From Alphaproteobacteria bacterium (GTDB lineage: Bacteria > Pseudomonadota > Alphaproteobacteria > Rs-D84): 40,806 bases of DNA. The stretch covers positions 1-40,806 of the forward strand of contig JAFXFG010000024.1 of the NCBI GenBank assembly GCA_017520675.1. The letters run 5' to 3'. Positions 1-40,806 of this stretch are shown in pieces. Positions within the stretch are counted from its first letter, which is position 1. Every line of letters begins with the position of its first letter. The notes beneath the pieces are model-generated. The model ran no database searches. It was not told where the DNA came from and saw nothing but the letters and a program-made list of their open reading frames with translations. A program made the position numbers and the translations under genes.

Positions 1-167
1 ACAGCAGTATTTTCATAATAACTTTGTGCCATCCCATCGCAATCAGCGGTTATATATCCTGCATATTCAAATCGGTCAAAAGACCATTTTCCACAGAACT
101 CGCAAGATTTGCTGTCTGCTGGAACACAGCCAATCAAAAATACACAAAATAAGACAAGTCTTTTCAT
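1..167 (-). CDS. Small lipoprotein, 3' part outside the window
   Basis: Read leftward from ATG at 167, 55 codons stay open to the window edge. The N-terminus MKRLVLFCVFLIGC is a short lipoprotein signal with lipobox LIGC (Cys14), followed by a Cys-rich mature part (CEFCGKW...ADCDG). An in-frame ATG at 176 would add three residues; the ATG at 167 puts the basic residues directly before the hydrophobic core. The spacing of W, an aromatic-glycine pair and CD resembles the divergent neighbour at 278-712, so the two may be paralogues. Function unknown; the C-terminus is not visible. Confidence 0.6.
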   Translation of the reverse strand, partial: MKRLVLFCVFLIGCVPADSKSCEFCGKWSFDRFEYAGYITADCDGMAQSYYENTA

Positions 168-240
168 ACAATGCATTATGACAAATCAGATAATAAAAAA
201 TCAATATCAATTGCCTTTGTGCAATCTATTTTTTTCATAA

Positions 241-269
241 TTGACACCTGTTATGCATAGCAATATAAT
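241..269 (+). promoter_or_regulatory. Consensus sigma-70 promoter
   Basis: TTGACA at 241-246, a 17-bp spacer and TATAAT at 264-269: both hexamers match the sigma-70 consensus perfectly. The expected transcription start is near 276, only about two bases before the ATG at 278, so the mRNA would be leaderless or nearly so. Confidence 0.75.
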
Positions 270-277
270 ACATATAT

Positions 278-712
278 ATGGCTAGAAACGCGCATTTTCT
301 TATATACATTTTATGTTCTTGTATGCTGATTCATCAGTCGGCAAAATGTGAAACCACAACCCAAAAGTGGGCGGGGAACTGGTATCTAAATGACCAGGAT
401 ACTGTTTTTGGTGGGGTGATGGAAGTTTTTAACTGCGATGATACAACATGTGATTTTAAATTGGAATCTTGGTACGATTTACATATCTGTGATGTTGAAG
501 GCAAAATAAAAATCAACAGAGACAAGGCAGAATACAACGGCAAAAAATATCAATATGACAGAGATGCAGATACGGAATATTTTATTCCTGTTGGTATATT
601 GTTTCAAATGGAGTCAGAAGATAAAATGAATCTGCATTTTATCAATGCAGATTCATTCAGCGCCTTTTGTGGTATACAGGCAACACTTGAAGGGATATGG
701 ATTAGACAGTAA
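278..712 (+). CDS. Secreted protein of unknown function
   Basis: 144 residues. The N-terminus has a basic/hydrophobic signal peptide (about residues 1-23, ending ...HQSAKC), so export across the inner membrane is likely; the sequence before Cys23 is not a good lipobox. The mature part has the pattern GNW...GG..E..NCD..TC and further Cys residues, compatible with disulphides. It resembles the spacing seen in the divergent partial lipoprotein at 1-167. No family recognised. The ATG lies about two bases after the predicted transcription start and there is no Shine-Dalgarno site; starting at the next Met (residue 16) would lose the signal peptide. It meets the muramidase gene tail to tail with no gap. 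Confidence 0.7.
   Translation: MARNAHFLIYILCSCMLIHQSAKCETTTQKWAGNWYLNDQDTVFGGVMEVFNCDDTTCDFKLESWYDLHICDVEGKIKINRDKAEYNGKKYQYDRDADTEYFIPVGILFQMESEDKMNLHFINADSFSAFCGIQATLEGIWIRQ
625..657. repeat. 13-bp perfect inverted repeat inside a CDS
   Basis: AATGAATCTGCAT at 625-637 is repeated as its exact reverse complement at 645-657 with a 7-nt loop. It lies within the coding sequence, about 55 nt before the stop, and no T-run follows it. Confidence 0.85.
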
Positions 713-1300
713 TTAGTATTTATTTACTCTTTTCAACCAACCGTTTTTTGCCGTTTCCCAGTTTTTTGTGTCTTTTAAGTAATCTATTCTTTCGTTTTTT
801 AGTGCAACCATAAATTCGTTGACTTTGCTATCAGGAATCGCATTTATGGATTTAATTGTCGCGCTGCCTATGGCGCCATCAACAACCAAGTTTGCGTCCA
901 AGAAAGAATTTAGTGTGCGTTGAACAACTCCTCCGGCACCACCCATCACATTCATATCAAAAACTGCATCACGTATTCTATCGTTTTTGATTTCTGGGAT
1001 TCTTGTATTGTCCCAATATTCGTTTTTATAAATTTCTTTGGCCTGTGCGGCTGTTAAATATTTTACATCCGCTGGAAAATTTTTGTCTGGATGCTTGTTA
1101 GCGTATCTATCCAGCGTGCTTTGTTTTATGCCCATATTTGTTGGTTCGTCTTTTCGTTGATTCTTGCCATCGGTATATCCCCCTTCGGGTTCTTTTAATT
1201 TATTGTATGCTTGTTCAAATTTCATATCACTTGCCTTTTGTGTTTCTGGCTTTTGACCTTTGTAAACCTTGCTGCCTATTTTCTTGCCGGCCTCATTCAA
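713..1300 (-). CDS. GH108-type N-acetylmuramidase (phage lysozyme)
   Basis: 195 residues from a TTG codon at 1300. Residues about 25-110 match the GH108 muramidase pattern, including EPEGGYTDG with the likely catalytic Glu39 in EGG, then TNMGIKQSTLDRY and YWDNTRIPEI. The C-terminal 80 residues match the attached peptidoglycan-binding domain (NVMGGAGG..QRTLN, VDGAIGSAT, ERIDYL). The family cleaves peptidoglycan glycan strands and is common in phages. The same frame stays open upstream to 1477 and encodes the end of a MuF head-protein domain, so this was probably the C-terminal half of a longer protein. The TTG start has no clear ribosome site; whether it is expressed alone is uncertain. Confidence 0.7.
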   Translation of the reverse strand: MNEAGKKIGSKVYKGQKPETQKASDMKFEQAYNKLKEPEGGYTDGKNQRKDEPTNMGIKQSTLDRYANKHPDKNFPADVKYLTAAQAKEIYKNEYWDNTRIPEIKNDRIRDAVFDMNVMGGAGGVVQRTLNSFLDANLVVDGAIGSATIKSINAIPDSKVNEFMVALKNERIDYLKDTKNWETAKNGWLKRVNKY

Positions 1301-1571
1301 TTCTACTTCTTCAACCCAACAGCGACAGTTTGGATGAACAGGACAGGTCGGTATGTGTTCTTTGTCTATAAAAATTTTCTCATCGTTTTCCGAGCATTCA
1401 TCACACGTACCATCACCACTATCGCTGTGCCATATCCATATTTTTTGTATTATTTCAAATTCCGGGATATAAGATATTCATTTACCTTGTTGCATGTTTA
1501 TACGTTTTACTGTTTTTATCGCCATATTCGGTCGAAGATATCAGGTCTTGTAAAAATTTTGGTATTTGCAT
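1301..1571 (-). pseudogene. Broken MuF-like phage head protein remnant fused to the muramidase
   Basis: Upstream of the muramidase, in its frame, codons to 1477 encode IWIWHSDSGDGTCDEC and then HIPTCPVHPNCRCW, the typical end of phage Mu F-like minor head proteins (CxxC and HPNCRC). The frame is closed by TGA at 1480-1478 and again at 1543-1541. An ATG at 1571 with an upstream AGGATAAAC site starts another frame (MQIPKFLQDL...) that stops at TAA 1484-1482. An intact ancestor (MuF plus lysozyme, a known phage arrangement) would need frameshifts and/or a stop reverted. I read it as a decayed prophage gene. Confidence 0.6.
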
Positions 1572-1589
1572 TGTTTATCCTTTTGTTCA

Positions 1590-1637
1590 AACAAAACGCC
1601 CGCAAATGCGGGCAATAAAAAAAGACGACCTGTGTCG
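1590..1637 (-). terminator. Two tandem intrinsic terminators, leftward
   Basis: Read leftward: GACGAC-acag-GTCGTC followed by TTTTTTTATT (stem 1622-1637), then GCCGC-type stem GCCCGC-attt-GCGGGC followed by GTTTTGTTT (stem 1598-1613). Both lie just upstream of the MuF remnant and would stop leftward transcripts entering it. Confidence 0.65.
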
Positions 1638-1719
1638 TCCGCTGAATGAGAATATTATACCACAAAACGTGCAAAAAATCAATTCTATATTTCTAACCGC
1701 CCGGGCCCCTTGGATTTTC

Positions 1720-1746
1720 AATAAAAAATCCGCCCAAATGGACGGA
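1720..1746 (-). terminator. Third leftward terminator
   Basis: Read leftward: TCCGTCC-attt-GGGCGGA followed by TTTTTTATT. The same stem sequence recurs after the secreted-protein gene that ends at 21025. With the pair at 1590-1637 it makes three leftward terminators within 160 bp at the island junction. Confidence 0.55.
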
Positions 1747-1754
1747 AAATCAGA

Positions 1755-1860
1755 TTTGACAGGGCAACTCGCGCAATTTACGAAATGATTTTTTTTATGA
1801 ATTGTTGTCGTTCGGGAAAGAAGTTAAAACATTTTTGCGAATTTTGTGATATAATTGTTC
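1755..1860 (+). repeat. Cassette junction module, copy 1 (right part, with promoter)
   Basis: Contains the core TTTGACAGGGCAACTCGCGC, then AATTTACGAAATGATT, GTTCGGGAAAGAAGTTAAAAC and an extended -10 promoter TTGTGATATAAT (TATAAT at 1850-1855). The same blocks in the same order occur at 4581-4685, 5471-5575 and 6251-6352. The promoter reads into the lipoprotein gene at 1892. Confidence 0.8.
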
Positions 1861-1891
1861 TGTAAAAAACAAATTACCAAAGGAGTAAAAA

Positions 1892-2284
1892 ATGAAAAAA
1901 TTATCTTTGTTAATTTTGCCAATAGCGGCCATATTACTTACAGCCTGTGAAAAAAAAGAAGATACAAAAAAGATAGAACGCTGTATCGACCAAATTTGTG
2001 AAAAGGTCGCATATGATGGTGAAAAACTATATGTATTAACCACTTTAAATGTTCATTCAAAAGACGGTCAGTCTGTTACAATGTATACGAATCATCAAGT
2101 AGAAATTCCAGCAGAAGAAGCTATTAAAATTTCAAAGAATTGGGATTTGAATAACATGAAATTATATACAAATACCGATAAAAAATTGCAAGAACACGAA
2201 AAAGATGCTTGTGAAACTTTATATAATTTGAATCTGTATATATCTTCACATGATTTAGACATTGTTCATGAATATGAAAAATAA
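1892..2284 (+). CDS. Small lipoprotein of unknown function
   Basis: 130 residues. MKKLSLLILPIAAILLTAC is a lipoprotein signal with lipobox LTAC (Cys19), so the protein should be lipid-anchored in the periplasm. The mature part is charged (KK, EKDAC) with Cys pairs; no family recognised. AAAGGAG at 1879-1885 is a strong ribosome site seven bases before the ATG. Transcription should come from the junction-module promoter at 1850-1855, and the hairpin at 2315-2345 ends it, so promoter, gene and terminator make one self-contained cassette. Confidence 0.8.
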   Translation: MKKLSLLILPIAAILLTACEKKEDTKKIERCIDQICEKVAYDGEKLYVLTTLNVHSKDGQSVTMYTNHQVEIPAEEAIKISKNWDLNNMKLYTNTDKKLQEHEKDACETLYNLNLYISSHDLDIVHEYEK

Positions 2285-2372
2285 TTCAAATATCCACAAT
2301 CAACACGAACCATGAAAAGGGTTGGTTTTCCAACCTTTTCTTTTTAAAAGTTCGTAAATGTGTGAAATGGTA
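2281..2372 (+). repeat. Cassette junction module, copy 2 (left part, with terminator)
   Basis: Begins at the stop codon of the lipoprotein gene: TTCAAATATCCACAATCAAC, then a terminator hairpin (AAAAGG(g)TTGG / CCAACCTTTT plus CTTTTT, 2315-2345), then GTTCGTAAATGTGTGAAATGG. It matches the copy at 6150-6240 almost base for base up to here and then breaks off. The right part of the module reappears at 3045, so a segment (2373-3044) seems to have been inserted into one module. Confidence 0.8.
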
Positions 2373-2403
2373 TCAAATTTCACCACCTGATTTATGTACT
2401 TGT

Positions 2404-2901
2404 TTACAATAAATACCTGACATCACAAATCGGTTTATGCTCTTTGTTGTACACAGGTTCTATTTTGTTATCTTTGATTTCAAATTTTTCAATTTTTGCC
2501 TTTGTGGGTTCTGTATAATCGGCACCGACATTTCTTGCCGCGCTTGTTATTAAAAATGGTTGAGTTTGGAATTTATAAGCACGCAGAAAACAATCGGCAC
2601 TTTCTTGGGTTGTTAATCGTGCCAGTTTTTCACCATTATCAAGGTATATATCATAAAAAGTATAAGAATGTGCGGTGCCCGTTACAAAGCGACCGCGCTT
2701 AATAGTATCTTTTACACCGTCATTATTAACATCAATATAAAAAGTATCTATTTGTTTTATTCCGTACTCATCCGACAAATTGAAAATTTCTGTTTTTTCT
2801 GGTGCGGGCAAACCATCAGAAAAATCACCAGTATATTCAACTTGTTTCGTACAAGCTGCACACATTAACAAGATAAAAAAATTAATCGACACTTTCCGCA
2901 T
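2404..2901 (-). CDS. Probable lipoprotein of unknown function
   Basis: 165 residues from ATG at 2901. MRKVSINFFILLMCAAC looks like a lipoprotein signal (Cys17, box CAAC, less canonical than LxxC), followed by a soluble domain with IDVNNDGVKDTIKRG, an FG-GAP/EF-hand-like Asp-rich loop, and a C-terminal beta-rich part. A longer reading to 3051 is possible but its first 50 codons overlap the MuF tail in another frame, so I choose the shorter start with the signal peptide. The first 20 nt overlap the end of the MuF remnant (stop 2884-2882), an operon-like arrangement copied from a phage. Function unknown. Confidence 0.65.
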   Translation of the reverse strand: MRKVSINFFILLMCAACTKQVEYTGDFSDGLPAPEKTEIFNLSDEYGIKQIDTFYIDVNNDGVKDTIKRGRFVTGTAHSYTFYDIYLDNGEKLARLTTQESADCFLRAYKFQTQPFLITSAARNVGADYTEPTKAKIEKFEIKDNKIEPVYNKEHKPICDVRYLL

Positions 2902-3031
2902 GACATCTGCATCCGTATTCTTCACCTGGATGTGGTGTATCATACCATGTTCTGACTTCGCCGTCCAGTGCTTCATGCTCTGGTCGAACTTCATCATCAC
3001 CAACAGTGACCCATCGTCTAAAAAAGCAATA
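2882..3031 (-). pseudogene. C-terminal tail of a second MuF-like head protein
   Basis: A 49-codon open frame read leftward, ending in TAA at 2884-2882, encodes RRWVTVGDDEVRPEHEALDG, then TPHPGEEYGCRCHAESVD. This is the classic end of MuF-type minor capsid proteins (D..RPEH..LDG, then HPG..YGCRC). It is cut by TGA at 3034-3032, where the junction-module sequence begins. It differs in sequence from the remnant at 1301-1571, so two different prophage fragments have been captured. No start codon: a fragment. Confidence 0.65.
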
Positions 3032-3044
3032 TCAAAACACCAAA

Positions 3045-3127
3045 TGTGCAATTCACGAGCTAATGAAATGCGTAATTTGTTGTTGTTCGGGAAAGAAACG
3101 AAATTATTTCTTCAAATTTTGTGATGC
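3045..3127 (+). repeat. Cassette junction module, copy 2 (right part, decayed)
   Basis: Contains TGTGCAATTCACGAGC, GTTGTTGTTCGGGAAAGAAAC and AAATTTTGTGATGCAAC, matching the right part of copy 3 (4594-4680). The -10 element is changed from TATAAT to TGCAAC, and the gene to its right runs leftward, so this promoter appears dead. Confidence 0.7.
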
Positions 3128-3133
3128 AACAAA

Positions 3134-4030
3134 TTATGAATAGATATTTTTATAAAAATCTTCTCTAAACTCTTTTACGGTTTTATATCTATCGTTTTTA
3201 TCGTAAGCCGTTGCTTTTAATAATACATTATAAATATTGTTATTTAATTCAAATTCATCAAATTTATTTGGTATAAAACATCCTTTTTTATACCTTTCCT
3301 CTGTATTTGAAATATTACTAAACATATCAAATATAATTGCACCCAATGTAAATAATGATGTTTGTTCGTCTATTGATGCACCTAATTCGTTTTCTTCGGG
3401 TGCTTTTAATCTTTTGGTTCCAAAATAACCTGTTCCAAAATCATTTACAGTTGGCATTTTTCTAAATAAATCTATATCACAAAAAGTGACTTCATCATTA
3501 TCAAAATCATAAATTATACTACTATCGTAAAAATCTACTGCAACATATCCCGCGTCAATAAATGATTCAAAAAACGAAAACAACTTATCCACAACATTCA
3601 ATCTTTTTTCTACTGGTAATGATTTGAATTTCATCAAAGGAGTTATTTCTTTGGTTTTTTCATATCTATCAAAGTTCCAATGATCAAACAAACATTCACC
3701 TTCCGCATATTCATAGATTACAACATAAAAATCTTTATATTCAAAAGCATCCACCAGTTTAATCAAATTTTCATGCTTAATATTTTTGTATTTTACTGCC
3801 GCTTCTTTTAATAATTTAATCGATTCTTCTTCACTTATTTCAGCATTAACTGTTTTTGCACCAGCAATTTTGAAAAAATATTTTTTATTGTCCTTTTTTA
3901 TACCAAAAGATATGCATCCGCTACCAGTTTCATCTATAACACTAAATACACTTCCATAATCATTTAACCAAGAAAAATCTTGATATTCACGTAATTTAAA
4001 CTCTATTCCATCTATCACTTGTTTAATCAT
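3134..4030 (-). CDS. Hanks-type serine/threonine protein kinase-like protein
   Basis: 298 residues, a single kinase domain without membrane segments. Visible motifs: glycine loop ETGSGC (35-39), VAIK-equivalent Lys54 in FFKIAG, catalytic-loop Asp166 in GYVAVDFYDSS, metal-binding CDIDLF (Asp185) in place of DFG, and an APE motif at 210-212. The catalytic-loop Lys and Asn of canonical HRDxKxxN are replaced. The phrase GYVAVDFYDSSIIYD..CDID is, from memory, characteristic of a kinase family frequent in Firmicutes, suggesting transfer. It lies 28 nt behind the GNAT gene at 4059-4508, likely one leftward operon. A ribosome site (AAAGAGA) precedes the ATG. Substrate unknown. Confidence 0.75.
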   Translation of the reverse strand: MIKQVIDGIEFKLREYQDFSWLNDYGSVFSVIDETGSGCISFGIKKDNKKYFFKIAGAKTVNAEISEEESIKLLKEAAVKYKNIKHENLIKLVDAFEYKDFYVVIYEYAEGECLFDHWNFDRYEKTKEITPLMKFKSLPVEKRLNVVDKLFSFFESFIDAGYVAVDFYDSSIIYDFDNDEVTFCDIDLFRKMPTVNDFGTGYFGTKRLKAPEENELGASIDEQTSLFTLGAIIFDMFSNISNTEERYKKGCFIPNKFDEFELNNNIYNVLLKATAYDKNDRYKTVKEFREDFYKNIYS

Positions 4031-4058
4031 ATTATTCTCTTTTATTTTTATACATGAA

Positions 4059-4508
4059 TTATAAATTTTTTATATAAACTCTAGTTGGGTTGCCTTCTCG
4101 GTTGTTCATGATTTTCCAGAATACAAAACCGTATTTCTCGTATAAACCTATATGGTCAGTAGATATATATACTTTTTCGATTTTATTGGATTTTAATGTA
4201 TCGCAAATACGATTTATCAATTTGCCGATATTGTTATTACCACGATATTTTGGAAAAGTATATGCAAAACCAATCCATGGGGATAATTCAGGTGCATCGA
4301 TTTCATCTTGTTCGGCTAAGATTGCGAAAGAAACCAAATTATCGCCATCTGTAAGTAGAAAAATCTTTGTCGATTTTCCACATATTTGTTTTAATTTATC
4401 GGTATTTAACCAAGAATACAACACTTTCGACGCTGACCAATCACCTTTACCTATTTCGTTTTTCCAGTGTTCTTGATTTTTTGATTTGTAATATTCAATA
4501 ATTTGCAT
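4059..4508 (-). CDS. GNAT family N-acetyltransferase
   Basis: 149 residues. The GNAT fold is seen in LVSFAILAEQDEIDAP (strand 2-4), the acetyl-CoA loop YTFPKYRGNNNIGKLINRI (about 88-106) and the C-terminal ISTDHIGLYEKYGF. It should transfer an acetyl group from acetyl-CoA to an amine, substrate unknown. Upstream, read leftward, are GTGATATAT (extended -10-like) and GAAAGG, so it has its own promoter and heads a two-gene unit with the kinase at 3134-4030. A different GNAT subfamily from those at 5601 and 7100. Confidence 0.8.
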   Translation of the reverse strand: MQIIEYYKSKNQEHWKNEIGKGDWSASKVLYSWLNTDKLKQICGKSTKIFLLTDGDNLVSFAILAEQDEIDAPELSPWIGFAYTFPKYRGNNNIGKLINRICDTLKSNKIEKVYISTDHIGLYEKYGFVFWKIMNNREGNPTRVYIKNL

Positions 4509-4537
4509 CTATTAACCTTTCAATCTAAATATATCAC

Positions 4538-4685
4538 AAAAAAGTTCGCAAGTCAGCAAAAAGGGAGGTGTTTTTGATTTTTGGCAGGGCCATCTGTGCA
4601 ATTCACGAGATGATACTATCTATGATTTGTTGTTGTTCGGGAAAGAAATAAAAACATTTTTGCAAATTTTGTGATATAGTTATTC
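4538..4685 (+). repeat. Cassette junction module, copy 3 (full core and promoter)
   Basis: GTTCGCAAGTCAGC opens the site; TTTTTGGCAGGGCCATCTG is the tRNA-like core (4579-4595); GTGCAATTCACGAGA closes it. Then come GTTGTTGTTCGGGAAAGA and TTTTGTGATATAGT (extended -10). The conserved terminator block of copies 2, 4 and 5 is missing because the gene on the left runs away from the site. The promoter drives the gene at 4703. Confidence 0.8.
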
Positions 4686-4702
4686 ATAAATAAAGGAAAA
4701 GC

Positions 4703-5362
4703 ATGGAAGAAAAAATAAAATCTATAATGTCCCAGATGCACACCATGTTTCATGATGCTGTCGGACCACGTTCGCGCCCAGATTACATGAAAGAACGCGG
4801 TGTTTCTGGCAGAGACTGGCATTTTAGGCTTTCTGCAGATGATATTATAAAAGATAAAATACCCGCAAATGTTGCGGGATGTACAGGGCGCGCAAAGCTG
4901 TTTTGCAAGTTGGCAGCTGAAAAGGGAATAAAAAGTTTTGTGGTTTGTACCGCAAAATATAACGATTGGAAAGCGACGCATGATGGCAAGGCAAATCATA
5001 TGAATGGACATCAAATAATAGCTGTTGAAATTGATGGGAAAATGCGTGTTTTTGATCCGGGACGAAAAGATTTGGTATTTATTGATACCAAGTTAGAAAG
5101 CGGGGAATTTATTGATGCAATCGACAGCGGGAAAAAAGAGTATATAGTTACAGCGATTGTACCGGGTGATGAATTTGCAAAAATGAATACATACCAACAG
5201 TTAAGTAATTTATATTCCAGTGGCGATATGAATAATTCTGCATTTACAATCAAACCACAAAAGACAAACATTTTTACCAGCGGCAAACAACAAGTAATCA
5301 ATAGAATTGCAAATATGATTCATCTCTTTGTGCATGGCAGGGAAGATAAACGAAGAGTTTAA
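4703..5362 (+). CDS. Transglutaminase-like (papain-fold) protein
   Basis: 219 residues, no signal peptide. A transglutaminase-like triad is visible in order: Cys60 in AGCTGRAKLFC, His103 in MNGHQIIAVEI and Asp118 in VFDPGRKD, with hydrophobic strands around each as in the family. Members act as proteases, amidases or cross-linkers; the substrate here cannot be told. The C-terminal 60 residues (from SSGDMNNS) carry no recognised domain. The start ATG follows AAAGGAAAAG. The gene is a single-gene cassette between junction copies 3 and 4, with the promoter on the left and the terminator on the right. Confidence 0.75.
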   Translation: MEEKIKSIMSQMHTMFHDAVGPRSRPDYMKERGVSGRDWHFRLSADDIIKDKIPANVAGCTGRAKLFCKLAAEKGIKSFVVCTAKYNDWKATHDGKANHMNGHQIIAVEIDGKMRVFDPGRKDLVFIDTKLESGEFIDAIDSGKKEYIVTAIVPGDEFAKMNTYQQLSNLYSSGDMNNSAFTIKPQKTNIFTSGKQQVINRIANMIHLFVHGREDKRRV

Positions 5363-5377
5363 TAGATTTCCTATAAA

Positions 5378-5580
5378 ATACCCACAATGAATACGAACTA
5401 AGGAAAAGGTTGGATTTCTAACCTTTTTTCATAAAAGTTCGTAAACGTGTAAAGCGGTGGTGTTTTTTATTTTGGCAGGGCAACTCGCGCAATTCACGAA
5501 CTGATTTTATGCGTGATTTACTGCTGTTCGGAAAAGATATTAAAACATTTTTGCAAAATTTGTGATATAATTATTCTTGA
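5378..5580 (+). repeat. Cassette junction module, copy 4 (full)
   Basis: Blocks in order: ATACCCACAATGAATACGAA; terminator AAAAGGTT/AACCTTTTTTC (5404-5430); GTTCGTAAACGTGTAAAGCGG; core TTTTGGCAGGGCAACTCGC (5470-5488); CAATTCACGAACTGATTTTA; GTTCGGAAAAGATATTAAAAC; extended -10 TTGTGATATAAT. The outer ends GTTCGT and ACGAAC are inverted repeats about 60 bp apart. Confidence 0.85.
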
Positions 5581-5600
5581 ACTATTAAAAAGGAAATATC

Positions 5601-6149
5601 ATGAACCGTAGCATAAAATTCAAATTAAAAAATGGTAAAGTTGTCACTATTCGCCGTATTCGTGGAACTGATTATGATGCTATGATGAATTTCTTTGATA
5701 AATTTGTTCGTGACCCCGGTGTAAAATACACAAGTCAATATCTTGGACAACCGAAAAAGAACAAAGAATCATGTGTTAAAATGTATGATAACCCAAATAA
5801 TTTATTTCTTGGTGCTTGGGATGGCGATAACCTGATTGGAGAATCCACAATTACAAGAATTGCACCAGAAAATCCAAAATATCGTGGCTTAACTGGCGAA
5901 ACAGGCAGTGTTATTTTGGATAAATATACTTCCCAAGGGCTTGGTAGCAAACTTAAAACTATGGTTGAAAAGTGGGCACGTGAAAATGGCGTTCATAAAC
6001 TTTATGCAGAAGTGTGTCACAAGAATATTCGTTCGTTAAACAACTTGTTAAAACATGGTTATCAGATTGTTGGTATTAAACACGATGCTGCAATAGTCGA
6101 TAAAGAATGGATGCACATATATATTCTTGAAAAGATATTGGAAAAATAA
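5601..6149 (+). CDS. GNAT family N-acetyltransferase
   Basis: 182 residues. TIRRIRGTDYDAMMNFF is a typical GNAT start, LFLGAWDGDNLIGESTI is the central sheet, and SQGLGSKLKTMVEKWA (about 130-145) is the Q/RxxGxG/A acetyl-CoA loop. The end NIRSLNNLLKHGYQIVG is the standard substrate-side helix and strand. It is closest in style to RimJ/RimL-like or PhnO-like broad acetyltransferases; substrate unknown. AAAGGAAATATC precedes the ATG. Single-gene cassette between junction copies 4 and 5. Confidence 0.85.
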   Translation: MNRSIKFKLKNGKVVTIRRIRGTDYDAMMNFFDKFVRDPGVKYTSQYLGQPKKNKESCVKMYDNPNNLFLGAWDGDNLIGESTITRIAPENPKYRGLTGETGSVILDKYTSQGLGSKLKTMVEKWARENGVHKLYAEVCHKNIRSLNNLLKHGYQIVGIKHDAAIVDKEWMHIYILEKILEK

Positions 6150-6355
6150 TTCAAATATCCACAATCAACACGAATTATGAAAAAGGTTAGATTTCTAACC
6201 TTTTCTTTTTAAAAGTTCGTAAATTGCTAAAACGGTGGGCGTTTTTGATTTTTGGCGGGGCAACTCGCGCAATTCACGAACAGAGTTTATTCATGAACTT
6301 TTATTGTTTGGAAAAGATATTAAGATATTTTTGCAGATTTTGTGATATAATGTAA
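6150..6355 (+). repeat. Cassette junction module, copy 5 (full, best palindrome)
   Basis: Starts at the stop of the GNAT gene. Terminator stem AAAAGGTTAG/CTAACCTTTT (6181-6204) with CTTTTT; left arm GTTCGTAAATTGC (6215-6227); core TTTTTGGCGGGGCAACTCGC (6250-6269); right arm GCAATTCACGAAC (6269-6281), which pairs with the left arm at 12 of 13 positions; then TTGTTTGGAAAAGATATTAAG and TTGTGATATAAT. The arms would fold the ~67-bp site into a long hairpin displaying the core. Confidence 0.85.
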
Positions 6356-6383
6356 CAAGAAATGGGTAAAAGGAAATAAAAAC

Positions 6384-7013
6384 ATGAATAAAAAATTACA
6401 GCTGTTGTTAGCAAATATCGCCTTGAATAATTCTCCTTATGGAACAGAATGGTATTCTGGGCCAAAACGTTTTGAAGATAGTTTAATTGCACGTGGTGTA
6501 AAACTTCCCCATAATTTATATTATAAATATAAATTACCAGGAGATACTGAACCAGAAGCTTATATGCAAAAACTGGCTTTATACAGTTTTTTTATTAATT
6601 ATGATTCTTGGGGATATGCTTGTTTAGAAGAAAACAAACAAATAACACAATCTGAAAAAGATTTGATAGTTAATGAAATTCATGCAAAACAAAAAGAATA
6701 TGCACAAAGTTTATTAGACGATGGTAAAGAATTGTTAAGATTGAATCCAAATTTGCGACACCTGTTGATTAATTCACAAAATGTTTTTGATGTTTTGTCT
6801 GGTGCTACTTTTTGGTACCTGCCACGCAATATAGAATATTTTATCGATTATAAAAAACGTGATATTAAAAAAGAACAAGAAAACTATGAAATTATTAGTA
6901 GTTTTGGTATAAAAGAATCATGTGGCATTCTTGCTCCAGAAATAGCAGACATGGTAATTTCAGCATTGAGGAAACACACAAATATCATACCCAATAAACA
7001 CAAAAATAGATAA
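6384..7013 (+). CDS. Hypothetical protein
   Basis: 209 residues, no signal peptide and no clear membrane segment, so probably cytoplasmic. It is rich in Lys, Asn and Tyr, with predicted helices around NEIHAKQKEYAQSLLDDGKE and a C-terminal ILAPEIADMVISALRKH. I recognise no family. AAAGGAAATAAAAAC precedes the ATG, and the junction-module promoter lies about 30 bp upstream. Only a shortened junction (7033-7075) separates it from the next gene, and no terminator is visible after it. Confidence 0.7.
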   Translation: MNKKLQLLLANIALNNSPYGTEWYSGPKRFEDSLIARGVKLPHNLYYKYKLPGDTEPEAYMQKLALYSFFINYDSWGYACLEENKQITQSEKDLIVNEIHAKQKEYAQSLLDDGKELLRLNPNLRHLLINSQNVFDVLSGATFWYLPRNIEYFIDYKKRDIKKEQENYEIISSFGIKESCGILAPEIADMVISALRKHTNIIPNKHKNR

Positions 7014-7032
7014 AGAGATACATTTTTGATTA

Positions 7033-7075
7033 AACAGTTCGTAAATGTGTGATTTGCAGATTTTGTGATATAATT
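7033..7075 (+). repeat. Cassette junction module, copy 6 (internally deleted)
   Basis: AGTTCGTAAATGTGTGA runs directly into TTTGCAGATTTTGTGATATAAT. The terminator, tRNA-like core, right arm and GTTCGGGAAAGA block are all missing, leaving the left edge joined to the promoter. The extended -10 is intact and should drive the operon at 7100-8493. Confidence 0.75.
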
Positions 7076-7099
7076 ACCCGCATAAACAACGAGGAAAAA

Positions 7100-7624
7100 A
7101 TGATTTATTATAATGAAAACGATATTTTAATCAGAGATTTGGCGGAAGCTGATGCTGAAGTACTTGCACATCAGGAACAATTACAGGGGCTGTTAGATAA
7201 GAAACCAGAAAGATATTTCCGTAGATTAAATGATGTTGCAAATGGTAAATGTGTGGCTCTGGTTGCTGAATACAAAGGTAATCCTGCTGGTTATATCAAT
7301 GTCTATTTTGATTCACAATGGGGTGCGTTTGCTGGTAAAGGTTGGCCAGAAATTATTGATATGAGAGTGCTGGAGAAATATCAAAAACATGGTATTGGTA
7401 ATAGATTAATGTTGGTTGCAGAAGATATATCAAAAAAATATGCAGATACTGTTTATTTGGGGGTTGGTGTAAATAGTAATTATGGTTCCGCATTCAGAAT
7501 GTATGTTAAACACGGATTTGTCCCAGACGGCACGGGTTTATGGCGAAATGATGAGCATTTAGAAAACTATACAGATATAAAATATGATGACGACGTTATT
7601 ATCTATATGTCAAAGAAATTTTAA
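7100..7624 (+). CDS. GNAT family N-acetyltransferase
   Basis: 174 residues from ATG at 7100, chosen because GAGG at 7091-7094 sits at the right distance; a longer frame to 7049 would start inside the promoter. ILIRDLAEADAEVLAHQE opens the fold, EIIDMRVLEKYQKHGIGNRL (about 93-112) is the acetyl-CoA loop with QKHGIG, and GVNSNYGSAFRMYVKHGF is the classical end. The stop TAA shares its last A with the ATG of the downstream phosphotransferase, so translation is coupled. A GNAT next to an APH recalls the fused aminoglycoside enzyme AAC(6')-APH(2''), but no drug specificity can be read here. Confidence 0.85.
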   Translation: MIYYNENDILIRDLAEADAEVLAHQEQLQGLLDKKPERYFRRLNDVANGKCVALVAEYKGNPAGYINVYFDSQWGAFAGKGWPEIIDMRVLEKYQKHGIGNRLMLVAEDISKKYADTVYLGVGVNSNYGSAFRMYVKHGFVPDGTGLWRNDEHLENYTDIKYDDDVIIYMSKKF

Positions 7625-8493
7625 TGGGTTTGAATATGAATGATTATTTGGCAATTATCAAAAAAACATTTCCTGAATTAGATATTCAAGATTTTTCTGT
7701 TTTTGGAAAGGGTAATTTGGCAGCAACTTGTTTGGTTAATAAAAACATTGTTTTTAAAATTACAGGTACAAGTGAAAAAGCCCTTAAAGATACAGAACAC
7801 GAAATATACCTTTTGAAACTGATAAACCATAATCTGTCATTTAATATCCCTAAAATTCTTTATGACGGTAAAATAAACAATGGTGGTTGGGTATTTGGTG
7901 AAAGTTTATTGCCAGGAATCACTTATTCCAAAGAATTACACGACAGTTTTGACAAAGATACCCAAACAGATATTTTACGTCAGATTGGTAAAGTTATGCA
8001 CGAATTACATTCTATCAAAGTCAATGACGACAAGAAATTGTTATTCGTTGGTGATTATAAACAAAATATTGCTATGTTTAACGAATACTTTTCTGACGAA
8101 GTTAAACAATGTTTCAGCCAATCAGATATTAAACGAATAAATACTGTTCGTGAAAGATATGAATATCTCTCTACTCATTATCCTGTTGAATTGGTTTTGG
8201 TGCACGCTGATATGCATTTTGGTAATTTTATGTTTGATACAGAACACAAAAAGATTACAGGTTTAATAGATTTTGGTGCAGCACATTTCTCAGAACCAGC
8301 ACGTGATATGCATTATTACTATGGCGAAGATATAAAACATATTTTGGAAGGTTATGGTGAAACCCGAGATACTTATTTACCAGAACGTCAGAAATTCCAT
8401 TCTGTAACAAACTTTCTGGAAAATATTGGTGGATATATACAAGAAAATTTATCCCCAGATAATGAAATACAAAGGTTGTTACATATTTTATAA
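7624..8493 (+). CDS. APH-family phosphotransferase
   Basis: 289 residues; the start at 7624 overlaps the preceding stop by one base (an alternative ATG at 7639 is possible). The protein has an N-lobe with VFGKGNLAATCLVNKNIVFKI, then LVHADMHFGNFMFD (His194, catalytic Asp196, Asn201) and LIDFGAAHFSEPARDM (metal-binding Asp216). These are the Brenner and DFG-like motifs of the aminoglycoside/choline kinase-like fold. The overall order resembles APH(2'')-type enzymes. It probably phosphorylates a small hydroxylated molecule using ATP or GTP. Co-transcribed with the GNAT at 7100-7624. Confidence 0.8.
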   Translation: MGLNMNDYLAIIKKTFPELDIQDFSVFGKGNLAATCLVNKNIVFKITGTSEKALKDTEHEIYLLKLINHNLSFNIPKILYDGKINNGGWVFGESLLPGITYSKELHDSFDKDTQTDILRQIGKVMHELHSIKVNDDKKLLFVGDYKQNIAMFNEYFSDEVKQCFSQSDIKRINTVRERYEYLSTHYPVELVLVHADMHFGNFMFDTEHKKITGLIDFGAAHFSEPARDMHYYYGEDIKHILEGYGETRDTYLPERQKFHSVTNFLENIGGYIQENLSPDNEIQRLLHIL

Positions 8494-8499
8494 TTAAAA

Positions 8500-8690
8500 A
8501 AGTTCGAAAGTTAGCAAAACGGTGTCTATTTTTAACTATCAACTTACGAACTCGTAGAATGCCTGAAAACAAAGAAAAAACCGACCACAAGGGTCGGTTG
8601 TAATCTTGGCAGCCCCATCTGTGCAAATCACGAGCAGAGTTTATGCGTGATTTGTTGTTGTTCGGGAAAGAAGTTAAAGTGTTTTTAGAT
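8500..8690 (+). repeat. Cassette junction module, copy 7 (tRNA-type core)
   Basis: GTTCGAAAGTTAGCAAAACGG (from 8502), CTTACGAACTCGT (8543-8555), a leftward terminator, then TTGGCAGCCCCATCTGTGCA with TGGCAGCCCCA at 8607-8617 identical to the end of tRNA-Glu. It continues with TTTATGCGTGATTTG, GTTGTTGTTCGGGAAAGA and AAGTTAAAGTG, but the -10 region is absent, so there is no rightward promoter here. The first 120 bp are duplicated at 9536-9660. Confidence 0.8.
8570..8599 (-). terminator. Leftward intrinsic terminator in junction copy 7
   Basis: Read leftward: AACCGACC-cttgt-GGTCGGTT followed by TTTTTCTTT. It follows the tRNA-3'-like core exactly as a terminator follows the real tRNA-Glu, and an identical hairpin sits in copy 8 at 9611-9639. 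Confidence 0.75.
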
Positions 8691-8692
8691 GT

Positions 8693-9469
8693 TTATTCAT
8701 ATTCTTTTAACGCATCAGACATAGCTTGTTGAGCAGCATTTTTCTTAGCGTCTTCAATCACTTCCTTTTGTTCTTTTAATTTGTCTGTTGCTACTTTTAA
8801 TACTTCGCTTTTATGTTCTGGATCAGAAACTAAAGCATAAGCTTGTTTAAATACATCCGCTTGAACCAAACGCAAACCAGCCGTATCACTGACTATATAA
8901 GCACCACCTTTGTCTGCTGTTTGTGGATGTCCTTCCGCTCCTTGAAATACTTCTCCTTCTTCAATAAATATTGCTTTGACGGTTTCTTTCTTTTTTGCAC
9001 CAACGAAAGCCATTCCTGGTTTAAGTTTATCTTTAGATGGTGCACCAATAAGATTTTCTGCAAAAGCGATATCGGTATCATAAACATCTGCTTTGCCAGT
9101 ATTTGGATCAATAGCGTTTTGTTTCAAAAATTCAACAAACTTAGTCAACCCGTCTGCAGATTCAAACGTTTGTGGATTTTTTTTGATATATTCATCCACT
9201 TTTGCTTTTAGTCCAGGTGCATCATACATTATAAAACACCCGTCTTGTTGTTTTAATACCTGTTTTGCATCATCTTTCGGGTTGTAAAATACAAAACCTT
9301 TGACATCGTATTCTTTTGCTTCATAAGTTGGTGGTAACCAATCAACACGTTTAGCATCAACAGCCCCAGAAAAACCATAAGCAGGAACAACTAGACGCTT
9401 TTTATCGGTTGGAGAATACACTTTTTGATTTTTTTCAATAAGTTGTTGTGCTTGTTCAATTGTAATCAT
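8693..9469 (-). CDS. Hypothetical protein (single-gene cassette)
   Basis: 258 residues, no signal peptide. The N-terminal half is mixed (LVVPAYGFSGAVDAKRVDWL), the middle has GHPQTADKGGAYIVSDTAGL, and the last 50 residues are a Lys/Glu/Ala-rich helix that may form a coiled coil (KLKEQKEVIEDAKKNAAQQ). No family recognised. AGAGG precedes the ATG read leftward, and GATATAAAA may be a -10 element. It lies between two near-identical junction copies (8500-8620 and 9536-9660), so it is the most recently delimited cassette and the one nearest the tRNA. Confidence 0.65.
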   Translation of the reverse strand: MITIEQAQQLIEKNQKVYSPTDKKRLVVPAYGFSGAVDAKRVDWLPPTYEAKEYDVKGFVFYNPKDDAKQVLKQQDGCFIMYDAPGLKAKVDEYIKKNPQTFESADGLTKFVEFLKQNAIDPNTGKADVYDTDIAFAENLIGAPSKDKLKPGMAFVGAKKKETVKAIFIEEGEVFQGAEGHPQTADKGGAYIVSDTAGLRLVQADVFKQAYALVSDPEHKSEVLKVATDKLKEQKEVIEDAKKNAAQQAMSDALKEYE

Positions 9470-9535
9470 ATTTTACCTCTTTTATTTTTTATATCAGACA
9501 GGGTAATAATACCAAAATTTTACATTTTTGGCAAT

Positions 9536-9660
9536 AAAAAGTTCGCAAATTGTCAAAACGGGCTGTGTTTTTAACACCCAGCTTACGAACTCGTGAAAGC
9601 ATTAGAAAACAAAGAAAAAACCGACCACAAGGGTCGGTTGTAATCTTTGGCAGCCCCAAC
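9536..9660 (+). repeat. Cassette junction module, copy 8 (tRNA-proximal, tRNA-type core)
   Basis: GTTCGCAAATTGTCAAAACGG, CTTACGAACTCGTGAAAGC, leftward terminator hairpin (9611-9639) and CTTTGGCAGCCCCAAC with TGGCAGCCCCA at 9648-9658. About 100 of the first 120 bp match copy 7. It is a direct repeat of copy 7, and its core is again the tRNA-Glu 3' end. Confidence 0.8.
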
Positions 9661-9835
9661 ATCGCGCCTTGACAACCAATAATCAAACCTAGACGCAAAA
9701 ACTCTATTAACCATATCCGTTTTTGCAGGTTTGCTAATTGTTCGTCTGCGTATTCGCCATGCGTGCCTGTGGGCGTTGCCCACGAAAACTGCGTTTTCAT
9801 ATGGTGCATACGCACCAATATCGGCACTCTGGCGT
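9661..9835. other. Gene-free stretch between array and tRNA-Glu
   Basis: Short frames cross this stretch on both strands but none has a ribosome site or a recognisable family, and some are continuations of the tRNA sequence. No confident gene seen. It may be the worn end of an older cassette. Confidence 0.4.
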
Positions 9836-9913
9836 ATCCGGTTGGGACTGCTGATTCAAAATAAAAAGACCACCGAAATGGTGGTCGTTTTATTTTGGCA
9901 GCCCCAACCGGAT
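9836..9913. repeat. 78-bp imperfect palindrome containing the tRNA-Glu 3' end and terminator
   Basis: Left arm from 9836 (ATCCGGTTGGGACTGC, then AAAATAAAA and GACCACC) pairs with the right arm ending at 9913 (GGTGGTC, then TTTTATTTT and GCAG.CCCAACCGGAT) around a five-base loop at 9875-9879. The left arm has a 6-nt insertion (TGATTC), one extra A and one G-to-A change. It is therefore a mirrored copy of the tRNA-Glu T-arm/acceptor end. The inner part, GACCACC-attt-GGTGGTC plus TTTTTATTTT read leftward, is the tRNA terminator. Confidence 0.85.
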
Positions 9914-9971
9914 TCGAACCGGTGTTCTCGCCTTGAAAGGGCGGTGTCCTAGGCCTCTAGACGATGGGGCC
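9896..9971 (-). tRNA. tRNA-Glu (anticodon TTC)
   Basis: 76 nt read leftward, with CCA encoded at the 3' end (9898-9896). Acceptor GGCCCCA pairs with TGGGGCT; the anticodon loop is CTTTCAA and the T-arm GGTTCGAATCC. Its 3' end (GGGGCTGCCA) is repeated in the junction modules of the neighbouring cassette array, which makes this gene the probable integration target. Confidence 0.95.
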
Positions 9972-10046
9972 AAAACTGCCGTATTCTTTAATGCCGGCAA
10001 ATTATACTTTTTTCCGACCCCGTTGTCAAGCAAATAAGATAATTTT

Positions 10047-10523
10047 TTATTTCGCAGGTTGTTGTTCCGCGGTTTCTGCTGGCGCAGTCGCATCCACAGG
10101 CTGTTCTGTGGGCTGTTCGTTCTGCTGTTCTGGCAGTGTTTCAACCTGAGTAAAGATAATTTCTTTGCCATCATTCGCGATTAAAGTCAACTTACCATCT
10201 GCAAGGGTATACTTTTCAACCGTTAGCATAAACTGAAAGTATTCTTGTTCTGTTTCCATTGCCTCTGGCGCGCCCATCATCATAGTTGATGCGAATCCAT
10301 CGAATTTGATATTATCGCCATCTGCGGTATATGCGCCATTATATCTGTTGACAACGCCGCCATAAACGCGCATTTCTGTTGGGTCAAAAGAAATAGTTAT
10401 ATCAACACCGGGTTGCGCGGAAACAAAGTTCAATCCCTTTAATACATCTGGATTTTGTGTGCCATCGCCGCACGCGCCCAGTGCCAACGCGAAGATACCC
10501 GATGCGATTAGTTTTAGTTTCAT
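10047..10523 (-). CDS. META-domain (HslJ-like) lipoprotein
   Basis: 158 residues. MKLKLIASGIFALALGAC is a lipoprotein signal (box LGAC, Cys18). Residues about 45-125 follow the META-domain pattern: NRYNGAYTADGDNIKF, FASTMMMGAPEAMETEQEYF, then YTLADGKLTLIANDGKEIIF. The last 30 residues are a Gln/Pro/Glu/Ala-rich tail (EQQNEQPTEQPVDATAP). META proteins such as HslJ are envelope proteins linked to stress or drug tolerance; the exact role is unknown. AAAGGAGAAAATT precedes the ATG. It lies between the two tRNA genes on the same strand. Confidence 0.85.
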   Translation of the reverse strand: MKLKLIASGIFALALGACGDGTQNPDVLKGLNFVSAQPGVDITISFDPTEMRVYGGVVNRYNGAYTADGDNIKFDGFASTMMMGAPEAMETEQEYFQFMLTVEKYTLADGKLTLIANDGKEIIFTQVETLPEQQNEQPTEQPVDATAPAETAEQQPAK

Positions 10524-10672
10524 AATTTTCTCCTTTGTATAGATAATTAGTGTTCCTGCTTATTATAAACAAAAAAACAGAATAATAAACAAGAAAAAGC
10601 ACCTATAAAGAATTTATTTTTCGTTAATCATAAACATATGGTCGTTTTGCGGGGTAAGACAAAAATATAAAC

Positions 10673-10697
10673 AAAAAACCGCAGGAAACTGCGGTAA
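10673..10697 (-). terminator. Terminator after tRNA-Asp
   Basis: Read leftward: ACCGCAG-tttc-CTGCGGT followed by TTTTTTGTTT, starting five bases after the tRNA-Asp CCA end. Confidence 0.85.
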
Positions 10698-10701
10698 ATA
10701 C

Positions 10702-10778
10702 TGGCGGGATTGACGGGGCTCGAACCCGCGACCTTCTGCGTGACAGGCAGACGCTCTAACCAGCTGAGCTACAACCCC
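10702..10778 (-). tRNA. tRNA-Asp (anticodon GTC)
   Basis: 77 nt read leftward with an encoded CCA. D-arm GTAGCTCAGCTGGTTAGAGC, anticodon loop CTGTCAC, T-arm GGGTTCGAGCCC. Followed by its own terminator. Confidence 0.95.
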
Positions 10779-10861
10779 TAAAGCGTTGCTTATGATATAC
10801 TATCACAGAAATAAATGCAAGCACTTTTTTCAAAAATATCCCATTTTATTTTTCATAACAA

Positions 10862-10887
10862 AAAAGCCCCGTATTCACAGGGCTTTT
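10862..10887 (-). terminator. Terminator after the HU gene
   Basis: Read leftward: AAAGCCC-tgtgaatacg-GGGCTTT followed by TTTG, 18 bases after the HU stop. Confidence 0.85.
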
Positions 10888-10904
10888 AATTCGTACCAAG
10901 TGGT

Positions 10905-11177
10905 TTAGTTCAATGCATCTTTCAATGCTTTACCTGGTTTGAACTTAGGCTGTGTAGAAGCAGGAATTTTAATTGCTTCACCTGTTTGTGGGTTACGGCC
11001 TGTTGTTGCTTTGCGTTTTGCAGATGTGAAAGTACCAAAGCCAACCAAGCGAACTTCTGCTTTTTTCTTCAAAACTTTTGTAACTGTGTTGATGAAAGCA
11101 TCCAAGCATGCAGCAGCGGTTGCTTTTGTTACATCAACTTCGTTTGCGATTGCTTCGATTAATTGTTGTTTGTTCAT
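10905..11177 (-). CDS. hup: DNA-binding protein HU
   Basis: 90 residues, the usual HU length. MNKQQLIEAIANEVDVTKATAAACLDAF is the helical dimer part; VRLVGFGTFTSAKRKATTGRNP and GEAIKIPASTQPKFKPGKALKDALN are the signature and the beta-arm with the intercalating Pro (NPQTG). HU bends and compacts DNA in the nucleoid and assists recombination and replication. Because the arm and body are fully conserved the call is firm; IHF is less likely given the sequence and the arm. AAGGAGAAACAA precedes the ATG. Single gene with its own terminator. Confidence 0.95.
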   Translation of the reverse strand: MNKQQLIEAIANEVDVTKATAAACLDAFINTVTKVLKKKAEVRLVGFGTFTSAKRKATTGRNPQTGEAIKIPASTQPKFKPGKALKDALN

Positions 11178-11313
11178 TTGTTTCTCCTTTTCTTAAATTT
11201 TAATTAAGGTGTCCAGCATTTCAGGGACATTTCCTGTACTGCTTACCCGAATCGTAGAGAAATCTGCGCTTTAAGTCAAGAACATAATTAAAAAAACGCA
11301 GATTTTTGCATTT

Positions 11314-11790
11314 TTAGTTATGAACATTGACTTCATTTACGGCTTTTGCCCCTGGTGTATTGCTTTCGCACAGTACCCAGTTAGTATTTGTGCCATTAAC
11401 TTTTACTGTTCTGAAATGGTTTGGTGTATATAATATCAGGCAAACGATTGCGACCGCCCAGAACAGCATTTTTGTATATGCCCAAGGGTTTTTATATGCA
11501 TCGCGCACGAATTTATCTTTCAACAGATTTTGATACAGCGCCCATGCCCAAACGAACACCAGCAGTGTCAACGCAAAGTAAAAACCAATCAGCAACGGTT
11601 TTTTTAGCATACTCATACCATTTGCCAGCCCTTCCCAAAAAGGCACACTTGCGGGGCATACATACAGTGCGCTTGCCTCAACCGATTTAGAAAGTGCAAT
11701 TGGTTCTGTTGGTGCCAGATTTATATTAAATACCGTCATCAGCACAATTGCGGTCGCCAATATTATGGTAAACATCATAGTAGGTTTCAT
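11314..11790 (-). CDS. Membrane protein of unknown function
   Basis: 158 residues with three hydrophobic segments: about 5-25 (FTIILATAIVLMTVF), 67-87 (LLIGFYFALTLLVFVWAWAL) and 107-125 (MLFWAVAIVCLILY). The region between segments one and two has APTEPIALSKSVEASALYVC and is probably periplasmic, with a Cys at about 45 and another near the C-terminus (VLCES). No family recognised. AAAGGACAGATT precedes the ATG. It is divergent from the glycosyltransferase gene, with 80 bp between the starts. Confidence 0.7.
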   Translation of the reverse strand: MKPTMMFTIILATAIVLMTVFNINLAPTEPIALSKSVEASALYVCPASVPFWEGLANGMSMLKKPLLIGFYFALTLLVFVWAWALYQNLLKDKFVRDAYKNPWAYTKMLFWAVAIVCLILYTPNHFRTVKVNGTNTNWVLCESNTPGAKAVNEVNVHN

Positions 11791-11870
11791 AATCTGTCCT
11801 TTGTTAAGAATATTATATCATAAAAAACTATCTGATTGCAATTTTTGAAAGTTTTATTTAATATTTCATT

Positions 11871-12701
11871 ATGTTCAAAAACAAGACCCGCGTAATAATC
11901 GGCTTAACCACATATTATACCGAGAACCTGATGGTATCCCTATCGGGCATATTGCGTTTAGGTCGCAGAGCGGCGCTGGTGATTCACAACGACAATCCAG
12001 ATGTCAAGATAACCAAGCGTCAAATCAGGCGTATGGGGTATCGTGGTGAATTACATATTATAAATTCCCAGCACAATATTGGACTGCTAAATTCCAGACT
12101 TACGATAATTGATTATGTTCGGGGGCACAGGCTTAGTGGTGGCTGGTTTGTATTTGTAGATGACGATGACATATTGCTAAACATTGACATACCTGATGTC
12201 AGCGACACACATTTTGCGATAATACAAAATATGATAATGATTCAGGCGTGTTTAGTTGATGTATTACGCGCAATGCAAAATCCAGACAGTATTATTGTTG
12301 ACGGTCAGAACAATATTTTGGTTCGTCCACACATTGGTCTTGCAGGCACTTTGGTTCGTGCATCTGAAATGTTCAGGCTTGGTACAGTGTTAAATTTTGT
12401 TCGCAAAGAAATATCAGACATTACCGAGGGGTTAACCTTTCGTGCACCGATTGACATAATGATGTGGTCTGCCTTGAATATTATTGCGCGCTATAATAAT
12501 TCTGATGTTGCGCCGATATATATGGACACAGTGAATTACATTGCGACAAACATAGACAATGTAATGACTAAGTATGGTGTTGTGATTCAGCCATCCAAGG
12601 ACGCTCAAAATAAAATCGCAGCGACGGTTAGTCGCTATGACAATGTTGTGCGTAATGCCTTGCCGTCAGTATTTGCAGATGCCACAGGGTCGGCATCGTA
12701 A
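11871..12701 (+). CDS. GT-A fold glycosyltransferase (family 2-like)
   Basis: 276 residues. RVIIGLTTYYTENLMVSLSG is a GT2-type first strand and helix, ALVIHNDNPDV the second strand, INSQHNIGLLNSRLTIIDYV a typical NxGxxxARN-like stretch, and GGWFVFVDDDDILLN holds the metal/nucleotide-sugar DxD motif (about Asp95-98). The later LAGTLVRASEMFRLG and APIDIMMWSALN fit the acceptor side. It should transfer a sugar from a nucleotide-sugar to a surface glycan; donor and acceptor unknown. No Shine-Dalgarno site is visible before the ATG. No other glycan genes lie nearby. Confidence 0.7.
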   Translation: MFKNKTRVIIGLTTYYTENLMVSLSGILRLGRRAALVIHNDNPDVKITKRQIRRMGYRGELHIINSQHNIGLLNSRLTIIDYVRGHRLSGGWFVFVDDDDILLNIDIPDVSDTHFAIIQNMIMIQACLVDVLRAMQNPDSIIVDGQNNILVRPHIGLAGTLVRASEMFRLGTVLNFVRKEISDITEGLTFRAPIDIMMWSALNIIARYNNSDVAPIYMDTVNYIATNIDNVMTKYGVVIQPSKDAQNKIAATVSRYDNVVRNALPSVFADATGSAS

Positions 12702-12731
12702 CACAGTTTTTTTACACAGACAAATATAATA

Positions 12732-12760
12732 TTGAAACTTCCGCAGAATACTTATACAAT
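12732..12760 (+). promoter_or_regulatory. alaS promoter
   Basis: TTGAAA at 12732-12737, 17-bp spacer, TACAAT at 12755-12760. The alaS ATG lies 28 bp further, behind AAAGGA. Confidence 0.7.
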
Positions 12761-12787
12761 ACCCGCGAAAAAACAAAGGAACAATAA

Positions 12788-14866
12788 ATGACATACAATG
12801 AAATCAGACAGACCTTTTTAGACTATTTTAAATCCAAAGGACACCAGATTGTGCCATCTGCATCTTTGATACCGAATGACCCCAGTCTGTTGTTCACTGT
12901 TGCTGGAATGGTCCCATGGAAGGGGATATTACAGGGGACCGAGCCTGCATTTGCACCGCGCGTCGCAGATGTTCAAAAGTGCATTCGTGCCGGTGGCAAG
13001 CATAATGATTTAGAAGATGTTGGTTTTGATGGTCGTCATCACACTTTTTTCGAGATGCTAGGCAACTGGTCTTTTGGCGATTATTTCAAGGAACAAGCGA
13101 TTGAAATGTCGTGGGAATTATTGACCAAGGTTCTGGGGCTGGACCCCAATCGCATTGTTGTTACAACACATTACAGCGATGACGAAACCGTAAAAATCTG
13201 GAAACAGGTTGCCGGCAAAGACGCAATTTTATTGGGCGATAAAGACAATTGGTGGTCTGCTGGGGAAACAGGTCCATGTGGCCCATGTACTGAAATGCAC
13301 TATGATATGGGGGCGGATTTGGCTGGTGGACTACCTGGAACGCCAGACGAAGACGGTGGTCGTTATGTTGAAATCTGGAACGATGTATTTATGCAATATG
13401 ACAGGGATGCCAACGGTAACCTGACACCATTACCGCGCCAGAATGTTGATACTGGGGCGGGTTTGGAACGTTGGGCGGCTGTTATGCAGAATAAACTAGA
13501 CAATTATGATACAGATTTGTTTATGAACTTGAAACGCGCAGTCAGTGAAATCACAGGTGTTGCGGAAACGGCTGAAAATGTTGCCAGTTTCAAGGTCATC
13601 ACAGACCACCTGCGCAGTGTTGGTTTCGCGATTGCAGACGGTGTACTGCCATCAAACACAGACAGGGGCTATGTAATTCGTCGTATTTTGCGTCGTGCGA
13701 TGCGTCATGGTCAGATTTTGGGTCATCGTGGTGCATTGTTGTCTAAATTGTATCCTGCGTTGATAACAGAAATGGGTGCGGCGTATCCTGAACTTGAACG
13801 CGAACAGGCGCGCGTGGTTGAGATTATACAGAACGAAGAAAATTCATTTGCAGATATGTTGCAAAACGGTATGAAGTTGCTAGAAAATGAAATTCCAAAA
13901 CTAAACAATGGCATTTTACCTGGCGATATTGCGTTCAAGTTGTTTGACACTTATGGTTTTCCGTTGGATTTGACCCAAATGATTTTGCGCGACAAGAACA
14001 TAGAAGTTGATGTTGCCGGCTTTGAAAAATCGATGGCTGAACAGAAAGAACGTTCGCGCGCGAATACCAAGGGTACGCGTATATTCTGGGAATCTCAGAC
14101 GGATTTAGCCGACACAGACGACAGTGCAAAATACGCACCAATTGATATGGAATCGCGTGTTTTGTCGATTTTACGCAATGGGGAATTTGTTGCGACTGCC
14201 AACGCAGGGGACGAAGTTGAAATTGCGCTGGATAAAACTAATTTCTATGGCACCCAAGGCGGTCAGGTTGGCGACAGTGGCGAATTAAAAGTTGGTGAAA
14301 ACACAGTTATGTCAGTGGTTGAGGCTGCGCGTGTTGACAACATAGTAATTCACAAAGGTACATTGACTGCAGATATAAAAGTTGGCGACATTGTAAAACC
14401 TGTGATTAACGCGAACGTGCGTCAACAGACTGCGCGCGCCCACACTGCGACACATTTATTGCAATCGGCGCTTCGCGCGGTCTTGAACGAAGATGTTGAA
14501 CAGCGCGGTTCCAAGGTCAGTCCTGATTCCGTTCGCTTTGACTTTTCGTTTGGTCGCCCAATGACAGCCGAAGAAAAACAAGCGGTTGAAGATATGGTAA
14601 ATTCTTGGATTGCCTCTGATATACCTGTTTTGCACGAAGAAATGTCAATCAAAGACGCAACCGCGCGCGGTGCGATGGCATTGTTTGGCGAAAAGTATGG
14701 CGATACGGTCAAGGTCATAACAGCTGGCGATGTATCGTGTGAATTGTGCGGTGGTACACATGTTTATCACACTGGTGAAATCTTAAAAGCCAAGATAAAC
14801 AAGGAAAAATCCATCAGCAGTGGCATTCGTCGAATAACAATGTCTGTTGGGACCTTGGCAGAATAA
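12788..14866 (+). CDS. alaS: Alanyl-tRNA synthetase, lacking the C-Ala domain
   Basis: 692 residues. It charges tRNA-Ala with alanine. The N-terminal class II core is complete (RQTFLDYFKSKGH, FTVAGMVPWKGILQG, RAGGKHNDLEDVG, GRHHTFFEMLGNWSFGDYF), followed by the tRNA-recognition region (RRILRRAMRHG) and the editing domain with zinc ligands HTATH (His552, His556) and CELCGGTH (Cys654, His658). The protein stops about 34 residues after this motif. Family members are usually around 870-890 residues because of a coiled-coil plus C-Ala domain, missing here; a terminator follows at once, so this is not a frameshift. Nothing in the window encodes a separate C-Ala. Confidence 0.97.
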   Translation: MTYNEIRQTFLDYFKSKGHQIVPSASLIPNDPSLLFTVAGMVPWKGILQGTEPAFAPRVADVQKCIRAGGKHNDLEDVGFDGRHHTFFEMLGNWSFGDYFKEQAIEMSWELLTKVLGLDPNRIVVTTHYSDDETVKIWKQVAGKDAILLGDKDNWWSAGETGPCGPCTEMHYDMGADLAGGLPGTPDEDGGRYVEIWNDVFMQYDRDANGNLTPLPRQNVDTGAGLERWAAVMQNKLDNYDTDLFMNLKRAVSEITGVAETAENVASFKVITDHLRSVGFAIADGVLPSNTDRGYVIRRILRRAMRHGQILGHRGALLSKLYPALITEMGAAYPELEREQARVVEIIQNEENSFADMLQNGMKLLENEIPKLNNGILPGDIAFKLFDTYGFPLDLTQMILRDKNIEVDVAGFEKSMAEQKERSRANTKGTRIFWESQTDLADTDDSAKYAPIDMESRVLSILRNGEFVATANAGDEVEIALDKTNFYGTQGGQVGDSGELKVGENTVMSVVEAARVDNIVIHKGTLTADIKVGDIVKPVINANVRQQTARAHTATHLLQSALRAVLNEDVEQRGSKVSPDSVRFDFSFGRPMTAEEKQAVEDMVNSWIASDIPVLHEEMSIKDATARGAMALFGEKYGDTVKVITAGDVSCELCGGTHVYHTGEILKAKINKEKSISSGIRRITMSVGTLAE

Positions 14867-14870
14867 ATAA

Positions 14871-14903
14871 CAAACAGCGCAGCAAACCTGCGCTATTTGT
14901 TTG
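14871..14903 (+). terminator. alaS terminator
   Basis: CAAACA-GCGCAG-caaac-CTGCGC-TATTTGTTTG, starting five bases after the stop codon. Confidence 0.8.
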
Positions 14904-14924
14904 TTCGCCACCACCCACACCAAA

Positions 14925-15030
14925 CCACACCCCGAACTTTTAACAAAACCTGCATGCAACACAAAGTTTTAACAAGACTTGCCTGCAACACGAAGTTTTA
15001 ACGAAGTGTTGTCATACCCGCGCATCGCTC
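14925..15030. repeat. Shared repeat block, copy 1
   Basis: CACACCCCGAACTTTTAACA, then TGCAACACGAAGTTTTAACG and AAGTGTTGTCATACCCGCGC. The same run is found at 36263-36332; here an inner unit (TGCAACACRAAGTTTTAAC) is present twice. No coding content. This block is part of a gene-free, C-rich stretch from 14904 to 15562 made almost entirely of dispersed repeats. Confidence 0.7.
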
Positions 15031-15046
15031 CCGCCCCCCCTCTATT

Positions 15047-15090
15047 CGTCATTCCCGCGCAGGCGGGAATCCATTGCCCCGCAGGGACAT
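15047..15090. repeat. 44-bp palindromic repeat, copy 1
   Basis: CGTCATTCCCGCGCAGGCGGGAATCC is a palindrome (ATTCCCGC/GCGGGAAT), followed by ATTGCCCCGCAGGGACAT. The same 44-bp unit recurs at 15224, 36077, 36357, 40183, 40330 and 40463. Confidence 0.85.
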
Positions 15091-15223
15091 CTAAAACATT
15101 ATCATGCCCCCCACACATCATCACTTTCGTACATCGCCCCGCACTCACACACCCGTCATTCCCGTATCGCGCCCCATCCTCACACACCCGTCATACCCGT
15201 ATCAGACCCCGCCCCCCGTTCTT

Positions 15224-15267
15224 CGTCATACCCGCGCAGGCGGGTATCCATTGCCCCGCGGGGACAT
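15224..15267. repeat. 44-bp palindromic repeat, copy 2
   Basis: Same unit with compensating changes in the palindrome (ATACCCGC/GCGGGTAT). The stretch between copies 1 and 2 holds half-copies (CGTCATTCCCGTATCGCGCC and similar) without the right arm. Confidence 0.85.
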
Positions 15268-15368
15268 ATTTTTGTGAATTTTCCACACCCCGCAAAAATT
15301 GTAAATTAAGCTCTTGTCATCCTGTGGCTTTTTCGGGCCCCGCAAAAATTGCAAATTTTTAGCTCTTT

Positions 15369-15482
15369 GTCATCCTGTGGCTTGACCACAGGACCCAGGT
15401 GTATTCCTTTTTTTAAATTGGCACAACCTAGGTTCCATGGTCAAGCCATGGAATGACAATTTTTTTTACAAAAAAATTGTTA
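15369..15482. repeat. 114-bp compound palindromic repeat, copy 1
   Basis: Two palindromes in a row: GTCATCCTGTGGCTTGACCA CAGGA, and TTCCATGGTCAAGCCATGGA ATGAC, so the unit starts with GTCAT and ends with ATGAC. The tail CAATTTTTTTTAC/AAAAAAATTG is a third hairpin. A 113-bp copy lies at 36127-36239; truncated left ends occur at about 15317. Confidence 0.8.
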
Positions 15483-15562
15483 TAAGGAATGTAATAAAAA
15501 ACACCGGCGGGGAAGTGTGCCGGTGTGTTTTCTGTGTTGTTCACAGAAACTGTAACGAATAA

Positions 15563-16183
15563 CTATTCAGTTGTTGTTGTGGTTTCGCCCTCGCGGTCAA
15601 TTTTTTCCCAGCGATATGTTGCATTATCGCCAACAATATCAACCGTCAGAACGAATTTACCGGTTGAACCCTCTTGCTTAGGGTCTGGGATTGCTGCCAG
15701 TGCCGCGGCCTTGGCATCTTCGGCAATGCCCTTAATCGCGGTCAGCGCCGCCCCAACAGTTTCATAACCATCTGGCAATGTGCCGATTTTGGCATTTATA
15801 CCTTTTACGCCAAGATAGGTTTGGCCACTGTTTGAATCAGTCCAACCACCAGTTAGCGATTCCATTGAATGAAGAATGAAGCCTCCTACTAAACCAAAAG
15901 CCCCTCCAATGTCATTACTAACTTTATTTGGATCAAAAACATCTGCAAGTATTCCGATTGGAGCATCCCATAACATTTTTAAATAATCTATAGAATAACT
16001 TATTTGTGTATTTAATTCTGTAAAATCACTCTGATTTGCTTTCAAATCCAATGCGGTGGTGGTGGCATAGTTTTCCAGTGCTTCGTCCAAGAATCCGCGC
16101 GATACCAGTGCTGCATCCGCTGGCGCGCCAACCGCAAGTCCCAATATTGCGCTAAATAAACCTGTTGTTAAATATTTTCTCAT
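15563..16183 (-). CDS. Secreted protein with adhesin-like N-terminal segment
   Basis: 206 residues with a signal peptide (MRKYLTTGLFSAILGLAVGA, cleavage after about ADA at 24). The mature protein starts ALVSRGFLDEALENYATTTALDLKANQ, which resembles the repetitive helical stretches of tail-fibre or trimeric adhesin proteins. It then has a Gly/Phe-rich middle (GGAFGLVGGFILHSM) and ends with FVLTVDIVGDNATYRWEKID. No enzyme motif. TAG stop. The gene is preceded by a conserved leader of about 265 nt shared with the gene at 20129. GGGAG before the ATG. Role at the cell surface is inferred only from the signal peptide. Confidence 0.7.
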   Translation of the reverse strand: MRKYLTTGLFSAILGLAVGAPADAALVSRGFLDEALENYATTTALDLKANQSDFTELNTQISYSIDYLKMLWDAPIGILADVFDPNKVSNDIGGAFGLVGGFILHSMESLTGGWTDSNSGQTYLGVKGINAKIGTLPDGYETVGAALTAIKGIAEDAKAAALAAIPDPKQEGSTGKFVLTVDIVGDNATYRWEKIDREGETTTTTE

Positions 16184-16448
16184 TTTATTACTCCCGTTGT
16201 TGGTTTAAAAAATTAACCGCCATAGGAATAGCGGTCGGGGAGTTGGAAAATCATAACAACAATGACTCTGTCCGCTTTCGGGTTACCCCTGTTGTATGGC
16301 GGACAGCCCCCCGACCGCATCGGTCAGGGACAAATCAGGATTTCGATACAAATACAGGAAACAGCTGTCGGATTACGACACAATCAATATATTTGCATCG
16401 GTTGTTATAGGCTTTCCACAGCCCCGAACCAGATTCCCATCCAGTTCA
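16184..16448 (-). ncRNA. Conserved structured 5' leader, copy A
   Basis: Read leftward from a promoter TTTACA (16484-16479), 18-bp spacer, TATAGT (16460-16455). The leader shares long blocks with 19857-20128, for example TTGAACTGGATGGGAATCTG, TGTGTCGTAATCCGAC and AACTCCCCGACCGC. Helices: the minus-strand GCGGTCGGGG (complement of 16309-16318) pairs over 10 bp with CCCCGACCGC (complement of 16231-16240), enclosing TGTCCGC/GCGGACA (16299-16305 with 16269-16275). A second hairpin ACCGC/GCGGT followed by TTAATTTTTT overlaps the first, as in attenuators. No known family recognised. Confidence 0.6.
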
Positions 16449-16483
16449 ACTTTTACTATAACACAAATTAGGTTTTTTTGTAA

Positions 16484-16746
16484 ATAGAATTTTGGATTGG
16501 TCTTTGATGATTTTTATTGACTTGATTTTTGCCGATTTTGCACTATTATATATCTGTACCCAGAGAATGTACGAACATCACAGATGTTCAAATGGAATAA
16601 ATCCCTATGTCTTTATTGTTTATAATAAAATACCATGGGGTATTGGGTGTGCGACCCTCAGATTTACTGCGTATAAAGTTGCTTTACTTTATTGGCAATG
16701 AATTTGCAGGTCGCACAAGAACATTAACTATAAAAAAGGAAAATAA
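16484..16746 (+). promoter_or_regulatory. rnj upstream region with promoter and leader hairpins
   Basis: TTGATT (16522-16527), 16-bp spacer, TATTAT (16544-16549) is a possible promoter. The ~190-nt leader contains GAACATC-aca-GATGTTC (16573-16589) and a 9-bp inverted repeat TGTGCGACC/GGTCGCACA (16648-16656 with 16709-16717) enclosing 52 nt. A 13-codon frame starting ATGGGGTATTGG at 16635 lies inside. AAAAAGGAAAATAA precedes the rnj ATG. It could be a regulatory leader or a separate small RNA. Confidence 0.45.
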
Positions 16747-18543
16747 ATGGTAAAAGTAAGAGAAAAAAAGACCGCGCCTGTCAAAGAAAGTGCGCCAAAA
16801 TCGCCAAAAAAAATACAGGGTATGAATCGACACGAAACAGATGCCAACGATGACAAGATATATTTTATGGCGCTTGGCGGACTGGAACATATTGGTCAAA
16901 ATATGTATGTTTATAAATATCGCGGTAAATACTTGGTTGTTGATTGCGGTATGGGATTTCTTGACGAAGAAATCGGGGCAGGGGACGTTCAATACTGCGA
17001 CACTACCTGGCTGGAAAAGCGAAAAAAAGACGTTGTTGGTTTTATTGTTACTCATGGCCACGAAGATCACATTGGTGCATTAAAATATATCTGGCCAAAA
17101 TTCAGAAAGCCAATATATTGCACACGTTTCCCTGCGGAAATTTTGCGTCGCACATTTGCTGGGATTGAACTGGACTTTAATCCCCAGACCGACATTGTTG
17201 AATTTGACCACAATGGCGCGACATTGGACATTGCGCCTTTTGAAGTGGAAACATTTCATGTTACGCACTCGGTACCCGAAGCGCAAATGTTAATAATCAA
17301 AACCCCTGCGGGCAAGATTTTGCACACAGGCGACTGGACATTCAACGATGATATTCCAATCGAAGCCCCAACAAACTTTGCGCGCCTGTCTGAAATTGGT
17401 TCTGATCCGATGTTGCTGGCGTGTATGTGTGATTCAACAAATTCTTCGCGTCAGACTAAGCAGGTTACAGAAACACAAGTTCGTGAAACCTTGACTGAAA
17501 TTATGAAGAATGCCCCAGGTCGCGTATTTGTAACGGGCTATTCACGCAGTTTGGCGCGTATCAAAATGTTTGCTGAGGCTGCGCGTGCCGCCGGTCGTGT
17601 TGCTGCGATAAAAGAACGCAGTAATCCAAACCCAGTGCCATATGTTGGTCTGCCAGAATTTCGTGAAATGGGCATAAGTTTTGGTTATTTGAACAAAGAT
17701 GATGTCTATCTGCACAGCGAAATCAAAGACCTGCCTGCCGAAAAGCAAGCAATATTCTTGACAGGTTCTCAGGGTGAAAAGTTTGCGATGTTGACACGCC
17801 TGTGTCATGGTCAGGTCAAAGAATTAAAATTGCAACCGACAGACACTGTTGTTTTCAGTGCGATTATTATTCCTGGTCGTGAACAAGATGTTTCGTATTT
17901 GTATAATAAACTGGCGCGTATGGGGATTAAGACTCACACAATATTTGATACAGACAATGTTCATGCCAGTGGCCACGCAGGCCGTCCAGAACTGGAACAT
18001 TTTTATGATATGGTTCACCCCCAGGTGTCTGTACCAATGCATGGTGACTATATAAATGAAATGCTGAACGGCAAAATGGCGATGGAACGCGGTGGTGCAA
18101 AGCATATGATGGTCTTGCACAATGGCGAAATGTTGGCACTAAGCAATGGCAACGAACCCTATGTTGCCGAAACAATCGAAACCAGTTATGTCGTTATGGA
18201 GGGCGAAACAGAACGCAGTGCAGACGACCAAGTCTACAAGAACCGCAAAAAGATTGCGGCAAATGGTGCGGTATTTGTTACATTGCCTGTTGACAAGCGC
18301 GGTTTCCTAAAAGGCACGCCAGAGGTTTCCAGTGCTGGTATCTTTGAATCAGACGAAACTGGCTTTATGAAGCGTCAGATTCAAATTGAAATCACACGTG
18401 CGATTGATGGTTTGACCAAAACGGAACGCAAGGACAAAAACAATCTGGTTCGTGCGGTTCAGGTCGCATCGAACAAGGTTGTCCGCGCGGCACTTGGCGC
18501 AGACAAGAAACCGCAATACAGTGTTCACTTTGTGCAAAAATAA
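16747..18543 (+). CDS. rnj: Ribonuclease J
   Basis: 598 residues. A metallo-beta-lactamase/beta-CASP ribonuclease with 5'-3' exo- and endonuclease activity in mRNA decay and rRNA maturation. Visible: a basic N-terminal extension of about 35 residues, ALGGLEHIGQNMYVYKY, the zinc motif THGHEDHIG (His103, His105, Asp107, His108), FHVTHSVPEA, LHTGDWTFND, the beta-CASP segment VFVTGYSRSLARIK and FLTGSQGEKFAML, FSAIIIPGRE, VHASGHAGRPEL and VPMHGDY. A terminator follows directly. RNase J is standard in alphaproteobacteria, so no transfer is implied. Confidence 0.96.
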   Translation: MVKVREKKTAPVKESAPKSPKKIQGMNRHETDANDDKIYFMALGGLEHIGQNMYVYKYRGKYLVVDCGMGFLDEEIGAGDVQYCDTTWLEKRKKDVVGFIVTHGHEDHIGALKYIWPKFRKPIYCTRFPAEILRRTFAGIELDFNPQTDIVEFDHNGATLDIAPFEVETFHVTHSVPEAQMLIIKTPAGKILHTGDWTFNDDIPIEAPTNFARLSEIGSDPMLLACMCDSTNSSRQTKQVTETQVRETLTEIMKNAPGRVFVTGYSRSLARIKMFAEAARAAGRVAAIKERSNPNPVPYVGLPEFREMGISFGYLNKDDVYLHSEIKDLPAEKQAIFLTGSQGEKFAMLTRLCHGQVKELKLQPTDTVVFSAIIIPGREQDVSYLYNKLARMGIKTHTIFDTDNVHASGHAGRPELEHFYDMVHPQVSVPMHGDYINEMLNGKMAMERGGAKHMMVLHNGEMLALSNGNEPYVAETIETSYVVMEGETERSADDQVYKNRKKIAANGAVFVTLPVDKRGFLKGTPEVSSAGIFESDETGFMKRQIQIEITRAIDGLTKTERKDKNNLVRAVQVASNKVVRAALGADKKPQYSVHFVQK

Positions 18544-18546
18544 AAA

Positions 18547-18569
18547 ATCCGGCAATGCCGGATTTTTTT
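18547..18569 (+). terminator. rnj terminator
   Basis: AATCCGGC-aat-GCCGGATT followed by TTTTTAT, four bases after the stop. Confidence 0.9.
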
Positions 18570-18582
18570 ATTTCTCGTTCTT

Positions 18583-18604
18583 CGTCATACCCGCGCAGGG
18601 ACAT
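18583..18604. repeat. Deleted copy of the 44-bp palindromic repeat
   Basis: CGTCATACCCGCGCAGGGACAT is the 44-bp unit with its middle 22 bp removed. In full copies the missing part lies between two CGCAG direct repeats, so the deletion is the product expected from slippage or recombination between them. Confidence 0.75.
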
Positions 18605-18676
18605 TATTAAATCCCTTCCACTCAAAAGTTTTTTATGATTTTTGAAAAATAATATAGGCAACGCTATTTAAACGGA

Positions 18677-18705
18677 TTGACAATGTGTTTTATTTGTGTT
18701 ACTTA
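18677..18705 (+). promoter_or_regulatory. Promoter of the ACP-fusion gene
   Basis: TTGACA at 18677-18682, 17-bp spacer, TACTTA at 18700-18705; the ATG follows 31 bp later behind AAAAGGAT. Confidence 0.55.
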
Positions 18706-18736
18706 TTTGAGAAAATAATAACTAAAAGGATTTTTT

Positions 18737-19723
18737 ATGAATGATAAAGTAGAACAGGTTTTTTTAGAAACAGTGGCCAAGGTGGTGGTTAATGGGGATA
18801 TTGATTACGTTCTGGAAAATAAAGAAGAAGATCGTTTTCTTGAGGCCATAGGTGCGGAATCTCTGGACAATGTTAAGCTTGTGATGGCACTTGAAGACAC
18901 ATTTGATATAAATATTACAGATGAAGAACTAGAAGATTTTGTAAAAATGAGCTGTGATGAAATGTTACATATGCTAGAGTCAGCAGGCGCATCAGCAGAA
19001 TCTATGCGAAGAGCAAGAGCACAGAAAGAAACCCCAAAACCAGTTGCTGATAAGAAACATGCGCAGGAATCCTCAAATCCTGGTGCTGATAAGAAACAGG
19101 CGCAGAAATCCCCAAATCCTGGTGCTGATAAGAAACAAGTGCAGGAATCCCCAAAACCTGTTGCTGATAAGAAACAGGCGCCGGAATCCTCAAATCCTGG
19201 TGCTGATAAGAAACAGGCGCAAGAATCCTCAAATCCTGGTGCTGATAAGAAACAGGCGCATGAATCCCCAAATCCTGGTGCTGATAAGAAACAGGCGCCG
19301 GAATCCTCAAATCCTGGTGCTGATAAGAAACAGGCGCCGGAATCCTCAAATCCTGGTGCTGATAAGAAACAGGCGCAAGAATCCCAAAAAACGGTTGCTG
19401 ATAAGAAACAGGCGCAAGAATCCCAAAAACCAGTTGCTGATAAAGAACAAACACAGAAAATGGAATTTAAAACTATTTTACATAAGGCAGAAAATTTGGT
19501 TGCTTCGATAAAGTTGTTTGAATCAGCGCAGAATAACATAACTGCACCGTCAAAACAGCAACCTAAGCCTGCCATAGAATTGCGTACAATGAAAGACGGC
19601 AAGCCATACTGTGAATTGCTGGGCAAAAAATGCAACCGCCCAGAAAGACCAAATAACACAGGCAAGGTTTATTGTGAATTTATGAATTGCAGAATATATA
19701 ACAACTTCCAAAGACTGCGTTAA
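18737..19723 (+). CDS. Acyl-carrier-protein domain fused to a tandem-repeat linker and a Cys-rich tail
   Basis: 328 residues. Residues 1-80 are an acyl carrier protein fold: FLEAIGAESLDNVKLVMALEDTFDINI contains the phosphopantetheine-site Ser42 and the conserved helix II. Residues 104-241 are eleven copies of a 13-residue unit (ADKKQAQESSNPG and variants), charged and probably disordered. The last 60 residues (KPYCELLGKKCNRP, VYCEFMNCRIYNNF) have four to five Cys that could bind metal. Free ACPs are about 78 residues, so this architecture is unusual; I know of no described example. No signal peptide, no fatty-acid or polyketide gene nearby. Possibly a tethered ACP presenting acyl chains to a membrane or secretion partner; speculative. 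Confidence 0.8.
   Translation: MNDKVEQVFLETVAKVVVNGDIDYVLENKEEDRFLEAIGAESLDNVKLVMALEDTFDINITDEELEDFVKMSCDEMLHMLESAGASAESMRRARAQKETPKPVADKKHAQESSNPGADKKQAQKSPNPGADKKQVQESPKPVADKKQAPESSNPGADKKQAQESSNPGADKKQAHESPNPGADKKQAPESSNPGADKKQAPESSNPGADKKQAQESQKTVADKKQAQESQKPVADKEQTQKMEFKTILHKAENLVASIKLFESAQNNITAPSKQQPKPAIELRTMKDGKPYCELLGKKCNRPERPNNTGKVYCEFMNCRIYNNFQRLR
19046..19459 (+). repeat. 39-bp in-frame tandem repeat (VNTR)
   Basis: Ten full and one partial copies of GCTGATAAGAAACAGGCGCA plus AGAATCCTCAAATCCTGGT, with scattered base changes. The length is a multiple of three, so gain or loss of units keeps the frame; other frames are also open over this stretch by the same arithmetic. Confidence 0.95.
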
Positions 19724-19748
19724 TAAATCATTGTTGTTTTTATCACAC

Positions 19749-19776
19749 AAACACCCCATATTTATTGGGGTGTTTT
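19749..19776 (+). terminator. Terminator after the ACP-fusion gene
   Basis: ACACCCC-atatttatt-GGGGTGT followed by TTTGTTATT, about 28 bases after the stop. Confidence 0.85.
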
Positions 19777-19820
19777 GTTATTATTTACCTTTGTTTTTGT
19801 GATATAAAATAAAAATTATA

Positions 19821-19850
19821 TTTACAAAAAACAGCAAATTATGTTATAGT
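19821..19850 (+). promoter_or_regulatory. Promoter of leader B
   Basis: TTTACA (19821-19826), 18-bp spacer, TATAGT (19845-19850). The two hexamers and the spacer length are identical to those in front of leader A on the other strand at 16484-16455. Confidence 0.65.
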
Positions 19851-19856
19851 AAAATT

Positions 19857-20128
19857 GAACTGGATGGGAATCTGGTTCGGGGCTATCACAGGCCTTGGTT
19901 CACTCGGTGCAAATATGTAAATTGTGTCGTAATCCGACGGTATTTTCCTATATTTGCACTGTATCTTGATTAAACCCTGACGAAATGTCGGGGAGCTGTC
20001 CGCTATACAACAGGTGTTCTGCACTAAAAGCGGACAGGATCAATAGTGAACTGATTTGTGAACTCCCCGACCGCATTGATTTCCATTGCGGTTTCTTTTT
20101 TAGACAAACAATCAAATCGGGGGACATT
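19857..20128 (+). ncRNA. Conserved structured 5' leader, copy B
   Basis: About 272 nt between promoter and start codon. Helices: GTCGGGGAG (19987-19995) pairs over 9 bp with CTCCCCGAC (20063-20071), enclosing TGTCCGC/GCGGACA (19997-20003 with 20030-20036), whose loops differ between the two copies. Downstream, ACCGC (20070-20074) pairs with GCGGT (20088-20092) followed by TTCTTTTTT, an intrinsic-terminator shape that shares bases 20070-20071 with the first helix. The 5' half also has GTCG-taatc-CGAC. The parallel with copy A and the placement before another secreted-protein gene suggest one cis-regulatory RNA family. Confidence 0.6.
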
Positions 20129-21025
20129 ATGAATAAAAAAATTATTTTAAGCGGTATATTTGCAATTTCTGTTATTGGTATGGCGGATGCTGAAACCACA
20201 AACCTAATCAGTATACTCGGTCCAGTTTTTGCAATCGACAGCACATACGATACAAACACCATGACATTTAGTGCTAATTATGGCGATTTTGGCAGTATAA
20301 CAGGTCGCGCCCAGTGCAGCAGCCTATCTGGATGCGATATATATGAATGCGCAGTCACAATTGGTGATGTGACAACACACCCTACCTTGCCAGACAACAG
20401 TGGCGATTATTGTTATTGCACATTGGATAGCTATACACCCGTTGGTGGTAATGTTCAAGTTTTGTCTGCCCTTTGGGTGGTTGCCGTTAACTACTATGAT
20501 GGTCAGTGCGCCAGCAAATGCGCTTATACCTGCGCAGGTTTTATGGGACTAACGGAAAATAGTGGCCGTCCTTTTATGGCACGTGATGCAATAATTAATG
20601 CTGTTGAAACACCAATTATTGTCCCATCCACCATATCGTGTGATGCGGGGTATTATTTGCCCGCTGGCACAACAGAATGCGCAATATGCCCCGCAAATTC
20701 ATACTGCGCGGGCGGCGAATACGAAAAATCAGAAACCACTGATTCTGGGATTGCATTGTGTCAATCGGGGTTGATTGCACCCACAGGTATGTGGCAGGCC
20801 GAACAGTGTGGCCACGCATTACATATTGGCGATGCGGTATTATACCTGCGCCAGACCAAGCAAACTGAACACGCACTGCATATTCAAAGCGGTGATAATA
20901 TCTTTTATGGCAACGCAACAACCGCCGATGTTCCAATGAATATCAATACAAACCGTCATTTCAAGATATTATTTAACGATATTGTATATTCAATCTATGA
21001 CGACACAATAAAGATAGATAATTAA
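20129..21025 (+). CDS. Secreted Cys-rich protein
   Basis: 298 residues from ATG at 20129, chosen for the signal peptide MNKKIILSGIFAISVIGMADA (cleavage about 21) and GGGGGA before it; the frame is open further upstream through the leader. The mature protein has about 20 Cys. The middle, SCDAGYYLPAGTTECAIC followed by PANSYCAGGEY, looks like the CxxGYY...CPxxxYC modules of GCC2/GCC3 or EGF-like repeats. A C-terminal domain of about 70 residues (HALHIGDAVLYLRQ) follows. Probably disulphide-bonded in the periplasm or at the surface. Function unknown. Shares its leader with the gene at 15563. Confidence 0.75.
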   Translation: MNKKIILSGIFAISVIGMADAETTNLISILGPVFAIDSTYDTNTMTFSANYGDFGSITGRAQCSSLSGCDIYECAVTIGDVTTHPTLPDNSGDYCYCTLDSYTPVGGNVQVLSALWVVAVNYYDGQCASKCAYTCAGFMGLTENSGRPFMARDAIINAVETPIIVPSTISCDAGYYLPAGTTECAICPANSYCAGGEYEKSETTDSGIALCQSGLIAPTGMWQAEQCGHALHIGDAVLYLRQTKQTEHALHIQSGDNIFYGNATTADVPMNINTNRHFKILFNDIVYSIYDDTIKIDN

Positions 21026-21040
21026 TTACACAAAAACACA

Positions 21041-21067
21041 GCCGCCCAAATGGACGGCTTTGTTTTT
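21041..21067 (+). terminator. Terminator after the Cys-rich gene
   Basis: GCCGCCC-aaat-GGACGGC followed by TTTGTTTTT. The stem resembles the one at 1720-1746. It overlaps the stop of the convergent gene at 21066. Confidence 0.75.
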
Positions 21068-22427
21068 ATCGTTTATTTGTTGTGTATCTTTTAACAATTT
21101 GCTGTTGTGCCTTGCTTAACGGCTTCTTTGCATGTAATTTCTTTACGGTTTCATCTTTATCAACAGACGCAACCCCGTATTCATTATAGAACCTTGCGAT
21201 ATCGTCAGCAATCACAACACCGCTACGCACATTGCCAGACTTTATACGTTCCGCCGCCTTTATAAGTTTTTCTTCTTTTTTCTTGCGTTTTTCCCGATAG
21301 TCCATTGCGCTACTAAATCTGCCTTCCAAACCAAAGGTATCTGCGATTTGTGTCTTTAAATCCTTACTGCGTGCTGCATTATGCAGATATGCCATAAAGT
21401 AATCGACATAACGGTTCTTTTTAAACTTGTTGTGGTTGTTTTTTATAGTGTTATAGAACAGTCTTATAATATCTTGATTACAATAATATTCCGGCTTACT
21501 TCTTTCCAATAATTTTTTCATAAATGGCGTTATATCACGTTTTTCTTGTGTGATTTTTTCAATTCTTTGCATGATTACAAGCGCATTTTCAAAGAATTGT
21601 GTTGCCCCAGTTCCATATGTTTTTGCGATATCAATATCAGACATACTATTAATTTTTGCATATTCTTGTTTTGTAAAGAATACATCCATATTGTTTGTTT
21701 TTTTATAGTATTCGTACTTCAATCGGTCTATCAAAGCGCTAACCGCAAGGCGCATTTCACTGTTAAAAAGATTTTTACGAGAAAACTGCACTAAATCAAC
21801 AGCACGCGTTTCAAAGCCGTCGCTTTCATGGATTTTCTGCCATCCATGTTCTCTCCAGGTTTGATGTGGGATATCAAAATTTCCTTCTTGTGCAAACTTC
21901 AATAAATCTTTGCGTTTATCTGCTGGCAGTGCATTAATTGCATCTTGTATTTCTGTTCTGTCCACCCCGCGCAAGAAATCGTGAATTGATGTTGCAAATG
22001 GGTATTTTTTGCCGGTCAGCATTGCTTCTATACCAACTGGTGTGAATCTGGACATCGTCTGTGTAATGTCGTAATATGCATCCAGTATCCGTGCATTTCG
22101 CCAATAATCTTTTTCTCTTTGTATTTGTTTTTCTACTGCTTTATCAAAACCAGAATACAGTTTACCAAAGTTGATTTTTTTCAAGAATTCCGTTGGTGAC
22201 AAACTTGCATCAACCTTAATTTTTTTAAGTTGTTTATTAACAAAAAGTTCTATTTGACGAAAGAACCCACTTTTATTTTCTGGGTCGCGTCCTGTTACTT
22301 TTGGTGATAATAACTCAAAAGATAGATGTCCTTCTTTGTCTATCACACCAACCCCTTGTTGTTCCGCAGGTTGTCCATAGGGGCAGTTTTGTAGTTTTGT
22401 AAAAACATATCGAATTTGGTCGGTCAT
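21066..22427 (-). CDS. Hypothetical cytoplasmic protein
   Basis: 453 residues, no signal peptide or membrane segment, mostly helical and Lys-rich. Notable stretches are YYDITQTMSRFTPVGIEAML, a Trp-rich region (HQTWREHGWQKIHESD) and a strongly basic C-terminal third with YREKRKKKEEKLIKAAERI, which may be a coiled coil. No family recognised. AAAGGAGATTTT precedes the ATG. It sits downstream of xerC on the same strand with a 57-bp gap, so it may be co-transcribed or independent. Confidence 0.7.
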   Translation of the reverse strand: MTDQIRYVFTKLQNCPYGQPAEQQGVGVIDKEGHLSFELLSPKVTGRDPENKSGFFRQIELFVNKQLKKIKVDASLSPTEFLKKINFGKLYSGFDKAVEKQIQREKDYWRNARILDAYYDITQTMSRFTPVGIEAMLTGKKYPFATSIHDFLRGVDRTEIQDAINALPADKRKDLLKFAQEGNFDIPHQTWREHGWQKIHESDGFETRAVDLVQFSRKNLFNSEMRLAVSALIDRLKYEYYKKTNNMDVFFTKQEYAKINSMSDIDIAKTYGTGATQFFENALVIMQRIEKITQEKRDITPFMKKLLERSKPEYYCNQDIIRLFYNTIKNNHNKFKKNRYVDYFMAYLHNAARSKDLKTQIADTFGLEGRFSSAMDYREKRKKKEEKLIKAAERIKSGNVRSGVVIADDIARFYNEYGVASVDKDETVKKLHAKKPLSKAQQQIVKRYTTNKR

Positions 22428-22484
22428 AAAATCTCCTTTATATCAACAATAATTATACCACAAAAAAAGACATATAACAAATCG

Positions 22485-23396
22485 TTATTTTTTTGCACGC
22501 GGATGCGCATTGGAATAGATATTAGATATATCCGCCATATTTACCTTGGTATATATTTGTGTGGTGGACAGCGAAGAGTGTCCCAATAATTCCTGCAAGG
22601 TGCGCAAATCTGCACCGTTTGACAGCAAAGATGTTGCAAAAGTATGTCGTAACGCATGTGGTGTAACATAGTCAGGCAATTGCAAATAATTGCGCAGGTT
22701 TTCAATTACTTTTTCTGCCATTCTGGGCGACATAGGCAATCCACGCACACTACGGAACAGGTTGTCATCTGGTTGGTTTCCAAATGGTCGCAGACTGACA
22801 TATTTATCAACTGCCTGCCAGATAACAGGCAACACAGGTATCAGTCTTTCTTTATTGCCTTTGCCGACAATTCGCAGTATTTCTGGTCGTCCTGCAATAT
22901 CTTGGTTGGTTAGACTTAATGCCTCTGAAATTCGCAGTCCGCACCCAAACAGCACCATAACCAGCGCCCAATCGCGCGCGGCGATCCATGGTTCTTTTGC
23001 GTCTATATCACGAATTGCGCCCTGCATATTTTCGACATCGATTGGATTGATTGCCTTTGATATTTTTTTCTCTGCCTTTGGCGAAGAAATCAACCCAATT
23101 GCTTCATTTTTAATTTTATATTTATTTTCCAAGAATCTGTAAAAACCCCGTATTGACGACAAAGCGCGTGCTGTTGATTTGTGCGACAAACCGCGTCTTT
23201 GCCTGTCTGCCAAGAACGCGCGAAAACAGACTGTATCCGCGTCGCGCAGTTTGGTCAAATCGATATAATCGCTGGTGTAATTTTCATAGAAATGCGCAAA
23301 ATCACATACATCTGCCTGATATGCAGACTGTGTATGTTCTGAATATTTTTTTACCGTACCCAGAAAAAATATAAATTCATCAATTAATTCGTTCAT
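22485..23396 (-). CDS. xerC: Site-specific tyrosine recombinase XerC
   Basis: 303 residues, usual Xer length. The N-terminal SAM-like domain (KYSEHTQSAYQADVCDF) is followed by the catalytic domain with Arg155 (GCGLRISEAL), Lys179 (GKGNKERLIPV), His247 and Arg250 (HALRHTFATS), His273 (LGHSSLSTTQ) and nucleophile Tyr282 (IYTKV). All six catalytic residues are present. With XerD it resolves chromosome dimers at dif. XerC rather than XerD is judged from sequence style. It is the last gene of the trpS - SIMPL - xerC run and starts one base after the SIMPL stop. It is 13 kb from the tRNA-Glu island and not part of it. Confidence 0.9.
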   Translation of the reverse strand: MNELIDEFIFFLGTVKKYSEHTQSAYQADVCDFAHFYENYTSDYIDLTKLRDADTVCFRAFLADRQRRGLSHKSTARALSSIRGFYRFLENKYKIKNEAIGLISSPKAEKKISKAINPIDVENMQGAIRDIDAKEPWIAARDWALVMVLFGCGLRISEALSLTNQDIAGRPEILRIVGKGNKERLIPVLPVIWQAVDKYVSLRPFGNQPDDNLFRSVRGLPMSPRMAEKVIENLRNYLQLPDYVTPHALRHTFATSLLSNGADLRTLQELLGHSSLSTTQIYTKVNMADISNIYSNAHPRAKK

Positions 23397-23397
23397 T

Positions 23398-24135
23398 TTA
23401 CTTTATTTCAAAGACCGCATTAACGACGACAGACACATCTGTATCTTTGGCAACAATTGTGCCGGCGGCCATATCAAAGGATTCTGCCTTGGCACTGCTA
23501 AGCATTGTGCGCATAACCCCACCATATGGTCTGTTGTCTTCTGTTGATGTTGCGCCATATGACACAGAAATTAGTTTTCCTGCCTGTTTATTATCAGTGC
23601 TAACCATTGCGTTTGCGCGTTCGCGTGCATTTTCCAACGCTACGCCTAAGCATTTTTCTTGTATTGGCTGCAAGACCGCAGGACTGGTGTACATACGCAA
23701 ATTTTCGGAATAAACATTTGGTTTACCTGCGAATTGACCGATAATTTTTTCGATAGTTTCGATATTGTTTGCAGAAATTTCAACTGCGATATTTGTTTCT
23801 ATCCCCAGTTTTTCAGATTTCTGTGTTTCGCGATTCCATTCTGTCTTTTCATAAGAATTAAATTGTGTAGTCTGAACTTCGACAGGTTGTGTTTTCAAGA
23901 ATTCTGTAATTTCTGCCATTTGCGTTGTTGCAGCGCGCATAGATTCCAGTGCGCTTTCTGCCAACGCCTCAACCCGCAGGGTAATTGCCGTCTTGTCTTT
24001 TGGTGCAGATGTCAGGCATTCTCCACTAACTGTAATTGTTCGCGGTGTGCTTGGTCGATTAATCGCCATAAATACCAGTGCCATAACCGCCCCTGTGCCA
24101 ACAACACTGCCGATCCAGATAAAAGTTTTTTTCAT
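23398..24135 (-). CDS. SIMPL-domain (DUF541/YggE-like) protein
   Basis: 245 residues with an N-terminal signal anchor (FIWIGSVVGTGAVMALVFMAI). The domain follows the SIMPL pattern: ITVSGECLTSAPKDKTAITL at the start, ETNIAVEISANNIETIEKII in the middle, CLGVALENARERANAM, and the ending VSVVVNAVFEIK. Relatives are periplasmic proteins such as E. coli YggE and Brucella BP26, linked to stress tolerance but without a defined reaction. AGGAGAGAGCAA precedes the ATG. Between trpS (24 bp upstream) and xerC (1 bp downstream). Confidence 0.85.
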   Translation of the reverse strand: MKKTFIWIGSVVGTGAVMALVFMAINRPSTPRTITVSGECLTSAPKDKTAITLRVEALAESALESMRAATTQMAEITEFLKTQPVEVQTTQFNSYEKTEWNRETQKSEKLGIETNIAVEISANNIETIEKIIGQFAGKPNVYSENLRMYTSPAVLQPIQEKCLGVALENARERANAMVSTDNKQAGKLISVSYGATSTEDNRPYGGVMRTMLSSAKAESFDMAAGTIVAKDTDVSVVVNAVFEIK

Positions 24136-24159
24136 TTGCTCTCTCCTATTATTTTCAGG

Positions 24160-25158
24160 TTAACCCAACATAGCGTGTTTTATTTCTTCTATTTTCTTGA
24201 CTGCGACTTCGCGTGCTTTTTTTGCACCATTTGCCAAGATTTCTTCAATTTCGTCTGTGTTCGCCATCAGGTGTTCGTAAATTCTGCGTGGTTCTGCCAG
24301 AACGGCATTAACCTTGTCGAACAAGATTTGTTTTGCAGTTCCATACCCCATACCACCGCGTTTGAACATTTCTGCGAATTCCGCGGATTCCGCGTCTGTT
24401 GCAAAGTGTTTGTACAATAAAAATATAGTTGATTCATCAGGATTTTTTGCTTCGTCTGGTGTTTTAGAGTCGGTAATAATCCGCATAATTTTTTTCTTCA
24501 ATTCCGCCTCTGGCGCCAGCAGAGTAATAGTGTTATCATAAGATTTACTCATTTTGCGACCATCCAACCCTGGAACAATACCTGATTCTTGCCGTATTAG
24601 TGGTTCTGGCAATTTGAACAAGGGTTTATAAGTATGGTTAAAGTATCCTGCAATATCGCGTGCAAATTCGACATGTTGCTTTTGGTCTGCACCCACTGGC
24701 ACGACATCAGAATTGTACAATAATATATCAGCAGCCATCAAAATTGGGTAAGTGTACAGTCCCATATTAACACCTGCATCAGGGTCCAGTTCTGCGGCAG
24801 TGTTTTTATCAACCATTGCCTTGTATGAATGTGCGCGGTTCATCAGTCCCTTGGGTGTCAGGTTCATCAGCAATGTATTTAATTGATAGATTTCAGGAAT
24901 ATCAGATTGTCTGAACAAAACAGTGTTATTCAAATCTGTCCCCAGCGCAATCATAAAAGCGGCTGCTTGATAAGTATAATCCCGAATTGTTTTTGGGTTG
25001 TGAATAGAATTCAATGCATGCAAATCCGCAATAAACATAAAAGTTTTGTTAGTCTTAGATAATTCAATCGTTGGTTTAAAAGCACCAATATAGTTTCCAA
25101 AATGCGGAATACCGGTTGGCTTAATACCTGTTAAAACAATTTTATTTTCTTCTATCAT
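24160..25158 (-). CDS. trpS: Tryptophanyl-tRNA synthetase
   Basis: 332 residues, normal length. Class I synthetase that attaches Trp to tRNA-Trp. Signatures: TGIKPTGIPHFGNYIGAF with the HIGH-equivalent PHFGNYIG near residue 18, ADLHALNSIHNP, ADILLYNSDVVPVGADQKQH and the KMSKS loop GRKMSKSYDNT (Lys202 to Ser206). The C-terminal helix bundle is complete (GYGTAKQILFDKVNAVL). First gene of a leftward operon with the SIMPL protein and xerC. AAAGGC lies before the ATG. It faces recG across a 107-bp divergent promoter region. Confidence 0.97.
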   Translation of the reverse strand: MIEENKIVLTGIKPTGIPHFGNYIGAFKPTIELSKTNKTFMFIADLHALNSIHNPKTIRDYTYQAAAFMIALGTDLNNTVLFRQSDIPEIYQLNTLLMNLTPKGLMNRAHSYKAMVDKNTAAELDPDAGVNMGLYTYPILMAADILLYNSDVVPVGADQKQHVEFARDIAGYFNHTYKPLFKLPEPLIRQESGIVPGLDGRKMSKSYDNTITLLAPEAELKKKIMRIITDSKTPDEAKNPDESTIFLLYKHFATDAESAEFAEMFKRGGMGYGTAKQILFDKVNAVLAEPRRIYEHLMANTDEIEEILANGAKKAREVAVKKIEEIKHAMLG

Positions 25159-25265
25159 TACAATTGCCTTTATATTTCAATTAATTTTAATAATTTTACA
25201 GACAAAAATAAAGTCTAAATTTTTATTATTGAATATTTTGATAAAAATAATAAAATTCAAAATAT

Positions 25266-27320
25266 ATGAAATCAAGCACCAGGGATTTTTTAAGTACAGA
25301 TTTGCAATTTATCAAAGGGGTAGGGCCGGTCTTAGCGGCGCGCCTGATGGATGTTCTTGGTGGTCGCAGGGTTATTGATTTTTTGTTGCATCGTCCGTCT
25401 TATGTTCGTTCGCGCGATATTGCGAACGACATATCGACTGCGACTGGTGGCGACACAATAACCGTCCCGCTGTTAATCAAGTCGCATAAAAAGGGCGGTT
25501 GCTTTCGTGGTCGTCGTCGCCCGACCCAGATAATTTGCGATGACAAGATGGGCAATCGTGTTCTGGTGCAATTTTTTAATTCCAGTTATTTAGATTATTG
25601 GTTAAATAAAATGCCGGTGGGACAGTGGCGCTTGGTATCAGGACGATTAGAAAAGACATCTCGTCCAACAATAAATCATCCGGAATTTATCGAAGAAATG
25701 CGCAACGCGTCCAAGATTCCGCGTGCACAGGCAATATATCCATCGGGCGAAGGGTTGACTCAAAAAGTCTTTTCGAATATTCGCGACCAGATTTTTGCAA
25801 CAATGCCAGAACGTATTGCCGATGAAACAGACGAAAGAATATTGGAATTTTTTGATGCGCTTCGCCATATTCATTATCCTGAATCAGACGCAGATTTAGC
25901 ACCAAATTCAACCTATATGGCAAAACTGGCATATTGTGAATTATACGCGCACCAATGCGCGATTGTAATCAGTCGTCGCAATCGTATGGATGAGCGTAAT
26001 CGTCGCTCGCCACGACCCCAGAAATACGATTTAATGTCGCGGTTTGAATCTATATTACCGTTTGAAATGACCGGGGCCCAGCGTCGAACCTGTGCAGAAA
26101 TTTTTGCAGATATGCGCAAAGATATCCCTATGATGCGCCTTGTCCAAGGCGATGTGGGCAGTGGTAAAACCATTGTCGCGCTTGCTGCGGCTGTCCGTAT
26201 GGCAGAAAGTGGTGCACAAACTGCTTTCCTGGCACCAACAGATACCTTGGCGCAGCAGCATTATGCAAAACTAAAACCGATGTGCGATAAAATGGGAATT
26301 GTGTGTGATGTTTTAACTGGTCGCGACAAAGGGCGTGCGCGGACCGAGAAGTTAATTTCCCTGCGTTCTGGTCGTACACGCATTGTTATTGGCACGCACG
26401 CATTATTTTCTGCTGATGTAGAATACAAAGACTTAGGCCTTGTAATTATTGATGAACAGCACAGATTTGGCGTTTCGCAACGCGAACAATTGCGTGCCAA
26501 GGGAACGAATCCAGATTTATTATCATTGTCTGCAACCCCAATTCCACGAACTTTATCAATGACGGTCTATGGCGATATGGATGTTTCCATTATTAATGAA
26601 AAGCCTGCTGGGCGCAAACCGATAAAGACCAGCAAGTTGCCTGTCGCGCGCATATCCGAACTGGTTGCGCGTATATCGGTACAAATTGCCGCAGGCGCAA
26701 AAGTATTCTGGGTCTGTCCTTTGGTCGAAGAATCTGAAAACGATATTGGCACGACCGCGGTTGAAGAACGGCATAAGCACCTATCAGAATACTTCAAGAA
26801 TGTTGGCTTAGTGCATGGTCAAATGGACAAGGTGGCGCGCGACAAAGTGATGTCAGAATTTGCAGACAATAATTCTGATATGCAGATTCTGGTTGCCACC
26901 ACAGTGATTGAGGTTGGAATTGATGTCCCGCGCGCAACGATAATTGTAATTGAAAATGCCGAATGTTTTGGTTTAGCTGCCTTGCATCAGTTGCGCGGTC
27001 GTGTTGGTCGTGGTGATGCGCAGTCGTATTGTATTTTGTTATTTGGCGCGCGTGTTCGTGAAGAGGGGCTGCAGCGTCTGGACATTTTGTGCGAAACCGA
27101 AGACGGTTTTGAAATTGCAGAACAAGATTTGATGATGCGCGGTGTTGGTGAATTGCTAGGGACACGACAAAGTGGCTGGTTGCATTATAATTTTGTAGAT
27201 TATCGTGCGCATCGGGATTTATTCAAATTGGCATCGCGTGCCGCGCGTGATAATGATATAGACGATTGGTCAAATGATTTGATGACTATATTTGATTGCG
27301 GGGTTAATCTTGGTGTTTAA
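25266..27320 (+). CDS. recG: ATP-dependent DNA helicase RecG
   Basis: 684 residues, usual length. It remodels stalled forks and Holliday junctions. The N-terminal wedge/OB domain (FIKGVGPVLAARLMDVLG, FFNSSYLDYWLNKM) is followed by the helicase with QGDVGSGKT (Walker A, Lys301), DEQHRFGVSQREQLRAKG (motif II, Asp396), SATPIPRTL, VATTVIEVGIDVPRA and LRGRVGRG. No ribosome site is evident before the ATG, and the upstream region is very AT-rich. The gene overlaps the start of the M48 gene by 8 bp. Confidence 0.96.
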   Translation: MKSSTRDFLSTDLQFIKGVGPVLAARLMDVLGGRRVIDFLLHRPSYVRSRDIANDISTATGGDTITVPLLIKSHKKGGCFRGRRRPTQIICDDKMGNRVLVQFFNSSYLDYWLNKMPVGQWRLVSGRLEKTSRPTINHPEFIEEMRNASKIPRAQAIYPSGEGLTQKVFSNIRDQIFATMPERIADETDERILEFFDALRHIHYPESDADLAPNSTYMAKLAYCELYAHQCAIVISRRNRMDERNRRSPRPQKYDLMSRFESILPFEMTGAQRRTCAEIFADMRKDIPMMRLVQGDVGSGKTIVALAAAVRMAESGAQTAFLAPTDTLAQQHYAKLKPMCDKMGIVCDVLTGRDKGRARTEKLISLRSGRTRIVIGTHALFSADVEYKDLGLVIIDEQHRFGVSQREQLRAKGTNPDLLSLSATPIPRTLSMTVYGDMDVSIINEKPAGRKPIKTSKLPVARISELVARISVQIAAGAKVFWVCPLVEESENDIGTTAVEERHKHLSEYFKNVGLVHGQMDKVARDKVMSEFADNNSDMQILVATTVIEVGIDVPRATIIVIENAECFGLAALHQLRGRVGRGDAQSYCILLFGARVREEGLQRLDILCETEDGFEIAEQDLMMRGVGELLGTRQSGWLHYNFVDYRAHRDLFKLASRAARDNDIDDWSNDLMTIFDCGVNLGV

Positions 27321-28632
27321 AAAACTTGTGCTTTTATTAAGTTTATTAATTCCTGTTTCGTCGTTTGGTGCAACCTTGATAAACGACACAGAAACCGAGA
27401 GTCTACTGCGTGAACTGGTCTTGCCCTTATCGCGCACTGCCCAGATTTCAGATAATCATTTACGCATATATATAGTTCGAGACGACGACTTTAATGCTTT
27501 TGTTCGCGGCGGTCAAGATGTGTTTGTTAATACAGGATTATTGACACAAATACGAACGCCGGCTGCATTTCAAGCGGTTGTTGCACACGAACTGGGACAC
27601 GTCCTGGGTGGGCATATATCACAGATGTCTAATCGCATCTCGGCCGAGGCTACGCGTACAATGTTAATTCAGGCGCTTGGTGTTGGGTTAATGGTCGCAG
27701 GCGGCAATCCAACCCTGGGTGCTGGTATAATGGCTGGCTCGTCTGGTGTGGCGCAACAGTCTATGCTGGCGTTTACGCGTGATGAAGAGCGTATTGCAGA
27801 TAATATGGGATTATCGCTAATGGCACAGTCTGGCACAGATGTAAACGGCTTTGTAACGGTTTTGGAACAAATGCGTGATATGTCGGGCGCACTGGAAAGT
27901 AAAATAAACCCAAACCGCATAAATCACCCACTGACCAGCGAGCGGTTAAATAACATCAAAACACAGATTGCGCAGTTATCAGATTATACCCCCCCATCAT
28001 CAGACGAAACATCGCAACACGCATCAGAATACGAACGTGTTCGCGCAAAGTTAATCGGCTATCTTGAACCAACATCACGTGTTTTTGAAAAGTACCCATA
28101 TTCAGATAAATCCGATGCGGGTTTATATGCGCGCGCCATTGCGAATATGCGTTCTGGCAACCTAGATACCGCGGCAACTGGTACCCGAACATTAATATCG
28201 CGCCACGCAAATAATCCATATTTTTATGAATTACTTGGTGATATAGAATACCAGTCTGGCAATTATGATGCCAGTGTATCTGCCTATGAAAAATCACTTA
28301 GTTTATTGAATGAATCAGCCCCCCAGATTGAAACAGCTCTGGCACTGGTTTTAACTGCGCGAAACAGGGATGGGGATAACGCGCGTGCGATTGAATTGGC
28401 TAAGCGGTCATTGTTGACTGCGCCTGCGCCATTGGCGTATTGGGTGCTTGCGCGCGCCTATGCAGACCACGATTCAGGACTGCAAGATTGGGCATTTGCC
28501 GAATATTATAATATGTTGGGGAAAACGGATATGGCGCACGACTATGCCAGGCGCGCCCAAGGGCAACTATCCAAAACCGCCCCAGAATACCTAAAATGCA
28601 GTGATATATTATCTATTAAGACACAGAAATAA
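27313..28632 (+). CDS. M48-family metalloprotease with TPR region (BepA/YfgC-like)
   Basis: 439 residues from GTG at 27313, chosen because it gives a clean signal peptide (VFKKLVLLLSLLIPVSSFGA) and a short overlap with the recG stop; TTG at 27292 is possible. Zinc protease motif VVAHELGHVLGGH (His92, Glu93, His96) with the third ligand Glu in RDEERIADNMGL. The C-terminal half is TPR-like (NPYFYELLGDIEYQSGNYDA, ARAYADHDSGLQDW). Relatives are periplasmic chaperone-proteases that maintain outer-membrane protein assembly. Translation is probably coupled to recG. Confidence 0.88.
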   Translation: MFKKLVLLLSLLIPVSSFGATLINDTETESLLRELVLPLSRTAQISDNHLRIYIVRDDDFNAFVRGGQDVFVNTGLLTQIRTPAAFQAVVAHELGHVLGGHISQMSNRISAEATRTMLIQALGVGLMVAGGNPTLGAGIMAGSSGVAQQSMLAFTRDEERIADNMGLSLMAQSGTDVNGFVTVLEQMRDMSGALESKINPNRINHPLTSERLNNIKTQIAQLSDYTPPSSDETSQHASEYERVRAKLIGYLEPTSRVFEKYPYSDKSDAGLYARAIANMRSGNLDTAATGTRTLISRHANNPYFYELLGDIEYQSGNYDASVSAYEKSLSLLNESAPQIETALALVLTARNRDGDNARAIELAKRSLLTAPAPLAYWVLARAYADHDSGLQDWAFAEYYNMLGKTDMAHDYARRAQGQLSKTAPEYLKCSDILSIKTQK

Positions 28633-28635
28633 AAC

Positions 28636-28851
28636 CTATTTCTTTTCGCCCATTGTTCGTGCGGAATTCAGTGCATAGCGCAATGCTTGTTCTGCGATAT
28701 TACGAATTTTTGGGGCAAAAGTACGCATATTCATTTGGTCTGCAACAGTGTTTCCAAACAATCTGGCGATATATTCCAGTTGTGTTGGTGCAATGGTATA
28801 TGTTTCGCTGGTAATATCAGATGTTTTCAGTGTTTCTATCGGCTCACGCAT
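28636..28851 (-). CDS. Small hypothetical protein
   Basis: 71 residues, helical, no signal peptide: LEYIARLFGNTVADQMN and IRNIAEQALRYALNSAR look like two helices. GGAGAGA lies before the ATG read leftward; stop is TAG. It ends three bases from the convergent M48 gene. No family recognised, but a good ribosome site and normal composition support a real gene. Confidence 0.6.
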   Translation of the reverse strand: MREPIETLKTSDITSETYTIAPTQLEYIARLFGNTVADQMNMRTFAPKIRNIAEQALRYALNSARTMGEKK

Positions 28852-28997
28852 AATAAATTTCTCTCCACAGTTGCGTCATTGTTTGTTTCTCGGTATTAAT
28901 ATATCACATTTTTTTCGATTTCAGATAAGTTTTTTTGAAAAAAAATAAAAAATTATACTTGCGCAATGGGAACAAAGACACTATATCATAAAGAGTC

Positions 28998-29026
28998 TTG
29001 ACCCAAGATTGCAAAATTGCTATATA
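28998..29026 (+). promoter_or_regulatory. secA promoter
   Basis: TTGACC (28998-29003), 17-bp spacer, TATATA (29021-29026), 28 bp before the chosen secA ATG. Confidence 0.7.
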
Positions 29027-29053
29027 TTGCGTGATAAAATAAGGAAAAAAGGT

Positions 29054-31669
29054 ATGATTAAGAACGTTATTACAAAATTATTAGGCTCTGCGAACGACAG
29101 AATTGTAAAGAATTATGATAAAACGGTGTCCTTGATAAATGACTTGGAACCAAAATATCACGCAATGACCGACGACGAATTACGCGAACAGACTGTTGTG
29201 TTGCGTGCGCGTTTGGCGGCGGGCGACAAAGAAAAAGACATTTTGCCCGATGCCTTTGCCCTTGTACGCGAGGCTTCTATTCGCACCATCGGTCTGCGAC
29301 ATTTTAACGTCCAGATGATTGGTGGTATGGTTTTGACGAACGGTCAAATTGCCGAAATGAAGACTGGTGAAGGAAAAACCCTTGTTGCGACTTTGGCGAT
29401 GTATCTAAAGGCGTTGCATGGCAAAGGTGCTCATTTGATAACTGTTAATGATTATCTGGCATCACGCGATGCGTCTTGGATGGGCGAAGTTTATAAATTC
29501 TTGGGGTTGACGGTTGGTATCATTCAGCACGATATGACCGACGAAGAAAGGCGTGCGGCATATGCCTGTGATATAACATATGTTACGAATTCTGAACTGG
29601 GATTTGATTATTTGCGCGACAATATGAAATTTACCAAGGAACAACAGGTTTTGCGTCCGTTCTTTTACGCGATTGTTGACGAAGTGGACAGCATTTTAAT
29701 TGACGAAGCGCGCACACCATTAATTATCTCTGGTCCTGCCGAGGACACCAGTGAACTTTATGCCAAGGTTGACGCTGTCGTGGCACAATTTGGCGAAGGC
29801 GACTTTAAAAAAGACGAAAAAGACAGACATGTTGTCTTGACGGAAGCTGGCGCAGACAACGCAACGCGTTTATTAAAAGAGGCTGGCTTATTGGTTGGCG
29901 ACAACCTGTATGCATCTGAAAATGCGGCCTTGGTTATGCATATTCAACAGTCTTTGTTGGCGCACCATCTGTATCAAAAGAATGTGAATTATGTTGTTCG
30001 TAATGGCGAGATTTTAATAGTAGACGAATTTACCGGTCGTGTTATGTCTGGTCGCAGATTTGGCAAGGGGCTACATCAAGCGATTGAGGCCAAAGAACAC
30101 GTTCGTGTTCAGCCAGAAAACCAAACTGTTTCCAGTATTTCGTACCAGAATCTGTTCCGTCTGTATCCAACATTATCAGGTATGACGGGTACCGCAATGA
30201 CCGAAGCGGCAGAATTTGAAGAAATCTATAAATTGCGCGTTGTTTCAATCCCGACAAACAGACCGGTTGCGCGTGTTGACCATCATGATGAAATCTATCT
30301 GAACAAAGAAGAGAAATACGACGCGATTCTAAAGCAAATTTCCGATTGCGTGTCCCGCAAACAGCCTGTCTTGGTTGGTACAGTATCGATTGAAAAATCC
30401 GAAGAATTGGCTGCGATTGTTCGCAAAAAACTGGGAATTGAACCTGCGGTATTAAATGCGAAACACCATCAGTCCGAGGCGAAAATTGTTGCACAGGCTG
30501 GTGCCCCAGGTGCTGTTACAATTGCGACAAATATGGCGGGTCGTGGTACAGATATTAAATTAGGCGGTAATGCCGAAGAACTAATTGCTGCACTGGATTG
30601 TGATGCATCAGATTTCGAAGAAAAAAAGAAAGAAATCTATGCAACAATCGAAGCCAATAAAAAGCAGGTATTGGCGGCGGGTGGTTTGTATGTAATTGGT
30701 ACCGAGCGCCACGAATCCCGCCGTATTGATAATCAGTTACGCGGTCGTTCTGGTCGTCAAGGGGACCCAGGGGATTCTAAATTCTTCCTTGCGCTGGACG
30801 ATGATTTGATGCGTATTTTCGGTGCTGCGCGTCTGCAGGGTATGCTGACAACGCTTGGGTTAAAATCGGGCGAAGCAATAACTCACCCTTGGATTACCAA
30901 GGCGCTGGAAAAGGCGCAAAAACGTGTCGAAGCCCGTTATTTCGAAGCGCGCAAAGAATTGCTTAAATATGACAATGTTATGAATGAACAGCGCACAGTT
31001 ATCTATAAACAGCGCAATGATTTGATGGTTTCCGAAGATTTGTCGGGCTTGGCCAAGGAAATGATTGGCGATGTCGTAGAAATCATCTGTGAAAACAGTA
31101 TTCCTGAAAAAGCAATACCTGCGGATTGGAATTTGACTGGAATTCACAATGCGATGTTGCGCGTATTTGCGATGGATATTACTGATATCGAAAAATGGAA
31201 GACCGACGAACAGATAACAGAACGCAAGGCATTTGAAGTGCTGCAAAATCTTGCACTACGCAGATATGAAGCGCAGGCAACAAAATACGGTCCAGAATTA
31301 ATGCAAATGGCATCGCGTCAGATGATGTTGGGCGCACTGGATTCGGTCTGGAAAAAGCATTTACAACAGATGGATTATCTGCAAAGTGCAATTGGTCTGC
31401 GTGGCTATGCCCAAAAGAATCCATTATATGAATACAAGCGCGAAGCCTTGGATTTATTCAAAAATACTATTAATAATTTTAAGATTATGTCTGTGTCCTA
31501 CATCAGTCGTATGGAATTAACGCGTGAAAATGTCGCCGCGACGGCTGCTGAGCATGCAAAACACGATGCAGGCCTGAATCAGGCGGCCGGTATGGATGCG
31601 CGTCGTAATGCGTTGTGTCCATGTGGCTCTGGACAGAAATTCAAGCATTGTTGTGGAAAACTGCACTAA
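29054..31669 (+). CDS. secA: Protein translocase ATPase SecA
   Basis: 871 residues from ATG at 29054, preceded by AAGGAAAAAAGG; an upstream in-frame start at 29009 lies inside the promoter and is rejected. SecA drives preprotein export through SecYEG. Walker A MKTGEGKTLVA (Gly105-Thr109), DEVDSILIDEARTPLI, preprotein cross-linking domain, ATNMAGRGTDIKLGG, and RSGRQGDPGDSKF. The C-terminus has the zinc-binding SEC-C motif CPCGSGQKFKHCC (Cys855, 857, 866, 867), which binds SecB in relatives. Monocistronic here. Confidence 0.97.
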   Translation: MIKNVITKLLGSANDRIVKNYDKTVSLINDLEPKYHAMTDDELREQTVVLRARLAAGDKEKDILPDAFALVREASIRTIGLRHFNVQMIGGMVLTNGQIAEMKTGEGKTLVATLAMYLKALHGKGAHLITVNDYLASRDASWMGEVYKFLGLTVGIIQHDMTDEERRAAYACDITYVTNSELGFDYLRDNMKFTKEQQVLRPFFYAIVDEVDSILIDEARTPLIISGPAEDTSELYAKVDAVVAQFGEGDFKKDEKDRHVVLTEAGADNATRLLKEAGLLVGDNLYASENAALVMHIQQSLLAHHLYQKNVNYVVRNGEILIVDEFTGRVMSGRRFGKGLHQAIEAKEHVRVQPENQTVSSISYQNLFRLYPTLSGMTGTAMTEAAEFEEIYKLRVVSIPTNRPVARVDHHDEIYLNKEEKYDAILKQISDCVSRKQPVLVGTVSIEKSEELAAIVRKKLGIEPAVLNAKHHQSEAKIVAQAGAPGAVTIATNMAGRGTDIKLGGNAEELIAALDCDASDFEEKKKEIYATIEANKKQVLAAGGLYVIGTERHESRRIDNQLRGRSGRQGDPGDSKFFLALDDDLMRIFGAARLQGMLTTLGLKSGEAITHPWITKALEKAQKRVEARYFEARKELLKYDNVMNEQRTVIYKQRNDLMVSEDLSGLAKEMIGDVVEIICENSIPEKAIPADWNLTGIHNAMLRVFAMDITDIEKWKTDEQITERKAFEVLQNLALRRYEAQATKYGPELMQMASRQMMLGALDSVWKKHLQQMDYLQSAIGLRGYAQKNPLYEYKREALDLFKNTINNFKIMSVSYISRMELTRENVAATAAEHAKHDAGLNQAAGMDARRNALCPCGSGQKFKHCCGKLH

Positions 31670-31686
31670 TCATTGGTGCAGTTTAT
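31660..31686 (+). terminator. Hairpin at the secA stop
   Basis: AAACTGCAC-taatcattg-GTGCAGTTT spans the stop codon; only TATACC follows, so termination may be weak. Confidence 0.45.
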
Positions 31687-31745
31687 ACCACATATTTTCA
31701 ATTGATAACTTTTTGCTGAATGTTTAACGATAAAGGAAAGGGGAT

Positions 31746-34700
31746 ATGCAGCAATTTATTCATCTTCGTACACACTCTAGGTTTTCTGTTGGGTCCAGTA
31801 CACTAACTATCAAGATGATTCCAAAATTATGTGCTGAGGCTGGTATGTCTGCGTGTGCCTTGACTGATACGAATTTGATGTCTGGCTGTGCTGAGTTTTC
31901 AGATGTAATGCCGTCGAATAAATTGCAACCGATTATCGGGATAGAGATAACTCTTAATCATCACAATGCAGACCCCAAGATTTTACGGGCTGGCACTTTG
32001 TCCAAGGTTGTATTGTTGGCGCAAAATCATACAGGTTATTTAAATTTATGCGAATTGAATCGAATAATGTATATGCGCACCGAAAATCACCATCTGGGGC
32101 CGTATATAACATGGGACGAATTGACTCAGCACAGCACAGGCTTAATATGTTTATCTGGCGCACATTTGGGGCCAATTGGTACAGCGATACTAAATAACCA
32201 AGAAGATTTAGCCCGAACACACGCAAAACATCTATTAGAAATTTTTGGTAATCGTTTTTACATAGAAATCCAGCGTCATGGTTTTGAAGAAGAAATCAAG
32301 ACGGAGCCTGTGTTTTTATCAATCGCGCGCGAATTAAACATACCAATTGTTGCAACCAACGATGTTTGTTTTGCATCTGATACAGATTACGAGGCCGCAG
32401 ATGCGTTAAGTTGTGTCTTGGGGCAGACCAAGGTTATCGACCCAGAACGTCCCCGAAAATCGTCGGAACAGTTTTTTAAGTCTTATGAACAGATGGCAGA
32501 AATTTTCTCAGATTTGCCAGAGGCGATTGAAAACACTGTCGTTATTGCGCAACGTTGTGGCTTTATGGTAAATGTTCATGAAAAGCCACTGTTGCCGCGT
32601 TTTGGTGATGATTTAGAAACCGAGTGTCAAATGTTACGCGACAATACCATGGATGGCCTAAAGCGTCGCTTGGAACAGCATGGGATTACAGATACCGCCC
32701 CATATTATGAACAGGCTGAATTTGAACTTGGTGTTATTATTGGTATGGGGTTCCCTGGGTATTTCTTGATTGTTGCAGATTATATTGACTGGTGCCGAAA
32801 CAACGATGTTTTAACTGGCCCGGGGCGTGGTTCTGGTGCTGGTTCGATTGTTGCGTGGGCGCTGGGTATTACAAATGTAGACCCATTAAAGTACGGGTTG
32901 CTGTTTGAACGTTTTCTGAATCCAGATCGTATATCTATGCCGGACTTTGATGTTGACTTTGAGCCAACCGGTATCGAGCGTGTCTTGGCATACGTCTGTG
33001 ATAAATACGGACACGACTCGGTTTGTCGTATCATTACATTTGGCAGTCTGCAAGCACGCGGTGCAATTCGTGATATTGGACGTGTATACGGTATGCCGTA
33101 TTCTAAATCGGACAGGTTATCAAAATTAATTCCCCAAGATGCAAAGACGCTAAAAGATGCGGTTGATATGTCTGTTGAAATTCAAGATATATTAAACAAT
33201 GATGAAGACCTTAACAAAGTCGTAACAATTGCCGAAGATTTAGAGGGTTCTCTACGAAATCTGGGACAGCATGCCTGTGGTGTTGTTATTGGCGACCGTC
33301 CAACGACCAAGATTGCACCCGTTTATCGTGATCCGGCCAACCCGTTACCGTCATGCCAATATGATGGAAAGTACCTTGAAAAATCAGGATTGATTAAGTT
33401 CGACTTCTTGGGGCTTGAAACATTGGTTGTGTTAAAGTATGCAACACGTTTGATTCAACAGACGCGTGGTATAAATGTTGATTTAGACCAAATACCAACA
33501 GACGACCCCAAAACAATGAAGTTATGGCAACAGGGATTAACCGAAGGCATATTCCAATTTGATGCCCCATTTGTACAACAGACACTGCGCAAGATGCATC
33601 CAACCAGCTTTTTGGAAATATCTGCATTAAACGCATTAAATCGCCCTGGGCCAATTGCTTTTATTCCGCAGTTTATCGCCCGTATGCATGGCGAAGAAGA
33701 AATCGAATATGTTCATCCAAAGGCAGAGCCTATATTAAAAGAAACATACGGTATCATTGTTTATCAAGAGCAGGTTATGCAACTAACGCGTGCGCTGGCT
33801 GGATTTACCCGCGGTCAATCTGACAACGTGCGCAAGGCGATGGGTAAAAAGATTATCGCCATGTTGGATGAATTAGAGGGTAAATTCTACGAAGGTTGCG
33901 AGAAAGAGGGTACTCTTGACAGGGATACGGCAAAGAACCTGTGGGAGAAGTTTAAAGACTTTGCAAAATACGCATTTAATAAATCACACGCAATTGCGTA
34001 TTCCATTGTTGCGAACCAATGTGCGTATTTAAAGGCGAACTATACCCCAGAATTTTTGGCTGCATCTATGTCCAGTAATTTAAATGACACAGATCAATTG
34101 GCGATATTTGTTGATGATGCCAAGACAAACTTTGGTATTCAAATTGTTGCGCCTGATATAAATCAAAGTGAATCCTTGTTTACGGTCAAAGATGGCAAAA
34201 TAATATATGGTTTAGCGGCATTAAAGGGTGTTGGAACGGTTGCTACTGATGCAATTGTAGCAGAGCGGAACGCGAACGGACACTTCAAGAATTTAACAGA
34301 TTTTGCAAAGCGTTGTGCGCATATTATGAACAAGCGTATACTCGAAGCCTTTGCAAAAACCGGTGTGCTGGATTCCTTGGAACCAAATCGCGCGGCAATT
34401 TATATGAATGCGGACGCTATATTGACTTATGCGGCTAAGTCCAAAGATGGTGCAAATATGCTTTCTTTGTTTGCGAACACTATCGAAGATGATGTCCAAG
34501 AAGACAGACTTGGTAAGAATTTGCCCAAGACAGAACCTTGGACATTCGGGCAAAGATTAGAAAACGAATTATCTGCGCTGGGATTTTATATATCTGCGCA
34601 CCCACTGGACCAGTACAAGCATTTGATTCAGCGTGCTAATTTGGCGACCAGCGCTGGTTTAGAGGCGCTGGGCGATCGCAAGTCGGTACAGATTGCCGCG

Positions 34701-35153
34701 ATTGTTAATTCTTTTGGTCGTCGTCGTACCAAGACCGGCAAAGAAATGATAACAATAAATGCCTCAGACAGTTTTGGTAACATTGATGCGGTTGCGTTTG
34801 GTGATTCAGCGATTGAATTTGCGCAAATTCTTGCGAACGAGAATTTTGTTATTATCTCGGGCAAGACATCTAATCGTGATGACAGGGTGTCAATATTTGT
34901 TGATTCTATTACACCGTTATCGCAATGGGTTGCCAAAATTGCCAAGAAAATAACAATGAATATCCGCGACAGAATGGTATTGCAAGATGTAAAAAAAGCA
35001 ATTATTTCATTACCGCGTGGCTATACGCGTGTTGAACTTGTTTTACATGGCGCAGACAAGGTTGCAACGGTTGCTTTACCCGGCGGGGTTGAACTTGGCG
35101 CGACAACAATTGCGGATTTAACTGCGCTTGGTCTAAAAGTGGAAATTGAATAA
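31746..35153 (+). CDS. dnaE: DNA polymerase III alpha subunit
   Basis: 1135 residues, normal for DnaE. Replicative polymerase. The N-terminal PHP domain (FIHLRTHSRFSVGSST, ALTDTNLMSGCAEF) is followed by the polymerase core with LTGPGRGSGAGSIVAWALG, MPDFDVDFEPTGIERVL (catalytic Asp pair), NRPGPIAFIPQF, YQEQVMQLTRALAGF and FNKSHAIAYSIVANQ, then a helix-hairpin-helix (ALKGVGTVATDAIV) and an OB fold (IAAIVNSFGRRRTKTGKEM). The PHP metal site looks partly degenerate, as in many proteobacterial DnaEs. AAGGAAAGGGG precedes the ATG. rsmH starts one base after the stop. Confidence 0.96.
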   Translation: MQQFIHLRTHSRFSVGSSTLTIKMIPKLCAEAGMSACALTDTNLMSGCAEFSDVMPSNKLQPIIGIEITLNHHNADPKILRAGTLSKVVLLAQNHTGYLNLCELNRIMYMRTENHHLGPYITWDELTQHSTGLICLSGAHLGPIGTAILNNQEDLARTHAKHLLEIFGNRFYIEIQRHGFEEEIKTEPVFLSIARELNIPIVATNDVCFASDTDYEAADALSCVLGQTKVIDPERPRKSSEQFFKSYEQMAEIFSDLPEAIENTVVIAQRCGFMVNVHEKPLLPRFGDDLETECQMLRDNTMDGLKRRLEQHGITDTAPYYEQAEFELGVIIGMGFPGYFLIVADYIDWCRNNDVLTGPGRGSGAGSIVAWALGITNVDPLKYGLLFERFLNPDRISMPDFDVDFEPTGIERVLAYVCDKYGHDSVCRIITFGSLQARGAIRDIGRVYGMPYSKSDRLSKLIPQDAKTLKDAVDMSVEIQDILNNDEDLNKVVTIAEDLEGSLRNLGQHACGVVIGDRPTTKIAPVYRDPANPLPSCQYDGKYLEKSGLIKFDFLGLETLVVLKYATRLIQQTRGINVDLDQIPTDDPKTMKLWQQGLTEGIFQFDAPFVQQTLRKMHPTSFLEISALNALNRPGPIAFIPQFIARMHGEEEIEYVHPKAEPILKETYGIIVYQEQVMQLTRALAGFTRGQSDNVRKAMGKKIIAMLDELEGKFYEGCEKEGTLDRDTAKNLWEKFKDFAKYAFNKSHAIAYSIVANQCAYLKANYTPEFLAASMSSNLNDTDQLAIFVDDAKTNFGIQIVAPDINQSESLFTVKDGKIIYGLAALKGVGTVATDAIVAERNANGHFKNLTDFAKRCAHIMNKRILEAFAKTGVLDSLEPNRAAIYMNADAILTYAAKSKDGANMLSLFANTIEDDVQEDRLGKNLPKTEPWTFGQRLENELSALGFYISAHPLDQYKHLIQRANLATSAGLEALGDRKSVQIAAIVNSFGRRRTKTGKEMITINASDSFGNIDAVAFGDSAIEFAQILANENFVIISGKTSNRDDRVSIFVDSITPLSQWVAKIAKKITMNIRDRMVLQDVKKAIISLPRGYTRVELVLHGADKVATVALPGGVELGATTIADLTALGLKVEIE

Positions 35154-35154
35154 A

Positions 35155-36012
35155 ATGACGACAGAACAAAAACATATTCCTGTATTATTAAGTGCAGTAT
35201 TAACTGCGCTTGGTGATATTCAAAACAAGACGATTGTTGATTGCACCTTTGGTGCTGGTGGTTATACTCGTGCATTTTTATCGCGTGGTGCGAATGTTAT
35301 TGCCTTTGACAGGGACCCAAATGTTTTACCAGATGTGGAACATATTGCCGCAAAATACGGTGATAAGTTTCGTTTTATTCCCAAAACCTTTTCTCATATA
35401 TCAGAATTAGATGAAACTGTTGATGCGATTGTGTTTGATTTAGGGATTTCGTCTATGCAAATTGATAATCCAGAGCGTGGTTTTTCGTTTCGTTCGGATG
35501 CGCCACTAGATATGCGTATGTCAGTCAGTGGTATGACAGCGGCTGAATTAATTAACAACAGTGATGTTAATACCCTGGCGCAGATTTTGCGTGATTATGG
35601 TGATGTTAATCGGGCGGGCATCTTGGCGCGCGTTTTAAAAGAAAATCAGCCAAAAACAACATTTGAACTGCGAAACTTAATCCATAATATCAAGGATGTT
35701 GCGCCTGTATTTCAGGCCTTACGAATCGCCATAAATGACGAGATGGGCGAACTTCAACGCGCCTTGTCTGCGGTGCCAGATTTACTATCGTGTGATGGCA
35801 AATGCATTTGTGTAACATTTCATTCATTAGAGGACAGAATTGTAAAAAATAAGTTTCGTGAATGGACGACTCCGCTTGGTGATCCACGTTTGCCAATTTT
35901 GCAACCTGCGCCATTTAGTTTGATTAAAACCGCATTACCAGACGCAGACGAATTATCAAATAATACGCGCGCTCGTTCTGCTCATATGCGTGGTGTAATA
36001 AAATCGTGTTAA
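35155..36012 (+). CDS. rsmH: 16S rRNA m4C1402 methyltransferase RsmH
   Basis: 285 residues from ATG at 35155; a TTG at 35146 inside dnaE would add three residues and is less likely. It methylates C1402 of 16S rRNA with SAM. Signatures: HIPVLLSAVL, VDCTFGAGGYTRAFL (SAM loop), VFDLGISSMQID, GFSFRSDAPLDMRM, FQALRIAINDEMGELQRAL and ICVTFHSLEDRIVKNKF. In most bacteria rsmH opens the dcw cell-division cluster before ftsL and ftsI; here it follows dnaE with a one-base gap and is followed by repeats, so it has left that cluster. Probably translated by coupling to dnaE. Confidence 0.96.
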   Translation: MTTEQKHIPVLLSAVLTALGDIQNKTIVDCTFGAGGYTRAFLSRGANVIAFDRDPNVLPDVEHIAAKYGDKFRFIPKTFSHISELDETVDAIVFDLGISSMQIDNPERGFSFRSDAPLDMRMSVSGMTAAELINNSDVNTLAQILRDYGDVNRAGILARVLKENQPKTTFELRNLIHNIKDVAPVFQALRIAINDEMGELQRALSAVPDLLSCDGKCICVTFHSLEDRIVKNKFREWTTPLGDPRLPILQPAPFSLIKTALPDADELSNNTRARSAHMRGVIKSC

Positions 36013-36076
36013 TCTTTGACACTTCTCACACCCTCGTTCATCGTCATTCCCGCGCATCTGCCCCCATTCACACATT

Positions 36077-36120
36077 CGTCATACCCGCGCAGGCGGGAAT
36101 CCATTGCCCCGCAGGGACAT
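36077..36120. repeat. 44-bp palindromic repeat, copy 3
   Basis: Same unit as at 15047 (left ATACCCGC, right GCGGGAAT). The whole stretch 36013-36440 is gene-free and built from the same repeat families as 14904-15530 in another order. Confidence 0.85.
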
Positions 36121-36126
36121 ATTTTT

Positions 36127-36239
36127 GTCATCCTGTGGCTTGACCACAGGACCCAGGTGTATTCCTTTTTTAAATCAGCATAACCTAGGTTCCATGGTCA
36201 AGCCATGGAATGACAATTTTTTTTACAAAAAAATTGTTA
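36127..36239. repeat. 114-bp compound palindromic repeat, copy 2
   Basis: Near-identical to 15369-15482, differing at a few bases in the middle (AAATCAGCATAACC against AAATTGGCACAACC). Both copies are directly preceded or closely followed by the 44-bp unit. Confidence 0.85.
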
Positions 36240-36262
36240 AAACAAAGAAAAACAAAACCACC

Positions 36263-36332
36263 CACACCCCGAACTTTTAACAAAACCCGCCTGCAACACG
36301 AAGTTTTAACGAAGTGTTGTCATACCCGCGCA
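36263..36332. repeat. Shared repeat block, copy 2
   Basis: CACACCCCGAACTTTTAACA followed by TGCAACACGAAGTTTTAACG and AAGTGTTGTCATACCCGCGC, as at 14925-15030 but with a single inner unit. Confidence 0.75.
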
Positions 36333-36356
36333 TCGCCCCCTCGCACACTCTCTCTT

Positions 36357-36400
36357 CGTCATACCCGCGCAGGCGGGAATCCATTGCCCCGCAGGGACAT
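36357..36400. repeat. 44-bp palindromic repeat, copy 4
   Basis: Identical in layout to copy 3, about 90 bp before the start of the next gene. Confidence 0.85.
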
Positions 36401-36487
36401 ATTATCAACAAAAAAAGATAAAATCATATTGACCCGCACGCAGTTTTTTTTGTACGATTAAACAAACTAAGGTAAAGGAAAAGGAAT

Positions 36488-37006
36488 ATGAACAAAATTC
36501 TATTGGCATTTATCACCACGATTTCTGCAATTTCCGCGGCAAATGCGGTTTGTCCGGTATGTACGGTTGCTGTTGGCGCTGGGCTAGAGGGCGCGCGTCT
36601 GTTGGGTGTTGATGATGTAATAACTGGGATTTGGGCGGGTGGATTAACTTTGTCGCTATTTTTCTGGACTGCCGGCTGGTTAAAGCGCCGCGGTGTAACA
36701 AATTTATTTTGGCAGATTTTTGTTCCTTTTATTGGCTATTATAGTCTGCTGGGATTAGTGTATTTATTGCCTGATGTATATTTTGGTGTGAATACTTTAT
36801 GGGGCATTGATAAATTCTTGCTTGGCATTATTGTTGGCACAGTATCATTTTATTTTGGTGCGCGTTGGTATGTATCGATTAAGCGCAAAAATGGTGGGCA
36901 TGCGCAGTTTGCCTTTCAAAAGGTTGCGGTTCCATTATCATTTTTGATATTGGCGACGATAATATTCTGGCTGATAACCAGACAGACAACAGGTTGCGGA
37001 TTTTAG
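36488..37006 (+). CDS. Membrane protein with N-terminal CPVC motif
   Basis: 172 residues. A signal peptide (MNKILLAFITTISAISAANA) is followed by VCPVCTVAVGAGLEGARLLG with a CxxC pair, then four hydrophobic segments at about 48-64, 75-97, 108-128 and 146-164. The start CPVCTVAVGAGLE..R.LGVDD is, from memory, shared with a group of conserved hypothetical membrane proteins in diverse bacteria; no function is established to my knowledge. The CxxC suggests a redox or metal role. AAGGAAAAGGAAT precedes the ATG; stop TAG. The next gene starts five bases later. Confidence 0.75.
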   Translation: MNKILLAFITTISAISAANAVCPVCTVAVGAGLEGARLLGVDDVITGIWAGGLTLSLFFWTAGWLKRRGVTNLFWQIFVPFIGYYSLLGLVYLLPDVYFGVNTLWGIDKFLLGIIVGTVSFYFGARWYVSIKRKNGGHAQFAFQKVAVPLSFLILATIIFWLITRQTTGCGF

Positions 37007-37011
37007 TTAAA

Positions 37012-37422
37012 ATGGCACAAAAGAACACTAAACATATTCAACAAAAAATAGAGCAGGCGGATATTGCGAAAAAGGCAAATCCGCTGGACTTGTCGTCTGA
37101 CCAAGACCTAACGATTGGCATAATGAATTTGCTCGCGATTGAGGGGGCAACCCCACCCGACAGCAATCTGCATCAGATGGTTTCCGATATGCGTGCCCAG
37201 TTGCTGACGCGCATTGTTCCGGCAAATTCGGATTTATTAGAAATGTCTATTCGTCTATTAGGACTGGCGATGGGATATATGGACGCGGCAGTGCACCAGT
37301 CTGCGCCAGATTCGTACAAGACTTATGATATGGCTTATGGTGCATATTCTGCGTTTTGGGGATTGAATATGGGGCTTATTGGAATAGCGGACGTTGAAAA
37401 AATGCAATTTGATTCAAATTAA
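37012..37422 (+). CDS. Hypothetical protein
   Basis: 136 residues from ATG at 37012, five bases after the stop of the membrane protein; a longer frame to 36994 overlaps that gene and lacks a ribosome site. Basic N-terminus (KNTKHIQQKIEQADIAKK), then helical: LTIGIMNLLAIEGATPPD, LLTRIVPANSDLLEMSIRLL, AYSAFWGLNMGLIGIADVE. No signal peptide and no family recognised. Cytoplasmic location and co-transcription with 36488-37006 are likely. Confidence 0.65.
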   Translation: MAQKNTKHIQQKIEQADIAKKANPLDLSSDQDLTIGIMNLLAIEGATPPDSNLHQMVSDMRAQLLTRIVPANSDLLEMSIRLLGLAMGYMDAAVHQSAPDSYKTYDMAYGAYSAFWGLNMGLIGIADVEKMQFDSN

Positions 37423-37476
37423 GTATTGATTCAAGTGTACAAAAAATGGTAAAATGCGAAAAAGAGAGAGTCGAAA

Positions 37477-40032
37477 GTGAAGAAATCTTTTAATAAACTT
37501 TGTCGTTTTTCTATGGCGCTGATGGCCACTTTATGGGCATATGGCGCGACTGCGGCGGAAAATCCGCGTTCTGTGGCATCTGAATCTGGTGCGCGTACAT
37601 CGCGCGCTGCATCGCGTGTGATCAGTCGTGCCTCTGGCGACAGGGCGCGTACCGACGGTACAGCATCGCGTATGGCTAGCCAACATAAAAAGGTTATTGT
37701 CGGTCGTGGTGCCGATAGTGCTACTGGGATGCCCCGCAGTGTTGCGCGTCAGTCTGTAATTGGTTTAACGAATCGTTCTGCTATTACTGCACCGCGTTCT
37801 GCGATGACCGCGATATCACGCGCGGTGGTACGTCCGTTTGGTGGCGCAACCAATGTCCGCAGTGCCAAGCGTGTTTCCAATACAGGCTTATCGCGTGCTG
37901 CATCAACTGCGCGTGCAACGGCTGTGTTCAATGATATTTCCAAGATTGGTGGTGGTTATGCGGCGTGTCGCGAATCGTATGCCACCTGTATGGATCAGTT
38001 TTGTGCGAATGCGAACGACACCTTTCGCAGATGTTATTGCAGTGAAAAGTTCAGGGGTTTTCGCGATACCGAAGATGCGCTTGACCAGGCCAAGGTTTTA
38101 TTACAACAATTCGAAGACAATAATTTAAATGCTGTTGATAAAACCGCGGCTGAGGTTAGTGCGATGTACAGTGCCACCGCTGGCGAAGCCGCAATTAAAA
38201 CAGACGTCAGTGGGGCGCAATCATTGTTAAATTCAATTGGCGATTTATTAAGCGGTAAGACAACAAAACTGCAAACCCCGGCACAAAACACCAGTATTTC
38301 AATGGGAATAATGGATATTGATTTTTCTACCAGTATTGATGATATCTGGGGCGGTGGCGACAGTGGGGGCAGTTTGTTTAGCAGTAGCGCTTCTGCTATT
38401 GATATGACTGCATTAGAAGGGCAGGCGCTATTTAACACCTCTAACAAGCAGTGTGTTGCGATTATTTCCGATTCTTGTGAAAATCAAGCGATGTTAAATA
38501 TGGCAACCAGCGCCTATGGCATTATGATTGCCCAAGACTGCAATATGTACGAAAAGAATGTTGATAAAAAGCGCGAGCAGGTAAAACAGGCTGTGCGTCA
38601 GGCGGAAAAAGTCTTGCGCGATGCCCGTCTGGAAGAATATCGTGCGCACAATTCTGCGGACGTTAATGAATGTTTGACCAAGGTTAGCAATGCGATTAAG
38701 ACAGATGTTGCCTGTGGTCCGAACTATGAACGTTGCTTGGATTACAGCGGTGCCTACGTTAATCTGTCTACGGGCGAACCAATATATTCCGCGCGTTTAT
38801 TCCAGATGGAGAATTTAATAACACTTGATGGTGTTGGTGGCGCCGATATTTTGACACAAAACCCCGAATTTAACACGTTCTTGGACGAACGCAAAATGTT
38901 TGCGACAAGTGCGCTTGATTCCTGTCGTAGTATTGCAGACACAGTATGGACTGAATTCAAACGTACTGCCTTGATTGAAATTTCTCAGGCGCAAGACGAA
39001 AAGTTAGAAGAAGTCCGTATGTCCTGTGTCAGCACCATGGCAGATTGTTATGATACTCAAACCGGCGCATTAAAGGCATTTGATACTACTGAATCCCAGG
39101 CAACTGGTGCAATTGCCGCATATACATCGCGTGCCATGTGTCAAGAAAAGGTTGTGGCATGTGCTATGCTATACGCACCAAACGATACAAAATGTGAATT
39201 TGATGGTAATGGTCATATTAAAAACAGCCAACGTTGTGGCTTGGCTGCTTTGTTAAATTTTGTTGACACAGTTGACAATATCCGCGTGGCTGAGGGTTGT
39301 GCAGACGCAGTCCAAAAATATGTAACTGATTTATGCACCCCATCATCTGGCGACAAAGGTTTTCCATGGAATTGCCGTCAAATAAGCTCCACAACAACCA
39401 AGGGTGATGGACAGGGGTCTGAGAAATCAAGGGTTGCTGTAAATCGTGCCGCTGCCAATCAACCACCTGTTCCAGAGGAAACAAATGCCACTGTTACTCA
39501 GGGTGGGGTATCTAACGGCGAATATCAGACAGATTTTGAAGTTTTGGTCAAAGAATATGCGGTTGATAGGTGCAAAGATCCAACAGCCACATACAACAAT
39601 TACTCTGCATTGCCACCTGACACCAAGCGCTCAGTACAGGCAATTATTGATGACACCAAGGAACAGTTGTATGAAATGCTGGAAACAACCTGTGAAGAAC
39701 TGAATGGCTATTGGTATACAACCCAATACGATCAAGACACTTTCAGTCAGTTAAAAACACTGGCCGCATTCTACAGCAACGTTTATGGTCGCACACCAGA
39801 TGGCAGCGAAGTAGGTAAGGGCCCAGGGGCATGCATTGAAAATACCAAAATGGTTCGTTGTGAATCATATAACAGTGGCGAAGAAGAAAAAGTCGCGACG
39901 TATGACGCCGCACGTGACGAGTGCATCTTTACCGACGCATGGTATAAGAATCAGTGCGAAACTATTCTGGGTGGCTACTACGAAGGCGGAATATGTTATT
40001 ATGAAAAAGATAGTAATGAAAACGCAGGTTAA
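37477..40032 (+). CDS. Large Cys-rich secreted protein
   Basis: 851 residues from GTG at 37477 behind AGAGAGAG. Signal peptide MKKSFNKLCRFSMALMATLW ending near ATAAE (27). Residues about 28-150 are a low-complexity Ser/Arg/Ala stretch with recurring RSVAR, SRAAS and ISRA. The rest has some 30 Cys, many in patterns such as CRESYATCMDQFC, FRRCYCSEKF and CGPNYERCLDY, a helical segment with KREQVKQAVRQAEKVLRDA (about 365-383), and a C-terminal CETILGGYYEGGICYYE. Probably a disulphide-stabilised periplasmic or surface protein. No family recognised. Third gene of the run starting at 36488, 54 bp after the previous stop. Confidence 0.75.
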   Translation: MKKSFNKLCRFSMALMATLWAYGATAAENPRSVASESGARTSRAASRVISRASGDRARTDGTASRMASQHKKVIVGRGADSATGMPRSVARQSVIGLTNRSAITAPRSAMTAISRAVVRPFGGATNVRSAKRVSNTGLSRAASTARATAVFNDISKIGGGYAACRESYATCMDQFCANANDTFRRCYCSEKFRGFRDTEDALDQAKVLLQQFEDNNLNAVDKTAAEVSAMYSATAGEAAIKTDVSGAQSLLNSIGDLLSGKTTKLQTPAQNTSISMGIMDIDFSTSIDDIWGGGDSGGSLFSSSASAIDMTALEGQALFNTSNKQCVAIISDSCENQAMLNMATSAYGIMIAQDCNMYEKNVDKKREQVKQAVRQAEKVLRDARLEEYRAHNSADVNECLTKVSNAIKTDVACGPNYERCLDYSGAYVNLSTGEPIYSARLFQMENLITLDGVGGADILTQNPEFNTFLDERKMFATSALDSCRSIADTVWTEFKRTALIEISQAQDEKLEEVRMSCVSTMADCYDTQTGALKAFDTTESQATGAIAAYTSRAMCQEKVVACAMLYAPNDTKCEFDGNGHIKNSQRCGLAALLNFVDTVDNIRVAEGCADAVQKYVTDLCTPSSGDKGFPWNCRQISSTTTKGDGQGSEKSRVAVNRAAANQPPVPEETNATVTQGGVSNGEYQTDFEVLVKEYAVDRCKDPTATYNNYSALPPDTKRSVQAIIDDTKEQLYEMLETTCEELNGYWYTTQYDQDTFSQLKTLAAFYSNVYGRTPDGSEVGKGPGACIENTKMVRCESYNSGEEEKVATYDAARDECIFTDAWYKNQCETILGGYYEGGICYYEKDSNENAG

Positions 40033-40073
40033 CCGGCTGCACAGTAATCATCTTGTAAACGATATATTTGTTT

Positions 40074-40096
40074 AGGGGGCGCATTCTTCGCCCCCT
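40074..40096 (+). terminator. Hairpin after the Cys-rich gene
   Basis: AGGGGGCG-cattctt-CGCCCCCT, 41 bases after the stop; a strong stem with no T-run. Confidence 0.5.
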
Positions 40097-40182
40097 ACAC
40101 TTATGCTCTTCGTCATACACGCACATCGCGTCCCATCCCCACACACTCGTCATACCCGCACATCGGCCCCCGCACACACTCT

Positions 40183-40226
40183 CGTCATACCCGCGCAGGC
40201 GGGTATCCATTGCCCCGCAGGGACAT
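40183..40226. repeat. 44-bp palindromic repeat, copy 5
   Basis: ATACCCGC/GCGGGTAT palindrome plus ATTGCCCCGCAGGGACAT and CTAAAACATTATC, the latter also after copy 1. Half-copies at about 40110, 40149, 40260 and 40297 alternate with the full ones in a spacer like CACACACTCTCGTCATACCC. Confidence 0.85.
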
Positions 40227-40329
40227 CTAAAACATTATCGCACACACACTTTCTCTTATCGTCATTCCCGCCCATCGACCCCCGCATACACTCTCGTCAT
40301 ACCCGCACATTGCGTCCCGCATACACTCT

Positions 40330-40373
40330 CGTCATACCCGCGCAGGCGGGTATCCATTGCCCCGCAGGGACAT
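40330..40373. repeat. 44-bp palindromic repeat, copy 6
   Basis: Identical to copy 5. It is followed by ATTTTTGTGAAATTTTCACA and CCCCACAAAAATT, a block also found after copy 2 at 15268-15300. Confidence 0.85.
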
Positions 40374-40462
40374 ATTTTTGTGAAATTTTCACACCCCACA
40401 AAAATTATATTTTTTCAGCTCTTTGTCATCGGTGTAACTTTTCGCACCCTCACTCACACATT

Positions 40463-40505
40463 CATCATACCCGCACAGGCGGGTATCCATTGCCCCGCAG
40501 GGACA
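40463..40505. repeat. 44-bp palindromic repeat, copy 7
   Basis: Slightly diverged (CATCATACCCGCACAGGCGG). It ends GGACA and runs into AT-rich sequence. Confidence 0.8.
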
Positions 40506-40806
40506 GCAAAAAATCCATATAAAAATAATTTTACACAAAAAAACTCTCAGAAAAATTGCGTAAAAACGCACAAACAAAGGGCAGTACAACAGTTGCATAA
40601 CATTGTGAAAAAATCAAAAAAACTGTCAACCTAAAAAACAGTTTTTTTTCCCTTGCGCGAGCAACAATAAATTTTCTACAATAAAAAACAAGGAAGTAAA
40701 AAAGGAGGTAAAAAATCTCAACTTTATCACGGTTTTAACAGGTTTTTCGTATAAACGAAACTAATTCGTGCATATGCAGAATTTGTTAATACCGAATCGA
40801 AAAAAA
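40506..40806. other. Gene-free end of the window
   Basis: No gene seen. A hairpin AACTGT-caacctaaaaa-ACAGTT with TTTTTT (40621-40649) looks like a terminator reading rightward. AAAAAAGGAGGTAAAAA at about 40697-40715 is a perfect Shine-Dalgarno-like sequence, but no ATG, GTG or TTG follows at a usable distance with an open frame before the window ends. Confidence 0.4.

Follow-up and report, generated by a model that had tools for sequence, protein, structure and literature searches.

A tandem gene-cassette array at the 3′ end of a tRNA-Glu gene, probably derived from large serine recombinase elements

Positions 1756-9895 of a 40,806-nucleotide alphaproteobacterial contig (JAFXFG010000024.1, assembly GCA_017520675.1; hereafter the window) form a tandem array of gene cassettes, about 1 kb per cassette, at the 3′ end of tRNA-Glu(UUC) in a Candidatus Enterousia-type genome. 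Based on sequence comparisons, we consider it probable (roughly 0.78) that the array consists of stacked non-autonomous, mostly single-gene cassettes that derive from large serine recombinase (LSR) elements and were inserted at tRNA 3′ ends, in integron-like fashion, by LSRs acting in trans. Large serine recombinases at tRNA genes seem to have given rise to an integron-like outcome here, and this in genomes of ~1 Mb, for which one might expect little lateral gene flow.

Anatomy of the array

The cassettes follow a common plan: a TTGGCAG core opens the left end, and the right end comprises a 52-nt palindrome and a replacement tRNA terminator. The anchoring tRNA-Glu(UUC) gene occupies 9896-9971 on the minus strand, with an attB-like target core, TTGGCAG, at its 3′ end (9895-9901, no strand assigned). 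All other features lie on the plus strand unless marked minus.

To the left of the first cassette is what remains of the 3′ end of an LSR gene of a second type (1690-1755, ending in TARAPWIFNKKSAQMDGKSDL); the window ORF at 1606-1788 matches the C-terminus of a 525-aa LSR that abuts tRNA-Glu in L067. The left end of cassette 1 (1756-1855) contains the core variant TTGACAG, an LSR-tail coding segment and the promoter TGTGATATAAT, and is followed by cargo encoding a putative lipoprotein (1892-2284), the cargo terminator with a degenerate right end (2285-2409) and a putative secreted protein (2404-2997, minus). A left end that has lost its core (3039-3125) precedes a protein-kinase-like gene (3134-4030, minus), a GNAT acetyltransferase gene (4059-4508, minus) and a right end truncated to its left palindrome arm (4539-4580). 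The next three cassettes each begin with a core and left end: TTGGCAG with the tail WQGHLCNSRDDTIYDLLLFGKEIKTFLQIL* (4581-4678), a core with a promoter (5472-5571), and the core variant TTGGCGG, again with a promoter (6252-6351). Their cargo is a gene without a Pfam match (4703-5362), a GNAT acetyltransferase (5601-6149) and a second gene without a Pfam match (6384-7013), the first two being closed by a cargo terminator and truncated right end (5376-5471 and 6150-6251). A fused junction remnant, in which a promoter is joined onto a right-end arm (7030-7074), leads into a GNAT gene (7100-7624) and an APH-type phosphotransferase gene (7624-8493), which end at a complete right end (8492-8605; 52-nt palindrome at 8501-8552 plus tRNA-type terminator). 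Nearest the tRNA are a TTGGCAG core and left end with the LSR-tail segment WQPHLCKSRAEFMRDLLLFGKEVKVFLD (8606-8700), a gene for a 258-aa protein without a Pfam match (8693-9469, minus), a second complete right end (9531-9646; 52-nt palindrome at 9540-9591 plus tRNA-type terminator), and a TTGGCAG core followed by an ORF-less module of ~245 bp (9647-9894). The window cassettes carry no recombinase.

A previous sequence-only reading of this DNA had described repeated junction modules separating small genes that have their own promoters and mixed orientation. All of this is borne out. The repeats include families D1 and D2 (five and six copies, spans 136 and 103 nt), and the extended -10 element TGTGATATAAT, for which 0.03 occurrences are expected in the window, is present four times. 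Profiles of the left and right ends, built from all arrays and then searched against the window, detect six left ends (1760, 3039, 4585, 5476, 6256 and 8611; E values 1e-16 to 3e-20), two complete right ends (8498 and 9536; E values 1e-16 and 2e-21) and four truncated ones (2345, 4539, 5432 and 6210), with the fused remnant as one further junction. The segment at 6150-6355, taken in that reading as a full copy, has neither its right palindrome arm nor a tRNA-type terminator; a deletion between two AACGGTGG repeats seems to have removed them. Right ends that are complete lie at 8492-8605 and 9531-9646. Searching the window's own genome with the 6150-6360 module returned strong matches confined to this array and otherwise marginal ones, and an Rfam search found only the two tRNAs above threshold.

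The core had also been thought to drift to TTGGCAGGGCA with distance from the tRNA. Instead, TTGGCAGGGCA is present in nearly every internal copy, and the internal cores are hybrid junctions: TGGCAG followed by CCCC is tRNA sequence, and TTGGCAG followed by GGCC is the left junction expected from a cassette left end joined to TTGGCAG.

Right ends resemble the 3′ ends of LSR genes

In 26 LSR genes, as in 40 cassettes, the palindrome (AGTTCG..CGAACT) measures 52 nt; the arms of the right end have the form GTTCG(N)AA..TT(N)CGAAC. With a right-end profile built from tRNA-Glu cassettes only, 26 of 35 LSR 3′ ends outscore the best of 222 control gene ends (top scores, 23.1 versus 5.0 bits). These matches indicate that the cassette palindrome is the 3′ coding end of an LSR gene. 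The LSR frame is interrupted by stops in each of the 38 tRNA-Glu cassette right ends tested; the palindrome is kept, and its arms covary despite the lost frame. Single-strand folding of the right end gave mixed z-scores (-0.6 to -3.4), and we therefore claim no folded-site mechanism.

A palindromic right end is also what a true integron with divergent attC sites (a CALIN-type array) might display, and both gene organization and cargo resemble sedentary integron arrays as generally known. However, the right-end arms, GTTCG..CGAAC, do not follow the attC core rule RYYYAAC..GTTRRRY, as the sequence-only reading had noted. Moreover, the anchor is a tRNA gene, the palindrome is located within LSR genes, no integron integrase was found among the Phage_integrase matches, and the fetched tRNA-Glu arrays contain neither IntI beside attI nor any tyrosine recombinase. 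Several array genomes have just two Phage_integrase ORFs. The LSR ancestry of the ends already disfavors the integron explanation, which we regard as extremely improbable.

Left ends share a reading frame with LSR genes

The left end behaves as coding sequence, with a synonymous fraction of 0.42-0.44 in one plus-strand frame and stops in 0 of 46 copies. Its peptide frame is that of the LSR genes crossing the core (W-Q at Glu, W-L at Gln, W-S at Pro). At tRNA-Pro in L368, a cassette adjoins an LSR-bearing unit with GNAT and MFS cargo, and both left tails are in the W-S frame. Profile similarity between LSR-element tails and tRNA-Glu cassette tails is weak; a cassette-only profile yielded nothing below E 8 in L300 or L368. 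The tail peptide has no match in Pfam or PHROGs, phage and plasmid records provided nothing credible, and the viral contigs searched returned a single, chance-like match.

The tail frame remains open in cassettes that lack an LSR. This is only partly explained, and we count it against the LSR-derived cassette model.

Candidate recombinases

Genes for LSRs overlap or directly adjoin tRNA-Glu(UUC), Glu(CUC), Gln, Pro, Asn, Tyr, His and Arg. Those of L300, L302, L306 and L350 encode PF00239, PF07508 and a zinc-ribbon, and the L368 LSR has two of the three; the LSR of L350 is one of those at tRNA-Glu. In G159, contig C1 carries an LSR at tRNA-Glu and a separate contig, C7, carries a left tail. The autonomous units thus carry a recombinase with LSR domains beside an att site, and the window cassettes have att ends homologous to LSR-element ends (on the right by profile and palindrome, on the left by reading-frame match). 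In L138, LSR 3′ remnants abut tRNA-Glu(UUC). The window's genome, which is 95% complete, yielded no LSR of the cassette-end family, nor did several other genomes with arrays; mobilization there therefore needs an outside LSR, or has ended.

The second LSR type at tRNA-Glu (L067, L155, L156 and L159) was rejected as the source of the ends: its C-terminus differs, and the right-end model has no match in L155, L156 and L159 and matches cassettes only in L067. Small serine recombinases (~200 aa) were likewise set aside as mobilizers. They occur near few arrays and are mostly scattered, and in four genomes they belong to a tRNA-Arg(UCU) element with a tyrosine integrase.

A tyrosine recombinase or other integrase had been expected near the array. 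None adjoins it, and the ends point to LSRs at tRNA genes in other genomes. A different recombinase could still move the cassettes, for instance XerC/XerD or a tyrosine integrase from a prophage; XerC/XerD-like proteins are present in all genomes, including array genomes without any other Phage_integrase match (G028, G045 and G015), and the two-sided ends with repeated ACGAAC motifs initially resembled tyrosine-integrase arm sites. We consider this very unlikely: at ~40 long tyrosine-integrase loci examined, no cassette ends adjoin the gene, the ends match the LSR gene itself, and inspection by eye revealed no dif-like site.

Arrays in other species and at other tRNA genes

At least 16 other species of the genus have an array of this type at tRNA-Glu, and arrays with other cores occupy tRNA-Gln, Pro, Tyr, Asn, Met and Glu(CUC). 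The proposed linkage to tRNA-Glu is thus present, but the system is not confined to it. The hosts are reduced-genome gut bacteria, Candidatus Enterousia and relatives. Matches to the right-end model, counting those inside LSR genes, extend to 94 of 142 genomes of the order and 9 of its 20 genera.

Comparing one genome per species, we found that gene order varies, as opposed to being the same in all relatives, and that junctions are tied to tRNAs rather than scattered. Cassettes common to different species are 89-96% identical, whereas their flanks are only 71-85% identical. The window shares 1773-3013 with L064 (95.5% identity), 3076-4575 with L063 (88.9%), 4624-5398 with L135 (94.8%) and 7053-8688 with L067 (92.2%). 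In the best case, a cassette common to L065 and L079 (96% identical), identity begins and ends precisely at TTGGCAG. Together these features describe an ordered array of small-gene cassettes with lateral sharing, and they support the suggestion of repeated insertion at the tRNA-Glu 3′ end with cassette boundaries in the core.

Alternatively, the units may be scars of dead LSR elements, from which the LSR and most genes were deleted, spread and shuffled only by homologous recombination between conserved ends. The ends offer ~200 bp of common sequence for such recombination, some are clearly decayed (the core is lost at 3039, and right ends are truncated at 2345, 4539, 5432 and 6210), and the LSR is absent from the window's genome and many others. 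This account fits poorly with the L065/L079 breakpoints, which fall at TTGGCAG on both sides, with palindrome arms that covary after loss of the LSR frame, with 46 left-end tails free of stops, and with similar units at several tRNAs, each with its own core. We judge it unlikely, though the most plausible of the alternatives.

A model for cassette stacking

The mechanism we propose builds on features read from the sequences: cassette anatomy, tRNA anchoring, the descent of the palindrome from LSR genes, the lost LSR frame, the reading frame shared at the core, and one cassette pair from two species whose breakpoints fall exactly at the core. In an autonomous element, the LSR gene would lie at the right end, its reading frame running across an attachment core that matches the last few tRNA bases (CCA end). 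Integration at this core would leave the tRNA 3′ end complete and supply a new terminator. Because the attachment site lies inside the LSR's own gene, integration would rewrite the enzyme's C-terminus, swapping the last LSR codons for tRNA antisense sequence and leaving the original tail at the element's left end. Cassettes would retain the core and both ends, the left with its LSR-tail coding segment and the right with palindrome and terminator, and would carry cargo in place of the LSR. We infer that an LSR acting in trans cuts cassettes out in circular form and integrates these at the tRNA core; the direction of growth and route of transfer are inferred likewise. Insertion at the tRNA core would stack new cassettes beside the tRNA, so the newest is likely the nearest. 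Sister families with other cores may have formed by the same process at other tRNAs.

A broader idea, to which we assign somewhat less than even odds, is that the integron has here a counterpart based on serine recombinases: a set of tRNA-specific arrays across the genome, each fed by its own LSR, in which rewriting of the C-terminus may switch between insertion and excision. If confirmed, the system would represent a second route to cassette stacking and provide tRNA-specific serine integrases with natural 3′-end targets in nine tRNA types. It would also raise a testable question, whether exchange of the LSR C-terminal tail controls the direction of recombination.

Relation to known systems

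Integrons are the textbook case of single-gene cassette stacking in bacteria; they rely on a tyrosine recombinase together with folded attC sites. The array described here shares with them, and with CALINs, tandem, mostly single-gene units, varied cargo and one insertion site. It differs in cassette ends that derive from a serine recombinase, a tRNA 3′ end as anchor, no attC core rule, cassette-borne promoters, mixed orientation and several tRNA-specific families. Integron arrays and CALINs (IntI) hold tandem, mostly single-gene units with varied cargo at one reserved site, and integrase-less arrays can be mobilized in trans (PMC11389934).

SCC/SCCmec and enterococcal ECC elements use CcrAB large serine recombinases at rlmH, where multiple attR sites are reported (PMC6222049). 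The likeness lies in the recombinase class and in an attB within the 3′ end of a conserved gene that is kept intact. SCC/ECC units measure tens of kb and rely on ccr genes and an attB in rlmH, whereas the units here are ~1 kb with one or two genes, the window cassettes carry no recombinase, the site is tRNA-Glu (other tRNAs in the sister families), and the att palindrome is part of the recombinase gene itself.

Tycheposons and additive flexible genomic islands also stack cargo at a tRNA; in an additive island of Ca. Methylopumilus, the last 20 bp of tRNA-Lys recur (PMC10872708). Tycheposons span 4-200 kb and use a tyrosine recombinase; here, the cassettes are short (~1 kb), with defined ends and a probable LSR origin, and the array lacks a tyrosine recombinase. 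SSV-type integrases of archaeal elements target tRNA genes. Their attachment site, as here, lies within the integrase gene and is altered by integration, the SSV1-like integrase being split (PMC6563490). In the present case the enzyme is of the serine class and bacterial, and the exchange would be limited to the C-terminal tail. MITE-type transposon derivatives are similarly non-autonomous units delimited by the ends of an autonomous element, but the cassettes here are site-specific for tRNA ends and carry protein-coding cargo.

Cassette arrays at tRNA-Glu

The window (contig C22, bases 1-40806) belongs to a genome of 1.11 Mb in 46 contigs. Its tRNA-Glu(UUC) gene lies on the minus strand (9896-9971), with the cassette array to the left, off the 3' end of the tRNA. 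The sequence-only reading had proposed that a repeated junction module separates unrelated genes here and is tied to this tRNA, and both proposals held. The junctions form direct repeats of 136 and 103 nt, and wherever a locus of 20 kb that includes the tRNA was retrievable the array sits at the 3' end of tRNA-Glu(UUC), apart from a single locus (L078) where it occupies the 3' end of tRNA-Glu(CUC) instead. Searching the window's own genome with the module at 6150-6360 gave strong matches exclusively within this array; the module is present in 36 of the 99 genomes searched, all of one genus. An exact-word scan of named genomes found the sequence of the left end on about 40 MAG contigs of Alphaproteobacteria from the rumen and from horse and chicken gut. 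Among them is Candidatus Enterousia, whose order, Rs-D84, has reduced genomes (PMC12306168).

Further cassette-type right ends occur elsewhere in the window's own genome (loci L310, G000:C33; L311 and L312, G000:C8; L313, G000:C3): tRNA-Gln(CUG) has four in tandem and tRNA-Met has one, while one or two lie in the vicinity of tRNA-Tyr and another is on a contig carrying tRNA-Glu(CUC). Their sequences show sister families at other tRNAs, the assignment for Glu(CUC) being less certain than those for Gln, Met and Tyr.

Anatomy of the cassette unit

Unit profiles were built from about 50 left ends and 36 right ends. In window orientation, a unit starts with the TTGGCAG core and the left end (GGCCATCTGTGCAATTCACGA...GTTCGGGAAAGAAATTAAGG...), in many cases followed by a promoter. 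Next come the cargo, which may lie on either strand, the right end (AAAAGTTCGTAAAT...TTACGAACTCGTGAAAGTATTAGAAAAC) and a terminator of the kind seen behind the tRNA, after which TTGGCAG recurs. The core is followed by CCCCA at the tRNA and by GGCC between cassettes. The internal form had been read as an eroded tRNA end, an interpretation not borne out, since TTGGCAG joined to a new left end gives exactly this junction. Three internal copies in the window (4540-4580, 5430-5471 and 6210-6251) lack both the terminator and the right arm of the palindrome; a short AACGGTGG repeat apparently mediated the loss.

Modules of about 180-245 bp that lack an ORF are stacked at tRNA-Glu in the window (9647-9894) and at four other loci (L067, 12010-12251; L136, 10430-11016; L140, 13761-13999; L161, 14399-14884), with the tRNA core as boundary and a tRNA-type terminator at the end. 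Many contain a long inverted repeat, and they are possibly miniature relatives of cassettes.

Cargo names rest on similarity only. GNATs are the commonest (up to 6 of 70 cluster representatives), alongside kinases, APH, HAD hydrolases, MFS transporters, deaminases and MORN repeats; some cargo proteins are similar to candidate defence genes.

Cassette ends match large serine recombinase genes

Sequence comparison shows that the right end originates from a large serine recombinase (LSR) and that the left end agrees with the LSR in reading frame. The right-end covariance model R1 matched inside LSR genes or just downstream. LSRs at the retrieved loci are about 490-540 aa long, with Resolvase, Recombinase and zinc-ribbon domains, and their genes run up to or into the 3' ends of the tRNA genes for Glu(UUC), Glu(CUC), Gln(CUG), Gln(UUG), Pro, Asn, Tyr, His and Arg. 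The palindrome of the right end corresponds to the LSR 3' coding end, AGT TCG AAA GTA ... CTA CTT TCG AAC T (SSKV...LLSN), and measures 52 nt in 26/26 LSR genes where it was found and 40/40 cassettes measured. Scored with a profile from tRNA-Glu cassettes only, 26 of 35 LSR 3' ends outscore every one of 222 control gene ends. Stops break the LSR frame in each of the 38 right ends tested from tRNA-Glu cassettes, and paired changes keep the palindrome arms (18 cells, versus at most 4 in slid controls); the palindrome therefore matters as DNA in cassettes. The window's genome yielded no LSR of the tRNA-targeting family at E 1e-20, so its array is integrase-less and comparable to CALINs, the integron-type arrays without an integrase.

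After the core, one frame of the left end reads WQGHLCNSRxDFIxDLLxFGKEIKxFL*. Synonymous changes make up 42-44% of single-base codon differences in this frame versus 16-25% in the two other plus frames, and column shuffling attained as high a value in 2 of 200 rounds. One minus frame scores 45% but has stops in 14 of 46 copies, against 0/46 in the coding frame. The genus has no long ORF with this peptide at its end, a puzzle until the LSR genes were looked at. At tRNA-Glu these read the core as TGG CAG (W-Q; L300, L350, L352, L355 and the L138 remnant); the reading is W-L for those at tRNA-Gln and W-S for those at tRNA-Pro. Cassette tails follow the LSR frame at the same tRNA: W-Q at Glu, W-L at Gln (L310, L315) and W-S at Pro (L165, L368). 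On one contig from another genus of the family (L368), a GNAT cassette with tail WSGLLCNLRTNHFKELVELAKKI adjoins a unit that has tail WSGLISAYRTNNLTDFISLAKKI, carries MFS and GNAT cargo and includes an LSR whose gene ends at tRNA-Pro; by eye, the two tails are similar. On the simplest reading, the tail would be the LSR's native C-terminus in a circular element, and integration would leave it behind at the left end. In genome G159, a long array reaches a contig end, where its final left end begins a larger element, and an LSR that abuts tRNA-Glu(UUC) stands at the start of a different contig; we infer that the two join.

The LSR-tail frame is open in 46/46 left-end copies tested, although the cassettes themselves carry no LSR. 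Possible explanations are that the cassettes arose recently, that exchange with LSR elements recurs, or that they provide a C-terminus for a neighbouring LSR.

Exchange between species and proposed mechanism

Comparisons using one genome per species indicate that cassettes move between species as units bounded by TTGGCAG and anchored at the tRNA. Window segments match segments in other species at 95.5% (1773-3013, L064), 94.8% (4624-5398, L135), 92.2% (7053-8688, L067) and 88.9% identity (3076-4575, L063), whereas identity between species is 71-83% in the DNA to the right of the tRNA. In the cleanest pair (L065 7021-8278 and L079 9331-10590; 96% over 1260 nt), left neighbours are unrelated, identity begins exactly at TTGGCAGGGCC and stops exactly at TTGGCAG, beyond which one locus has another cassette and the other tRNA-Glu. 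We propose that a cassette would be excised as a circle and inserted at the tRNA core by an LSR acting in trans; units would stack with the newest at the tRNA, and cassettes would have a route between cells.

The system works like an integron array, but its site does not follow the attC rule, and the Phage_integrase matches included no identified integron integrase. SCC/ECC elements share LSR chemistry and a 3'-end target (PMC6222049) but differ in size and target; an att palindrome inside the recombinase gene is a feature of the present system. Recurring tRNA ends are described for a Methylophilaceae additive island (PMC10872708), and integrases changed by their own integration in archaea (PMC6563490). 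We found no description of cassette arrays derived from serine recombinases in the open-access papers searched.

Other recombinase elements at tRNA genes

Four genomes (L067, 16364-17941 as oriented; L155; L156; L159) have an LSR element of a second type that abuts tRNA-Glu(UUC) as well, and a 3'-end remnant of this type lies immediately left of the window's first cassette (1690-1755). At tRNA-Glu in genome G006, a 3 kb unit (L136, 11016-14017) encodes a DUF2779 protein and a 196-aa tyrosine recombinase and looks to end in an LSR 3' remnant. Four genomes carry a tRNA-Arg(UCU) element with a tyrosine integrase of ~400 aa and a 198-aa serine recombinase (L255-L258). In L314, a 195-aa protein (12140-12724) encoded close to where a putative LSR element has its left end matches excisionase/regulator families (PHROG 66, E 3e-8) and is a candidate directionality factor. 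L299, in a tRNA-Asn array, encodes a protein (12992-13489) that weakly matches the G2P/ORF2 replication initiator of filamentous phages, a few kb from an LSR gene. Two GenBank records from human faeces labelled 'Bacteriophage sp.' (L369, MT837677.1; L370, MT836653.1) carry LSRs of the tRNA-targeting family, ending at tRNA-Leu and tRNA-Glu among ordinary-looking bacterial genes; these records may be bacterial fragments, not phages.
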